Source: an uncultured Rhodospirillales bacterium (GTDB lineage Bacteria > Pseudomonadota > Alphaproteobacteria > Azospirillales > Azospirillaceae). Taken from it: a stretch of 52,900 nucleotides of DNA. The translations under genes and the position numbers were made by a program. The DNA is taken from the NCBI GenBank assembly GCA_903856295.1, contig CAIOBP010000098.1:1-52900 (forward strand), in the 5' to 3' direction. The first letter of the stretch is position 1. The number at the start of each line of letters is the position of its first letter. Below the pieces are notes generated by a model. It was not told where the DNA came from. It was given only the letters and a program-made list of their open reading frames with translations, and searched no databases. Below, in pieces: positions 1 through 52,900 of this stretch.

Positions 1-73
1 CCATCGTCCGGCGCTGGCGAGGCGTCAGATCGCCCAGTCGCGCCATCGCCGCCGTGAAATCAATCTCTCGCAT
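1..73 (-). CDS. Start of an unidentified ORF, possibly an IS transposase (partial)
   Basis: An open frame starts with ATG at 73 on the minus strand and runs off the window edge, giving 24 residues (MREIDFTAAMARL... then LTPRQRRTM). It overlaps the 3' end of the response regulator by 49 nt. The short helical N-terminus with an LTPRQRR-type segment reminds me of IS1595-family transposases, which start this way before a zinc ribbon, but this is memory-based and only 24 residues are visible. It could equally be a chance frame. Confidence 0.35.
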   Translation of the reverse strand, partial: MREIDFTAAMARLGDLTPRQRRTM

Positions 74-879
74 CGCGCCACCCTCCCAACCCTACATATG
101 GGGCGGTGCAGGACGCCAACAAGCACCGCTGACAGAGCCTTCTTCAAAGCCCCCTGAACCTGCTCCAAAGTAAAGGGCTTGGCGATATAGCCATTGGCCC
201 CGGCACCGATCGCGGCCCGAATGGTCTTTTCCGTTCTGTCGCTGGTGATCATGGTCACGACGCAGGAACTGTTCAGACGCTTCATCGTCTTCAGCACTGT
301 AAGACCATCGATCTTCGGCATATTGACATCGAGAAACACCATGTGATGCGGCTTGCTCCTGAACTCGATCAGGGCCTTCTCGCCATCTTCCGCCGTGGTC
401 AGCGCAATCTCGAGCGGCGGCAACTGACACAGGCTCGACAGCATGCCGCACATGGTTTTCGAGTCATCGGCGATCAGAATATTGACCTTCTTGCCCGGAA
501 CCGGCACCAGCGCGCTGATGATCCGGCGCAACTCATCGGCGCTGACCGGCTTCGGCAGCAAATGATTGATATTGATCCCCTTGAGATAGTCCGTAACCTT
601 GTCGTTCAGCCGGCCCGACATCACGATCACATGCGCCCGGCCATCGAGCTTCCGGATTTCCGTCGCCGCGACCAGACCGCTCTTTCTCGGCATTTCAAGA
701 TCGAGCAAGGAAATGTCGGGATGCTCGCCGCTGAAGATGCGCACCGCGTCGACACCGTCGCCGGCTTCCAGACATGTAATGTCATAAGGCAGGGTGCGCA
801 GCATCTCACGCACCATCTGACGGGTGGTCGTGGTGTCGTCCGCGATCAGAATTTTCAGGCTCTTGCGCTCGCCGATCAT
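25..879 (-). CDS. Response regulator with two tandem receiver domains
   Basis: 284 residues with two complete CheY-type receiver domains and no output domain. Receiver 1 (about 8-125) has the acidic pair in LIADDTTTT, phospho-Asp in LLDLEMPRKSG and the conserved Lys in LLPKPVS. Receiver 2 (about 132-250) has LIADDSKTM, FLDVNMPKIDG and IAKPFTLEQ. Such proteins relay phosphate in two-component or chemotaxis-like pathways; the partner kinase is not in the window. Receiver 2 should end near ALKKAL; the remaining roughly 35 residues are Arg-rich and unlike a receiver tail, and overlap another start codon. The natural stop may therefore have been displaced by an insertion. It starts 18 nt downstream of the ygfZ stop and is probably co-transcribed with it. 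Confidence 0.9.
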   Translation of the reverse strand: MIGERKSLKILIADDTTTTRQMVREMLRTLPYDITCLEAGDGVDAVRIFSGEHPDISLLDLEMPRKSGLVAATEIRKLDGRAHVIVMSGRLNDKVTDYLKGININHLLPKPVSADELRRIISALVPVPGKKVNILIADDSKTMCGMLSSLCQLPPLEIALTTAEDGEKALIEFRSKPHHMVFLDVNMPKIDGLTVLKTMKRLNSSCVVTMITSDRTEKTIRAAIGAGANGYIAKPFTLEQVQGALKKALSAVLVGVLHRPICRVGRVARCERLISRRRWRDWAI

Positions 880-897
880 CGGGCCGCTCTTTTCCGG

Positions 898-1761
898 TCA
901 GGCATCAGGGCTGGTTTCCCAAATCGGGGACAGGAGCGTCAGCCGCGCCGCCCCGGCCATGAGAGGGCTTGCCGCCCCGCTGATCAACTCGGTCCGCAGC
1001 ACCGCCAGCGCCAGATCGTCACGGCCGGAGCGAACCTCCCCCACCTCCCGGCCGTCGCTGGTCACCGGCGTTCCCGGCCCGGGCAGCGGCCCGTCGACCC
1101 GCACCGGCCACAACCGGCGCCGGATCAGCGAACGATAGCGGCTGCGCGCGGTAACCTCCTGACCAACATAGCAGCCCTTGGTCCAGGAGACGCCGTTGAG
1201 GGCATCGAGATTGGCCTCCAGCGCCAGCATCGCCCCCTCGCCACAGTCCTGGACACCATCGGGGACGCCCCGTTCCAACCGCAAGCGGTCGTAAACCTCG
1301 AAGCCGCCGGCCGCGCCGCCGCCCCTGGGCACGATCAGACGCAGCCCGAGCGCCGGATGCCGGGGATCGACCATCGCCACCCCGCCGCGACACGGCACGC
1401 TGGCGCCGGGCCGGGTTGACAGCCCAAGCGCCGGATCGCCCTCCGGCAGGGCCAGCACCTCGAACGCGCCGCCCACATCCTCGAACGCGACCTTGGCGCG
1501 CAGACGGTAGCGGCCCAACCGCTGCAGCAGATCGGGCAGGCGCGCGGCCTCGATGTCGAGCAGCAGCGCCCCGTCACCGCCATCGGCCACGATCAAGTCG
1601 TGGAGAATCTTGCCCTGGGGCGTCAGCAGCGCGGCGTAACACGAGGTGCCGGCATCCACCGCCGTTACGTCGTTGGTCAGCAGCCCCTGGAGAAACGCCA
1701 CGCGCTCCTCCCCGGAAACCCGCAGAATCCCCCGATGTGTCAACGCGATTGGCATGGTCAT
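898..1761 (-). CDS. ygfZ: YgfZ/GcvT-like folate-binding protein
   Basis: 287 residues. The family is a tetrahydrofolate-dependent cytosolic protein related to the glycine-cleavage T protein that helps build or repair certain iron-sulfur clusters. The diagnostic KGCYVGQEVTAR motif, with the family's conserved Cys, is at about residues 190-201, and the N-terminal GILRVSGEERVAFLQGLLTN segment is also typical. There are two in-frame ATGs (1761 and 1755); the outer one is given. An iron-sulfur maintenance role would fit its place downstream of an iron-sulfur-rich formate dehydrogenase on the same strand, but that link is inference. A hairpin-rich repeat separates the two genes. Confidence 0.9.
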   Translation of the reverse strand: MTMPIALTHRGILRVSGEERVAFLQGLLTNDVTAVDAGTSCYAALLTPQGKILHDLIVADGGDGALLLDIEAARLPDLLQRLGRYRLRAKVAFEDVGGAFEVLALPEGDPALGLSTRPGASVPCRGGVAMVDPRHPALGLRLIVPRGGGAAGGFEVYDRLRLERGVPDGVQDCGEGAMLALEANLDALNGVSWTKGCYVGQEVTARSRYRSLIRRRLWPVRVDGPLPGPGTPVTSDGREVGEVRSGRDDLALAVLRTELISGAASPLMAGAARLTLLSPIWETSPDA

Positions 1762-1770
1762 GTCTTTTCC

Positions 1771-1887
1771 CGGGGTCTGGGGCCGCCGGCCCCAGTGAGG
1801 TCCTGGGGCAACGCCCCTTGGCCGTCGGAGACACCAGGGGCGCCGCCCCTGGACCCCGCCAAAGGCCGGCGGCCTTTGGAAACCGGT
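1771..1887. repeat. Dispersed GC-rich hairpin repeat, full-length copy A
   Basis: Fills the gap between the formate dehydrogenase stop and ygfZ. It contains a perfect 8-bp inverted repeat (CTGGGGCC at 1777-1784, GGCCCCAG at 1788-1795), middle pairs of GGGGC/GCCCC type, and a perfect 9-bp stem (CCAAAGGCC at 1859-1867, GGCCTTTGG at 1871-1879). Other copies are at 7713-7765, 27231-27343 and 48681-48740. No T-tract follows, so it is not a classical intrinsic terminator. Confidence 0.85.
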
Positions 1888-1890
1888 TCT

Positions 1891-3999
1891 TTAGTCCGCG
1901 GCTTCGGCCAAGTCTCCGGCGGGTATCAGGCGAACGGCGCAATATTTGAATTCGGGAATCTTCGATTGCGGGTCCAGCGCCGCGTTGGTCAGCAGGTTGG
2001 CGGCGGCTTCAACGAAGCAGAAGGGAATGAACACCGTGCCGGTGGGCAGACCGGGATCGACCCGGCATTTGGCCTCGATCTCGCCCCGCCGCGAGACCAG
2101 CCGCACCCGGTCGCCAGGGCGCAGGCCGAAACGCGGCAGATCGGTCTCATTGAGATAGATCACCGGGCCGGGCTCGATGGTGTCAAGCACCTGACTGCGC
2201 CGGCTCATGGCGCCGGTATGCCAGTGCTCGAGAATCCGGCCGGTGATCAGCACCAGCGGATAGTGCTCGTCGGGCAATTCGGCCGGTTCGACCGAGGCCA
2301 CCGGCACCAGCTTGCCCAGACCATCGATGGTCGGGAAACGATCGCCGAACAGCACATCCTTGCCCGGTTCGCGCTCGTCGGCGCACGGATACTGGCACCA
2401 GCCGTCACGCTCCAGCCGCTCCCAGCTCACGCCCTTGATCGCCGGCCACAGGCTGCGCACCTGCTCCCAGATTTCGCGCGGATGGGTGAACCGCCAGTTG
2501 AGCCCGAGCCGGTTGGCCAGCTCCTGGAGAATCCACCAATCCTGGCGCGCCTCGCCCGGCGGCTCCGTCACCGGCCGGGAAATCTGGATGTGGCGGTTGG
2601 TGTTGGTGAAGCTGCCCCATTTCTCCATCAGCGACGAGGCCGGCAGCACGACGTCGGCATACCATGCGGTCTCGGTGAGGAAGAGGTCCTGCACCACCAG
2701 ATGATCGAGCTTGGCCAGGGCGTGGCGGACATGATGCGAATCGGGATCGCTCATCGCCGGATTCTCGCCCATGAAGAACATGCCCCGCACCACCCCCTCG
2801 TCGGCGGCGTTCATCAGCTCGATCATGGTCATGCCCGGCTTGGACGGAATGGTCTCGCCGACCCAGACCTTCTCGAAGCGCGCCCGCTCCTCGGGCTTGC
2901 CGACGCCGGCATAGCCGGGCAGCAGCCCGGGCAGCAGCCCCATGTCGCACACGCCCTGAACGTTGTTCTGGCCGCGCAACGGGTGCAAACCGCAACCGGG
3001 CCGGCCGACATTGCCGGTCAGCAGGCCGAGATTGACCAAGGTCCGGGCATTGCGCACGCCGTGAATATGCTGGGTGATGCCCATGCCCCAGAAGATCATC
3101 GCCGACTTGGCGCGACCGAACATCCGCGCCACCTCGCGAATACGCGCCGCCGGAATCCCGGTCTCGGCCTGCACCGCCTCGGGAGTGTAGCGGCGCACGC
3201 TCTCGCGGAACTCGGGAAAGCCCTTGGTGCGCTGGCGCAGGAACACCGAATCGTGCAGGTCCTCCTCGATGATCACCTGGGCGATGGCGTTGAACAGGGC
3301 GACGTCGCTGCCCGGCCGGTGGGTGATCACGATGTCGGCTTCCTGGCCGATTTCGCTGGCGCGCGGGTCGACCACGATCAGCTTGGCGCCGCGCCGTTTT
3401 GCCCGCCGGAAGAAGGCCGCCGCCACCGGATGATTGCGCACCGGGTTGGAGCCGACCACCATCATGACATTGGCGTTGTCGCACTGGGTGAAGGTGGCGG
3501 TGACCCCGCCCGAGCCGATCTGATCGATCAGCGCCACCAACGAGCTGGAATGGCACAGCCGGGCGCAGTGATCCACCGAGTTGGTGCCGAAACCGCTGCG
3601 CACCAAGCGCTGGAAGAGATACCCCTCCTCGTTGGAGCCCTTGGCCGAGCCGAAACCGGCCAGCGCGTCCGGCCCGAACTTCTCCTTGATGTGGGCGAAG
3701 CCGCCGGCGGCGCGGTCCAGCGCCTCCTCCCAGCTCGCCTCGCGGAACTGGGCCATCGGGTCGCCGTCGATCTCCGGCTGCTTGCGGGCGTCGTCGCGGC
3801 GGACCAGCGGCCGGGTCAGCCGGTCCTTATGGACCGTGTAGTCCCAGCCGAAGCGGCCCTTGACGCACAACCGGCCGCGATTGGACGGGCCGTCGATGCC
3901 CTCGGCCCAGGCGATGCGCCCGTTCTCGACGTGGTAGCGGACCTGACAGCCAACGCCGCAATAGGGGCACAGGCTATCCACATGCCGGGCGTCGCTCAT
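1891..3999 (-). CDS. Formate dehydrogenase catalytic subunit (Mo/W-bis-PGD, Cys type)
   Basis: 702 residues from ATG 3999, chosen because it gives a 4-nt ATGA overlap with the upstream ferredoxin-like gene and starts just before the cluster motif. A [4Fe-4S] site is formed by C11, C14, C18 and C45 (CPYCGVGC ... GRLC). The formate dehydrogenase active-site segment is VDHCARLCHSS, with C149 as the metal ligand (Sec in some relatives) and H150 beside it. A C-terminal MopB domain is present (EHWHTGAMSRRS). It would oxidise formate to CO2, or reduce CO2, in the cytoplasm. FdsA-type homologues carry the iron-sulfur N-terminus fused to this chain; here it is a separate polypeptide. Divergent tungstate transporter genes suggest W rather than Mo. 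Flavin/NAD subunits are not nearby. Confidence 0.88.
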   Translation of the reverse strand: MSDARHVDSLCPYCGVGCQVRYHVENGRIAWAEGIDGPSNRGRLCVKGRFGWDYTVHKDRLTRPLVRRDDARKQPEIDGDPMAQFREASWEEALDRAAGGFAHIKEKFGPDALAGFGSAKGSNEEGYLFQRLVRSGFGTNSVDHCARLCHSSSLVALIDQIGSGGVTATFTQCDNANVMMVVGSNPVRNHPVAAAFFRRAKRRGAKLIVVDPRASEIGQEADIVITHRPGSDVALFNAIAQVIIEEDLHDSVFLRQRTKGFPEFRESVRRYTPEAVQAETGIPAARIREVARMFGRAKSAMIFWGMGITQHIHGVRNARTLVNLGLLTGNVGRPGCGLHPLRGQNNVQGVCDMGLLPGLLPGYAGVGKPEERARFEKVWVGETIPSKPGMTMIELMNAADEGVVRGMFFMGENPAMSDPDSHHVRHALAKLDHLVVQDLFLTETAWYADVVLPASSLMEKWGSFTNTNRHIQISRPVTEPPGEARQDWWILQELANRLGLNWRFTHPREIWEQVRSLWPAIKGVSWERLERDGWCQYPCADEREPGKDVLFGDRFPTIDGLGKLVPVASVEPAELPDEHYPLVLITGRILEHWHTGAMSRRSQVLDTIEPGPVIYLNETDLPRFGLRPGDRVRLVSRRGEIEAKCRVDPGLPTGTVFIPFCFVEAAANLLTNAALDPQSKIPEFKYCAVRLIPAGDLAEAAD

Positions 4000-4625
4000 G
4001 CCGCCGTCCTCCGGAAAGAAATCGCCCCGGTCGGGCAGGTCTGGGCGCAGGCGCCGCAACTGGCGCAGGTCGACTCGCCCATCGGAGCGTCGAAGTCGAA
4101 AACGATCTTGCTGTGACCGTCGCGCCCCGACATGCCGATGACATCGTGGAGCACGAACTCGCGGCAGGCCTGGACGCAGCGCAGGCAATGGATGCAGGCC
4201 GAGAGATCGACATCGATGCCGGGGTGGCTGCGATCAACCGTGCCCTCGCGCTCCTTGCGCGGATAGCGGGTGGCGGTGACGCCCATTGCTTTGGCCCAGC
4301 GCGCGCATTCCGAGTCGGGCGCGACCTCGGCCTCGGCGAGCAGCAGTTCCATCACCGTGCGCCGGGCATTGGCCGCCTTGCCGCTGTTGGTCATCACCTG
4401 CATGCCCGGCTGGGGCTTGGTGATGCAGCTCGCCGCCAGATTGCGCCGCCCGACCACCTCGACCACGCAGATGCGGCAATTGCCGTCCGGGTGGAAATCG
4501 GGCTCGCCGGAAAGACACAAATGGGGAATTTCGGTGCCGTGGCGCTTGGCCACCTGCCAGATCGTCTCGCCGGGCCGGGCCGTGACGGCGCGTCCGTCGA
4601 GAGTAAAGGGAATCTCATCCGCCAT
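3996..4625 (-). CDS. NuoG/FdsA-like iron-sulfur electron-transfer subunit of formate dehydrogenase
   Basis: 209 residues from ATG 4625, which has GGAGGGG about 9 nt upstream; a longer in-frame start at 4739 would add residues with no family resemblance. The N-terminus is a plant-type [2Fe-2S] ferredoxin domain with C37, C50, C53 and C67. The C-terminus has two [4Fe-4S] motifs, CIHCLRCVQAC and CASCGACAQTC. The His-Cys3 cluster motif usually found between them in NuoG/FdsA is not visible; that stretch reads APDSECARWAK. It would carry electrons between the catalytic chain encoded immediately downstream (4-nt overlap) and an unknown acceptor. It corresponds to the N-terminal third of fused alpha chains, here freestanding. 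Confidence 0.88.
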   Translation of the reverse strand: MADEIPFTLDGRAVTARPGETIWQVAKRHGTEIPHLCLSGEPDFHPDGNCRICVVEVVGRRNLAASCITKPQPGMQVMTNSGKAANARRTVMELLLAEAEVAPDSECARWAKAMGVTATRYPRKEREGTVDRSHPGIDVDLSACIHCLRCVQACREFVLHDVIGMSGRDGHSKIVFDFDAPMGESTCASCGACAQTCPTGAISFRRTAA

Positions 4626-4831
4626 AGAAGCTCGCCCCTCCCCTGCCGGTCCGGGCTTCGCGACCCACGGATTGAAGGACCATGGTTGGCCGGCTTGAAC
4701 CGGAAACGCGCCCGCTACCGAGTCCGCAGGGTAACGCACCCGCCCCCCCGAGGTCCACGATTTATGAGCCGGGGTTTATGAGCCGGCGCGGCTGTGCTAG
4801 CCTCCGCGGCGCGAATAAGCGGCACGGAGCC
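4626..4831. promoter_or_regulatory. Divergent intergenic region with a direct repeat between fdh and tup genes
   Basis: 206-bp gap between divergent formate dehydrogenase and tungstate transporter genes. TTTATGAGCCGG occurs twice in direct orientation at 4761-4772 and 4775-4786, spaced 14 nt start to start, about 50-70 bp ahead of tupB. It could be a regulator site or a simple duplication. No strong sigma-70 pair is evident. Confidence 0.35.
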
Positions 4832-5530
4832 ATGACCACCCTCACCGACTCGCTGAGTCTCGCCGCGCGCCTGATCGGCGGGCTGGATGCCGATCTGCTG
4901 GCCATCGTCCTGCTGTCCCTGCGGGTCAGCCTGACCGCCGTGGCCATCGCGACGGTGATCGGGCTGCCGCTGGGGGCGCTGCTCGGGCTGACCCGCTTTC
5001 CCGGCCGGATGGTGGTGGTCGTGCTGTTCAACACCCTGATGGGGCTGCCGCCGGTGGTGGTCGGGCTTGGGCTTTATCTGGTGATTTCCCGCGCCGGACC
5101 GCTGGGCTGGCTGGGCCTGCTCTATTCGCCCACCGCCATGATCGCCGCCCAGACCGTGCTGGTGACCCCGATCGTGATCGCCTTGACCCGTCAGATCGTC
5201 GAAAGCCTGTGGGAGGAGTATGACGAGCAGCTGCGCTCGTTCGGAGTCGGCCCCGCCGGCCTGATCGCCACCCTGCTGTGGGAGGGCCGGGTCAGCCTGA
5301 TCACCGCCATTCTCGCCGGCTTCGCCCGCGCCAACGCCGAGGTCGGGGCGGTGATGATCGTCGGCGGCAACATCGACCACTATACCCGGGTCATGACCAC
5401 CACCATCGCCCTCGAAGTCAGCAAGGGCGACTTGCCGCTGGCGCTGGCGCTGGGTATCGTCCTGCTGTCCATCGCTCTTTTGATCAATGCCGGGGTCAGC
5501 GTCGCGGCGATGCGCAGCCAGAACCGCTGA
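4832..5530 (+). CDS. tupB: Tungstate ABC transporter permease TupB
   Basis: 232 residues from ATG 4832 (GGAG close upstream). A longer in-frame extension to 4682 lacks family character. It is a hydrophobic inner-membrane protein of the binding-protein-dependent permease family. Segments around LRVSLTAVAIATVIGLPLG and GLPPVVVGLGLYLVIS, and the EAA-like stretch EQLRSFGVGPAGL, match TupB permeases, as does the end (GGNIDHYTRVMTTTIALEV). It should pair with TupA downstream (19-nt gap) and an ATPase TupC, which is not found here. It is divergent from the formate dehydrogenase genes, consistent with metal supply for that enzyme. Confidence 0.87.
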   Translation: MTTLTDSLSLAARLIGGLDADLLAIVLLSLRVSLTAVAIATVIGLPLGALLGLTRFPGRMVVVVLFNTLMGLPPVVVGLGLYLVISRAGPLGWLGLLYSPTAMIAAQTVLVTPIVIALTRQIVESLWEEYDEQLRSFGVGPAGLIATLLWEGRVSLITAILAGFARANAEVGAVMIVGGNIDHYTRVMTTTIALEVSKGDLPLALALGIVLLSIALLINAGVSVAAMRSQNR

Positions 5531-5549
5531 CAGACAGGAGCGCTGACGT

Positions 5550-6371
5550 ATGAGCCGATTTCTCGCGGTGACGCTGTGTGTCCTGGGCATGCTGGCCGGC
5601 GGCGCGGCCGGCGCCGAGGAGCGCTTCATCACCCTGGCCTCGACCACCTCGACCGAGCAGTCGGGCCTGTTCCGCCATGTGCTGCCGCTGTTCACCGCCA
5701 AGACCGGCATCGCGGTCCATGTGGTGGCGCTCGGCACCGGACAGGCCCTGCGCACCGCCGCCAATGGCGACGCCGACCTCGTGCTGGTCCATGACCGTCC
5801 GGCCGAGGACAAGTTCGTCGCCGAGGGCTTCGGCATCGACCGCCGCGATGTCATGTACAACGACTTCATCCTGGTCGGCCCCGCCGCCGATCCCGCCAAG
5901 ACCCAAGGCGCCACCGACGCCGCCCAGGCCTTCCAGCGCATCGCCGGGACCGGCGCGCTCTTCGTCTCGCGCGGCGACAACAGCGGCACCCACGCCATGG
6001 AAACCCGGCTCTGGCGCAGCGCCGGCGAAGACCCGGCCGGCACGCGCGCGCCCTGGTATCTCTCGGCCGGACAGGGCATGGGGCCGACCCTGACCATGGC
6101 CGCCGCCCGCGACGCCTACACCCTGGCCGATCGCGGCACCTGGCTGAGCTTTCGCGACCGGGGAGCGCTGCGACTCGAGCTTGAGGGTGACCCGCGCTTG
6201 TTCAATCCCTATGGCGTGATTCTGGTCAATCCCGTCCGTCACCCCCACGTCAAGGCAGACATGGCGCGCGCCTTCGCCAACTGGCTGGTTTCGCCCGAGG
6301 GCCAGAGCGCCATCGGCGCCTTCCGGGTCGAGGGCCAGCAACTCTTCACCCCGAACGCCAAGACCAATTAG
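5550..6371 (+). CDS. tupA: Tungstate-binding periplasmic protein TupA
   Basis: 273 residues with a cleavable signal peptide (about 1-22, ending GGAAGA) and the oxyanion-binding start LASTTSTEQSG typical of TupA. Further family features are VHVVALGTGQALRTAANGDA, DLVLVHDRP and RGDNSGTHAMETRLW. It binds tungstate in the periplasm and delivers it to TupB. AGGAG lies about 11 nt before the start. A TupA of this type normally discriminates tungstate from molybdate, but specificity cannot be read from the sequence. The expected tupC ATPase gene does not follow; the next gene encodes a caspase-like protein, so the ATPase must be encoded elsewhere or shared. Confidence 0.9.
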   Translation: MSRFLAVTLCVLGMLAGGAAGAEERFITLASTTSTEQSGLFRHVLPLFTAKTGIAVHVVALGTGQALRTAANGDADLVLVHDRPAEDKFVAEGFGIDRRDVMYNDFILVGPAADPAKTQGATDAAQAFQRIAGTGALFVSRGDNSGTHAMETRLWRSAGEDPAGTRAPWYLSAGQGMGPTLTMAAARDAYTLADRGTWLSFRDRGALRLELEGDPRLFNPYGVILVNPVRHPHVKADMARAFANWLVSPEGQSAIGAFRVEGQQLFTPNAKTN

Positions 6372-6471
6372 TGGCGCCGCGCCGCCCCCTGTTCCATTGA
6401 ACGGTTGGGATGCCGGCACCGAAATGCTATCTCTCACTCTTGTCCGCTGTTCACATGGGGAGGGTGAGACC

Positions 6472-7695
6472 ATGAGTCTCCTGGGTTCGATCCGACGGCC
6501 GCTCCGGCTGGCGTCCTGGCTGGCCGCCGTTGTCTTGCTGGCGGCCGCGCTGCCCGCCGCCGCCGCCGAGCGCGTCGCCCTGGTGATCGGCAACACCAAC
6601 TATGCCGACAGCCCGCTGCGCAATCCGATCAACGACGCCCGGGCGATGAATTTGTCGCTCACCCATCTCGGCTTCGACGTCGTGCTCATCACCGATGGCG
6701 ACCAGCGGAGCATGCAGCGGGCCATCGGCCAGTTCAGCCGCAAGCTGCGCGGCGCCAAGGTCGCCCTGGTTTATTATTCCGGGCACGGCATCCAGGCCGG
6801 CGGCATCAACTACATGGTTCCGATCGGCGCCCAGATCGAGTCCGAAGGCGACATGCCGCTGGAACTGGTCAGCGTCGACGCCATCATGACCCAGTTGGTT
6901 CAGGCCGGCACCGACGTCAACATTTTGATTCTCGACGCCTGCCGCAACAATCCCTTCGAACGCGGCCTGCATCGCGCGATCGGCGGTGGCGGCGGCGGTC
7001 TGGCCTCGGTCTCGGCGCCCAAGGGCACGGTGATCGCCTATGCCACCGCCCCCGGCACCACCGCCGAGGACGGCACCGGCAACAACAGCCCCTACACCAC
7101 CGCCCTGCTCCGGGCCATGGCCGCGCCGGGCAAGAAGGTCGAGGAGGTGTTCAAGGACACCCGCATCGAACTGGCCCATGCCACCAACGACCGCCAGATC
7201 TCCTGGGAATCCTCGTCGCTGATCGGCGACTTCTATTTCTCGGCGCCGGGCGGCGCACCGCCGGCCCACGGCGCCACCGTTCACACCCCGCCCGCCCATG
7301 GCCCGGAGGCCGGCCACGAAGCGAAACCCACCGCTCCGGCAGCCGCGCCCACCGCCCCCGCCAGCGCCGCGCCGTCGAAGGTCAAGCACGAAGAGGCCGC
7401 CGTCACTCCGAACGCCGACACCAGCACCAGCCACGAGCGGGGCAAGATCGTCTTCGATATCGTCAACGGCCTCGACCGGCGGATCACCCAGCTCTACCTC
7501 GCCCCCTCCAGCGGCACCGACTGGGAGGAAAACGTCATTGAGTCACCCCTCGAAGGCGGCGAAACCCTGGAAATGACCGTCGACGACGGCACTTCCGAGT
7601 GTCTTTACGACCTCAAGGCGGTCTTCAAGGGCCGCAAGGATTTCGAGGAACGCGAAATCGACATTTGCAAGGTCCAGAGCTTCACCGTCGAGTAG
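6472..7695 (+). CDS. Secreted caspase-like (peptidase C14) protein with a C-terminal accessory domain
   Basis: 407 residues from ATG 6472, which has GGGGAGGG upstream. A signal peptide occupies about 1-32. The caspase p20-like domain (about 33-255) has the His of YYSGHG (H105) and the Cys of LDACRNNPF (C157), so the catalytic dyad is intact. A Pro/Ala-rich linker (about 258-320) leads to a C-terminal domain (about 322-407) that aligns along its length with the small secreted protein at 17245-17622: DWEE, GET, DLK and the CK near the end are shared. Bacterial members of this clan are thought to be Arg/Lys-directed proteases; the substrate here is unknown. It should act in the periplasm or outside the cell. 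Confidence 0.88.
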   Translation: MSLLGSIRRPLRLASWLAAVVLLAAALPAAAAERVALVIGNTNYADSPLRNPINDARAMNLSLTHLGFDVVLITDGDQRSMQRAIGQFSRKLRGAKVALVYYSGHGIQAGGINYMVPIGAQIESEGDMPLELVSVDAIMTQLVQAGTDVNILILDACRNNPFERGLHRAIGGGGGGLASVSAPKGTVIAYATAPGTTAEDGTGNNSPYTTALLRAMAAPGKKVEEVFKDTRIELAHATNDRQISWESSSLIGDFYFSAPGGAPPAHGATVHTPPAHGPEAGHEAKPTAPAAAPTAPASAAPSKVKHEEAAVTPNADTSTSHERGKIVFDIVNGLDRRITQLYLAPSSGTDWEENVIESPLEGGETLEMTVDDGTSECLYDLKAVFKGRKDFEEREIDICKVQSFTVE

Positions 7696-7712
7696 TCTGA
7701 GCGTCTTCTATC

Positions 7713-7765
7713 CAGAGGCTTCGCCCCTGGACCCCGCCAAAGGCCGGTGGCCTTTGGAAACCCGG
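7713..7765. repeat. Dispersed hairpin repeat, partial copy C (3' half)
   Basis: Contains the 9-bp stem CCAAAGGCC (7737-7745) and GGCCTTTGG (7749-7757) with loop GGT, preceded by GCCCCTGGACCCCG as in copy A. The stem ends 11 nt downstream of the pbpC stop codon (minus strand), the same spacing as in copy A behind the formate dehydrogenase gene. Confidence 0.8.
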
Positions 7766-7768
7766 ACG

Positions 7769-9847
7769 TCAGCGCACCTGGAAATCGGCGCTGGCGCTGC
7801 GACCCTCGGCATCGATCACGGTGACGCGGGCGAAACCGGGACCCTCGGGGCGCCATGTCGCCTCGCGCTTGCTCTCGCTGGCCTCCAGCGGCCGGCCGTT
7901 GATCATCCAGGTCAGCGGCCGCCGCCCCCCGGCGGCGCTGAAAGTCACCGTCGCGCGCGGACCGTCGCCGAAATCCTCCTGATCCAACACCAGCCCCGGC
8001 GTCGGAAACACCAGCCGCAAGCGCTCGGGATCGGCCAGGGTCAGCGGCCGGCGTTCCGGATCGCCGGCCTCGATCCGCCGCAACAGGGCCGGGGCGTGCG
8101 CCGCGATCGGCTCGACACCGGCCGGCGCGCCGGGGCCGGGCGTGGCGCTGGTGGCATCGTCGAGCAGGTCGAACACCCGATAGAGCAACGGCGCGGCGGT
8201 GTTGCGGCCATAGCGATCGGGGCTGGGCGTGCCATCGGGCCGTCCGACCCAAACCCCGACGGTATGACGGGACCCGACCCCGAAGGCCCAAGCATCGCGA
8301 AAGCCGAAACTGGTGCCGGTCTTGAGCGCGATCACCGGCCTCAGACTAACCTCGCCCGCCGGCACCAGACCGGACGGCGGCGGCGTGCCCTGAAGAATCC
8401 GCCGCACCTGCCACGCCGCCCCGGCCGAGAGCAGGCGCCGCACCGGCCCCGTCGCGCCCCCCGGTTCGAACAGCAGCGGCGCCACCTCGCCATCGCGGGC
8501 CAACCCGACATACAACGTCGTCAGGTCCAGCAGATTGATCGAGACGCCGCCCAGGGCGATCGGCAGGCCGGGCTCGGTGGTGCCTTTGGGAAAGACCAGC
8601 CGGGCGCCGGAGCTTTTCAGCCGCTCGGCGAAGCGCGACGGGCCGATGCGGTCGAGAATCAGCACTGCCGGCACGTTGAGCGACATCTGCAACGCTTCCC
8701 GCACCGTCAACTCGCCATGGAACCCACGGTCGAAATTGGCCGGGGCGTAATCGCCGAAGCGGGTGGAAACATCGGCGACCAGGGTCTCGGGATGGATCAC
8801 CCGGTCATCGAAGCCCAGGCCATAAATGAACGGTTTCAACGCCGACCCCGGAGAGCGCACCGCCCGCACCATATCGACCCAGCCATTGCGGCTGTCGTCA
8901 TGGGGATCGGGCGCCCCCACCGCCGCCAGCACCGCGCGGCTGGCGTTGTCGACGATCAGGATGGCCAGCCCGCCATGCTCGACCAGCGCCGGCAGCTCCC
9001 GCCGGACCAGCGTTTCCAACTGGCGCTGCAGGGCGCCGTCAAGGGTGGACGCCACGCTCACCGCGCCGGGATGGCGGGCGCGCAGGGCATCGGCCAGATG
9101 GGGCGCGGCATCGGGAAACGGCCGCTGGCGCGTCGGCACCGGCTCGGCCATCGCCTCGCGCGCCACCCGCTCGGAGAGCACTCCGGCGGCGGCGGCCCGG
9201 GCCAGCACCTTATCGCGGGCGGCTCGGGCGGCTTCGGGCAGGCGGTCGGGACGCAGCCGGCCGGGCGCCTGGGGCAAGGCCACCAGCAGCGCCGCCTCGG
9301 CCGGCGACAATTCGCGCGGCGACTTGCCGAACCAGGCCAGCGCCGCCGCCTGCACCCCTTCGAGAGCACCGCCGAACGGCGCCAGAGTCAGATACATCTC
9401 GAGGATGGTCCGCTTGTCGTAGCGCGCCTCCAGCTGCACCGCCCGCGCCATCTCCCGCAGCTTGCCCGGCCACGAGCGCCGATGCGGCTCCAGCAGCCGC
9501 GCCACCTGCATGGTCAGGGTCGAGGCGCCCGAAACGATCCTCCCGGCCCCGAAATTCTGCCCCACCGCCCGCGCCAGCGCCAGCGGATCGACCCCGGCAT
9601 GGCTGAAGAAGCGCCGGTCCTCATAAGCGGTCAGGATATCGAGATAAACCGGCGCCACCACCCCGGCCGGTGGCAACCGCCACGTCCCCGCGCCGCTGGT
9701 GAACATCCGCAGCGGCGCCCCGGCGCGATCGCTCACCGTCACCGAAAGATCGGACAGGCGCTCCAGCGGCGGCGGACACAGCCGGTCGAGCAGCAGAACG
9801 GCGGCGGCCAGCGCCGCCGCCGCCAGAGTCAACCGCCGCCCCTTCAT
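7769..9847 (-). CDS. pbpC: Penicillin-binding protein 1C
   Basis: 692 residues. After an N-terminal membrane anchor (about 7-20), a GT51 glycosyltransferase domain shows catalytic Glu E76 in YEDRRFF and GASTLTMQ (107-114). The transpeptidase domain has SPGSALK (active Ser S335, K338), SLN, and KTGT. A C-terminal BiPBP_C-type beta domain follows (about 600-692). It would polymerise and crosslink peptidoglycan at the inner membrane, or act in repair; E. coli PBP1C is mainly a glycosyltransferase. It lies 30 nt downstream of the alpha-2-macroglobulin gene on the same strand, the conserved pairing seen in many proteobacteria. Confidence 0.93.
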   Translation of the reverse strand: MKGRRLTLAAAALAAAVLLLDRLCPPPLERLSDLSVTVSDRAGAPLRMFTSGAGTWRLPPAGVVAPVYLDILTAYEDRRFFSHAGVDPLALARAVGQNFGAGRIVSGASTLTMQVARLLEPHRRSWPGKLREMARAVQLEARYDKRTILEMYLTLAPFGGALEGVQAAALAWFGKSPRELSPAEAALLVALPQAPGRLRPDRLPEAARAARDKVLARAAAAGVLSERVAREAMAEPVPTRQRPFPDAAPHLADALRARHPGAVSVASTLDGALQRQLETLVRRELPALVEHGGLAILIVDNASRAVLAAVGAPDPHDDSRNGWVDMVRAVRSPGSALKPFIYGLGFDDRVIHPETLVADVSTRFGDYAPANFDRGFHGELTVREALQMSLNVPAVLILDRIGPSRFAERLKSSGARLVFPKGTTEPGLPIALGGVSINLLDLTTLYVGLARDGEVAPLLFEPGGATGPVRRLLSAGAAWQVRRILQGTPPPSGLVPAGEVSLRPVIALKTGTSFGFRDAWAFGVGSRHTVGVWVGRPDGTPSPDRYGRNTAAPLLYRVFDLLDDATSATPGPGAPAGVEPIAAHAPALLRRIEAGDPERRPLTLADPERLRLVFPTPGLVLDQEDFGDGPRATVTFSAAGGRRPLTWMINGRPLEASESKREATWRPEGPGFARVTVIDAEGRSASADFQVR

Positions 9848-9877
9848 GACACCCTCCCGGTCTTGGCCGAGTTCAGG

Positions 9878-12800
9878 TCACGGCCCCGCCGGCAGCACCG
9901 TGATCCGCCCCGTCGCCTGCCGGGCGAAGAAGCGGGGCTTGTACATGTCCTCGACATGAGCGCCGGGCAGCTCGTAACCGCCCGGCGTAACGGCACGGAC
10001 CAGGAAGGCCAGCGTGAACTTCGGGCTGCTTTCGCTGAGATCGACCGCCGCGATATAGCGGTCGTCGCGCAACTCGGCGGCCACCGTGTCGGTGAGTTGG
10101 GGCAGCCAGTGCAGTTCGGCGAGACCGCCGGCCCCGAGGCTCTTGTTCTCCAGTTCCCAACCGGCGGCGAGCGGCTGGGTGACGATCGCCTGATGGAACA
10201 GCTTGGTCGATGACTCGCCCTCCAGCACCACCACGAAGACGTCGTTCTGCTTGACCTGATCGAGATTGACCGGCGTGCCGTCGCGCCGGAAGAAATTGCG
10301 CTTGATCTTCAGACCTTCGCGCGCCGCCGGCCGGGCGACCGCGGGCACGCCGTAGGTGGCGATCGCCTGCCAGACCGGCTGGCTGCCGCCATTGTGAATC
10401 TTCACCCCCGCGGCCAGCTCGGCGGCGGAAGGCGTCAGGCGCAACGGATCGCCCTTGCCCAGCGACGGTCCGCCCTCGCGGGTCAGCGCCAGCGGCGTCG
10501 CCCCCTTCATCAGGCTGTGCGCGGCCAGCACCAGCCGGGCCTGCTCCTGGGTGTTGGTCTCATGCACCGACGCCGCATTGGCCGGCATCCGCTCCAGCAG
10601 GGTCGGCAAGCGGCCGTTTCCGGCCATGCCGGTCTCGGTGGCCAGCGTCACCAGAGCGGCGGCATCGCGCAGGGTCGAGCCGTAATCGTCCCGCCAGACA
10701 TCGCGGGCCAGTTGCGACATCGCCGAGGCGAAGGCGACCTCGGCCCGGTCGCGGTCGCCGAGACGAGCCAGCGCCGCCCCGACCTGTCCCTTGGCCAGCG
10801 GTGTCGGCAGTTTCGCGGTGAAGGCGTCGGCGAAGTAACGCACCGGCCCGGCGGTCAGCACCCCGGCCTCGGCCAGGGTGTAGAGGGCATAGGCGCGGCT
10901 GGCCAGATCGCCGGGCTCGACCCCACCCTCGATGGCATGCTGGCGCAACCAGGTCAGACCGGCGAGATAGGGCGCGTCGGGCACCGGGTGCTTGGCGGCG
11001 CGGGCGCGGGTCAAAAACTCCATGGCATAGGCGGTCAGCCAGTTTTCCGACTGGTTGTTGGCGCTCCACAGCCCGAAGGAGCCGTCGAAGCGCTGCTTGT
11101 CCAGCACCTGGGAAATCGCCTGATCGACACGGGCCTCGATATTGTCGTCGGGGGCGTGCTGGGCGCCCAGAGCCAGCGCGACGTCGTTGACCACCAGCAG
11201 CGGCAGCGCCCGGCTGACCACCTGCTCGAGGCAGCCATAGGGATAGCGATCGAGCGCCGCCAGCAAACCGGCGACATCGAAGGGCGGACTGGCGCTGAAG
11301 CTGAGCGAGACGCCGGCGGTCCCGGGGACGAAACCGGCCAGCACCGAGGCATCCATCACGCTGTCGAGACCGGGCGGAACCTGCCGGGTGACGAAGTCGG
11401 TCTCCACCGCCCGCGACGGCCGGACGGTGATGCCCAGTTCCTGACGCACCGACACCGCTCCGGGGCCATCCAGCGGCCCGTCGACGGTGAGCACGATGCC
11501 GCCAACCCCGGCGCCATCGCCGGTCACCGGCAATTCGAGGCTGCGCCGCTGCTCGCGGGCGAGGTCCAGGATTTGCCCGCCCTGGGGCTGAACCACCCGC
11601 ACCGGCCCCTCGCCGATCACCGACACCCGATAACGTCCGGCCGGAGCCTCGACATTATGCAGGGAGACGGTCAGGCGGCCATCGTCGCCGGGCGCGAGGA
11701 AGCGGGGCAAGGTGGCGTCGGCGACCAGCGGATCCCGCACGATCAGCTTGGTCGAAGTCGCCCCGACCCGCGTGCGGTCGAAGGCCACCGCCATGATGCG
11801 CAACTGGCCGTTGAAGTCGGGAATATCGAGCTTGATCCGGGCCTTGCCCTGGGCGTCGAGCTTCACCGGCCCCTTGAACAGCGAGACCACGATCACCGGC
11901 ACCTTGGGCAGGCCGCCGGCCAGACCGCCGCTGTCGCCACCCTGGCGCAACTCGCCCATCGGACCATCGATGGTGTCGATCAGCCGGCCGTAATCGTCAC
12001 GGATATCCAGCCCCAGCGCCCGCTTGCCGAAGAAATGACTTCCCGGATCCGGCGAGTCGAACGAGGTAAGTTGCAGAATTCCCTCATCGACGGCCGCCAG
12101 GGTGACATAGGCGTCGGCACCGGGGGTGGCGCTGACCGGCACCTCGATGGTCTGGCGCGGCCGGACCATCTCGGGCAGGTCGATGGCCAGCGCCAGCGTG
12201 CGCTCGGCGGGATCGACGGTCACCCAGGTCAGGCCGATCGCCCGCACCGGCATCCGCTCCTTGCCATGGACCGGCGGACGGTACACCGTGGCGGTGACGT
12301 AGGCGCCCGGCCCCCAATTGGCATCGACCGGGACATCGACGGTGGTGCCGCCGGCCGGAACCGACAGGCTGCGGGTCAGATGCAGACGGTCGGTGGCGAC
12401 GGTGAGCAGCACCTCGCCGGCGAAGGGCGGCTGAATGCGGATGTGGGCGGTTTCACCGGCCTTGTAGGACTCGCGATCGGCGCTGACCTCGACGGTATCG
12501 GGCGTGTCGCCGACATTCGGACCGGAATCCCAGCCCGAGCTGAAGCGGTAGGAAGAGGCGACGCCGGTCCCGGTGTCGGTCACTTCCAGGCGATAACGGC
12601 CCCAGGGCAGCGCCCCGACATCCTGCACCGCCGGGCTGGCGGCCGACACGGCGAGCGTGCCGTTGCGCACCGACTGGTCGCGCTGGTTGACGCGATATTT
12701 GTAGTGGCCCTGCTCATAGTACCATTGGAAATCGCGATGCTCGGCCACCAGTTCCCAGCGCAGGCCGGACTTGGCGATGCGGTTGCCCGCGGCGTCGACG

Positions 12801-15127
12801 GCGATCACCGAGAAGCTGGCGGCGCTGCCCTCTTCCACACGCTCGCCGTCCGAACCGGAGGCCGAGGCGATGCCGATGGCGTAGGGCTGAGTGCGCACCG
12901 GCACCGTGATCGACTTGCGGCTCGGCCGCCCGCCCGGCTCGGAAACCGCGACCCGGATCACCGCCCGCAACGGCTTGGTGGTATCGGGCCGGGGCGGCAG
13001 ATCCACCGCCAGCCGGGCCTTGCCCTCGGCGTCGGTGGTCGGCAGCACCAGGTCGAGCGCCCGCCCGGTCACCTGCTCCTGGGCCAAACCGAAGCGATAG
13101 CCCTTGTGCTGGGGATAGGGGGTGCTGTCCTGCTCCAGCGACACCTGGGCGTCGCCGCCCAGGCCGGCGGCGGGCGGACCATAGAGGAAGCGCGCGGCGA
13201 TCCCGACCTCGAACGGCTTGCCCGGCTCGATCACCGGCCCGCCGGCGGACAGTTCGACCGCGAGGCGCTCGGGCATGAACTCCTCGACCTGGAACTCGAG
13301 CTTGCCGACCGGCTCGCCCTTGGGGTCGCCATAGGCCTGCACCGACCAGCCGCCCAACGGCGCCGAGCGGCTGAGAACCAGCGGCAGGGTGAAGCCGCCG
13401 GCGGCGGCCGGCTTGAGCGTGCCCGACCAGTATTCGGTGCCGCTGGGACGCAGCACCTTGAGGGTCAGCGGGAAATTATCGACGGCGACGGTCCGGTCAT
13501 CGCGCAGCAGAGCGGTGATGTTGACGGTCTCGCCCGGACGGTAGACGCCACGGTCGCTATAGAGGTAGGCGTCGAGCGGCCCCGGCTGGGCGCGGCCGCC
13601 GACGCCCCGGTCGCTGAGATCGAAGGCGGTCAGGGTCAGGTCGAGCACCGCGAAGTCGCCATCCTTGCCGGAGGCGGTGACCAGCAGCGGCGATTGCCCG
13701 CCCTCGCCCCGGGTCAGGCCCTCGGCGAAGTGGGCGTGGCCCTCGGCGTCGGTGACGACGTGCCCAAGCTCGGAATTGTTGCGGGCGAGCAGCCCGATGT
13801 CCACCCCGGCCAGCGGCTTGGCCGAGGCCAGCGACCGGGCGAAGACGTGAACGCCGTCGGCGCCGCGGGTGGTGGTGATGCCGATATCGGAGATCATCAG
13901 CCACTGGGTGGCCTTGCGCCAGGGCTTGATGTCCTCGGCCACATCCACCGGCTCGGCGACCACGGCATAAAGGCCGGGCTTGGGCTGGGGAATGATCTGG
14001 CGCACCGCGAGACCGGTGACGCCTTCCTTGTTGCGCTCGCCCTTGACCGCGAGCTTGCCTTCCCACACCAGTTCGCCATCATTGTTTTTCAGGCTGCTGG
14101 CCTGCCACGAGGACAATTGCTGATTGAGGTTCTGCTCCTTGGCCTGGGTGACCAGGGCACGGTCGTTGATCCGGTAGACCTTGAGTCCGACGGTATCGAG
14201 ATTGACCGTCAGCACCGGCACGCCGCCGGTATCACCGCGCGCCAGGATGAAGGACTGGCCCTTGAAGGCCACCGAAGGCGAGCGGTCGGGCACCTGGACC
14301 CGTTGCGAGACATCGGCCTTCAGGCTCAGGCCATCGATGCCGGGCAGGCCCTGACGCACCGTCAGCTGATAGGTCGAGCCATGGCTCAGGCCCGAGAGGC
14401 ACAGCTCCGCGCCGTCGGCAATGGCGGTAACCCGCGCCGCCGGCTGAAGCTTGACGAAATCCTCGAAATGAATGTCGCGGCCGGTCTTCAGCTGGTCGGA
14501 AAAGGTCAGGCACAGCCGCGCCGGATATTCATCGGCCGACACCGAACTGTTCTTCAGCGACAGCCCGACCAGCACCCGCAACTCGGCCATCCGGTGCTCG
14601 ATTTCGGGGGGCGGCAGCCGCGCGTCCTTGGCGTCGGTGAGCACGGCGCGATAGGCGGCCAGGGCGTCGCGGGGCCGCTTGAGCGGTCCCTCGAGCAGCC
14701 GGGCCAGCCACAAGCCGTTTTCAACCCGATCGCTGCCCGGGTCGGACTTGGAATAGCCGAGCCAGCCGGCCTGCAGCGCCCGGTTCAGATTGGGCGGCGT
14801 CTGTTCGGCGAACGCCCGGGCCAGCGCCATCCAGGTCGCCGGCCGTTCGTCGCGAACGCCGATCGCGCGCTCGAACGACTGAACCGCCTTGACCATGTCC
14901 CGCGCGGCCAGGGCTTGCCCCGCGAGATTGATCGCCTCGTCGATCAGCTTCTGGTTGGCCGCGGGCGGCAGTTTGGTGGTGAGCGTGCCGGCATAGGCCT
15001 GGGCGTCGGCATCGAGCCCAGGCAGTTCCAGCCGGTCGGCCAGCGCGGCGGGCGCCGCCGTCACCAGGGCGACCCCGGCGCAAACCAACAGCAAAAGCAA
15101 ACGAAGGACGCTGGCGATGTGAACCAT
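9878..15127 (-). CDS. Bacterial alpha-2-macroglobulin (YfhM/MagD type) with thioester motif
   Basis: 1749 residues, as expected for large bacterial alpha-2-macroglobulins. An N-terminal signal sequence (about 1-30) is followed by macroglobulin-like beta domains. The thioester CLEQ is at residues 1299-1302 (in YPYGCLEQ), followed by the alpha-helical toroid. It would trap attacking proteases in the periplasm by covalent thioester chemistry, guarding a cell wall repaired by PBP1C, whose gene follows 30 nt downstream. No convincing lipobox is seen (LLVCAG has Val before Cys), so this copy may be anchored differently or free, unlike the E. coli lipoprotein. GGGAG precedes the start. Confidence 0.93.
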   Translation of the reverse strand: MVHIASVLRLLLLLVCAGVALVTAAPAALADRLELPGLDADAQAYAGTLTTKLPPAANQKLIDEAINLAGQALAARDMVKAVQSFERAIGVRDERPATWMALARAFAEQTPPNLNRALQAGWLGYSKSDPGSDRVENGLWLARLLEGPLKRPRDALAAYRAVLTDAKDARLPPPEIEHRMAELRVLVGLSLKNSSVSADEYPARLCLTFSDQLKTGRDIHFEDFVKLQPAARVTAIADGAELCLSGLSHGSTYQLTVRQGLPGIDGLSLKADVSQRVQVPDRSPSVAFKGQSFILARGDTGGVPVLTVNLDTVGLKVYRINDRALVTQAKEQNLNQQLSSWQASSLKNNDGELVWEGKLAVKGERNKEGVTGLAVRQIIPQPKPGLYAVVAEPVDVAEDIKPWRKATQWLMISDIGITTTRGADGVHVFARSLASAKPLAGVDIGLLARNNSELGHVVTDAEGHAHFAEGLTRGEGGQSPLLVTASGKDGDFAVLDLTLTAFDLSDRGVGGRAQPGPLDAYLYSDRGVYRPGETVNITALLRDDRTVAVDNFPLTLKVLRPSGTEYWSGTLKPAAAGGFTLPLVLSRSAPLGGWSVQAYGDPKGEPVGKLEFQVEEFMPERLAVELSAGGPVIEPGKPFEVGIAARFLYGPPAAGLGGDAQVSLEQDSTPYPQHKGYRFGLAQEQVTGRALDLVLPTTDAEGKARLAVDLPPRPDTTKPLRAVIRVAVSEPGGRPSRKSITVPVRTQPYAIGIASASGSDGERVEEGSAASFSVIAVDAAGNRIAKSGLRWELVAEHRDFQWYYEQGHYKYRVNQRDQSVRNGTLAVSAASPAVQDVGALPWGRYRLEVTDTGTGVASSYRFSSGWDSGPNVGDTPDTVEVSADRESYKAGETAHIRIQPPFAGEVLLTVATDRLHLTRSLSVPAGGTTVDVPVDANWGPGAYVTATVYRPPVHGKERMPVRAIGLTWVTVDPAERTLALAIDLPEMVRPRQTIEVPVSATPGADAYVTLAAVDEGILQLTSFDSPDPGSHFFGKRALGLDIRDDYGRLIDTIDGPMGELRQGGDSGGLAGGLPKVPVIVVSLFKGPVKLDAQGKARIKLDIPDFNGQLRIMAVAFDRTRVGATSTKLIVRDPLVADATLPRFLAPGDDGRLTVSLHNVEAPAGRYRVSVIGEGPVRVVQPQGGQILDLAREQRRSLELPVTGDGAGVGGIVLTVDGPLDGPGAVSVRQELGITVRPSRAVETDFVTRQVPPGLDSVMDASVLAGFVPGTAGVSLSFSASPPFDVAGLLAALDRYPYGCLEQVVSRALPLLVVNDVALALGAQHAPDDNIEARVDQAISQVLDKQRFDGSFGLWSANNQSENWLTAYAMEFLTRARAAKHPVPDAPYLAGLTWLRQHAIEGGVEPGDLASRAYALYTLAEAGVLTAGPVRYFADAFTAKLPTPLAKGQVGAALARLGDRDRAEVAFASAMSQLARDVWRDDYGSTLRDAAALVTLATETGMAGNGRLPTLLERMPANAASVHETNTQEQARLVLAAHSLMKGATPLALTREGGPSLGKGDPLRLTPSAAELAAGVKIHNGGSQPVWQAIATYGVPAVARPAAREGLKIKRNFFRRDGTPVNLDQVKQNDVFVVVLEGESSTKLFHQAIVTQPLAAGWELENKSLGAGGLAELHWLPQLTDTVAAELRDDRYIAAVDLSESSPKFTLAFLVRAVTPGGYELPGAHVEDMYKPRFFARQATGRITVLPAGP

Positions 15128-15194
15128 GGCACACTCCCGTTCCGTTTCCCCGGTCTGGATACCGGGGCCTGCGCGCCGCGCGAGCGGCGCGGTA

Positions 15195-17108
15195 TCAGAA
15201 GATGATCCCGAAGCTGATCATGGCGATCAGCCAGGGCAGAAAATAGCCAACCGGATAGAGCGCCAGCAACACCCTGTCGGTGTGGCGGATCTCCGCGAGC
15301 CGCCCGGCGGTCTCTCTGCGTTTGAGATAGACGTTGAGCACGATCAATAAAGCCCCGACCATGAAGGCACTGGCCAAAATCGTGTCCATGAAGGTGATAT
15401 AGCCCAAGCGGGGCAGATCGTTGGAGATCGTGAAGTTGAAGGCGACGAACAACAGCAGGTGGGCACCGGTGACATCGATGCGCTTGTTATAGTCCTTCAG
15501 CAAGAAGGTCGCCCAGGACGTCATGAGGATGATCATCAGCGGCATGAATATCTTCATGATATAATAGCCGAGATGCCGCTTGGCCGCGATATGGAAGGTA
15601 AAGCGCGCCTTCATCTCCTCGGTGAGACTGGTCGAGGTATCGAAGCTGGACACCACCCACTCATCGACTCCGACCTTATTGCCCAGCGCGTTCTTGGTCG
15701 GGCTCGCGACAAACTTATAGCGCTCGCTCGGATAGATCGAATCGATGTGAATGTAGAAATTCTGGGAATCGAACGGAAACTGGCGGAAATCCAGGTCCGG
15801 CGCCTGGAGCGAGGCCGAAAAGCGCTCCATATAGCGGGCGGTGCCGTTGGACTCGACGAAGATCAGCACCCCCTGGTTGATGCGCCTGCCCTGAAGATTG
15901 TAGATCACGAAATCCGGCCAGCGCAGATGGCGCTCTTCGACGAAACTGCGGAAGCCATCCAAATCGAAGGTCTTGAAGTTGCAGCGACAACTGGCCGGGC
16001 TGAACGCGTAGCCCTGATCCCGCCATTGCAGTCTCATGGTGGCGACCACCGAGAATTTGCCGTCGCGCTGGGCGATGCTGGAAATCTGGTCCAGCTGAAT
16101 CGCGATCGTCACCGGAGTCGGCGGCCGGGCCACCGGCGGCCCATGGTCAGCGCCGTCACCACCGCCACCATCCACCGCCACCCGGGCGTTGTTGCGCAAT
16201 TGCAGCCGGTAGGCCCCGAAAGACTCGGAGTCGCCGCTCAAGCGCAAACGGTATTCGTCGGCCGGCGCCTTGAAAACATAGCGCAGCACGGCGGCCCGGC
16301 CATCGGCGTCGACCGTTGAGCGGGCCAGAACTTTCTGTCCGAAATCAAGCAGTTGAACGACCGGCGGCCGCTTGCCCTCGGTGTTCTCGATCCGCACGCT
16401 CAGCACATCCCCGACGTCAAACGGGGTGAGGGTCAGGATGGCGCGCGGCCGGGCGGCGCCCAGTTCGCCGGTCACGGTCTGAAGTTGGCTTTCGGCCGGA
16501 TTGATCCCGGCGTCTTCGGTGGCGAACACCCGACCCGTGGCCCGGCTGTCCTGGGTGATCGCCGCCGCCGGATTGAGCCCGAGCACCAGCCGGAAGCGGC
16601 CGAAACTGGGCTCGGCCGCCGCGCCGCCGCTCGCCGCCGCCGGCGTTCCGGCAACCAGAATCAGGTAATCGCCATCCCGGGGAATCGTGCCGTTCAACGT
16701 CGCGTCGTAGCCGGTGTCGTCGCCATCGTTCCAGGCGAGAAAGAAGGTCGCGGCCACCTTGTCCAGCGCCCCGCGCAGGCTGTCCCCCTCGAGCACGGCC
16801 CGGTCGGTCTCGGTCTTGAACTGCTTGCGGAAGGCATCCGAATCGAAGGGCAGCGCCACCAGGGCCAAAACCGGGGTGAGATTGCCCGAGGAGCCGCTCA
16901 AATGGGCGCCGACCCGGTCGCCGCGCTTCAACCCGCTCAACCGGTAGGCGGCCAGTTCGCCGGGCCTGATCCCCCCGTCCTGCACCTGAATCGCGGGCGA
17001 AACCGCCACCGCAGCGCCCGACGCCTGGGCCGCAGCCTCCTCCGGCGCCAGCCCGATCCCCAGCGCCAGCACCGCAGCCGCGATCAGCCCCCGAACATTC
17101 CTGAACAT
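15195..17108 (-). CDS. Prokaryotic pentameric ligand-gated ion channel with extra N-terminal domains
   Basis: 637 residues from ATG 17108, chosen because it begins a clear signal peptide (about 1-28); upstream in-frame codons look non-coding. Residues about 35-290 form two beta-rich modules resembling pre-peptidase C-terminal domains. The Cys-loop-type ligand-binding domain (about 300-510) has the signature FPFDSQ (444-449). Four helices follow: M1 about 514-536 with its conserved Pro, M2 about 543-565 (IDVTGAHLLLFVAFNF), M3 about 572-593 and M4 about 612-636. An extended N-terminus is known from DeCLIC, a Desulfofustis channel. It should be an inner-membrane channel gated from the periplasm; ligand unknown. 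Ungapped alignment to GLIC from memory puts Asp at 2' and Leu at 9' of M2. Confidence 0.9.
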   Translation of the reverse strand: MFRNVRGLIAAAVLALGIGLAPEEAAAQASGAAVAVSPAIQVQDGGIRPGELAAYRLSGLKRGDRVGAHLSGSSGNLTPVLALVALPFDSDAFRKQFKTETDRAVLEGDSLRGALDKVAATFFLAWNDGDDTGYDATLNGTIPRDGDYLILVAGTPAAASGGAAAEPSFGRFRLVLGLNPAAAITQDSRATGRVFATEDAGINPAESQLQTVTGELGAARPRAILTLTPFDVGDVLSVRIENTEGKRPPVVQLLDFGQKVLARSTVDADGRAAVLRYVFKAPADEYRLRLSGDSESFGAYRLQLRNNARVAVDGGGGDGADHGPPVARPPTPVTIAIQLDQISSIAQRDGKFSVVATMRLQWRDQGYAFSPASCRCNFKTFDLDGFRSFVEERHLRWPDFVIYNLQGRRINQGVLIFVESNGTARYMERFSASLQAPDLDFRQFPFDSQNFYIHIDSIYPSERYKFVASPTKNALGNKVGVDEWVVSSFDTSTSLTEEMKARFTFHIAAKRHLGYYIMKIFMPLMIILMTSWATFLLKDYNKRIDVTGAHLLLFVAFNFTISNDLPRLGYITFMDTILASAFMVGALLIVLNVYLKRRETAGRLAEIRHTDRVLLALYPVGYFLPWLIAMISFGIIF

Positions 17109-17187
17109 CCCGCGTGCCCTGCTGCCCGACCTGCCGCCACCATACCCGTTTTCGGAGCGGCCGGAAAGAAATCGGCGCAAACGACAA

Positions 17188-17223
17188 CGGCCCCGGCTCC
17201 ATCTGTCGGCGGAACCGGGGCCG
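17188..17223 (-). terminator. Candidate intrinsic terminator of the small secreted protein gene
   Basis: Perfect 9-bp stem CGGCCCCGG (17188-17196) with CCGGGGCCG (17215-17223), 18-nt loop. Read on the minus strand it follows the stop at 17245 and is trailed by TTGTCGTTTG. It would separate the small gene from the ion channel gene, making independent transcription units likely. Confidence 0.55.
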
Positions 17224-17244
17224 TCGGGACAAACGCGCCAGAGC

Positions 17245-17622
17245 TTACTCGACCGAAGCGCTGGTGGTGTCGGTGCTGCGATTGTACTTGATCGTGATCT
17301 TCTCAATCTTGCACAGGTCGAAACCCTGCCACATGGCGGCGCTGCCGTCATCGGTGTAGACGACCTTCAGGTCCCACTTGCAGCCGGTGGCCGCGCGATG
17401 GAACTTGATTTCGGTGGTTTCACCGTTGTCGAGCATTTCCCGGCCGAGCACGTCTTCTTCCCAGTCATTGCTGCCGGTCGGAGAAACGTAGACTTCCTTC
17501 AGCTGATAGCCGGTCTTGTTGATCAGGACGAAATCCTGCTTCCCCTCGGCACGAGCCTGACCGCTCAGGCCACCCAGAACCAGGGTCAAAGCCAGACCCG
17601 CAGCCACGATAATTTTATTCAT
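17245..17622 (-). CDS. Small secreted protein with the domain shared by the caspase-like protein
   Basis: 125 residues from ATG 17622 (GAGGGCGAC just upstream). The signal peptide is about 1-25, ending in QARA before EGKQD. The mature domain (about 28-110) has VYVSP, NDWEEDVLG, NGETTEIKF, CKWDLKVVY and DLCKIEKI; the two Cys could pair. It aligns end to end with residues 322-407 of the caspase-like protein at 6472-7695. Proteins of this sort are, as I recall, sometimes labelled argininosuccinate lyase in databases, but nothing here resembles that enzyme. It sits just upstream of the ion channel gene on the same strand, with a probable terminator between. Function unknown; a periplasmic binding or partner role is speculation. 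Confidence 0.82.
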   Translation of the reverse strand: MNKIIVAAGLALTLVLGGLSGQARAEGKQDFVLINKTGYQLKEVYVSPTGSNDWEEDVLGREMLDNGETTEIKFHRAATGCKWDLKVVYTDDGSAAMWQGFDLCKIEKITIKYNRSTDTTSASVE

Positions 17623-17883
17623 GTCGCCCTCGCATATGTTGAAACGCAAAGCCATCGCAGAGAAGAACCCACGGCCATCCTGCCAGCGGATTCAGAGCGC
17701 CGGAAGCCCCGGCTTCGTTCATTGATATCGGGTAGCCGCCACCCTGACAACCCAGAACTTGAACCCCGGCGCCCCGGAGACGTCTCTCCGATCCGCCGAT
17801 TGAACTGGCTCGGGCGCTCGCGAAAACAATACCCCCGGCGCGCCGGGCTTTGCTACTCTCCGGGCCGGGGAGGAAACTCGGAC

Positions 17884-19551
17884 ATGGCAGAGGGCCTGAC
17901 GGTCCGGAAGGCTCGAGGCGCGTTCTTCACGCCGCCCGAGATCACCCGGTTCATCAGCGATTGGGCGATACGCGCGCCCACCGACACCGTCCTCGAGCCG
18001 TCCTGCGGCGAGGCGGCGTTTCTGCTCGCCGCCGGCCGGCGGCTGCGCGACCTCGGCGACTCCGGTGCGGGCGCCGGACGGCTGCACGGCATCGAGATTC
18101 ACGACGCCTCCGCCGAGCTGGGGCTGGAGGCGCTGCGCGCCGCCGGGCTGGAGGCCGCCATCCGGGTCTCGGACTTCTTCGACTGCCCGCCGACCCCGAG
18201 CTTCGACGCCGTGGTCGGCAATCCCCCCTATATCCGCTATCAGCACTTCCGGGGCGAGGCACGCGGCAAGTCGCTGGAAGCGGCGCTGGCCGCCGGGGTG
18301 CGGTTGACCGGCCTGTCGAGCTCCTGGGCGGCCTTCGTGATTCACGCCAGCCAGTTCCTCAAGCCCGAAGGCAGGCTCGGGCTGGTGCTGCCGGCCGAAC
18401 TGCTGAGCGTCAATTATGCCGCCGAGGTGCGGCGCTTTCTGCTCGGGCGCTTCTCGCGGGTGCGGCTGGTGATGTTCGACACCCGGGTTTTTCCAGAAGT
18501 GCTGGAAGAGGTGGTTTTGCTGCTCGCCGAGGGCAGCGGCGGCGCCACCAGCTTCGAGGTTTTCCAGGCCCGCGACCTCGACGATCTCGCCCGGCTCGAC
18601 ACCCACGGCTGGACCGGCTTCGACCTCGGCGCCGTCGATAAATGGACCCCGGCCCTGCTCTCCCAGGCCTCGTTCGGGGTCTATCAGGCGCTGTGCCGCC
18701 AGGGGGCGTTCTCGCCGCTGCTCGGCTGGGGCGAGACCTATCTCGGCGCGGTCACCGGCGCCAATGGCTTCTTCACCCTCACCCAGGCCGAGGCCGAGGC
18801 GCTGCGCCTGCCCCGCCACGATCTGCTGAAAATCTCGCCACCCGGCGCCCGCCACCTCTCGGGCCTGAGTTTCCCGGACGCCCAATGGCAGGCCCTGCGC
18901 GACGGCGGCGGGCGCTGCTGGCTGTTCTATCCGCGCGACGGCAAACCTGCCGCCGCCGCCCGCCGCCACATCGCCCGGGGCGAGCGCGAGAAGGTGCCCC
19001 AGGCCTACAAATGCCGGGTGCGCAAGCCCTGGTGGCGGGTGCCGCTGGTCGCCGAACCCGACCTGATCCTGACCTACATGAATCACGACCGCCCCCGGCT
19101 GGTGAGCAACGAGGCCGGCGTTCATATCGTCAACTCGGTTTACGGCGTCTCCCTGCACCCTCACCTGCGCGAATTGGGACGATCCCTGCTGCCGCTGGCC
19201 GCGCTCAACAGCGTCACCCTGCTCGGTGCCGAAATGGTCGGGCGCGCCTATGGCGGCGGCCTGCTCAAGCTGGAGCCGCGCGAGGCCGACACCCTCCCCG
19301 TCCCGCCGCCCGAAGCGCTGGCCGCCCTCGCGCCCCAGCTGGAAGCGCTGCGCCCCCGGGTGCTGGCGGCGCTCGGCCGGGGCGACGGCGCCCAGGCGGT
19401 CGAGTTGGTCGACGAGGCGGTGCTGACCCGGCCGCTCGGGCTCGGAGCCGGCGAGTTGCAGGTGCTGCGCGAGGCCCGCGCCTTCCTGTTCCGCCGCCGG
19501 GTCGCCCGCGCCCGCCCCGTCGCCAAGGACGAGATCCATGGCCAGGATTGA
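17884..19551 (+). CDS. Adenine-specific DNA methyltransferase (Eco57I/TaqI-like N6 MTase)
   Basis: 555 residues starting after a strong GGGGAGGAAA. The N-terminal half is a class I SAM methyltransferase with ARGAFFTPPEI, SAM-binding VLEPSCGEAAFL (about 36-47) and catalytic NPPY (113-116). The C-terminal half, including WWRVPLVAEPDLILTYMN and SLHP, has the character of a target-recognition region of gamma-type MTases. It would methylate adenine in a specific site. The next gene overlaps it by 14 nt and encodes a probable endonuclease, so this is most simply the modification half of a type II restriction-modification system. The recognition site cannot be inferred. Confidence 0.88.
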   Translation: MAEGLTVRKARGAFFTPPEITRFISDWAIRAPTDTVLEPSCGEAAFLLAAGRRLRDLGDSGAGAGRLHGIEIHDASAELGLEALRAAGLEAAIRVSDFFDCPPTPSFDAVVGNPPYIRYQHFRGEARGKSLEAALAAGVRLTGLSSSWAAFVIHASQFLKPEGRLGLVLPAELLSVNYAAEVRRFLLGRFSRVRLVMFDTRVFPEVLEEVVLLLAEGSGGATSFEVFQARDLDDLARLDTHGWTGFDLGAVDKWTPALLSQASFGVYQALCRQGAFSPLLGWGETYLGAVTGANGFFTLTQAEAEALRLPRHDLLKISPPGARHLSGLSFPDAQWQALRDGGGRCWLFYPRDGKPAAAARRHIARGEREKVPQAYKCRVRKPWWRVPLVAEPDLILTYMNHDRPRLVSNEAGVHIVNSVYGVSLHPHLRELGRSLLPLAALNSVTLLGAEMVGRAYGGGLLKLEPREADTLPVPPPEALAALAPQLEALRPRVLAALGRGDGAQAVELVDEAVLTRPLGLGAGELQVLREARAFLFRRRVARARPVAKDEIHGQD

Positions 19552-20275
19552 CGATCTGCTGGACCAAGCGCTGGCCGAGTTGCCGCCCAAACCCGAGGAC
19601 GGCGCCAAACAGTCCGACAAGAAGGCCTACAGCGAGCGGGTCTCCAAACTGCTGGCCCTGGCCTTCGGTGAGGAACTGCGTCGGCGCGGCATGCCCGAGG
19701 CCCGCCCGGCCCCGGCCGGCGCCCCCGGAGACTCGGGCGCGGAGCGGCGCATCGCCGGCGGCATCGGTGCCAAGAAGGTCGACGTCACCTGGGCCACCGA
19801 GGAATGCGGCCTGATCCTCGGCATTTCGATCAAGACCATCAATTTCCGCGACGCCAAGACCCGCAACTTCCAGAAAAACCTGACCAACCGCCGCGCCGAC
19901 ATGCTGATGGAGGCGGTGACCCTGCATCGCCGCTTTCCCTACGCCGTGCTCGCCGGTTTCTTCTTTCTCGACAAAGAGGCGGAAAACGACGGCACCGACA
20001 AGCGCCGCTCGACCCTGCTCAACGCCCACGCCCGGCTGCGCCTGTTCACCGGCCGCAACGACCCCGCCGGCCGCGACGAACAATATGAAAAACTCTATCT
20101 GGTGCTGCTCGACAGTTCCGGCAGCGGCGTGCCGCTGCAAGCCTGGGAAGTCGGCAAACCGACCCACCCCGTCGCCCTCGAAGCCATATTCACGGGCCTC
20201 ACCGACTTGGTGGCCGAGCGCAACCCCGACTTCTATGAAGCCACCGACGGCACCCTGAGCCGAGCTTCCTCGTAG
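19538..20275 (+). CDS. Probable restriction endonuclease partner of the methyltransferase
   Basis: 245 residues, starting within the last 14 nt of the methyltransferase gene, which implies translational coupling. The N-terminus is helical (about 1-50). The central part has KKVDVTW (D82) followed by GISIKT (S97-x-K99) at a spacing typical of PD-(D/E)xK nucleases, with Ser in the place of the usual acidic residue. Downstream FRDAKTRNFQKNLTNRRADM and a hydrophobic strand (YAVLAGFFFL) complete a core-like pattern. No family name is recognised. Its position and the nuclease-like pattern support a type II restriction enzyme; a non-catalytic accessory protein remains possible because the acidic residue is missing. 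Confidence 0.65.
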   Translation: MARIDDLLDQALAELPPKPEDGAKQSDKKAYSERVSKLLALAFGEELRRRGMPEARPAPAGAPGDSGAERRIAGGIGAKKVDVTWATEECGLILGISIKTINFRDAKTRNFQKNLTNRRADMLMEAVTLHRRFPYAVLAGFFFLDKEAENDGTDKRRSTLLNAHARLRLFTGRNDPAGRDEQYEKLYLVLLDSSGSGVPLQAWEVGKPTHPVALEAIFTGLTDLVAERNPDFYEATDGTLSRASS

Positions 20276-20320
20276 CCGCCCCGACGGCATGGGAGTTTGG
20301 TCTGTATAGGGAGGGAGATA

Positions 20321-20602
20321 CTACTGCGAATGGTGGCGCAGCAGATGGTCGTCGAGCCGGCGCTCGAGCGTCTCAACGCGTGCGGAAACGCGAATATGGT
20401 TGACCGACGTCGCCTGACGAATCTCGGCACTGTCCTGCTGAATGACGGCGAGCGTCGCGTCGATCTTGTCGAAGCGGGCATCAAACGTGTCAAGACGCCC
20501 CTCGACCTTGTCGAGGCGGGCGTCGATCTTGTCGAAGCGAGCCGTGTGCGCCGCCAGCATGGTGCCGATGCCAACCAGCAGGGTTTTGACATCGTCGTCC
20601 AT
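20321..20602 (-). CDS. Small coiled-coil protein of unknown function
   Basis: 93 residues with AGGAG at a good distance before ATG 20602. The central part is an internal repeat of about 7-11-residue units (FDKIDARLDKVEGRL then FDARFDKIDATL), predicting a continuous amphipathic coiled coil from about residue 22 to 85. No signal peptide or transmembrane segment. Proteins of this look are common in proteobacteria as small hypothetical proteins and sometimes sit near phage or mobile genes. It is convergent with the restriction-modification genes and upstream of ubiB in reading order only. No function can be assigned. Confidence 0.65.
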   Translation of the reverse strand: MDDDVKTLLVGIGTMLAAHTARFDKIDARLDKVEGRLDTFDARFDKIDATLAVIQQDSAEIRQATSVNHIRVSARVETLERRLDDHLLRHHSQ

Positions 20603-20687
20603 AGGCGAGGCTCCTCTCGCTCCATGGTGCGCTTCGCTGGGTGACGAGTCAAGAACGGTGGTTTATGGCCGGAAAGGTGCAGGAAGG

Positions 20688-22223
20688 CTATTGCCCGGCC
20701 AGCCAGCCGACGGCAAGCGCCAACCCGATCACCGCCCCCCACAAGGGCCAAAGCGCCGCCCGATGCCGGGCCCCGGACAGCGCGGCCAGCGTTTCCGGCG
20801 CAAGCCGAATCCCCTTTTCCAGCAGATCGGCGGTGCGCTGGGAGCCCCGGATCGCGGCGGGCAGGCTGCGCAGGGCGTTGGCCAGGCTTTCGAACTCGTC
20901 GATCACCCGGGCTTCGGGGCCGCGATGCTCGCGCATCCAGTCCTCGATCAGCGGCCGGGCCAGCTCCCACATATTGATCTCGGGATTGAGCGCGCGACCG
21001 ACGCCCTCGGCGGTGAGCATCGACTTCTGGAGCAGCAGCAATTGCGGCTGGGTTTCCATCTCGAATTGCTCGGTGACCGCGAACAGCTGGGCCAGCAGCC
21101 GTCCGACCGAGATTTCATTCAGCGGCTTGTTGAGCAGCGGTTCGCCGATCGAGCGGGTGGCCTGGGTGAACACCTCGATCGACTGATGCGCCGGCACGTA
21201 TCCGGCCTGGAAATGGACCAGCGCCACCCGCCGGTAATCGCCGGTGAGAAAACCGAGCAGCATGTCGGCGAGATAATAGCGGGTGGCGCGATCGAGCCGG
21301 CCCATGATGCCGAAATCGACCACCGTGACGCCGCCATCGGCATTGACGAACATGTTGCCGGGATGCAGGTCAGCGTGGAAATAGCCGTCGCGGAACACTT
21401 GGTTGAAGAACGAGGCCGAGGCGATGGCGGTGATCCGGCTGAGATCGTGCCCGGCCGCCTTGAGGGCGTCGGTGTCGCAGACCTTGGTGCCGTGGATGCG
21501 CTCCAGGGTCAGCACCCGCTGGGCCGTGCGGTCCCAATCGACGCGCGGCACCCGGAACCACGGGTCGCCGCGGAAATTATCGGCCAGTTCGGAGGCGGCG
21601 GCGGCCTCCATGCGCAAATCCATTTCCAGCCGGCAGGTGCGCTCGAAAATCTCCACCACCTCGGTCGGCCGCAGCCGGATCAAGCGCGGCTGGGCGCGCA
21701 GGGCGATGGCGGTCAGCCAATAGAGCAGGTCGATGTCGCGGCGGATGGCGTGCTCGATGCCGGGGCGCAGCACCTTGACCGCCACCTCCTCGCCCGACGC
21801 GGTGATCGCGAAATGCACCTGGGCGATGGAGGCCGCCGCCACCGCCTCGGTATCGAATCGGGCAAACAGCTGAGCCAGCGGCTTCTCGAGCTGGCTCTCG
21901 ATGATCGCCACCGCCTCCTGACCGGGAAAGGGCGGCAAGCGGTCCTGCAATTGCGCCAGATCGGCGGCGATCGAGGCGCCGACCAGATCTGAGCGGGTCG
22001 ACAGCGCCTGTCCGAGCTTGATGAAGGTCGGCCCGAGCGCGGTCAGCGCCGCGGCCAGCCGCTGCCCCGGCCGCCCCTGGACACCGCGCCGGGACAGCAA
22101 CCGCCCGAGCAGCGCCAGCCCCGGCAGCACCTCGCCCAGTTCCTTGAGGAACAAGGCGTCGTGCCGGGCCAGCGTCCAGGCGATCACGAACAGCCGGCAC
22201 AGATTGCGGACGGTTCGAATCAC
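20688..22223 (-). CDS. ubiB: UbiB/ABC1-family protein kinase-like protein for ubiquinone synthesis
   Basis: 511 residues with the UbiB hallmarks: the KxGQ region (FIKLGQALSTRSDL, about 69-82), the Ala-rich nucleotide loop (AAASIAQVH), the catalytic segment HADLHPGNMF and VVDFGIMGR. One or two C-terminal hydrophobic helices (about 488-509) anchor it to the inner membrane. The family supports aerobic ubiquinone synthesis, probably as an ATPase that extracts lipid intermediates. It overlaps the ubiE stop by 4 nt (ATGA), so the two are co-translated, the usual alphaproteobacterial arrangement. Confidence 0.95.
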   Translation of the reverse strand: MIRTVRNLCRLFVIAWTLARHDALFLKELGEVLPGLALLGRLLSRRGVQGRPGQRLAAALTALGPTFIKLGQALSTRSDLVGASIAADLAQLQDRLPPFPGQEAVAIIESQLEKPLAQLFARFDTEAVAAASIAQVHFAITASGEEVAVKVLRPGIEHAIRRDIDLLYWLTAIALRAQPRLIRLRPTEVVEIFERTCRLEMDLRMEAAAASELADNFRGDPWFRVPRVDWDRTAQRVLTLERIHGTKVCDTDALKAAGHDLSRITAIASASFFNQVFRDGYFHADLHPGNMFVNADGGVTVVDFGIMGRLDRATRYYLADMLLGFLTGDYRRVALVHFQAGYVPAHQSIEVFTQATRSIGEPLLNKPLNEISVGRLLAQLFAVTEQFEMETQPQLLLLQKSMLTAEGVGRALNPEINMWELARPLIEDWMREHRGPEARVIDEFESLANALRSLPAAIRGSQRTADLLEKGIRLAPETLAALSGARHRAALWPLWGAVIGLALAVGWLAGQ

Positions 22224-23026
22224 AGGCGCCAGCCGGAATGGATCGCGGCGATGCCGCCGGTAAGATTGCGCACCCGCACCTGACCGAAGCCGGCAGCCGC
22301 GATCCGCCGGGCCAGATTATCCTGATCGGGAAACTTGCGAATGCTTTCGACCAGATACCGGTAAGCCGCCTCGTCGCCCGCAACCATTCTGCCGATCTTG
22401 GGCAGCAGGGTGAAGGAGTAGGCGTCATAGACCTCACGCAGCCCCGGCACCACCACATGGCTGAATTCCAGCACGAAGAAGCGGCCGCCGGGCTTGAGCA
22501 CCCGGTGAGCTTCCTTCAGCGCCTCGTCGATGCCGGTGACATTGCGCAGGCCGAAGGCGATGGTGTAGGCGTCCACCGAACGGCTGGCCACCGGCAGATG
22601 CATGGCGTCGCCGGTAATCCAGTCGATGCCGGCCAAGGTGCCGCGGTTGATCGCGCGGTCGCGCCCGACCCGCAGCATCGATTCGTTGATGTCGCAGACA
22701 TGGACCTGACTGCCGCCGGCATCGAGAAACCGAAAGGCGATGTCGCCGGTCCCCCCCGCCACGTCGAGCAGCACCATGCCGGCGCGCGGCCGGATCATCT
22801 CGATCAACGCCGCCTTCCACAAGCGGTGGACGCCGCCCGACATCAAATCGTTCATCAGGTCGTAGCGCTCGGCCACGCTGTCGAACACCTGCCGGACCAA
22901 TCCGGCCTTCTCCCGCGGGTCCACCGGCTTGAACCCAAACCACCGCCCCTCCGAACCCGGTTCGGGCACAGCGGCGGCGGACTTCCCAGCATCGGTATCA
23001 TGTATCTCGCTCATGCGACGCACCAT
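22220..23026 (-). CDS. ubiE: Ubiquinone/menaquinone C-methyltransferase UbiE
   Basis: 268 residues. SAM-binding motif I is LLDVAGGTGDIAFRF; the UbiE signatures FDSVAERYDLMNDLMS, GLRNVTG and PGGRFFVLEFSHV are present. It methylates the benzoquinol ring during ubiquinone synthesis. ATG 23026 is preferred because GGAG lies 5 nt before it; ATG 23014 is an alternative. It is followed by ubiB with a 4-nt overlap. In many alphaproteobacteria mutM lies next to ubiE in divergent orientation; here a two-gene DUF4160-DUF2442 unit intervenes. Confidence 0.95.
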   Translation of the reverse strand: MVRRMSEIHDTDAGKSAAAVPEPGSEGRWFGFKPVDPREKAGLVRQVFDSVAERYDLMNDLMSGGVHRLWKAALIEMIRPRAGMVLLDVAGGTGDIAFRFLDAGGSQVHVCDINESMLRVGRDRAINRGTLAGIDWITGDAMHLPVASRSVDAYTIAFGLRNVTGIDEALKEAHRVLKPGGRFFVLEFSHVVVPGLREVYDAYSFTLLPKIGRMVAGDEAAYRYLVESIRKFPDQDNLARRIAAAGFGQVRVRNLTGGIAAIHSGWRL

Positions 23027-23210
23027 AGCGACTCCGACGGCGCGGTGCCAGTCGGGTTTTTTTGGGGGGCTCCGTCACGGAGCAAAATATGATAAAGTGC
23101 TGCCGTCAACGCCGAGGATAGTCAGGCGTGTGCATTTTAGCTGAATCGCCGCGTTTCGGTGAGCACGCCATGTGGGTGGGCCTATCCGACGGCCGGGACA
23201 CACAAAGCTT

Positions 23211-23241
23211 TTGATTGGAAAGTTATCCCCAGGAATATAGA
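23211..23241 (+). promoter_or_regulatory. Weak candidate promoter for the DUF4160-DUF2442-mutM unit
   Basis: TTGATT (23211-23216) and TATAGA (23236-23241) with a 19-nt spacer lie in a 253-bp gap that is richer in A and T than its surroundings. The spacing is long. The same gap holds a small hairpin, GCTCCGT/ACGGAGC near 23068-23082. Nothing else recognisable is seen in the gap. Confidence 0.3.
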
Positions 23242-23279
23242 GAAAAAGATTAAAACGTTACTGCGAAGGCGAGACAGCC

Positions 23280-23540
23280 ATGCCGACGATCAGCATGTTT
23301 TATGGCATCATTGTCAGGATGTTTTACGATGAGCACGCGCCACCGCATTTCCTCGCGCAATACGGTGAGTTCAAGGCCTCGATTGCCATTGACGACCTGA
23401 AGATTCTTGACGGAAAATTGCCCCGCCGAGCCCTTGAGCTGACTCTCGATTGGGCCGAACTGCATCGCGCGGAGTTGCTGGAGGATTGGGCGCTGTGCCT
23501 GCGCCATCAGCACCCCCATAAGATCGCCCCCCTGCAATAG
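23280..23540 (+). CDS. DUF4160 domain protein
   Basis: 86 residues covering nearly the whole DUF4160 domain: PTISMFYGIIVRMFYDEH, then PPHF, then GKLPRRALELTLDWAELHR. In family members I recall, the motif near residue 25 reads PHFH; here it is PHFL, so one normally conserved His is Leu. The gene is 8 nt ahead of a DUF2442 gene, a partnership common in bacteria and often suspected to be a toxin-antitoxin-like or mobile two-gene unit; no mechanism is established to my knowledge. The gene lies between ubiE and mutM, in tight array with mutM. Confidence 0.85.
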   Translation: MPTISMFYGIIVRMFYDEHAPPHFLAQYGEFKASIAIDDLKILDGKLPRRALELTLDWAELHRAELLEDWALCLRHQHPHKIAPLQ

Positions 23541-23548
23541 GACCTGCC

Positions 23549-23806
23549 ATGGCGTATCCTGAGGTTGTCGACGCTGCCGTCACAGGCAATCTTGAATTTG
23601 CCGTGTGCTTTTCAGACGGGCTGAAAGGACGGGTGCGGTTCTGTGAGAGTCATCTTTACGGAGTGTTTGAACCCTTGAAAGATGCCCGACTTTTCAAACA
23701 ACTGAGGGTGACCGAAGGATTCGTATCCTGGCCCGAGGAGATCGACTTGGCTCCGGACGCCATGTACGACGCCATCCGCCGCGATGGGCTGTGGATTCTG
23801 GAGTGA
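23549..23806 (+). CDS. DUF2442 domain protein
   Basis: 85 residues. The pattern VCFSDGLKGRVRF, then GVFEPLKDARLFKQLRV, then VSWPEEIDLAPDAMYD is the DUF2442 domain over its full length. It is a small soluble protein whose biochemical role is unknown; some relatives are fused to or paired with DUF4160, or with DNA-binding domains. It lies 8 nt after the DUF4160 gene and 6 nt before mutM; the mutM ribosome-binding GGAG lies inside its last codons. mutM translation may therefore be coupled to this pair. Confidence 0.87.
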   Translation: MAYPEVVDAAVTGNLEFAVCFSDGLKGRVRFCESHLYGVFEPLKDARLFKQLRVTEGFVSWPEEIDLAPDAMYDAIRRDGLWILE

Positions 23807-23812
23807 CCGTTC

Positions 23813-24655
23813 ATGCCCGAACTTCCCGAGGTTGAGACCGTGTGCCGGGGACTGGCGCCGCGACTGGTCGGGCGGCGACTGGCGCGGGTGCAGGTGCGGC
23901 GGGCGGGGTTGCGGGTGCCGTTTCCCCAGGGCATGGCGGCGCGGTTGACCGGGCGGGTGGTCAGCGCCATCACCCGGCGGGCCAAGTACATTCTCATCCA
24001 TCTTGACGATGGCGGGGTGGTGATCGCCCATCTCGGCATGTCGGGACGGATGGTGATCGCCGAGGCGCCAGCCCCGGCGCCGGGCAAGCACGACCATGTG
24101 ATTCTCGAAACCGACGATGGCGCCGTGGTCAGTTTCAACGACGCGCGCCGATTCGGCCTGATGGTGATGACCGATGCCGCCGGGCTGGCCGCGCACCCGC
24201 TGCTGGCGGAGCTGGGCCCTGAACCGCTGGGACCGGATTTCACCCCGGCGGCACTGTCGGCGGCGCTGGCCGGGCGGCGCTCCCCGATCAAGGCGGCCTT
24301 GCTCGATCAGAGCGTGGTCGCCGGACTGGGTAATATTTATGTCTCGGAAGCGCTGTTCCATGCCGGCATCAGCCCCGTACGCGAGGCGTACACCGTAGCC
24401 GGTACGGGAGCCGAAGCGCTGGTGCCGGCGATCCGCGCCGTGCTGAGCGCCGCCATCGCCGCCGGAGGCTCAAGCCTGCGCGATTATGTCCAGGCCTCGG
24501 GCGAACTGGGCTATTTTCAGCATAATTTCGCGGTGTACGGGCGCACCGGCCAGCCCTGCCCCGGGTGTACGTGTCAGCCGGAACGTACGGGCGGCATCGT
24601 CCGCCTGACCCAGGCCAACCGCTCGAGCTTCTGGTGCCCGCGCAAGCAAAGCTGA
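23813..24655 (+). CDS. mutM: Formamidopyrimidine-DNA glycosylase
   Basis: 280 residues. After Met the catalytic PELPEVETV is intact (Pro nucleophile, Glu), with the conserved Lys in RRAKYIL, the H2TH region ([18 protein letters not shown]) and a C-terminal zinc-finger region. The enzyme removes 8-oxoguanine and ring-opened purines from DNA and nicks the abasic site. The finger reads CPGCTC and then FWCPRKQ: where the usual fourth ligand is Cys (CPxCQ), this protein has Lys. The extra Cys in CPGCTC might substitute, or the finger may be zinc-free. It is translationally adjacent to the upstream DUF2442 gene. Confidence 0.95.
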
Positions 24656-24752
24656 GCTGTTCGCGTCCGATGACAGGATTATTAGCTTTTTCCGTGTGTT
24701 TCTGGCAGATAAGAGGCTTGGCGCGGACTGAGCGAACAACGGTGACGTTTCG

Positions 24753-27230
24753 ATGAACGCAGGGACTAAGGGACTGGTGCTGGAGCCTCGCAAGCTGGAC
24801 CTCGAGTCTCTGCGACGATCGTTTCATGAGCGGCTGGTCTACTCGGTGGGCAAGGACCGCCCCCACGCCACGCGGCGCGACTGGTTCCACGCCGTGGTTT
24901 TGGGGCTGCGCGACCGGCTGGTCGACCGCTGGATGGACACCATCCGCGAGCAATACCGCTGCGACGCCAAACGGGTCTACTATCTCTCCCTCGAATTTCT
25001 GATCGGCCGGCTGCTGACCAGCGGCATGAGCAATCTCGGCATTCTCGAGGAGTGCCGCGGGGCCCTGGCCGAAATGGGCATCGACCTCGACGAGGTCACC
25101 GCCTCCGAGCCCGACGCCGCGCTGGGCAATGGTGGCCTGGGGCGCCTCGCCGCCTGTTTTCTCGACAGCATGGCCACCCTCGGCCTGCCGAGCATGGGCT
25201 ACGGCATCCGCTACGAGTTCGGCCTCTTCGAGCAGCATTTCGAGCGCGGCTGGCAGGTCGAATATCCCGAGCAGTGGCTCCAGTTCGGCAACCCCTGGGA
25301 GTTTCCCCGCGCCGAGGTGCTCTATCCGGTGCAGTTCTACGGCCGGGTCGAGACGGTGCGCGATGGCCCGCGCGGCCACGCCCACCGCTGGGTCGACGCC
25401 GAGCGCGTGCTCGCCGAAGCCTTCGACACCCCGGTGGTCGGTTATGGCGGCATCACCATCAACACCCTGCGCTTGTGGCAAGCGCGAGCGACCAGCGCAC
25501 TCAATCTTGGGCTGTTCGCGGTCGGCGATTACCTGCGTGCGGTCGAGCATAAGGTGCTGTCGGAAAACCTCTCACGGGTCCTCTACCCCAATGACACCAC
25601 CGAGACTGGGCGCGAGCTGCGCCTGAAGCAGGAATATTTCTTCACCAGCGCCTCGTTGCAGGACATTCTGCGCCGCTTCCTCAAGCAACACAGCGATTTG
25701 TCGATGCTGCCCGAGCGGGCGGCGATCCAGCTCAACGACACCCATCCGGCGATCGGCATCGCCGAGCTGATGCGCCTGCTGGTCGATCACCATGCCGTGC
25801 CCTGGGACAAGGCCTGGGACATCACCACCCGCACCTTCTCCTACACCAACCACACGTTGCTGCCCGAGGCGCTGGAGGCGTGGCCGGTGCGCATGATGGA
25901 GCGGGTGCTGCCCCGCCACATGCAAATCATCTACGACATCAACAGCCAGTTCCTGCACGCTTCCGAAGCCCGGCGCTGTGGCGACATCGGCCGCCTGCAG
26001 CGGCTGTCGCTGATCGACGAGCGCGGCGAGCGGCGGGTGCGCATGGGCAATCTCGCCTTTTACGGCAGCCACAAGGTCAACGGCGTCTCGGCCCTGCACA
26101 CCGACCTGATGAAGAAGACGGTGTTCGCCGACTTCCACGCCGAATTCCCAGGCCGGATCAACAACAAAACCAACGGCATCACCCCCCGGCGCTGGCTGCT
26201 CGACGCCAATCCGGGGCTGGCTCGGCTGATCACCGAGCGGCTGGGCGACCAGGGCTGGGTCGATCATCTGGAGCGGCTGGCGGCGCTGGCCGAACTGGCT
26301 GACGATGGTGATTTCCAGGAATTGTTCCGCCGGGTCAAGCGCGACAACAAGGCCCGCCTAGCCGCCTACATCGCCCGGCAGGTCGGCACCGAGGTCTCGA
26401 TCGACAGTCTATTCGACGTTCAGGTCAAGCGCATCCACGAATACAAGCGCCAGCTGATGAACTTGTTGCAGACCGTGGCGCTGTATCACGAGATCAAGGA
26501 TAATCCCGATCGCGACTGGGTACCGGTGACCAAAATCTTCGCCGGCAAGGCCGCGCCCTCTTATCAGACCGCCAAGCTGATCATCAAGCTGATCAACGAC
26601 GTCGCGGCGGTGGTCAACCACGATCCGTCGATCCGCGGCCTGCTCAAGGTCGCCTTCCTGCCCAATTATTCCGTGACCTCGGCCGAGCTGATCATTCCGG
26701 CCGCCGACCTGTCCCAACAGATTTCCACCGCCGGCATGGAGGCCTCGGGCACCGGCAACATGAAGCTGGCCCTGAACGGCGCCCTGACCATCGGCACCCT
26801 CGACGGCGCCAACGTCGAAATCCGCGAGGCGGTCGGGCCGGACAACATCTTCATCTTCGGACTCGAGGCCGATGACGTCGCGGCCCTGTACCAGGACGGC
26901 TGGAGCCCACGCGAGTGCATCGCCGCCAGCCCGGGGCTCGCCCGCGCGCTCCAGGCGATCGGCGACGGCACCTTCTCGCCCGACGATCGCGGCCGCTTCC
27001 ACCCGCTGCTGCGCCAACTGACCGACGGTGGCGACCACTTCATGGTCACCGCCGACTTCAAGGATTATTGCCGGGCCTACGACACCGTGCTGGACCTCTA
27101 CCGCAGCGAGGGCGCCTGGACCGCCAAGGCGGTGATCAACACCGCTAACATGGGTTGGTTCTCCAGCGACCGCACGGTCAGCGAATACGCCCGCGAAATC
27201 TGGAACGTCAAACCACTCATTCGCAAGTAA
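24753..27230 (+). CDS. glgP: Glycogen/starch/alpha-glucan phosphorylase
   Basis: 825 residues, the usual length. Features include YYLSLEFLIGRLL, ALGNGGLGRLAACFLDS, QLNDTHPAI, and the PLP-binding segment TGNMKLALNGALTIGTLDG in which Lys carries pyridoxal phosphate. It releases glucose-1-phosphate from glycogen in the cytoplasm. No other glycogen gene is near, so it is not in a glg operon here. The 97-bp gap upstream is relatively AT-rich and may hold its promoter, although no clear pair of hexamers is seen. A hairpin repeat begins at the nucleotide after its stop codon. Confidence 0.96.
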   Translation: MNAGTKGLVLEPRKLDLESLRRSFHERLVYSVGKDRPHATRRDWFHAVVLGLRDRLVDRWMDTIREQYRCDAKRVYYLSLEFLIGRLLTSGMSNLGILEECRGALAEMGIDLDEVTASEPDAALGNGGLGRLAACFLDSMATLGLPSMGYGIRYEFGLFEQHFERGWQVEYPEQWLQFGNPWEFPRAEVLYPVQFYGRVETVRDGPRGHAHRWVDAERVLAEAFDTPVVGYGGITINTLRLWQARATSALNLGLFAVGDYLRAVEHKVLSENLSRVLYPNDTTETGRELRLKQEYFFTSASLQDILRRFLKQHSDLSMLPERAAIQLNDTHPAIGIAELMRLLVDHHAVPWDKAWDITTRTFSYTNHTLLPEALEAWPVRMMERVLPRHMQIIYDINSQFLHASEARRCGDIGRLQRLSLIDERGERRVRMGNLAFYGSHKVNGVSALHTDLMKKTVFADFHAEFPGRINNKTNGITPRRWLLDANPGLARLITERLGDQGWVDHLERLAALAELADDGDFQELFRRVKRDNKARLAAYIARQVGTEVSIDSLFDVQVKRIHEYKRQLMNLLQTVALYHEIKDNPDRDWVPVTKIFAGKAAPSYQTAKLIIKLINDVAAVVNHDPSIRGLLKVAFLPNYSVTSAELIIPAADLSQQISTAGMEASGTGNMKLALNGALTIGTLDGANVEIREAVGPDNIFIFGLEADDVAALYQDGWSPRECIAASPGLARALQAIGDGTFSPDDRGRFHPLLRQLTDGGDHFMVTADFKDYCRAYDTVLDLYRSEGAWTAKAVINTANMGWFSSDRTVSEYAREIWNVKPLIRK

Positions 27231-27343
27231 CGGGGTCTGGGGCCTTAAGGCCCCAGTGGGGTCCAGGGGCAAAGCCCCTTGGTCGCCGAAGGCCAGAGCT
27301 CTGCCCTGAACCCGCCAAAGGCCATGGGCCTTTGGAAACCGGG
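27231..27343. repeat. Dispersed GC-rich hairpin repeat, full-length copy B
   Basis: Occupies the convergent gap between glgP and the L,D-transpeptidase gene. CTGGGGCC (27237-27244) and GGCCCCAG (27249-27256) form an 8-bp stem with loop TTAA. CCAAAGGCC (27315-27323) and GGCCTTTGG (27327-27335) form a 9-bp stem with loop ATG. Stems are identical to those of copy A while loops differ, which suggests that structure is conserved. Confidence 0.85.
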
Positions 27344-27350
27344 ACTTTGC

Positions 27351-27884
27351 TTATGGATAGATGGTGATCGGGGTGCCGGGCTGGATCGCCTTGGCCAGCT
27401 CCTCGACTTCCTCGTTGGTCACCGCGATGCAGCCGTGGGTCCAGTCGAAAATCTGGTGCATGCGCAGGGCCATCGGGGTCTCTTCGGCGAGCCCGTGAAT
27501 CATGATGTTGCCCCCCGGCCGCTCGCCCTTGGCCGCCGCCCGCTGAAAATCATCCTGGTTGGGATAGGAGATGTGCAGCGCCCGGTGATAAACGCTGTCG
27601 TCCTTGATGAAATCGATGACATAGGCGCCTTCGGGAGTCCGGTTATCCCCGGCCCGTTCCTTGCGGCCATCCTGACGCCCGAGCGCCACCCGGTAGGTCT
27701 TGACCACCTTGCCCTCGTGGAGCAGCTTCAATTGATGCCCCGCCTTGTACACTTCGATCCGATCGACCGTGGGAACCGGCGTCGGCGGCTTCCCCGCCTG
27801 CGCTCCGGACACGAGCGCCAGCAAACCGAGCAGGAGCGCCGGCACAACACGGAATCCGAAAGAAGTCATCGAAATCGCAGTCAT
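27351..27884 (-). CDS. L,D-transpeptidase (YkuD family), periplasmic
   Basis: 177 residues from ATG 27884; ATG 27869 also gives a signal peptide. The signal sequence ends near SGAQA. The YkuD domain (about 35-177) carries MIHGLAE and the catalytic DWTHGCIAVTN with the His and Cys of the family. It would form 3-3 peptidoglycan crosslinks or attach proteins to peptidoglycan; short YkuD proteins of this kind can also have amidase-like roles. A convincing promoter lies 85 bp upstream (27969-27998). The hairpin repeat begins 15 nt after its stop. Confidence 0.92.
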   Translation of the reverse strand: MTAISMTSFGFRVVPALLLGLLALVSGAQAGKPPTPVPTVDRIEVYKAGHQLKLLHEGKVVKTYRVALGRQDGRKERAGDNRTPEGAYVIDFIKDDSVYHRALHISYPNQDDFQRAAAKGERPGGNIMIHGLAEETPMALRMHQIFDWTHGCIAVTNEEVEELAKAIQPGTPITIYP

Positions 27885-27968
27885 CTCTGCATCATGTCCA
27901 AGTGAAGCCCCGCGAGGCCTTGGCATCCGATGACAGTCACCGGCCGCCCCCCGAGCAACGATGGCGCG

Positions 27969-27998
27969 ATTCTAGCAATGTTTTTTTAACACCTGCAA
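27969..27998 (-). promoter_or_regulatory. Probable sigma-70 promoter of the L,D-transpeptidase gene
   Basis: On the minus strand TTGCAG (27993-27998), an 18-nt spacer and TAGAAT (27969-27974, five of six consensus bases) lie in a short AT-rich stretch within GC-rich surroundings, 85 bp ahead of ATG 27884. Confidence 0.55.
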
Positions 27999-28078
27999 TA
28001 TAAAATTTGGCGCCCCCTGCTGTGCTGCCCCCCGCAAGGCCGCAGCCCCCGGCCACCCCGGAGCGCCCAACAGTCACG

Positions 28079-28108
28079 AAAAAGGCCGGCGAAACCGCCG
28101 GCCTTTTT
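28079..28108 (-). terminator. Intrinsic terminator of pckG
   Basis: A 13-bp perfect stem, AAAAAGGCCGGCG (28079-28091) with CGCCGGCCTTTTT (28096-28108), 4-nt loop, lies 22 nt downstream of the pckG stop on the minus strand. The A/T flanks give a T-tract in either direction, so it could act bidirectionally. Confidence 0.85.
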
Positions 28109-28130
28109 GCATGTCGCGGTCAAAGACCCG

Positions 28131-29948
28131 TCAACTGATCTTCCACACCGGCGGCGCCGCTTCCAGCGCCTTGATCAGGCCCAAACGCTCCTGTTCGAGT
28201 TCCTGGGGCAGACGGCTGCCGAAGCGATCGAACCAATCGGCCTGATCGCGGGCTTCGGCCAGCGCCTCGGCACGGTCGATGTTCATGATCTTCTCGAACT
28301 TCTCCTTGGGGAAGTCGAGACCGCTCCAGTCCAGATGCTCATAGCGCGGGCTGAAACCGAACGAGCTCTCGACCGCCTCGGGGGCGCGGCCCCGAACACG
28401 CTCGACGATCCACTTCAGCACCCGCATGTTGTCGCCGAAGCCGGGCCAAACGAACTTGCCGTTCTCGTCCTTGCGGAACCAGTTGACCCGAAAGAAGCCG
28501 GGCTTTTTCCGGGTACGGTTTTCCACGGTCAGCCAGTGGTTCCAGTAATCGGCCATGTTGTAGCCGCAGAACGGCAGCATGGCGAAGGGATCGCGGCGGA
28601 TCGCCGCCTGCCCCACCGCCGCCGCCGTCGCTTCCGAGCCCATCACGGCGGCCCAGAACACGCCAGCCGTCCAGTCGCGGGCCTGGAAGACCAGCGGGAA
28701 GGTCTTGGAGAGCCGGCCGCCGAAGATGAAGGCCGAGATCGGCACCCCCGCCGGGTCTTCCCAGGCCGGATCGATACTCGGGCACTGGCTGGCCGGGGCG
28801 GTGAAGCGGCTGTTGGCGTGGGCGGCAACCCGGCCGCACCCGGGGGTCCAGTCCTTGCCCTGCCAGTCGATCAGGTGGGCCGGGGCCTCGTCGGTCAGCC
28901 CCTCCCACCAGACATCGCCATCGTCGGTGAGGGCGACGTTGGTGAAGATGACGTTGCCATACAGGGTCTTGAGGGCGTTGGGGTTCGACTTCAGGCTGGT
29001 GCCCGGAGCCACGCCGAAGAAGCCGGCCTCGGGATTGATCGCGCGCAACGTGCCGTCGGGCCGGGGCTTGATCCAGGCGATGTCGTCGCCGATGGTGTGA
29101 ATCTTCCAGCCCTCGAAGCTCTCGGGCGGCACCAGCATGGCGAAATTGGTCTTGCCGCAGGCCGACGGGAAGGCGGCGGCGACATAGGTCTTCTCGCCCT
29201 TGGGGTCCTCGACGCCGAGAATCAGCATGTGCTCGGCCAGCCAGCCCTGCTTGCGGCCCATCGCCGAGGCGATGCGCAGCGCGAAGCACTTCTTGCCCAG
29301 CAGCGCATTGCCGCCATAGCCCGAACCGAAGGAAATGATCTCGTTGGTCTCGGGGAAGTGCACGATATACTTGTGCTTGGCGTTGCACGGCCAGGGCACA
29401 TCTTCCTGCCCTTCGTCCAGCGGCGCGCCCACCGAGTGCAGGCAGGGCACGAAGTCGGAGTCGCCCAACTCGTCGAGCACCGCCTGGCCCATGCGGGTCA
29501 TGATCCGCATGTTGGCCGCGACATAAGGCGAATCGCTGATCTGCACGCCGAGATGGGAGATCGACGAGCCCAGCGGCCCCATGCTGAAGGGCACGACATA
29601 CATGGTGCGGCCACGCATGCAGCCGTCGAACAAGCCATCGAGCTTGGCGCGGATTTCAGCGGGAGCGACCCAGTTGTTGGTCGGGCCGGCATCCTCCTTG
29701 CGGGTCGAGCAAATGTAGGTGCTGTCCTCGACTCGCGCAACGTCGCCGGGATCCGAGCGGCACAGGAATGAATTCGGGCGCTTCTCCGGATTGAGGCGGA
29801 TGAAGGTCCCGCTATCGACCATCCCCTGACAGAGACGGTCGTATTCCTCCTGGGATCCATCGCACCAATGCACCCGCTCCGGCTTGCACAGGTTGGAGAC
29901 CTTCTCCACCCAAGCCAGGAGTTTGCCGTTCCTCGTCCGCTTTGGCAT
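28131..29948 (-). CDS. pckG: Phosphoenolpyruvate carboxykinase (GTP)
   Basis: 605 residues from ATG 29948 (GGGAGAG upstream). GTP-type PEPCK features are present: [11 protein letters not shown] near the start, [20 protein letters not shown], the kinase-1a loop FPSACGKTN with its hyper-reactive Cys, and [11 protein letters not shown]. It converts oxaloacetate to PEP in gluconeogenesis. Most proteobacteria use the unrelated ATP-dependent enzyme, so the GTP type is a useful lineage marker. A strong terminator follows at 28079-28108 and a candidate promoter is at 30116-30144. Confidence 0.96.
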
Positions 29949-30315
29949 CGTCTCGTCTCTCCCGTTTGTCTTGCCGCAAATCTCTGAACAGGACAGCTCT
30001 TTTCCGTGATCCGGCGGCATCCGGGACGGTCTTCACGGCAGGGGGGCCAAGTCCTCGAGCCCCGCTCAGGATCCTCTCGCGCTCACATGGCTGTCTTGAT
30101 CGATTTCGCACCTGCACAATAGCGCCCCGCCGCGACGGCGGCAAGCGCCCAGGCGTGAGAATCGCCGGCTTTTGTGACAAGGCCGCGTCACCCGGAATCG
30201 CCCGTAGCCGTGAACACAGCACCGTCACTGGACAACGGGCCGGGTCGCCTCTTATGCTCGGCGGGCCGCGCACGCCATCTGGCGAAATGCCTTCACGCCG
30301 GGAAAGACGATAGCG
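29949..30315. promoter_or_regulatory. Divergent gap between pckG and apaG with one candidate promoter
   Basis: 367 bp with no gene. On the minus strand TTGCCG (30139-30144), a 17-nt spacer and TATTGT (30116-30121) could drive pckG, leaving a 5' leader of about 160 nt. No RNA switch fold or regulator site is recognised. Confidence 0.35.
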
Positions 30316-30708
30316 ATGTACAGCTCAATCACCCGCGATATCCGGGTCACCATTCGACCGACCTATCTCGTTGAGCAATCGGCACCGGCGGACAACCATT
30401 ACGTCTGGGCCTACCATGTCCGCATCGACAACGCCGGCCAGCAACCGGTACAGTTACGCTCGCGTTTCTGGCGCATCACCGACGCGCTCGGCCGGGTTCA
30501 GGAGGTCCGTGGGCCCGGGGTCGTCGGGGAACAGCCGGTGATCAAGCCCGGGACCTCGTACGAGTATACGTCGGGAACCCCTCTGACAACGCCTTCGGGT
30601 ATCATGGTCGGGTCGTACCAGATGGAAACCGGGGATGGCGAGACGTTCGATGTCGCGGTTCCCGCCTTCTCGCTCGACAGTCCCCACCAGCCGATTCGTC
30701 TGCACTGA
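30316..30708 (+). CDS. apaG: ApaG family protein
   Basis: 130 residues spanning the full ApaG/DUF525 fibronectin-like beta domain: [40 protein letters not shown], then the Gly-rich [13 protein letters not shown]. The family has been tied to Co2+/Mg2+ tolerance in enterobacteria and its fold occurs in some F-box proteins; the molecular role is unclear. It lies upstream of folE on the same strand with a 105-bp gap holding a TTGACA-type element, so the two are not obviously one operon. Confidence 0.95.
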
Positions 30709-30721
30709 GCACGGCCCCGCC

Positions 30722-30750
30722 TTGACAGGCGCGCCCGCCGCGCCACATGC
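30722..30750 (+). promoter_or_regulatory. Candidate folE promoter with a dyad in its spacer
   Basis: A perfect TTGACA (30722-30727), then a 17-nt spacer that is itself a 6-bp dyad (GGCGCG 30728-30733, CGCGCC 30739-30744), then a poor -10 (ACATGC). The dyad may be an operator or, alternatively, a small hairpin ending the apaG transcript. Confidence 0.35.
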
Positions 30751-30813
30751 ATTTTCTGAAGCCGCCTGCCGACGCGGGCGCGACTCCACCAACGGTGAGG
30801 AGCATCCTGGCCC

Positions 30814-31479
30814 GTGAGCGCATCAAGGTTCCCCGGAAAAGAAATGGTGAGTCGTGGCCCGGTACCGATTCGCCCCGGCGCGCCGGAAACCGGCCGCCCC
30901 AGCCGCGCCGAAGCCGAGGCGGCGGTGCGCACTCTGATCCAATGGGCGGGCGACGATCCCGAACGCGAGGGCTTGGCGGGCACGCCCGACCGCGTCGTGC
31001 GCGCCTACGAAGAGTTCTTCGCCGGCTACCACGAGGAACCGGTCGCCTATCTCTCGCGCACCTTCGAGGAAATCGAGGGCTATGACGAAATGGTGGCGCT
31101 ACGGGACATCCGCTTCGAATCCCACTGCGAACACCACATGGTGCCGATCATCGGCCGGGTTCATGTCGCCTATCTGCCGCGCCGGCGGGTGGTCGGCATC
31201 TCGAAGCTGGCGCGGGTGGTCGATGCCTATGCCCGCCGTCTGCAAATTCAGGAGAAGATGACCGCCCAGATCGCCAACACCATCGATCAGGTCTTGCAAC
31301 CCGAGGGCGTGGCGGTGGTGATCGAGGCCAGCCATCAGTGCATGACCACCCGGGGCGTCCACAAGCCGGGCGTGATCATGGTGACCAGCCGCATGCTCGG
31401 CGCCTTCCGCAACAATCCCTCGACCCGCCGCGAATTCCTGAGCATGATCGGCAACCCGGTCAGCCGCAGCGAGGAATAG
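30814..31479 (+). CDS. folE: GTP cyclohydrolase I
   Basis: 221 residues if the GTG at 30814 is used (GAGGAG 11 nt upstream; length equals that of E. coli FolE). ATG 30844 is a good alternative giving 211. Zinc ligands are visible in [13 protein letters not shown] and [14 protein letters not shown], and the substrate-binding [17 protein letters not shown] is intact. It makes dihydroneopterin triphosphate from GTP, the first step to folate. The genes on either side (apaG and an acyltransferase) are not in folate synthesis. Confidence 0.95.
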
Positions 31480-31489
31480 CCGCCGGCAT

Positions 31490-32626
31490 TCACCCGCGCT
31501 CGAGCACCAGCCGCGCGAAGCGGTCGGACAGCCGGGTCGCCGGCTCGTCGACCGCCCTGGTGAACAAGGCCGCTGCCACCACCACCACCGGGGTCGACAC
31601 CAGGAAGGTGAGCGCGATGGTCGCGGTGTAGCCCAAAGACGGCAGCAGCAGCAGAAACAGGCCGGTAGCCACCGAGCACACCACCGGAAAATGGATCAGA
31701 TAGAGCGAATAGGAGATGCGGCCGAGAAACCGGAACGGCCGGAGCGAAAACAGTTCCCGCGCCTCGCTAAACAGGCTGGCGGCCAAAATCAGCAGAAACG
31801 CGCCCAGCACATGGTAGAACACCACCTTCTGGGCGCTGCCGATCGCCGGCAACAGCGCCCACAGGCCGCGCTCGGCGCCATAATAGGGGTAGGAGCCGAA
31901 ATAAATGCCGAACGTCACCAGCGCCAGCACCAGCGGATAGGGCGCCTCGCGGCCGACGGTCCGGCCGTGCAGATCCGCCAGCACCACCCCGAGCACGAAG
32001 GCCAGATAGAAGCCGTTGTAGAAGATCAGCGCCGCCACCGCGTAAACCAGCCAGCGATTCCGCACGCCGGAGAACAGCGCCAGCAGCGAAAACACCAGGA
32101 ACGAGCCATAGAGTTCGGTCTGCATGGTCCAGAGCACCGGGTCCAGGCTCCACTGACCGAGAAAGAACGCACCGACCGCGCCTTGTTCCAGCGCCGACCA
32201 CAGCGGCACGACCACCGCGTAGGTATCGCGCATGCCCGATTTGGTGAAGGGCTGAGCGGCACCGAAGCTGTAACCGCCCAACGCGAGCAGCACCCAGGCC
32301 ACCAGCACCGCGCCCAGCGCCGGCAGCATCAGCCGGAGATAGCGCTTGGCCGCCAGCCGGCGCAAATAACCGATATCGCCCTCGGCCAGATAGCGGCAGC
32401 TCAGCACGTAACCGCTGAGAACGAAGAACAGGCAGACCGCGAAATTGCCGTTGACCACGATGTTGAAGGGCGAGGTCGCGAAGGTGTCCTCCCACAGCCC
32501 GTGGCCTTCGGCCGGCGCGGCATAGAAGACGTGCGGCAAGAAAATCTGGACGAAATGACAGACGAACACCGAGAACGCCGCCGCGCCCCGGATGCCGTCC
32601 AGATGCTCCAACCGCTGCCCCGCCAT
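31490..32626 (-). CDS. Acyltransferase-3 family membrane protein (OafA-like)
   Basis: 378 residues with about ten hydrophobic segments. The N-terminal RLEHLDGIRGAAAFSVFVCH holds the family's conserved Arg-Gly and His; FLGRISYSLYLIHFPVV near the end is also characteristic. Such proteins O-acylate cell-surface polysaccharides, lipids or peptidoglycan at the inner membrane. No partner SGNH domain is fused and no polysaccharide cluster is adjacent, so the acceptor is unknown. It is convergent with folE (10-bp gap) and lies 55 nt after a large gene of unknown function on the same strand. Confidence 0.9.
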   Translation of the reverse strand: MAGQRLEHLDGIRGAAAFSVFVCHFVQIFLPHVFYAAPAEGHGLWEDTFATSPFNIVVNGNFAVCLFFVLSGYVLSCRYLAEGDIGYLRRLAAKRYLRLMLPALGAVLVAWVLLALGGYSFGAAQPFTKSGMRDTYAVVVPLWSALEQGAVGAFFLGQWSLDPVLWTMQTELYGSFLVFSLLALFSGVRNRWLVYAVAALIFYNGFYLAFVLGVVLADLHGRTVGREAPYPLVLALVTFGIYFGSYPYYGAERGLWALLPAIGSAQKVVFYHVLGAFLLILAASLFSEARELFSLRPFRFLGRISYSLYLIHFPVVCSVATGLFLLLLPSLGYTATIALTFLVSTPVVVVAAALFTRAVDEPATRLSDRFARLVLERG

Positions 32627-32681
32627 GCCCCGACCCTACACCATGTCCCGCTCGTGCCGGTGCCGCCACCGGGGCTTGGTA

Positions 32682-34793
32682 TCAACCGCCGTTGGCGGCG
32701 GTGAGTTTCGCGATGCCGGTCATCAGCGGCACCTCGGCCAGCGGCGTGCCGCCATACAGCGCCTGGGCCACCAGCGCATAATCGGACCAGCGTGGCAGGC
32801 CGGAACCGGCGTTTCCCACCTTGCTCCACATGGCCATCCAGACCAGCCGCTCGGCCCACACGCCCCGCCGGGGTTCGACCACCTCGGCCAGCAGCGCCGC
32901 GATCAGTTTCTTCGAGCTGCGGGCGTGGGCCAGACAAACGGCGCGGGCGCGCTCGTCATCCTCGAACCAGGAGCCGGCCAGTTCCGGCATCTTCAGCCAG
33001 TCGGCACTGCGCCGCAACGCCTCCTGACGCGCGGCCGACGCCGCCTGTCCGGACGGCAGGTCCGACAGCATCTGTTCCAGTTCCTCGGCGGCATCGAGAC
33101 GCTGGGCGCGCCACTCGGCGGCCCCCAGGGTTTCGGCGGCCTCCAGCAATTCCAGCGGCGGCACCCGGCCCGCCGAGACCCCGGTCCAGAGCGCGTGCTG
33201 GACCATGCGGTCGAGATAGGCGCGATCCACGGTCAGGGTCAACACCTGATCGGCCACCGAACTCATCAAGGTCTCGGCCTCGCGACGGGCGATGCCGCGC
33301 TCGAGCATGACGTCGCGCACGCCGAAATCCTGCTTGAGCAGAATGCCGGTAAACAGCGTCCGGTGATCGTCCTTGGCCAGCCCGATCAGACTTTGACAGC
33401 CCGAGCCGTCGATCACCGTGGCCTTGAGCGACCGGACCTGCCCGGACGGCCAGGGCGCGCAATCGACGCCGGCCAGCCGCGCCTTGCGGATCGCCTGATC
33501 GACCACCGGACGCTCGGCCTCGGGCAGCCAGGAGCGCAAGGCGATCAGCCGGCGCAAACCGGCGGGGGTCAGGCGCTTCTCGGCGGCCATCTGCTCCAGC
33601 GCCACCGCCGCCGCCTGCCGGCAGGTCGCCTCGGGCGACAGCAGCACCAGCGGCAGCACATCGCGCAACGCCGGCAGCGGCGCCTCGCTGACCATCATCA
33701 CCCCGGCATTGGCGAAGTCCGGCGGCATCATGGTCATGGCGTCGAAAAGATGGTGAGCGATGCGGAAGGGATCGCCGCCGCCGGTCTCGACGATTTCCTC
33801 CATCGAGCGCATGATATCGGCGGGAGCCGGACCGCGTCCGTCGACTCCGGAGGCCAGCTCGAGCGAGGCCGCGCGGACGTCGGCGCGGATTTCGATCTTG
33901 GCGCGGTCGAGCGCGATCACCAGCGCCTGCCAAGTGTTGATGTCGACGCCAGGACGATGGGCCATGGCCAGCAGATCGCCCTGATAGTGCTCGATCATCT
34001 CGAGCGCCCAACCGTGCTTGCGCTCCGCCTTGAAACGAATTTCCTCGAGCTGTTTTTCCAGCAGGGTCTGCCAGGCGAGCAACTCCCGCTGATCGCCCCG
34101 GGATGCGCGCTCGCCGGCCCGGGCGACGAAGCCATCCCGGATCGCCCACAGGGCATCGGGCGTCGTGGCCAGAAAAAAGCCGTCCTCGGCCCCGACGCCA
34201 TCCCCCGGACGCCCGGCCAGCGCCGCCGCCACCCGGCCGGCGATCGCCTCGACCCGCTGCCGGATGTCAAGGTCGGCGGCTCCGAAGGCGTGCCCGGAGA
34301 TCCGCGGCAAGGACGACATATCCAGTCCGGACTCGTCCTCGTCGTAGCCGGTCTCCTCGAGCATGTCGACGAAGCTGTCCACCAGTTCGGTCGCCAGTTG
34401 CGCATCGCCGGAGAAACTCTCGATGCCGGCCGAGGAGATCAACAGGTTGTCGACGTCGTAGACGGCGCCGACCTCGGCCTGAAAATCCTCCTCCCGGATA
34501 TCGATCAGGAACGCGCCCGGAGCCGGCCGGGCGAGCACGCGCACGGTATGGCCGCCGACACGCTCCCAGGAGCGCAACTCCTTCAGCGCCGGCTCGGCCG
34601 CCTTCGCCCCGGCGCGCGGCTTGCGCCGCTTCTGGCTCTTGTGCCAGCGCAGATATTCCTGCTCGACCTCGTCCTCGGCAAACGCCACGTCAAGCACCGC
34701 CACCGCCAGCGTCACCAGCCGGTAGCACAGGAAATCGCGAACCGGGTCAACGGTCCAGACGGATAGAGCGGGGCTGTCGGGCGGAGAGGCCAT
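32682..34793 (-). CDS. Large conserved-looking protein of unknown function (703 residues)
   Basis: 703 residues from ATG 34793; no strong ribosome site is seen, and the frame remains open further upstream across the repeat-rich gap, where it looks non-coding. No signal peptide or transmembrane helices. It appears mostly alpha-helical; residues about 380-560 have the feel of degenerate HEAT-type repeats (ATCRQAAAVALEQMAAEK, LRRLIALRSWLPEAE). Two Cys lie in GVDCAPW and GSGCQSL. I do not recognise a family. Steady third-position GC and full length argue that it is real. It lies 55 nt upstream of the acyltransferase gene, perhaps co-transcribed. Confidence 0.8.
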   Translation of the reverse strand: MASPPDSPALSVWTVDPVRDFLCYRLVTLAVAVLDVAFAEDEVEQEYLRWHKSQKRRKPRAGAKAAEPALKELRSWERVGGHTVRVLARPAPGAFLIDIREEDFQAEVGAVYDVDNLLISSAGIESFSGDAQLATELVDSFVDMLEETGYDEDESGLDMSSLPRISGHAFGAADLDIRQRVEAIAGRVAAALAGRPGDGVGAEDGFFLATTPDALWAIRDGFVARAGERASRGDQRELLAWQTLLEKQLEEIRFKAERKHGWALEMIEHYQGDLLAMAHRPGVDINTWQALVIALDRAKIEIRADVRAASLELASGVDGRGPAPADIMRSMEEIVETGGGDPFRIAHHLFDAMTMMPPDFANAGVMMVSEAPLPALRDVLPLVLLSPEATCRQAAAVALEQMAAEKRLTPAGLRRLIALRSWLPEAERPVVDQAIRKARLAGVDCAPWPSGQVRSLKATVIDGSGCQSLIGLAKDDHRTLFTGILLKQDFGVRDVMLERGIARREAETLMSSVADQVLTLTVDRAYLDRMVQHALWTGVSAGRVPPLELLEAAETLGAAEWRAQRLDAAEELEQMLSDLPSGQAASAARQEALRRSADWLKMPELAGSWFEDDERARAVCLAHARSSKKLIAALLAEVVEPRRGVWAERLVWMAMWSKVGNAGSGLPRWSDYALVAQALYGGTPLAEVPLMTGIAKLTAANGG

Positions 34794-35159
34794 GGCTATC
34801 GCTGCTTGAAGCGGGGAAACGCGCCGGACTGTCGCACGACACCCCCCGCCCTGGCAACGCACAAGGCAATGCCAACCGCCGCTCCCGCTCGAAAACCTCC
34901 GGACGCGATGACTTGGTGGCGGTGCCGATAGCAGGGGAGCGCCGCTCCCCCGCGCCCCCTCGCAAGGGGCCGAAAGGCCCCTTGACCCCTTGACTTTTTT
35001 CTGTCCCCCCATCCCGACCGTATCAGCGGCTCCTTTGGGGATGGGGGGACAGAAAAAAACCGTGGGGTCCGGGGAGCCCATCGGGTTCCCCGGGCAGGGG
35101 TTCGGAGGCGGCAGCCCCCGACATCGGCGCCGTCCTCCGTTCACCCGATCGCCCTGACC
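34794..35159. repeat. Repeat-rich gap with two degenerate hairpin-repeat blocks
   Basis: 366 bp without a gene. At 34954-34987 the GC-rich blocks CCCCTCGCAAGGGG and GGGGCCGAAAGGCCCC overlap, followed by TTGACCCCTTG. At 35062-35130 a second block (GGGGTCCGGGGAGCCC ... GGGTTCCCCGGG ... CAGGGGTTCGG) resembles the repeat family at 1771-1887. Between them lies the long inverted repeat listed separately. Confidence 0.6.
34995..35058. repeat. Perfect 21-bp inverted repeat with T6/A7 ends
   Basis: Left arm 34995-35015 (TTTTTTCTGTCCCCCC then ATCCC) is the exact reverse complement of 35038-35058, with a 22-nt loop. As RNA from either strand the A-tract would pair with the T-tract, so no free U-tract follows and it is not a standard terminator. 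It could be a MITE-like element, an RNA hairpin or a processing site. Confidence 0.85.
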
Positions 35160-35984
35160 CTACTTGCCCTTGGGTTTGGTCCCGGCCACGGGATCGTCGT
35201 AGAAATCGAAGCTCGGATAGGTGCTGTTGCTGCCGGCCGGATTGGTCTCGATGCCCAGCTCCTTGGCCCGGTGCTGCCGGCTCATGCTGCGCATTTGCGC
35301 GTAGAAATCGATCGACGACTTCTCCAGCGCCTCCAGCGGCTCGATGAATTCGGCGCGCTTGTCGATGCCGCCCATCCCGGTCCGGCCGGTGTTGACCTCG
35401 GACAGGTGATTGAGCTTGAACACCCAGCTGACCGGATCGGCGTAGGCATCGACCCCCATGCCGACCGCGTCGCGCGGGTTGGACGGCCCGAACACCGGCA
35501 GCACCAGATACGGCCCTTCCGGCAGGCCCCAAACATAGAGGGTCTGGCCAAAGTCGGCTGCGGTCGCGGGCAGACCGAAATCGGTGGCCACGTCGAACAG
35601 CCCACCGACCCCCAGGGTCGAATTGACCAGGAAACGGCCAACAGTGGAGATACCGTCGGTCCCCCGGCCCTGGAGAGACTCATTGACCACATCCATCGCC
35701 GCCCCGGCGTTATTCAGGGCATTATGAACGCGTTGGCGTCCGTATTCGGGAACGACGCGACGGTAGGTGTCGGCCCAGGGATGGAGGAACAGAAAGTCGA
35801 TAAAGCGGTTCAGCTCGAAGAAATAGCGGTTGAGCGGCTCGAGCGGATCGTTGTTCTGCTCGAACTCGGCGCGCGCCGCCGGGTCGGACGGCGGGGTGGC
35901 ACACCCCACGAGCGTCGCCAGCGCCAGTCCCACGGCGACCAGACCAAAAGCAGGCCGGCCCACTTTCTCGTAATGTTTCTTCAT
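35160..35984 (-). CDS. mlaA: MlaA/VacJ-family outer-membrane lipoprotein
   Basis: 274 residues from ATG 35984. A lipoprotein signal with lipobox LVGC (C at residue 28) leads to the MlaA domain: NDPLEPLNRYFFELN, FGLPATAADFGQTL and GPYLVLPVFGPSNPRDA are diagnostic. MlaA removes phospholipids from the outer leaflet of the outer membrane together with OmpC-like porins. It lies downstream of hpnN on the same strand, separated by 183 bp that hold a tandem repeat. The combination suggests outer-membrane lipid and hopanoid handling. The C-terminal 40 residues are polar and low in similarity. Confidence 0.93.
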   Translation of the reverse strand: MKKHYEKVGRPAFGLVAVGLALATLVGCATPPSDPAARAEFEQNNDPLEPLNRYFFELNRFIDFLFLHPWADTYRRVVPEYGRQRVHNALNNAGAAMDVVNESLQGRGTDGISTVGRFLVNSTLGVGGLFDVATDFGLPATAADFGQTLYVWGLPEGPYLVLPVFGPSNPRDAVGMGVDAYADPVSWVFKLNHLSEVNTGRTGMGGIDKRAEFIEPLEALEKSSIDFYAQMRSMSRQHRAKELGIETNPAGSNSTYPSFDFYDDPVAGTKPKGK

Positions 35985-36119
35985 GCGTGGGGTCCGCCGA
36001 TGAAAAAGAAGGCAGGGCAAGGCGATGCACCGGGGAGTAATTGTGCCCACTCCCCTCCCCCTGTCAAGACGCTGTCGGGCGGAGCAGCCCGCTATCGGCC
36101 GCCACCTGTGACATCCAAG

Positions 36120-36187
36120 ACTCAACGCCGGTCCGGCGCGGGACTCAACGCCGGTCCGGCGCGAGCCTCACCCCCGGTCCGGCGGAT
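36120..36187. repeat. Tandem repeat derived from the 3' end of hpnN
   Basis: A 21-nt unit (ACTCAACGCCGGTCCGGCGC plus G) occurs at 36120-36140 and 36143-36163, and a degenerate third unit (CCTCACCCCCGGTCCGGCGG) covers the last codons and stop of hpnN. Each unit contains the palindrome CGCCGGTCCGGCG. The two outer units look like duplications of the coding end. Confidence 0.8.
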
Positions 36188-38756
36188 TGCCCAGCAGCGC
36201 CGGCAGCGTCACCATGGTGTTGAACAAGGTGAAGCCGAGCGAAATGGTCAGGAGCAGCCCCATCGACGCCGTGCCGGGATGCTTGGACAAGGCCAGGGTG
36301 CCGAAGGCGACGGTGGTGGTGAGGGCGCTGAACAGCACCGCCCGCGCCGTGCTCGATTGCAGGTGCGCCGCCTGCCCCCGCCTCCAGTTGATGACGAAGT
36401 AGATGCTGAAGGCGACCCCGATGCCGAGCAGCAGCGGCAGGGCGATGACGTTGGCGAAATTGAGATGCAGCCCGATGGCATAACTGACGATCAGCGTCAT
36501 CAGCGATGACAGCAGCAGCGGCGCCAGCACCATCAGCACATGGGAAACCCGGCGCAGCACCAGCCCCAGCACCACGAAAATCGCCAGGATGGAAATGCCC
36601 CCGGCCTCGATGAAGGCGTGAACGATCGTCGCGGCGGACTCGTAGGTGATCACCGCCGGCCCGGTGGCGTCGGGCGCTACGCTGCGCACCGCCGCCACGA
36701 AGCGCGCCAGCACCGCCGGATCCCCGGCATTGCCATTGGGGAACACCTGGATGCGCGCCTGCCCGTCGGGGCTGATCCAGTCCCGGCGCAAGGAGGCGGG
36801 CAGGGTTTCGAGCGTGACCGGCGTTGCGGCCAGGGCCTCGCGCAACGCATCGAGACGCGGCATCAGCCCCGAGAGCAGCGCCGAGGATAGCGCCGCCAGA
36901 TCAGCATCGCCACGCCGGAGCACCTGTTCCAACTGTCCGGTGAGCCGGCGCGCCGTTGCCTCGCCCTGAAGCGCCTTCAGCCCGTCCAGGGTGGTGGTCA
37001 GAGTCTGGCGCACCGCCGCCGCGTCGGGCGCCGGGGCGACACTGACCGGCGACAGCGTCGGCCCGAGCAGCAGATTGACGTCGTCGAGCAGCGCCAGCTT
37101 CGGCTCCTGCTGCTCGGGCACAAACACGTTGAGCGCCAGCGCCCGGTGCACCTCGGGCAGCACCTCCAGCCGCGCCAGCATCTCCGGCACCCGCGCCGGG
37201 TCGCGCACCAGAATCTCGGCGTAGAACGGCGAGGTGTCGGGCTCGGCCATCAGATCCAGGGTCACCGCCACCGACTCGGTCTTGGCGTCCCGCAGATCCA
37301 TGGGATTGGAATCGAACTGAAGTTTCGGCACGACCGCGAGCCCGGCCAGCGCGACCACCACCGCCCCGACGATCACCCCGCGACGGTGATGCCGCAGCCA
37401 GTCATCGACCGGCGCCGCCCAGGCGAACCCCACCGACTCCGCCTCGCCCTTCGGCCGGAACAGGGTCAGCAAGGCCGGCAGCAGGGTGAAATTCAGCCCG
37501 ACCGCGATCAGCATGCCGGCGCCGGCGATCAGCCCGAGTTGAGACACCCCGACATAGGCGGTGGGAAGAAAAGAGAGAAAGCCCAAGGAGGTGGTCAGCG
37601 CCGCCAGCAGCACGCCCCCCGCCACCCTGAACACCGTGGCCACCAGGACATCGTCGGACTCGGGAGCGAGAAAGCGCTCCTCCCGGTAACGCACCGTGAC
37701 CTGAATGCTGAAATCCACAGCCAACCCGAGAAACAGCACCGCGAAGGCCACGGAAATCGGATTGAGCGTCCCCACCGCCAGCGCCGCGAAACCGGCGGTG
37801 CCCAGCAACCCGGCCACCAGCGTGATCAGAATCGGCACGATCAGGCGCCACGAGCCCAGGGCCAGATACAGCACCAGCCCGACCAGCACCGCCGACAGCC
37901 CAAAGGTCAGCCCGGCGCCACTGGCCAGGGTCGCCATCTCGTCGGTCTCGATCGCGACCTCGCCGGTGATGCGCGCCCGAACACCCGAGGTCCCGTTCAG
38001 CCCCAGGGCCCGCGCCGCGTCGCGAATCGCGTCGATCGCGTCATCGGCGGAGGTCAATTCGCCATAGTCGCGCTCCACCCGCAACAGGATGAAGCGCCGC
38101 AACTCATCGGGACGCGGCTTGCGGCCGGTCAGAAGATCGGACCAGCCGAGCGGGCGCGGCGCCCCCTTGAGCACGGTTCCGATGGTGTCGGCAATCGCCG
38201 ACAACGGCTTGTCGAGCCGGGAGAACGGCGCCGCCCCCCGCGACACCCCCTCAAGCGCGAGATTGAGGGTGCCGAACAAGCCGCGCAGACTGGGGTCGGC
38301 CGCGAGCGAACCGATGAAAGGCTGCGCCTCGATCACCTGGGACGCGACCGCCGAGACCTCCTCGGGGGGCAAAAACAGCAAGCCCTCGCGGCGGAAAAAC
38401 GGGTCGGCATCGGGGCGGACGACACTGGCGAAGGTCTTGCGCATCGCCGCCAGCCGCGCCGCCAGCGCCGCCGCGGCATCATCGGCGGCGTCGGCGTTTT
38501 CGCCATCCACGACCACCACCAGCAGATCGTCGAACTGGGGAAAGGCCTTGGAAAAGGCGATTTCCTGCTGCCGCCACGGCTCCTTGATCGACAGCAGGTG
38601 GTCGAGATTGGTGTCCATGCCCAGACGAACGGCCGCGACGCCCCCCAACAGTCCGACCGCGACCAGACACAGGCACAGCATCAGGACCGCGCGCTCACAG
38701 CTGACCTTGACCAGCCGGGTCACGCTGTCCTGCACGAAACGATTGAGAACTATCAC
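36168..38756 (-). CDS. hpnN: HpnN-family RND transporter for hopanoids
   Basis: 862 residues starting with GTG at 38756 (no earlier in-frame Met of suitable context). It is an MMPL/RND exporter with twelve predicted helices in two halves, each with a large periplasmic loop; LGLAVDFSIQVTVRY and LLLGIGVAFSIYFVINW are the paired TM4-type segments. HpnN moves hopanoids from the inner to the outer membrane. The mlaA neighbour and the length match the HpnN branch rather than drug exporters. Squalene-hopene cyclase genes are not in the window. A 13-bp gap separates it from copD upstream. Confidence 0.88.
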   Translation of the reverse strand: MIVLNRFVQDSVTRLVKVSCERAVLMLCLCLVAVGLLGGVAAVRLGMDTNLDHLLSIKEPWRQQEIAFSKAFPQFDDLLVVVVDGENADAADDAAAALAARLAAMRKTFASVVRPDADPFFRREGLLFLPPEEVSAVASQVIEAQPFIGSLAADPSLRGLFGTLNLALEGVSRGAAPFSRLDKPLSAIADTIGTVLKGAPRPLGWSDLLTGRKPRPDELRRFILLRVERDYGELTSADDAIDAIRDAARALGLNGTSGVRARITGEVAIETDEMATLASGAGLTFGLSAVLVGLVLYLALGSWRLIVPILITLVAGLLGTAGFAALAVGTLNPISVAFAVLFLGLAVDFSIQVTVRYREERFLAPESDDVLVATVFRVAGGVLLAALTTSLGFLSFLPTAYVGVSQLGLIAGAGMLIAVGLNFTLLPALLTLFRPKGEAESVGFAWAAPVDDWLRHHRRGVIVGAVVVALAGLAVVPKLQFDSNPMDLRDAKTESVAVTLDLMAEPDTSPFYAEILVRDPARVPEMLARLEVLPEVHRALALNVFVPEQQEPKLALLDDVNLLLGPTLSPVSVAPAPDAAAVRQTLTTTLDGLKALQGEATARRLTGQLEQVLRRGDADLAALSSALLSGLMPRLDALREALAATPVTLETLPASLRRDWISPDGQARIQVFPNGNAGDPAVLARFVAAVRSVAPDATGPAVITYESAATIVHAFIEAGGISILAIFVVLGLVLRRVSHVLMVLAPLLLSSLMTLIVSYAIGLHLNFANVIALPLLLGIGVAFSIYFVINWRRGQAAHLQSSTARAVLFSALTTTVAFGTLALSKHPGTASMGLLLTISLGFTLFNTMVTLPALLGNPPDRG

Positions 38757-38769
38757 GAAGTGCTCGCTT

Positions 38770-40428
38770 TCACGATTCTCGGTAAACCGTCAGCAACGCG
38801 CCGATCAGAATGAACAGCACCGGCCAGAGCAGACCATAAAAACGGCCGCGCGGCGGCGGCAACCGCAGCTCAAGCCAGCGCGCCCACCCCGAGACGATGC
38901 CGAACACCGCGACGGGAATGTGCGTCCACTCGATCAGCAGTTCCTGGCGGATATTCCCGAGCGCGTGGGAATGGGCCAGCATGACCGTGCCGCCGGCCGC
39001 GACCAGCAGCGGAAACACCAGCGCCGCCCGCTCCGATTTGAGCATGCCGACCCGCACCGCCCACTCGAACAGGCCAAAACCGATGGTAATTGCCGCGAAG
39101 ATGCGATGCTGGGTGATCTCGGGCTCCCGCATCGATTCCCAGAAGCCGAGATGGCCCAGCGGCCATGCCTCGGGATCCGCGCGCACCAGCACGAACCCGG
39201 CCAGGACCAGAAACAGCAACGGCCAATGCCGGGCAATCGGCACCCAGCCGGTTTTCTCGAACAGCGCCAGGAAACCGATCAGCAGCACCAGGATGCCGGA
39301 CCAATTGTGATTGAACTCCGACCACGCGATATCGACGGCGTTGAACGGCACCACGACGCCGGCCCCCGGCACGTAGGCCAGTGCCGCCGCCTTGGCGTCC
39401 CCGGCTTCCTGCGCCGCCTTCAGCTTGACCGCCAGCAAGGAAATGGCCAGTTGATCATGGTCGGGAGAGACCAGACGCGGCATCACCGGGGTCAGCCGCT
39501 CGACCACCGCCTGCCACTCCACCCGGTCCTGCTTGAGATCGACGGCCGGCGGCAGCGAGGTCAGCGAAGCCGCCGACAAGATCACCGCGATGCCGACCCC
39601 CAGTTCAACCTCGGCGAAGCGGCGCATCACCATCACCGGCGCGTCGGGCGAGCGGCGCAGACGCCGCACGATCAGCATGTTCTTGAAGCCGAAGCCGAGC
39701 AGCCCGAGAAACATCACCAGCTTGGTGAACAGCATCGCGCCATAGGCCGTGCCATACACCGCATCGGGAGAATCGATGTAGACGAATGACATGCCCAGGC
39801 CGCTGGCCAGCAGCACGATCACCGCGAGCAGGCACATCAGCGAAAAACGGCTGCCGACCCGGTGGCCGGCCACATGATCGCGGGTCAGCGCCAGCGCCGA
39901 CAGGAAATAGGGCAGCCCGCCCAGCCAGACCGACATCGCGACCAGATGGACCACGATCAGCCCCATCAGCATGGCCCGGTCTTCCAGACGCGAGGCGCCA
40001 TGGGTGAGCAGCGCCAGCGCCCCGAGCATCATGCAGGCGATCAGCGGCAGCAACAGCGGCCGGTGCTGATCGAGTCTGGTCGCGACCACCACGACGATGG
40101 CCGCCGCCGTCCCGGCCACCACGAAACCGGCGCGCACGAAGAGGGCGCCGAGCGCCTCGGTCAACGACACATCGAGCGTGCCGGCCAGAACATGCGCCTC
40201 AAGGACCGCCCGGCCGGCGGCCACCACCGCCAGGGCGAAGGCGCTCCAAACCAGAATGGTCCGGGTGCGACCGAGCAAAAGCTCCCCGACATCTCCGAGC
40301 GCCCCGGCCAGCGGCCGGGCCAGCAGAATCAGGAACGACACCCCACCCAAGGTGAAGGCCAGCGCCATCATCGTCGCCCCGTCGAGCAGGACGGTCAGAA
40401 AGCCGAAAATGTCGAACAGAAGCGCCAT
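38770..40428 (-). CDS. copD: CopD-family copper import membrane protein
   Basis: 552 residues with about 14 hydrophobic segments. The CopD domain lies in the first two thirds: LTHGASRLEDRAMLMGLIVVHLVAMSVWLGG with its conserved His, Trp and Gly. The last third, with WTHIPVAVFGIVSGWARWLE and EITQHRIFAAIT, contains further His. Known relatives bring copper from the periplasm into the cell together with CopC. AGGTGA precedes the start. copC ends 7 nt upstream, so the two genes form one unit. Confidence 0.9.
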   Translation of the reverse strand: MALLFDIFGFLTVLLDGATMMALAFTLGGVSFLILLARPLAGALGDVGELLLGRTRTILVWSAFALAVVAAGRAVLEAHVLAGTLDVSLTEALGALFVRAGFVVAGTAAAIVVVVATRLDQHRPLLLPLIACMMLGALALLTHGASRLEDRAMLMGLIVVHLVAMSVWLGGLPYFLSALALTRDHVAGHRVGSRFSLMCLLAVIVLLASGLGMSFVYIDSPDAVYGTAYGAMLFTKLVMFLGLLGFGFKNMLIVRRLRRSPDAPVMVMRRFAEVELGVGIAVILSAASLTSLPPAVDLKQDRVEWQAVVERLTPVMPRLVSPDHDQLAISLLAVKLKAAQEAGDAKAAALAYVPGAGVVVPFNAVDIAWSEFNHNWSGILVLLIGFLALFEKTGWVPIARHWPLLFLVLAGFVLVRADPEAWPLGHLGFWESMREPEITQHRIFAAITIGFGLFEWAVRVGMLKSERAALVFPLLVAAGGTVMLAHSHALGNIRQELLIEWTHIPVAVFGIVSGWARWLELRLPPPRGRFYGLLWPVLFILIGALLTVYRES

Positions 40429-40435
40429 GATTCAC

Positions 40436-40849
40436 CTACCGTCCACCGACCGTGAAGGGCACATTGCCGCGCGTCATATGCCCGTCGACCGACAGCACCC
40501 GCCAGTTCAGGGTGTACGCCCCCGCCACTAGGCCCTGGAGCCGGCCCGCCAGCACCGTCGGGTCCGTTTGATTCGGAATGATCGCCAGCGGTTTCCGGCT
40601 GCCGTCCGGCAACACCACCGCCAGCCGGGACCGTTGCTGATCGATTCGGCTGTTGAAGTGCATCAGCACATCCAGGTCCGGCCCCGCCACCGTCGCATTC
40701 GCCACCGGCGTCGACGACTTCAGAATGGCATGGGCCAGCGCCGTTCCGGGCAGCGCCGCCACCGCCAAAGCCCCCCAGGCCAACCCGACCATCACCAGCC
40801 TCGTGACAGCGCTCCACCAACCGGAGCCGGCTTTTTTGTGCAGACCCAT
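40436..40849 (-). CDS. copC: CopC periplasmic copper-binding protein
   Basis: 137 residues from ATG 40849 (longer starts exist at 40882 and 40924). The signal peptide ends ALA before HAILKSSTP, so the mature protein starts with His, the copper ligand typical of CopC; the second part of the site is in LSVDGHMTRGNVPFTV. It carries Cu(II) in the periplasm and hands it to CopD, encoded 7 nt downstream. Small beta-barrel domain of normal length. No copper-responsive operator is recognised upstream. Confidence 0.93.
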   Translation of the reverse strand: MGLHKKAGSGWWSAVTRLVMVGLAWGALAVAALPGTALAHAILKSSTPVANATVAGPDLDVLMHFNSRIDQQRSRLAVVLPDGSRKPLAIIPNQTDPTVLAGRLQGLVAGAYTLNWRVLSVDGHMTRGNVPFTVGGR

Positions 40850-41326
40850 CGTCACTAGCCCCCCACTCACGCCAATCACCATCCGATCCACCGACTGATT
40901 ATCAGAACCCGCGCCACAGCGCAAACAGACCGCGCCACAAATCCTGCCCTGACGACGATCTCACAAGGCCCGTAATGATCAGGTAACATCAAGGCCGGAC
41001 CGGCCGAGGCGCCGGAAGAAACCGGAATGGCGCCGTCAATAACCGGCCCCGCTCATCTCCACCGGCTCGGCTCGGCCAACACCGGGGCACTCGCACGCGC
41101 ATCACCAAAAGCCCCCGGCCACCATGATCGTGAACGCAAGACATCTCCGATCCACCCACCGATTATTCCAAAACAACCGTGCCATTGTCATCGTCAGCCC
41201 CAGAAATTTGAAAATATTCCAACCGTTTTTCAGGCGGCCATTTTCCCGGTTGACAGGCAGGTTCAGAGTTTCGTAATCAGAGGCGGACGGATGGCACGGG
41301 CTGCGCTCGCTGCCTTCCGTTTGTGT
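40850..41326 (+). promoter_or_regulatory. Gap ahead of tRNA-Pro with a probable tRNA promoter
   Basis: 477 bp without a gene. A perfect TTGACA at 41250-41255 is followed after 18 nt by TAATCA (weak -10), placing a start near 41286, about 40 bp before the tRNA. Nothing else is recognised in the gap. Confidence 0.4.
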
Positions 41327-41403
41327 CGGGCAGTAGCGCAGCCTGGTAGCGCATCAGTCTGGGGGACTGGGGGTCGTGGGTTCGAATCCCGCCTGCCCGA
41401 CCA
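41327..41403 (+). tRNA. tRNA-Pro (anticodon GGG)
   Basis: 77 nt with a 7-bp acceptor stem CGGGCAG/CTGCCCG, discriminator A and encoded CCA. The D arm is GCGC...GCGC, the anticodon loop CTGGGGG has GGG at 41361-41363, and the T arm contains GGGTTCGAATCCC. It is followed by a hairpin terminator. Confidence 0.97.
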
Positions 41404-41421
41404 AAGTTTTCAATAAGTTAG

Positions 41422-41447
41422 CCCGCTTCTTGGCGTTTGGGAGCGGG
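41422..41447 (+). terminator. Candidate terminator of tRNA-Pro
   Basis: CCCGCTTC (41422-41429) pairs with GGAGCGGG (41440-41447, one G-T pair), followed by GTTGTTTG. It lies 18 nt after the tRNA end. Confidence 0.55.
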
Positions 41448-41543
41448 GTTGTTTGGGAGTCGGCGCGGAGCCGGCATGGCGCTGGCGCTGACTATGGTGC
41501 AGACGCTTGCCCCTGCCCGGATCCCGTCAGACAGTGAGAAGCC

Positions 41544-41612
41544 GGAATCGATGTGTCTCTGGAACAGAGCAGCGTCTGTGCGGTCGATGCGGGTGGTAAG
41601 ATCGTGCGGGAC
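41544..41612 (+). pseudogene. IS110-family transposase N-terminal fragment
   Basis: 23 codons read GIDVSLEQSSVCAVDAGGKI then VRD, which is the start of the DEDD domain of IS110 transposases, with the first catalytic Asp in GIDVS. It breaks off abruptly into an encapsulin-like frame. The 70 or so bases upstream (from about 41470) may be the left end of the element. No complete transposase or right end is present. Confidence 0.7.
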
Positions 41613-41887
41613 CCGCCTCGAAGACGGCGCCGACGAGCAACCGCGCGGCATTCCTCTGGTGCCCACCGACAAGCTGGCCATCGACGCCGAGGGCAAGACC
41701 AACATCCTGCTGCTGCGCACCGGCGAGAAGCAGCAGGGCGTGATCGGCCTCTTCCAGCCCGGCGTGCCCGGCGAGGTTTCGCCCAGCGTCGGTGCGCTTC
41801 ATGGGCATCAGCCGCAAGGCCATCGCCTCCTACCTGATTTCGCTCTCCTGCTCGACGACTCTTCTCACCGATGACGCGCTGGCCGTG
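41611..41887 (+). pseudogene. Family 2 encapsulin shell protein, C-terminal fragment with frameshift
   Basis: The first frame reads TRLEDGADEQPRGIPLVPTD, then KLAIDAEGKTNILLLRTGEK, then QQGVIGLFQPGVPGEVSPSV; after position 41790 the frame shifts and continues VRFMGISRKAIASYLISLSC and STTLLTDDALAV. Together these match the C-terminal part of family 2 encapsulins (HK97-fold nanocompartment shells, related to SrpI and mycobacterial major membrane protein I). The shift is best explained by a 2-nt loss at 41790/41791. The first two thirds of the gene are absent and the usual tail after DDALAV is lost. It is fused directly to the IS110 fragment. Confidence 0.72.
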
Positions 41888-41904
41888 TCCGGAGGCGCCA
41901 TCCG

Positions 41905-42315
41905 ATGACCCGCTTTCTGCCTTGCCTGCTCGTTGTTCTGACTGCCGCCGTGGCCGGCTCCGCGTGCGCCGCCCCCGGCGACGGCGCTTACGATCGCGTC
42001 ATTTTCTGCAAGGGTCCGGACGCGACCATGGAGATTTTCATTCCGTCCGCCGAGTCCCTGACAGCCGGAGCAAGCCGGGCTATCCGGGGCCTCTACGCGC
42101 TCGACCTGTCCAAGGCGAATAAGGGCAAGCCCTTGGAACCGGTCATCTTGCGTCCGACCGCCGACGGCAAAGCCGTGATGCTCGACCAGTACACCCGCGG
42201 CCTGCCGCCGACACGAATTCCGCTCAACGGCGGCACCGTGGATTTCGACCGTCGGTTCGGCACCAAAGCGATATGCAAGCCGGCAGGGTGGAACGGCGTC
42301 GATCAGGAAGATTGA
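41905..42315 (+). CDS. Small secreted protein of unknown function
   Basis: 136 residues with GGAGG 9 nt before ATG 41905. A signal peptide (about 1-23, ending SACA) precedes a polar domain with two Cys (VIFCKGPD and KAICKPAG) that could form a disulfide bridge. I do not recognise a family. It begins inside the stop codon region of the encapsulin remnant and sits in a degenerate island, so it may be a surviving passenger gene. The frame is intact with coding-like composition. Confidence 0.6.
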   Translation: MTRFLPCLLVVLTAAVAGSACAAPGDGAYDRVIFCKGPDATMEIFIPSAESLTAGASRAIRGLYALDLSKANKGKPLEPVILRPTADGKAVMLDQYTRGLPPTRIPLNGGTVDFDRRFGTKAICKPAGWNGVDQED

Positions 42316-42405
42316 GTAGCGGCGACCGCAGCGGATATGCCGAAGACTGTGGATAGGCTCATTCCTCGCCATCCTTCCCCAGCCGCACGCCGCGCCTGCC
42401 CCCAA

Positions 42406-42576
42406 CTATGGCGCTCCGGATTCGTCGGGCTTGAGGTAGCCATTCGCGCGCAGCCACTCGACGGCGATCTTCTCAATTAACGACGATAGGGATCACATAT
42501 CGTCTCGGGCTGCGCGCTCAAGAGCCGCCTTGACGGCAGGTTGCACGCGGACACCGAGGGATGAAATTTTTGCCAT
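42406..42576 (-). pseudogene. Ribbon-helix-helix protein gene interrupted by an in-frame TGA
   Basis: From ATG 42576 the frame reads MAKISSLGVRVQPAVKAALE, then RAARDDM, a TGA at codon 28 (42493-42495), then SLSSLIEKIAVEWLRANGYL in the same frame, ending at TAG 42406. The two halves together are a complete 50-odd-residue Arc/RHH-type DNA-binding protein. A single C-to-T change (CGA Arg to TGA) would explain the stop. Such proteins are often antitoxins or plasmid/phage repressors. It lies in the tRNA-flanked scar. Confidence 0.65.
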
Positions 42577-43060
42577 GGCGACGTTTACCGACATTGGCGT
42601 CGACCAATGGCGTCATGGTAGGTAGCGTGCCCCGGCTTAGCAATAGCGAGGCGGCCGGACGTGGCGCTTCCAACACCGTCGCCCGGCTAACCACACCCCG
42701 ACTGGATAGGAGTCAAGGCAATGGCTGCCTGCGACGAGGTGACGACATCACCACGGCCCCGCTCGCCGACAGCATCCGCCATCTGATGGCGCATGAGCTG
42801 TGGGAGAAGCGGCGTGCGCCGTCGCCCTAACCCCATTGCCACCGCGGCAACAGTGTTCACGACCAGCCCCGCTCGGCCCCGTGCTACGGCGGGGCTTCTG
42901 CTGTCGGCGGGGCGGAAATGGGGTGCGGCAGGTTGTCGCAGGCAAGCGACGCCTTGCCACACTCATCCACATCAATCCGCAGCGGATTTGGGGGTTGGTT
43001 TGGGGGCCGTGAAATCGGTTGCAAAAACATCAGCCGGTTTCAATGGCTTCTGACGATAAA
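42577..43060. other. Gene-poor remnant DNA between pseudogenes and tRNA-Ser
   Basis: 484 bp with no convincing gene. One hairpin, AGCCCCGC (42865-42872) with GCGGGGCT (42889-42896), resembles a terminator stem. Short open frames here lack ribosome sites and recognisable content. Confidence 0.5.
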
Positions 43061-43150
43061 TGGCGGATGGGGTGGGATTCGAACCCACGGAGGGCTTTCA
43101 CCCTCGCTGGTTTTCAAGACCAGTGCCTTAAACCGCTCGGCCACCCATCC
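43061..43150 (-). tRNA. tRNA-Ser (anticodon UGA)
   Basis: 90 nt on the minus strand: acceptor stem GGATGGG with matching 3' strand, discriminator G and encoded CCA (43061-43063). The anticodon loop CTTGAAA has TGA at 43114-43116, there is a long variable arm (GCGAGGGTGAAAGCCCTCC region), and the T arm contains GGTTCGAATCC. Class II form fits serine. Confidence 0.97.
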
Positions 43151-43180
43151 ACGCTTGATGCCAGAGCACATCCCCGCTTC

Positions 43181-43209
43181 GTTATACCTCCGCCACCCCC
43201 AGACGCCAA
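43181..43209 (-). promoter_or_regulatory. Probable promoter of tRNA-Ser
   Basis: On the minus strand TTGGCG (43204-43209), a 17-nt spacer and TATAAC (43181-43186, five of six consensus bases) end 30 bp before the tRNA, which puts the start site about 24 nt ahead of it. Confidence 0.6.
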
Positions 43210-43219
43210 GACGCGGCGA

Positions 43220-43795
43220 TCAGAACAGCCGGAAACTCAGGACGCCCAGCACGATAATCGCCAGCAATCCCCCGGTCACCAGCATCAGGCGCTTCTCGAT
43301 AAACTTCTCGACCTCGGGCCCCCAATACCAAAGAGCCGCGGTAATCATGTAATAGCGGGAAAACCGGGCGACAAGAGAGCACAGAACAAACACGGTCAGA
43401 TCAAGCTTGGCAAAACCGGCGGCAATAGCCAGCAGCTTGTAGGGGATCGGCGTCACCCCCTTGAGAATCAAGAACCAGGGGCCATAGACCGAAAATGCCT
43501 CCTGAAAGCGCCCGAAAGCTTCACCGGCATTGTAAAACTCAATAACCGGCCGACCGACAGACTCGAAGAGGTAGAAGCCGACGGCATATCCGAAGAAGCC
43601 GCCCAACACCGAGGCAACCGAACACCAGGTGGAATTCCACCACATCCGGGAGCGATCCTTCAGGGCCATCGGCACCAGCAGGACATCCGGCGGCAACGGA
43701 AAGAATGAACTCTCCGCAAATGAAACGGCGCACATCCACCAAATGGCGTCGGGACGTTTGGCCCGCTCGACCAGCCAGTTATAGACCGGTCTCAA
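43220..43795 (-). CDS. yqaA: YqaA-family (DedA/VTT-like) inner-membrane protein
   Basis: 191 residues with about four to five hydrophobic segments. SFAESSFFPLPPDVLLVPMAL and the GxxxG-rich stretch GGFFGYAVGFYLFE, together with KGVTPIPYKLLAIAAGFA, are typical of the YqaA branch of the VTT/DedA superfamily. Members are thought to handle phospholipid or polyprenyl-phosphate movement; the substrate of YqaA is not established. It lies downstream of rplQ on the same strand, beyond a hairpin terminator, so it is probably a separate unit. Confidence 0.88.
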   Translation of the reverse strand: MRPVYNWLVERAKRPDAIWWMCAVSFAESSFFPLPPDVLLVPMALKDRSRMWWNSTWCSVASVLGGFFGYAVGFYLFESVGRPVIEFYNAGEAFGRFQEAFSVYGPWFLILKGVTPIPYKLLAIAAGFAKLDLTVFVLCSLVARFSRYYMITAALWYWGPEVEKFIEKRLMLVTGGLLAIIVLGVLSFRLF

Positions 43796-43839
43796 CTCGC
43801 CACCCCATCATCCACGCTTCGACTCTCCTCACAAACTGG

Positions 43840-43859
43840 GGGGCGGCACCCGCCGCCCC
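43840..43859 (-). terminator. Terminator hairpin after rplQ
   Basis: A perfect 8-bp stem GGGGCGGC (43840-43847) with GCCGCCCC (43852-43859), loop ACCC, lies 15 nt after the rplQ stop on the minus strand and is trailed by CCAGTTTGTG. It probably ends the ribosomal operon. Confidence 0.6.
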
Positions 43860-43874
43860 TCACTCATCACACCC

Positions 43875-44288
43875 TCACGCCTCGTCGCTGCTGACCTGGA
43901 CCGGGCCGCTGTCCTGGCCCTTGGCATCCGGATCACGATCGACGAGTTCGATCAACCCCATCGGGGCGGCATCGCCATAGCGGAAGCCAGCCCGCAGAAC
44001 CCGGGTATAACCGCCGGCCCGGGACGCATAACGAGCGGCCAGAACACCGAACAGCTTGGCGACAATCACGTCGTCGCGCAATACGGCATATGCCTGACGT
44101 CGGTTGTGCAGCCCGCCCTTTTTGCCCAGGGTCACCAACTTCTCGACGATCGGGCGCAGTTCCTTGGCCTTGGGCAAAGTGGTGGTGATCTGCTCGTGCT
44201 TGATCAGCGCCGCCGCCATGTTGGCGAACATCGCCTTACGGTGGCTCGAGGTTTTGTGCAGTTTCCGTCCGCTGACGCCGTGACGCAT
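43875..44288 (-). CDS. rplQ: 50S ribosomal protein L17
   Basis: 137 residues starting [20 protein letters not shown], the universal L17 start, with [18 protein letters not shown] further on. It binds 23S rRNA near the base of the large subunit. The C-terminal 20 residues after [10 protein letters not shown] are an acidic tail. It is the last gene of the alpha-operon portion, 152 nt after rpoA, a gap that contains a terminator-like hairpin. Confidence 0.97.
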
Positions 44289-44396
44289 GATCTCAGCTCC
44301 CTTTCAACATGGCTTGGCTTCGCCGCGCGAAACCGATGGCGTTTTCCGCCGCCCGGCGACCGGTACGACGGGGTGGGTCGGTGTGACCCGGACATG

Positions 44397-44426
44397 AAAA
44401 GGGCGGCAAGGTCACCCGCGCCGCCC
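44397..44426 (-). terminator. Terminator-like hairpin inside the rpoA-rplQ gap
   Basis: On the minus strand GGGCGGC (complement of 44420-44426) pairs with GCCGCCC (complement of 44401-44407), followed directly by TTTT. It lies 14 nt after the rpoA stop. It could lower rplQ expression relative to rpoA. Confidence 0.45.
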
Positions 44427-44440
44427 CTTCAAGACCAATC

Positions 44441-45454
44441 TTAATACGGCTCTTCCAGACGCTTGGCCAGCTCTTCGATATTCTCAGGCGGCCAGTTGGG
44501 AATTTCCATCCCCAGGTGAAGCCCCATCTGGGCAAGAACTTCCTTGATCTCGTTCAACGACTTGCGCCCGAAGTTCGGGGTACGCAACATCTCGGCCTCG
44601 GTCTTCTGAACCAGATCACCGATATAGACGATGTTGTCGTTCTTGAGGCAGTTGGCCGAACGCACCGACAGTTCGAGTTCATCAACCTTGCGCAGCAGAT
44701 TCTTGTTGAACGGCGGCTCCTCGCCCCGCTCCTCACGAACCGCGTGGCTCGGCTCCTCAAAATTGATGAACAATTGCAACTGATCCTGAAGAATACGCGC
44801 GGCCAGAGCCACCGCATCCTCGGGCGAAACCGCACCGTTGGTCTCGACTTCCATCGACAGCCGGTCATAATCGGTAACCTGACCGACGCGGCTGTTCTCG
44901 ACCCTGTAGGAAACCTTGCGCACCGGGCTGAACAGCGCATCGACCGGGATCAGACCGATCGGCGCGTCCTCCGGACGGTTCTGGCTGGCCGGGACGTAGC
45001 CCTTGCCCGACTCGACCGTCATTTCCATCACCAACTTGGCTCCGGTGTCGAGGGTGCACAGCACCAGATCCGGGTCCATGATCGAAATGTCAGCGCCAGT
45101 TTCGATCTGGCCGGCCGTGACCTCGCCCGGACCTTCGGCGCGCACGCGCATCCGTTTCGGGCCGTCGCCATGCATGCGCAGACCCATCGACTTGATATTC
45201 AGCACAACGTCGGTGACGTCTTCACGCACACCCGGAATCGAGGAGAACTCGTGCAGCACGCCCTCAATGTGAATAGAGGTCACCGCCGCGCCTTGCAGAG
45301 ACGACAGCAGCACGCGGCGCAAAGCATTGCCCAATGTCAGGCCGAAACCGCGCTCAAGTGGCTCGGCAACCACCCGCGCGGCCCGCCCCGGATCGTCGCC
45401 GGGGTGCACGTCAAGCTTCTTCGGTTTGATCAGTTCTTGCCAATTTTTCTGCAT
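44441..45454 (-). CDS. rpoA: RNA polymerase alpha subunit
   Basis: 337 residues from ATG 45454; the codon before it is GTG in the same frame, and GAGGA lies about 10 nt upstream. The N-terminal assembly domain (about 1-235) has [17 protein letters not shown]; the C-terminal DNA- and activator-binding domain (about 250-337) has [36 protein letters not shown]. It nucleates RNA polymerase assembly. Gap to rpsK upstream is 160 nt. Confidence 0.98.
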
Positions 45455-45614
45455 CACGGGAGCGTCCTCATTGCCTTATCCGGGAACGCGGCTGTGACCG
45501 GACCGCCAACCCCACTTCATTCGGCCACCCGCTGTGACCCGCTCCGCTCCAGCCAGCCGACACCCACCCCATGGGCGAGTGCCTGGACAACCGGCCGGAT
45601 CGTTCCAGAAGTGA

Positions 45615-46013
45615 TCAGACCCTGCGCTTTTTGGGCGGCCGCACGCCGTTGTGGGGGATCGGCGTGACATCGCGGATCGAGGTGATCGAAAACCCGACCG
45701 CCTGCAATGCCCGCAACGCCGACTCGCGCCCCGACCCAGGCCCCTTGACCTCGACCTCGAGGGTCTTCATGCCATGTTCCATCGCCTTGCGTCCGGCATC
45801 CTCGGCGGCGATCTGGGCGGCATAGGGGGTCGACTTGCGTGACCCCTTGAAGCCCTGGCTCCCCGACGACGACCAGGCAATGGTGTTGCCCTGGGCGTCG
45901 GTGATGGTGATCATGGTGTTGTTGAACGAGGCGTTGACGTGCGCCACGCCCGAGGAAATGTTCTTGCGCTCGCGGCGACGCAGGCGCTGAGCGGCTGCAG
46001 ACGGTTTGGCCAT
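45615..46013 (-). CDS. rpsK: 30S ribosomal protein S11
   Basis: 132 residues. Core features are [39 protein letters not shown] and the C-terminal [18 protein letters not shown], the last being nearly universal. It forms part of the platform of the small subunit near the mRNA exit. The N-terminus (about 1-18) is the basic extension usual in alphaproteobacteria. It follows rpsM after 18 nt. Confidence 0.98.
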
Positions 46014-46031
46014 GGGCTGGGACTCGTTCCG

Positions 46032-46400
46032 TTATTTCTTCTTGCCGGCGATCGGCTTGGCGGGACCCTTGCGGGTGCGCGCATTGGTATGCGTGCGTTG
46101 TCCGTGAACCGGCAGCCCCTTGCGGTGGCGCAGGCCACGATAGCAGCCAAGATCCATCAATCGCTTGATGTTCATGGCAACCTCGCGACGCAAATCGCCT
46201 TCCACCCGGTAATCGCTATCGATCACTTCCCGGATGCGCAAGACCTCGTCGTCGGTCAAGTTGTTGACGCGGCGTTCCGGGGTAACCCCGACCTTGGAGC
46301 AGATCTCCTTGGCCTTGGCCGGCCCGATGCCGTGAATATAGGTCAATCCGATTTCCACACGTTTCTGTGCGGGAATATTGACGCCAGCAATACGCGCCAC
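46032..46400 (-). CDS. rpsM: 30S ribosomal protein S13
   Basis: 122 residues with a GTG start at 46400 preceded by GAGGAGG at good spacing. [25 protein letters not shown]-type [11 protein letters not shown], and the C-terminal [20 protein letters not shown] region are standard S13, which contacts the P-site tRNA and L5 across the subunit bridge. A 277-nt gap precedes it, the longest inside the ribosomal run, so an internal promoter or regulatory leader for the alpha part is plausible. Confidence 0.98.
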
Positions 46401-46677
46401 GCCTAGCCTCCTCGCTTGGTCATACCGCCTCCGGTCAGCCGGAACGGCCTGATCTTAACCACAAAGCGACCCTTTTCCCCACCCCCGCCCGGCTTACTCA
46501 CCAGAACGATAGCGACGGGACCAAAGGCCGCACCGAACACCACACACCAGCAACGCCAACTGCAGCGCCACACCGGAGCCGACAGGCACGAAAAACCGCT
46601 CGGTTCACAAGGAACCGGGGACGGCGGATGTTAGACGGAAATCCCTGCCTGTCAACCCCTTTTGAGTCCTTTTTTCA
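46401..46677 (-). promoter_or_regulatory. Long gap between adk and rpsM
   Basis: 277 bp without a gene inside an otherwise compact operon. It could hold a promoter or leader for the rpsM-rpsK-rpoA-rplQ segment, but I see no clear sigma-70 pair or conserved RNA structure. rpmJ, found here in some bacteria, is absent. Confidence 0.3.
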
Positions 46678-47325
46678 TCACGCCCGCAGAACCGCCTCCA
46701 GCTGGCGCGTCACCACGGCGATATCGGCCATGCCGTCCACCGACTTCAGGATGCCTTTGCCCTGATAATACGGCAGAATCGGCGCGGTCTGCGCATGGTA
46801 CTGAGCCAACCGGGTCTTGACCGTCTCGGCGTTGTCGTCGGCGCGGCGCTTGAACTCGGTGCCGCCGCAGCCATCGCAAACACCCGCGACCTTCGGCTTC
46901 TGGAACGAATCATGGTAGCCGGCGCCGCACTTGGCGCAGGAATAGCGGCCACAAATGCGCTCGACCAGCACATCGTCAACCACCTTCATTTCGATCACGT
47001 GATCGAGCTTCTGGCCCTTCTGCGACAGCATGGTGTCGAGCGCCTCGGCCTGGGGCACGGTGCGCGGAAAGCCATCAAGGATATACCCGTTCTTGGCATC
47101 GGGCTGATCAATCCGCTCGGAGATCAGGTTGATCACCAAGTCGTCAGGCACCAGCTTGCCGGCTTCCATGATCTCCTTGGCCTGCTTGCCCAGTTCTGAG
47201 CCGGACTTGACGGCGGCGCGCAGCATGTCGCCGGTCGAAAGCTGGATGATCTTGAAAGTATCCTCAAGAAACTTGGCCTGGGTTCCCTTGCCGGCGCCCG
47301 GCGGCCCCAACAGAATGATGTTCAT
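46678..47325 (-). CDS. adk: Adenylate kinase (zinc-LID type)
   Basis: 215 residues. The P-loop is LLGPPGAGKGTQAK; DGFPRTVPQA is the AMP-binding signature. The LID domain (about 125-160) has CAKCGAGYH and later CDGCGG, a four-Cys zinc site seen in Gram-positive and some alphaproteobacterial enzymes but not in E. coli. It interconverts AMP, ATP and ADP. The start overlaps the secY stop by 4 nt. Confidence 0.97.
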   Translation of the reverse strand: MNIILLGPPGAGKGTQAKFLEDTFKIIQLSTGDMLRAAVKSGSELGKQAKEIMEAGKLVPDDLVINLISERIDQPDAKNGYILDGFPRTVPQAEALDTMLSQKGQKLDHVIEMKVVDDVLVERICGRYSCAKCGAGYHDSFQKPKVAGVCDGCGGTEFKRRADDNAETVKTRLAQYHAQTAPILPYYQGKGILKSVDGMADIAVVTRQLEAVLRA

Positions 47326-48665
47326 CCTTTCCTCCCCCTCAGCTTTGATTTTTTGATCAGCCCCTCATACTGGTGGGCCAACAGATGCGAGTGAATCTGC
47401 GCCACGGTGTCCATGGTGACGCTGACCACGATCAACAGGCTGGTGCCGCCGAAGTAAAACGGCACCGACTGCGAAGAAATCAGAAGTTCAGGCAGCAGGC
47501 ATACGGCGGCCAGATAGGCGGCGCCGATCACCGTCAGCCGGGTCAGCACGAAATCAAGATAATCAGCTGTGTTCTTGCCCGGCCGGATCCCGGGAACGAA
47601 ACCGCCATATTTCTTGAGATTGTCCGCCGTCTCGACCGGATTGAAGACGATCGCCGTATAAAAGAACGCGAAGAAGATGATCAGCGCCGAGTACAGAACC
47701 ATATAGAGCCACGAGCCATGGGTGACGAAGCTCGACAGCGCCTGCAACCACTCCGGCCCGTTGCCACCGGCGAAGCCAACCGCCGTCAAAGGCAACAGCA
47801 GCAGTGAACTGGCGAAGATCGGCGGAATCACACCCGAGGTATTGAGCTTGAGCGGCAAATGGGACGACTCGCCGCCATACATGCGGTTGCCCATCTGACG
47901 CTTGGGATATTGAACGATCACCCGCCGCTGGGCCCGCTCGACGAACACGATGAACAGCACCACCGCCACCGACATCACCAGCAGGAAGATGATGAACAGG
48001 GTGGAGAGCGCGCCGGTCCGTCCCATTTCCAGGGTGCCGGCCAGCGCCTTCGGCAGGTTGGCCACAATGCCGGCGAAGATGATCAGCGAGATGCCGTTGC
48101 CGACGCCGCGGGCGGTGATCTGCTCGCCCAGCCACATCAGGAACATCGTGCCGCCGACCAGCGAAATCACCGTGCTAAGCCGGAAGAACAGGCCGGGATC
48201 GATCACCGCATGGGCCGAAGCCGCCGTCATCCCCTCAAGCCCGATCGACAGGCCATAAGCCTGGACCGTCGCCAGCGCCACCGTCAGGTAGCGGGTATAC
48301 TGATTGAGCTTCTTGCGCCCGCTCTCGCCCTCCTTCTTGAGGGCCTCCAACGTCGGAGAGGTCGAGGTCATCAACTGAATGATGATCGAGGCCGAGATGT
48401 ACGGCATGATATTGAGGGCGAAGATGGTCATGCGCCCGAGCGCACCGCCCGAGAACATGTCAAACATTCCCAGAATTCCGCCGCCTTGCTTGCTGAAGAC
48501 GTCGTGGAAAATCTGGGGGTCGATACCAGGCAGCGGAATATAGGTGCCAAGCCGGTACACCACCAGCGCACCCAAGGTAAACCAAAGCCGCTGCTTCAGC
48601 TCGGTCGCCTTGCCCAGCGCCCCGAAATTGACATTGGCGGCCAGTTGTTCCGCAGCAGATGCCAT
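47322..48665 (-). CDS. secY: Preprotein translocase subunit SecY
   Basis: 447 residues from ATG 48665, with AGAGGA close upstream; a longer frame runs into the hairpin repeat and is rejected. Ten transmembrane helices; LPGIDPQIFHDVF, GGGILGMFDMFSGGAL, GVGNGISLIIFAGI and the YPKRQMGNRMYGG cytoplasmic loop identify SecY, the channel of the Sec translocon in the inner membrane. The stop overlaps adk by 4 nt. A 77-nt gap with a hairpin repeat separates it from rplO. Confidence 0.98.
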   Translation of the reverse strand: MASAAEQLAANVNFGALGKATELKQRLWFTLGALVVYRLGTYIPLPGIDPQIFHDVFSKQGGGILGMFDMFSGGALGRMTIFALNIMPYISASIIIQLMTSTSPTLEALKKEGESGRKKLNQYTRYLTVALATVQAYGLSIGLEGMTAASAHAVIDPGLFFRLSTVISLVGGTMFLMWLGEQITARGVGNGISLIIFAGIVANLPKALAGTLEMGRTGALSTLFIIFLLVMSVAVVLFIVFVERAQRRVIVQYPKRQMGNRMYGGESSHLPLKLNTSGVIPPIFASSLLLLPLTAVGFAGGNGPEWLQALSSFVTHGSWLYMVLYSALIIFFAFFYTAIVFNPVETADNLKKYGGFVPGIRPGKNTADYLDFVLTRLTVIGAAYLAAVCLLPELLISSQSVPFYFGGTSLLIVVSVTMDTVAQIHSHLLAHQYEGLIKKSKLRGRKG

Positions 48666-48680
48666 AAGGTCCTCTCCCGA

Positions 48681-48740
48681 AACGGGTCCGGGGCCTTGCG
48701 GCCCCGGCCGGGGTTCCAAGGGGTGGAACCCCCTGGTCTT
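48681..48740. repeat. Dispersed hairpin repeat, copy D, inside the spc operon
   Basis: Two perfect stems: CCGGGGCC (48688-48695) with GGCCCCGG (48700-48707), loop TTGC; and GGGGTTCCA (48710-48718) with TGGAACCCC (48724-48732). The second ends 10 nt after the rplO stop. Sequence is akin to the 5' half of copies A and B. Confidence 0.75.
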
Positions 48741-48742
48741 GC

Positions 48743-49198
48743 TTACCCGACAGTAACGCTTCCGCCCGCCTTCTCGACGAGCGCGATCGCCCCTTTGGTC
48801 GCTCCGGTGACCGTGACCGTCACCTTGACCTTGAGCTCGCCCTTGCCGAGCAACCGCACCAGCGGACTGCCCGCACGGACCAAGCCTGCGGCCTGAAGCT
48901 CGGCTACGCCGATCGGCTTGCCGGCATCGAGTCGGCCGGACTCGATGGCCTGCTGAAGACGGCCAACATTGACCTCGGCGTACTCGACACTCGAAATCGG
49001 GTTGAAGCCCCGCTTGGGCAGACGGCGATGCAACGGCATCTGACCGCCCTCGAAGCCCTTGATCGCGACGCCGGTCCGGGAGGTCTGGCCCTTGACGCCG
49101 CGGCCGCAGGTCTTGCCCTTGCCGCAGCCGATGCCGCGACCGACACGGGTCCGGTTCTGGGTCGCGCCCTCGTTGTCGCGAATCTGATTGAGTTTCAT
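48743..49198 (-). CDS. rplO: 50S ribosomal protein L15
   Basis: 151 residues. [20 protein letters not shown] then [19 protein letters not shown], the Gly-rich start, and [17 protein letters not shown] are typical L15. It stabilises the large subunit near the peptidyl-transferase region. The C-terminal globular domain (about 75-151) is complete. It follows rpmD after 23 nt and is followed by the repeat element ahead of secY. Confidence 0.98.
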
Positions 49199-49221
49199 GA
49201 CTTACGATCCCTCTTCAGCGC

Positions 49222-49416
49222 TCAGTCGGCCTGTTCGACCCGAACCAGATGCTGAACCTTGGCCACCATGCCGCGCACCGCCGGGGTGTCCGGCAGTTCG
49301 CGGGTCCGGTGCATCTTGTTGAGCCCGAGGCCGATCAGGGTTTCCCGCTGGTCGTGCTTGCGCCCGATCGGGCTGCCCACCTGGGTGACGATCAGGGTGT
49401 TCTCTGTCTCAGCCAT
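49222..49416 (-). CDS. rpmD: 50S ribosomal protein L30
   Basis: 64 residues from ATG 49416, which overlaps the rpsE stop by 8 nt; a longer in-frame start at 49449 lies inside rpsE and is not needed. [20 protein letters not shown] then [33 protein letters not shown] is the full L30 fold. A small protein of the large subunit; coupled to S5 translation by the overlap. Confidence 0.97.
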
Positions 49417-49996
49417 TGGCCGCCGCCTCCTTGGTATCGCCGGTCTCACGACGTCCGAGGATGTCGGAAACCCGCCGGCCCCGGCGCGCCGCGACCAGAC
49501 GCGGGCTGACCACCTGAACCAGGGCGTCGAACGTCGCCTTGATCATGTTGTGGGGATTGGACGTGCCGATCGACTTGGTCACCACGTCCTGGACGCCGAG
49601 AGCCTCGAAGATCGCGCGCATCGGGCCGCCGGCGATGATGCCGGTACCGCCCGGCGCCGCCCGCAGCACCACCCGTCCGGCGCCGTAATGGCCCTGGACA
49701 TCGTGATGCAGCGTCCGCGCTTCCCGCAGAGGCACCCGGATCATGGTCCGCTTGGCCTGCTCGGTGGCCTTGCGAATCGCCTCGGGCACCTCGCGCGCCT
49801 TGCCCGACCCAACGCCGACCCGGCCCTTGCCGTCTCCGACCACCACCAGGGCGGCGAACCCGAAGCGCCGGCCACCCTTGACCACCTTGGCCACACGATT
49901 GATGCTGACCAGCTTCTCGATCAGCTCGCTCTCTTCGCGCTCACGCTCCCGGGGTTGCCGTTCGCGGTCGCCACGCTCGCCTTTTTCACGCGCCAT
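49409..49996 (-). CDS. rpsE: 30S ribosomal protein S5
   Basis: 195 residues. An Arg/Glu-rich N-terminal extension (about 1-22) precedes the double-stranded RNA-binding domain: [37 protein letters not shown], and [20 protein letters not shown] in the C-terminal domain. It contributes to decoding fidelity and mRNA unwinding at the entry channel. The polar C-terminus ([10 protein letters not shown]) overlaps the rpmD start. Confidence 0.98.
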
Positions 49997-50020
49997 TTCC
50001 AGGCTCCTTCGCGATACGGT

Positions 50021-50383
50021 CTAGAACTGCAGGCCGGCTTCACGCGCGGCGTCGGCCAACGCCTTCACCCGCCCGTGATAGATATATCCGCCCCGATCGA
50101 ACACCACCTGGGTGATGCCCGCCTGGGTAGCCCGCTCGGCGAGCAGCTTGCCGACCAGCTTGGCCGCCTCGATGTCGGCACCGGTCTTGAGCTGCCCCTT
50201 GAGGCCGGTATCCAGGCTCGACGCCGCCGCCAGGGTCCGGCCCTGAGTGTCGTCGATGATCTGAGCGTAGATATGCTTGCTCGACCGGAAGACCGAAAGC
50301 CGCACGCGGCCACCGGAGGTCCGGGCGATCCGGGTGCGAACCCGGAGCTTGCGGCGCAAGTTCAACTGTTTGGCTTTGTTCAT
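50021..50383 (-). CDS. rplR: 50S ribosomal protein L18
   Basis: 120 residues. The basic N-terminus ([20 protein letters not shown]) and the core [19 protein letters not shown], then [24 protein letters not shown], are standard. L18 binds 5S rRNA and places it on the large subunit with L5. Gap to rpsE is 24 nt and to rplF 14 nt. Confidence 0.98.
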
Positions 50384-50397
50384 GACTTGCGCCCCAC

Positions 50398-50931
50398 TTA
50401 CTTCTTCTTGCCTTCCTTACGAAGCACGGTCTCAGTAGAGTACTTGATACCCTTGCCCTTGTAAGGTTCCGGCTTGCGGTAACCGCGAATCTCGGCAGCA
50501 ACCTGGCCGACCTTCTGGCGATCACGTCCGAAGATCGAGATCGCGGTCGGCTTCTCAGCCTTGATGGTGATCCCTTCGGGAATCGGATACTTGATATCGT
50601 GGCTGTAACCGAGCTGGAGCACCAGATCAGAGCCCTGAATCGCGGCGCGATAGCCAACGCCGTTGATTTCGAGGTTGACCGTGAAGCCCTTGCTGACGCC
50701 CACGATCAGGTTGGAAACCTGGGTGCGGGCGGTGCCCCACTGGGTGCGGGCGCGGCGGGTGTCGGCCCTTGGGGCCACCACCACCTTGCCGTCCTCCAGC
50801 TTGGCGATCAAGTCATCAACCACCACGAAGCTCAGCTGCCCGAGCTTACCCTTTGCCGTCACCGTCTGGCCGTCGACGCTCACGTCGACACCCGCAGGAA
50901 CCGGCACCGGATGCTTGCCAATGCGTGACAT
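50398..50931 (-). CDS. rplF: 50S ribosomal protein L6
   Basis: 177 residues in two homologous domains. [20 protein letters not shown] starts it; [20 protein letters not shown] and the C-terminal [16 protein letters not shown] are the usual signatures. It sits by the sarcin-ricin loop and the base of the L7/L12 stalk, where elongation factors act. Ends with the common GKKK tail. Confidence 0.98.
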
Positions 50932-50943
50932 GGGTCCGGCTCC

Positions 50944-51342
50944 TTAGAACAGCTGGCAGAGCACTTCGCCGCCGACATTGGCTGCGCGCGCTTCGTTGTC
51001 CGACATCACCCCGCGCGGGGTCGACAGGATGGAGATGCCCAGCCCGTTGAACACGCGGTCGAGGTCGGCGATCTTGGAGTAAACCCGCCGGCCCGGCTTG
51101 GAAACCCGGGAGACGTGCTTAATCACCGGCTCGCCTTCATGATATTTCAGCTCGATGCGCAAAGTGGATACGCCGGGCTTCACTTCACGGCTGGTATAGC
51201 CGCGGATGTAGCCCTCACGCTTCAGCACTTCCAGCACATTCGCCCGCAGCTTGGAAGCCGGGCTGTCCACGGCTGCCATGCGCGCCCGCTGTCCGTTGCG
51301 GATGCGGGTCAGCATATCGCCAAGGGGATCGCTCAACGCCAT
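50944..51342 (-). CDS. rpsH: 30S ribosomal protein S8
   Basis: 132 residues. [20 protein letters not shown] near the start and [20 protein letters not shown] near the end are typical of S8, a primary 16S rRNA binder in the platform. In E. coli S8 represses its own operon by binding the rplE mRNA; whether that occurs here cannot be told. Gaps of 12-15 nt to both neighbours. Confidence 0.98.
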
Positions 51343-51357
51343 CTTCTTTGATCCCTC

Positions 51358-51663
51358 TTACCAGCTCGACTTCGTCATGCCGGGAATCTGCCCTGTGGAG
51401 GCCAGATCCCGCAGCGCGATGCGCGAGAGCTTGAACTTACGGTAGAACGCGCGGGGCCGACCGGTGATCTCACACCGATTGCGGACGCGGGTCCGGCTCG
51501 AATTACGCGGCAGCTCGGCGAGCTTCAGCCGGGCGGCGAACTGCTCTTCGGGCGGAACCGACGGATCCTTGGCCTTGGCCTTGAGACGAGCACGCTTGTT
51601 GGCATACTGCTTTGCCAGCTTTTCGCGGTGCTTGTTCTTCTGGACGGCACTGACTTTTGCCAT
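51358..51663 (-). CDS. rpsN: 30S ribosomal protein S14 (zinc-free type)
   Basis: 101 residues, the long form without the CxxC zinc motifs; only one Cys is present ([20 protein letters not shown]). The C-terminal REF-like [19 protein letters not shown] is the S14 end. It belongs to the small-subunit head near the A site. Position between rplE and rpsH is the standard order. Confidence 0.98.
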
Positions 51664-51681
51664 GGTTGCTTCTCCGCCGCG

Positions 51682-52221
51682 TCAGTTGATGAACGGCATG
51701 TCGAAGCCCTTGAGAAGCGCCTTGGCTTCCTTGTCGGTCTTCGCCGTGGTGACGATGATGATATCCATGCCCCGGACCTGCTCGATCTTGTCGTAGTCGA
51801 TCTCTGGGAAGATGATCTGTTCCTTGACGCCCAGGGCATAGTTGCCGCGGCCGTCGAAGCTGGTGGGCGACACGCCGCGGAAGTCGCGGACACGCGGCAG
51901 CGCGATGCACACCAAGCGGTCGAGGAACTCGTACATCATTTCGCGGCGCAGGGTCACCTTGCAGCCGATGGCCATGTTCTCGCGGAGCTTGAACTGGGCG
52001 ATCGACTTGCGGGACTTGGTCACCACCGGCCGCTGGCCGGCAATGGCGGTCAGTTCCTTCACCGCCTGGGTGACGCGCTTGCTGTCGGTGGTGGCATCGC
52101 CAACACCCATGTTGATGACAATCTTGTCAAGGCGCGGGATTTCCATCTCATTGGCGTACTCGAATTCCGCCTTGAGGGCCGCCTTGATCACGCTGTCGTA
52201 GCGTTCTTTCAATCTGGTCAT
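51682..52221 (-). CDS. rplE: 50S ribosomal protein L5
   Basis: 179 residues. Core segments are [25 protein letters not shown]-type [20 protein letters not shown] and [21 protein letters not shown]5 holds 5S rRNA and contacts P-site tRNA and S13. It starts 14 nt after rplX. Confidence 0.98.
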
Positions 52222-52235
52222 GGTCGGTGGCCTTC

Positions 52236-52556
52236 TCAGAGATCGATCACTTCGCCGGACCGCTTGGCGACTCGCACCTTGCGTCCATCGGCGAGGAACT
52301 TATAGCCCACCCGCGTCGGCTTGCCGGTCTTGGGATCGGCATGGGCGACGTTGGAGATGTGCAGAGGGGCCTCGATCTCCTTGATCCCGCCCTGGGACTG
52401 GGCGGTCTGCCGCTCGTGCTTGGTGACCATATTGACGCCACGCACGATCACGCGCTCGTCCTTGGCGATCACTTTCAGCACTTCGCCGGTCTTGCCCTTG
52501 TCGCGACCGGAGATCACGACGACCTTGTCCTTGGTCTTGATCTTCAAGCCGGCCAT
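52236..52556 (-). CDS. rplX: 50S ribosomal protein L24
   Basis: 106 residues from ATG 52556; the preceding in-frame codon is GTG at 52559, and the ATG shares one base with the rplN stop (TGATG). The KOW motif [19 protein letters not shown] is intact, as is [20 protein letters not shown]24 initiates assembly of the large subunit. Confidence 0.98.
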
Positions 52557-52900
52557 CACAGCACCTCCGGCGCCAAAGAAATGATCTTCATGAACTTCTT
52601 GCCGCGAAGTTCACGAGTGACCGGCCCGAAGATACGGGTGCCGATCGGCTCGCCCTGCTTGTTGATCAGCACGGCCGCGTTGCGGTCGAAGCGGATCGAG
52701 CTGCCGTCGGCCCGCCGGATATCCTTGGCGGTGCGAACGATCACGGCGCGGTGCACATCGCCCTTCTTGACGCGACCCCGTGGGATCGCCTCCTTGACCG
52801 AGACGACGATGACGTCGCCGACCGAAGCGACCTTGCGCTTCGAGCCGCCGATCACCTTGATGCACTGCACCCGGCGCGCGCCGCTGTTATCGGCGACCTC
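52556..52900 (-). CDS. rplN: 50S ribosomal protein L14 (5' end cut by window edge)
   Basis: The visible part is 114 codons plus stop. The frame continues upstream of the first Met at 52870 as [20 protein letters not shown] to the window edge, so about eight N-terminal residues are missing. [20 protein letters not shown] and the C-terminal [19 protein letters not shown] are the L14 signatures. It is the most promoter-proximal ribosomal gene visible; rpsQ and earlier genes should lie beyond the edge. Confidence 0.98.

Follow-up and report, generated by a model that had tools for sequence, protein, structure and literature searches.

Which function is served by a domain that occurs both as the tail of a secreted caspase-like peptidase and as a small secreted protein encoded nearby? 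The question is raised by a stretch of 52,900 nucleotides from an uncultured Rhodospirillales bacterium (hereafter the window). As stated in the preliminary description, the genes of a penicillin-binding protein 1C (PBP1C), an alpha-2-macroglobulin and a ligand-gated channel lie between the two domain-encoding genes, and the Pfam matches agree with these assignments (Table 1).

Table 1. Features of the window surrounding the two copies of the shared domain (G050 is a second genome of the same genus).
Feature	Position	Strand	Basis
Secreted C14 caspase-like peptidase, 407 aa	6472..7695	+	Pfam PF00656, E 4.4e-41; translation; 6472 is the likely start
C-terminal domain copy of the caspase-like protein, 84 aa, predicted beta-sandwich	7441..7692	+	Homology to the small protein; AlphaFold2 pLDDT 82.0
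Penicillin-binding protein 1C (PBP1C)	7769..9847	-	Transgly, Transpeptidase and BiPBP_C domains; convergent with the caspase gene; 83% identical in G050
Bacterial alpha-2-macroglobulin, thioester motif CLEQ	9878..15127	-	A2M domains; 80% identical in G050
Pentameric ligand-gated ion channel with long periplasmic N-terminal region	15195..17108	-	PF02931, E 7.1e-12; 17108 is the likely start; orthologue in the G050 cluster
GC-rich hairpin (17-bp stem) in the gap separating small gene and channel	17181..17222	-	Fold z -4.49
Small secreted protein (signal peptide and one free domain copy), 125-aa precursor	17245..17622	-	Translation; orthologues 51-73% identical; AlphaFold2 pLDDT 84.6

By its profile match and its predicted catalytic dyad the product of the first gene is a caspase-like peptidase. 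The Peptidase_C14 domain scores 141.5 bits against a curated cut-off of 21.4, and the translation contains the dyad residues in the motifs YYSGHG (His) and LDACRNN (Cys). The domain follows a signal peptide and is connected to the C-terminal domain copy by a Pro/Ala-rich linker. The small protein was previously described as a mature protein of 125 residues. This length is that of the precursor, while the domain itself was correctly recognised; reading of the sequence places the end of the signal peptide near ARA/EGK, which would leave a mature protein of about 100 residues. A methylase open reading frame (17398-19551, plus strand) overlaps the small gene in antisense; its true start is probably located further in and its N-terminal part (17398-17850) is likely to be spurious.

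The caspase tail and the small protein are homologous copies of one domain of 80-100 residues. In a pairwise blastp comparison they share 25 identical and 47 similar residues over 86 positions, covering the full length of the domain (49.7 bits, E 2e-12), and phmmer reports an i-E of 3.6e-13. The Smith-Waterman score of the pair is 121, compared with 27.1±4.8 for shuffled tails (maximum of 55 among 2000). When the genome of origin was searched using the free copy as query the tail was retrieved at E 1.1e-9; a profile search yielded E 1.2e-26, this profile itself containing the tail. A third domain copy is present in the same genome on a different contig (C201). The alignment along the whole length and the common motifs DWEE, GET and DLK as well as the Cys pair, all reported in the preliminary description, are thus borne out, and the W, D, L and both Cys are also kept in relatives.

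According to the alignment of relatives, the domain is characterised by the pattern F/L-x-L-x-N-x-T/S-G, Y-V-S-P, D-W-E-E-D-V-L-G, a Cys preceding W/Y-D-L-K-V-V-Y, and D-L-C near its end. Among 27 diverse members the positions N9, W28, L33, C55, D58 and C78 show little or no variation, and the conserved W, D, N and Cys positions are also present in the fused copies. In the proteins of the window the domain is not covered by any Pfam or NCBIfam model. None of the 27 members exceeded a curated cut-off of these libraries, the scattered matches of single members being at E >= 0.03. Sequences in the PDB provided no convincing match to the domain, and a PDZ profile matched neither the domain nor the scanned Trypsin_2 fusions described below.

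AlphaFold2 predicted all-beta structures for both copies (pLDDT as given in Table 1), with the exception of one short helix in the tail. Six strands correspond between the two models and the free copy has one additional C-terminal strand; the two predictions had alignment rows in common and are therefore not fully independent. The predicted fold class of both copies is a beta-sandwich, no family being assigned. In the structure comparisons the unannotated NMR structure 2mca is found near the top for both (Z 9.5 for the free copy, 8.2 for the tail), and VHL, HGSNAT and cytolysin domain 4 rank alongside it; the free copy additionally ranks the PepT extracellular domain and transthyretin. The best matches reach Z 9.9 at 11% identity in VIA-align (for the free copy) and E 0.009 in Foldseek. 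Such Z values barely exceed the background, if at all, and many unrelated sandwiches follow closely. Assignment to a known fold family was rejected, the Foldseek and VIA-align matches being only middling, and so was a membrane-binding role suggested by the likeness to domain 4 of the cholesterol-dependent cytolysins, which falls in the Z range of unrelated sandwiches.

Profile searches detected the domain in 63 of the 82 genomes of the order, in 48 of 387 genomes sampled over the class and in 52 of 397 sampled over the phylum. It usually occurs as one free secreted protein per genome, and in most genomes of the order the sole copy is free. In family f22 up to 16 copies per genome were found, often as two to five tandem domains per secreted protein; ten secreted proteins of this family consist of four or five tandem copies and little else (L248, L252, L253, L254, L255, L256, L257, L259, L260 and L262). 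Many genomes, including three of the five of the window's genus, contain the free form and no fused form. Conversely, in the five genomes of genus g121 (G189, G923, G924, G925 and G926; 94-98% complete) all copies reside within one Trypsin_2 protein, so that the domain appears to work there without a free partner.

The fusion partners were surveyed in 184 distinct domain-bearing open reading frames from the fetched loci, which were sampled by open-frame length and do not form an exhaustive census. One copy and nothing else recognised was found in 131 of them, two to five copies and nothing else recognised in a further 39. All partners that were recognised are peptidases: Trypsin_2 (HtrA-like S1) in 11 proteins, C14 in two and CHAT in one. 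In Pfam scans each of the eight Trypsin_2 proteins submitted matched that family, L264 matched CHAT (E 1.9e-8), and the two caspases matched C14. The occurrence of one domain both free and as a protease tail, already recognised in the preliminary description, therefore extends beyond the caspase: Trypsin_2 fusions occur in two other families (f22 and f109), f22 also contains the CHAT fusion, and C14 fusions were found only in the window's genus. No PDZ domain was detected by Pfam in the scanned Trypsin_2 proteins despite their HtrA-like peptidase domain, and no NTPase-, GAP- or vWA-type core was found among the domain proteins scanned in this non-exhaustive census. The domain precedes the Trypsin_2 or CHAT region or follows the Trypsin_2 (L258) or C14 region, which suggests an add-on module. 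The secreted CHAT fusion (L264:724-3084, minus strand) carries the domain N-terminally and CHAT C-terminally, and the expected H (THADG) and C (LLGCETG) can be read from its sequence. In a further secreted protein (L096:5186-6259, plus strand) one domain copy comes after an unrecognised N-terminal domain that is present as two repeats. Other long open frames were considered as fusions and discarded, most of them representing read-through of GC-rich sequence ahead of a normal signal peptide; no Pfam domain was found in eight of them.

In the subfamily tree (71 rows, 83 columns, many open forks) the caspase tails fall into a starred group of 12 rows together with free proteins (98/95), apart from the copies of the Trypsin_2 and CHAT proteins. 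Since the caspase tails belong to another subfamily than those copies, the fusion to peptidases presumably arose more than once. The small protein next to the caspase lies in a different supported subfamily from the tail. An origin of the pair by local gene duplication was therefore rejected. The tree supports this without proving it, as an AU test over the 83 columns did not reject a topology in which both were forced into one clade (p 0.236).

Among the genomes of the order, only that of the window and G050 were found to carry the C14 fusion; G050 thereby provides a second genome pairing the domain with a caspase in the same cluster. G050 retains the order channel, alpha-2-macroglobulin, PBP1C and convergent caspase-tail gene with 70, 80, 83 and 79% identity, respectively; the caspase tails alone are 71% identical and the free gene is 73% identical to that of the window. 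In G050 two contigs overlap end to end at 99% identity (331 bases), so that its free gene belongs to the same cluster; upstream of this gene lies a second channel (25% identical). The pair of alpha-2-macroglobulin and PBP1C genes is a known operon that has been proposed to trap proteases and repair the cell wall (PMC4498604).

In the three other genomes of the genus (G047, G048 and G049) the free gene is found on contigs carrying neither a channel nor a caspase-tail gene, and their caspases bear other tails, e.g. repeat-containing or FGE-sulfatase-like regions according to the sequence. Exchange of the tail thus seems to be normal for secreted caspases. Three genus-mates also encode a secreted papain-like peptidase divergently beside a secreted C14 caspase with a different tail (L290:8069-9863, L291:2583-4386, L292:6118-8146); in G050 the papain-like gene is located in the window-type cluster instead. 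Beyond close relatives no conserved neighbourhood of the free gene was found across 29 loci.

A conserved operon of the free gene and the channel was considered and rejected, since the two are on separate contigs in G047, G048 and G049 and the papain-like peptidase gene is inserted between the free gene and the orthologous channel in G050. In the window the hairpin (-47 kcal/mol for the stretch) separates them; it follows the small gene, precedes the channel and might represent a terminator or attenuator. Because of its strength, co-transcription of both genes is doubtful. Pentameric channels were detected within the order only in the window's genus, three of its five genomes having two matches. 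Taking together this restriction, the separate contigs in three of five genomes and the hairpin, the link to the channel drawn in the preliminary description is weak and the channel looks incidental. The channel of the window has approximately 300 residues ahead of its ligand-binding domain, a layout with a long N-terminal region that is reminiscent of DeCLIC.

The shared domain is thus real, widespread and secreted, carries no name and is used free, in arrays and on three kinds of peptidase. Its homology, secreted architecture, fold class and fusion partners, and the occurrence of the free and the fused form each without the other, are all computed results. We infer that the domain binds a target and that this target is common to the free and the fused forms. 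The reading that fits best is that of a substrate-docking or tethering module: a non-enzymatic recognition module outside the cytoplasm, whose free form binds alone and whose fused form docks a protease, to which we assign a probability of about one half. The free domain, usually in one copy and in up to five tandem copies, would bind its target alone in the periplasm or outside the cell; a domain fused to a peptidase (C14 here, Trypsin_2 or CHAT elsewhere) would dock the protease either to a target of that class or to its substrate. Comparable arrangements are known from PDZ domains, which dock HtrA proteases, and from carbohydrate-binding modules, which dock glycosidases. As each form does without the other in some genomes, an obligatory relation between the free and fused copies, be it as decoy, substrate or partner, is disfavoured, and a shared target, or independent targets, would be the economical explanation.

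Among the alternatives, a homotypic adaptor survives best and is nonetheless rather unlikely. The free or arrayed copies would then be scaffolds that gather protease-fused copies by domain-domain contacts, forming an extracytoplasmic analogue of the EAD- or Death-like domains. The kinds of peptidase and the copies in neighbouring genes match what has been described for EADs, the effector-associated domains found in bacterial conflict systems (PMC7159879, PMC8195603), the tandem arrays reach five copies, and the free gene remains in the cluster of the caspase-tail gene in two species. On the other hand, the g121 genomes hold protease-borne copies only, even if copies within one protein could self-associate; the neighbouring copies do not appear to be closest relatives, whereas those of EADs tend to be, and the cluster contains no gene in which an NTPase or sensor core was recognised. 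That such a secreted beta-sandwich adaptor couples C14, CHAT and trypsin-like peptidases to free and arrayed copies in a periplasmic protease-assembly network is more doubtful still.

The domain could also be a regulatory tail covering the active site of the protease, with the free protein inhibiting the same proteases in trans. The fusion to three kinds of peptidase, the secretion of the free form and the presence of alpha-2-macroglobulin, itself a protease trap, in the same cluster are in line with autoinhibition, but one small fold would hardly inhibit two unrelated catalytic clans, the linkers are long and Pro/Ala-rich, several tandem copies may occur per protease, and the fused form is missing from most genomes that have the free one; we regard this possibility as improbable. 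Similarly small is the chance that a common, stable, secreted beta-sandwich was joined to proteases by neutral shuffling and adds solubility or spacing only. The confinement of the caspase fusion to two genomes of one genus would suit such a scenario, which leaves the repeated fusion to peptidases as the sole recognised partners, the preservation of W, D, N and Cys at their positions in the fused copies and the 71% identity between the tails of two species poorly explained.

The preliminary description had proposed a common partner or a decoy or substrate relation, of which the shared partner survives in the docking reading; that the free protein serves the caspase as a substrate, or diverts it as a decoy, is highly improbable. 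In favour are the secretion of both proteins and their conserved cluster in two species. Against it, most genomes, and three of the five of the window's genus, have the free form and lack the caspase fusion, five genomes of g121 have the fused form only, and tail and free protein belong to different subfamilies.

A docking or tethering module would be comparable to the PDZ domains of HtrA/Deg proteases, which accompany an extracytoplasmic S1C/Trypsin_2 domain as accessory modules. The new domain likewise adjoins Trypsin_2 outside the cytoplasm; it is unrelated to PDZ in sequence and is, in addition, found as a free protein, in arrays and attached to caspase-fold peptidases. The top VIA-align match of the free domain is the extracellular domain of PepT1/PepT2 (Z 9.9, rmsd 2.5, 88 aligned residues, 11% identity), which has been reported to bind trypsin (PMC4597091), but there is no detectable sequence relation and an Ig-like resemblance of such size is common.

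Bacterial metacaspases, which are common in Alphaproteobacteria, are C14 peptidases with a His/Cys dyad, an N-terminal signal and varied architectures (PMC3501461), and the caspase-like protein of the window has the same C14 dyad and N-terminal signal. As the domain belongs to no Pfam family, Pfam-based surveys of metacaspase architectures could not have named the tail. What is new here is a widespread domain family that is absent from the family libraries searched and whose only recognised partners are proteases of two unrelated catalytic clans. It offers a concrete handle on the targets of secreted bacterial caspase homologues, as the tail or the free protein could be used as bait.

The closest parallel in organisation is provided by the EADs, small non-enzymatic domains found on caspase-like and trypsin-like peptidases with more copies in neighbouring genes (PMC7159879, PMC8195603). 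The likeness consists in the fusion of the domain to caspase and trypsin peptidases together with a copy in a neighbouring gene, the latter for the caspase in the clusters of the window and G050. EADs are mostly alpha-helical and coupled to NTPase cores, whereas the present domain is a secreted, predicted beta-sandwich with no NTPase core seen, and their neighbouring copies tend to be closest relatives, whereas those described here appear from the tree not to be sisters. Should the homotypic adaptor nevertheless prove true, the logic of effector-associated domains would extend outside the cytoplasm.
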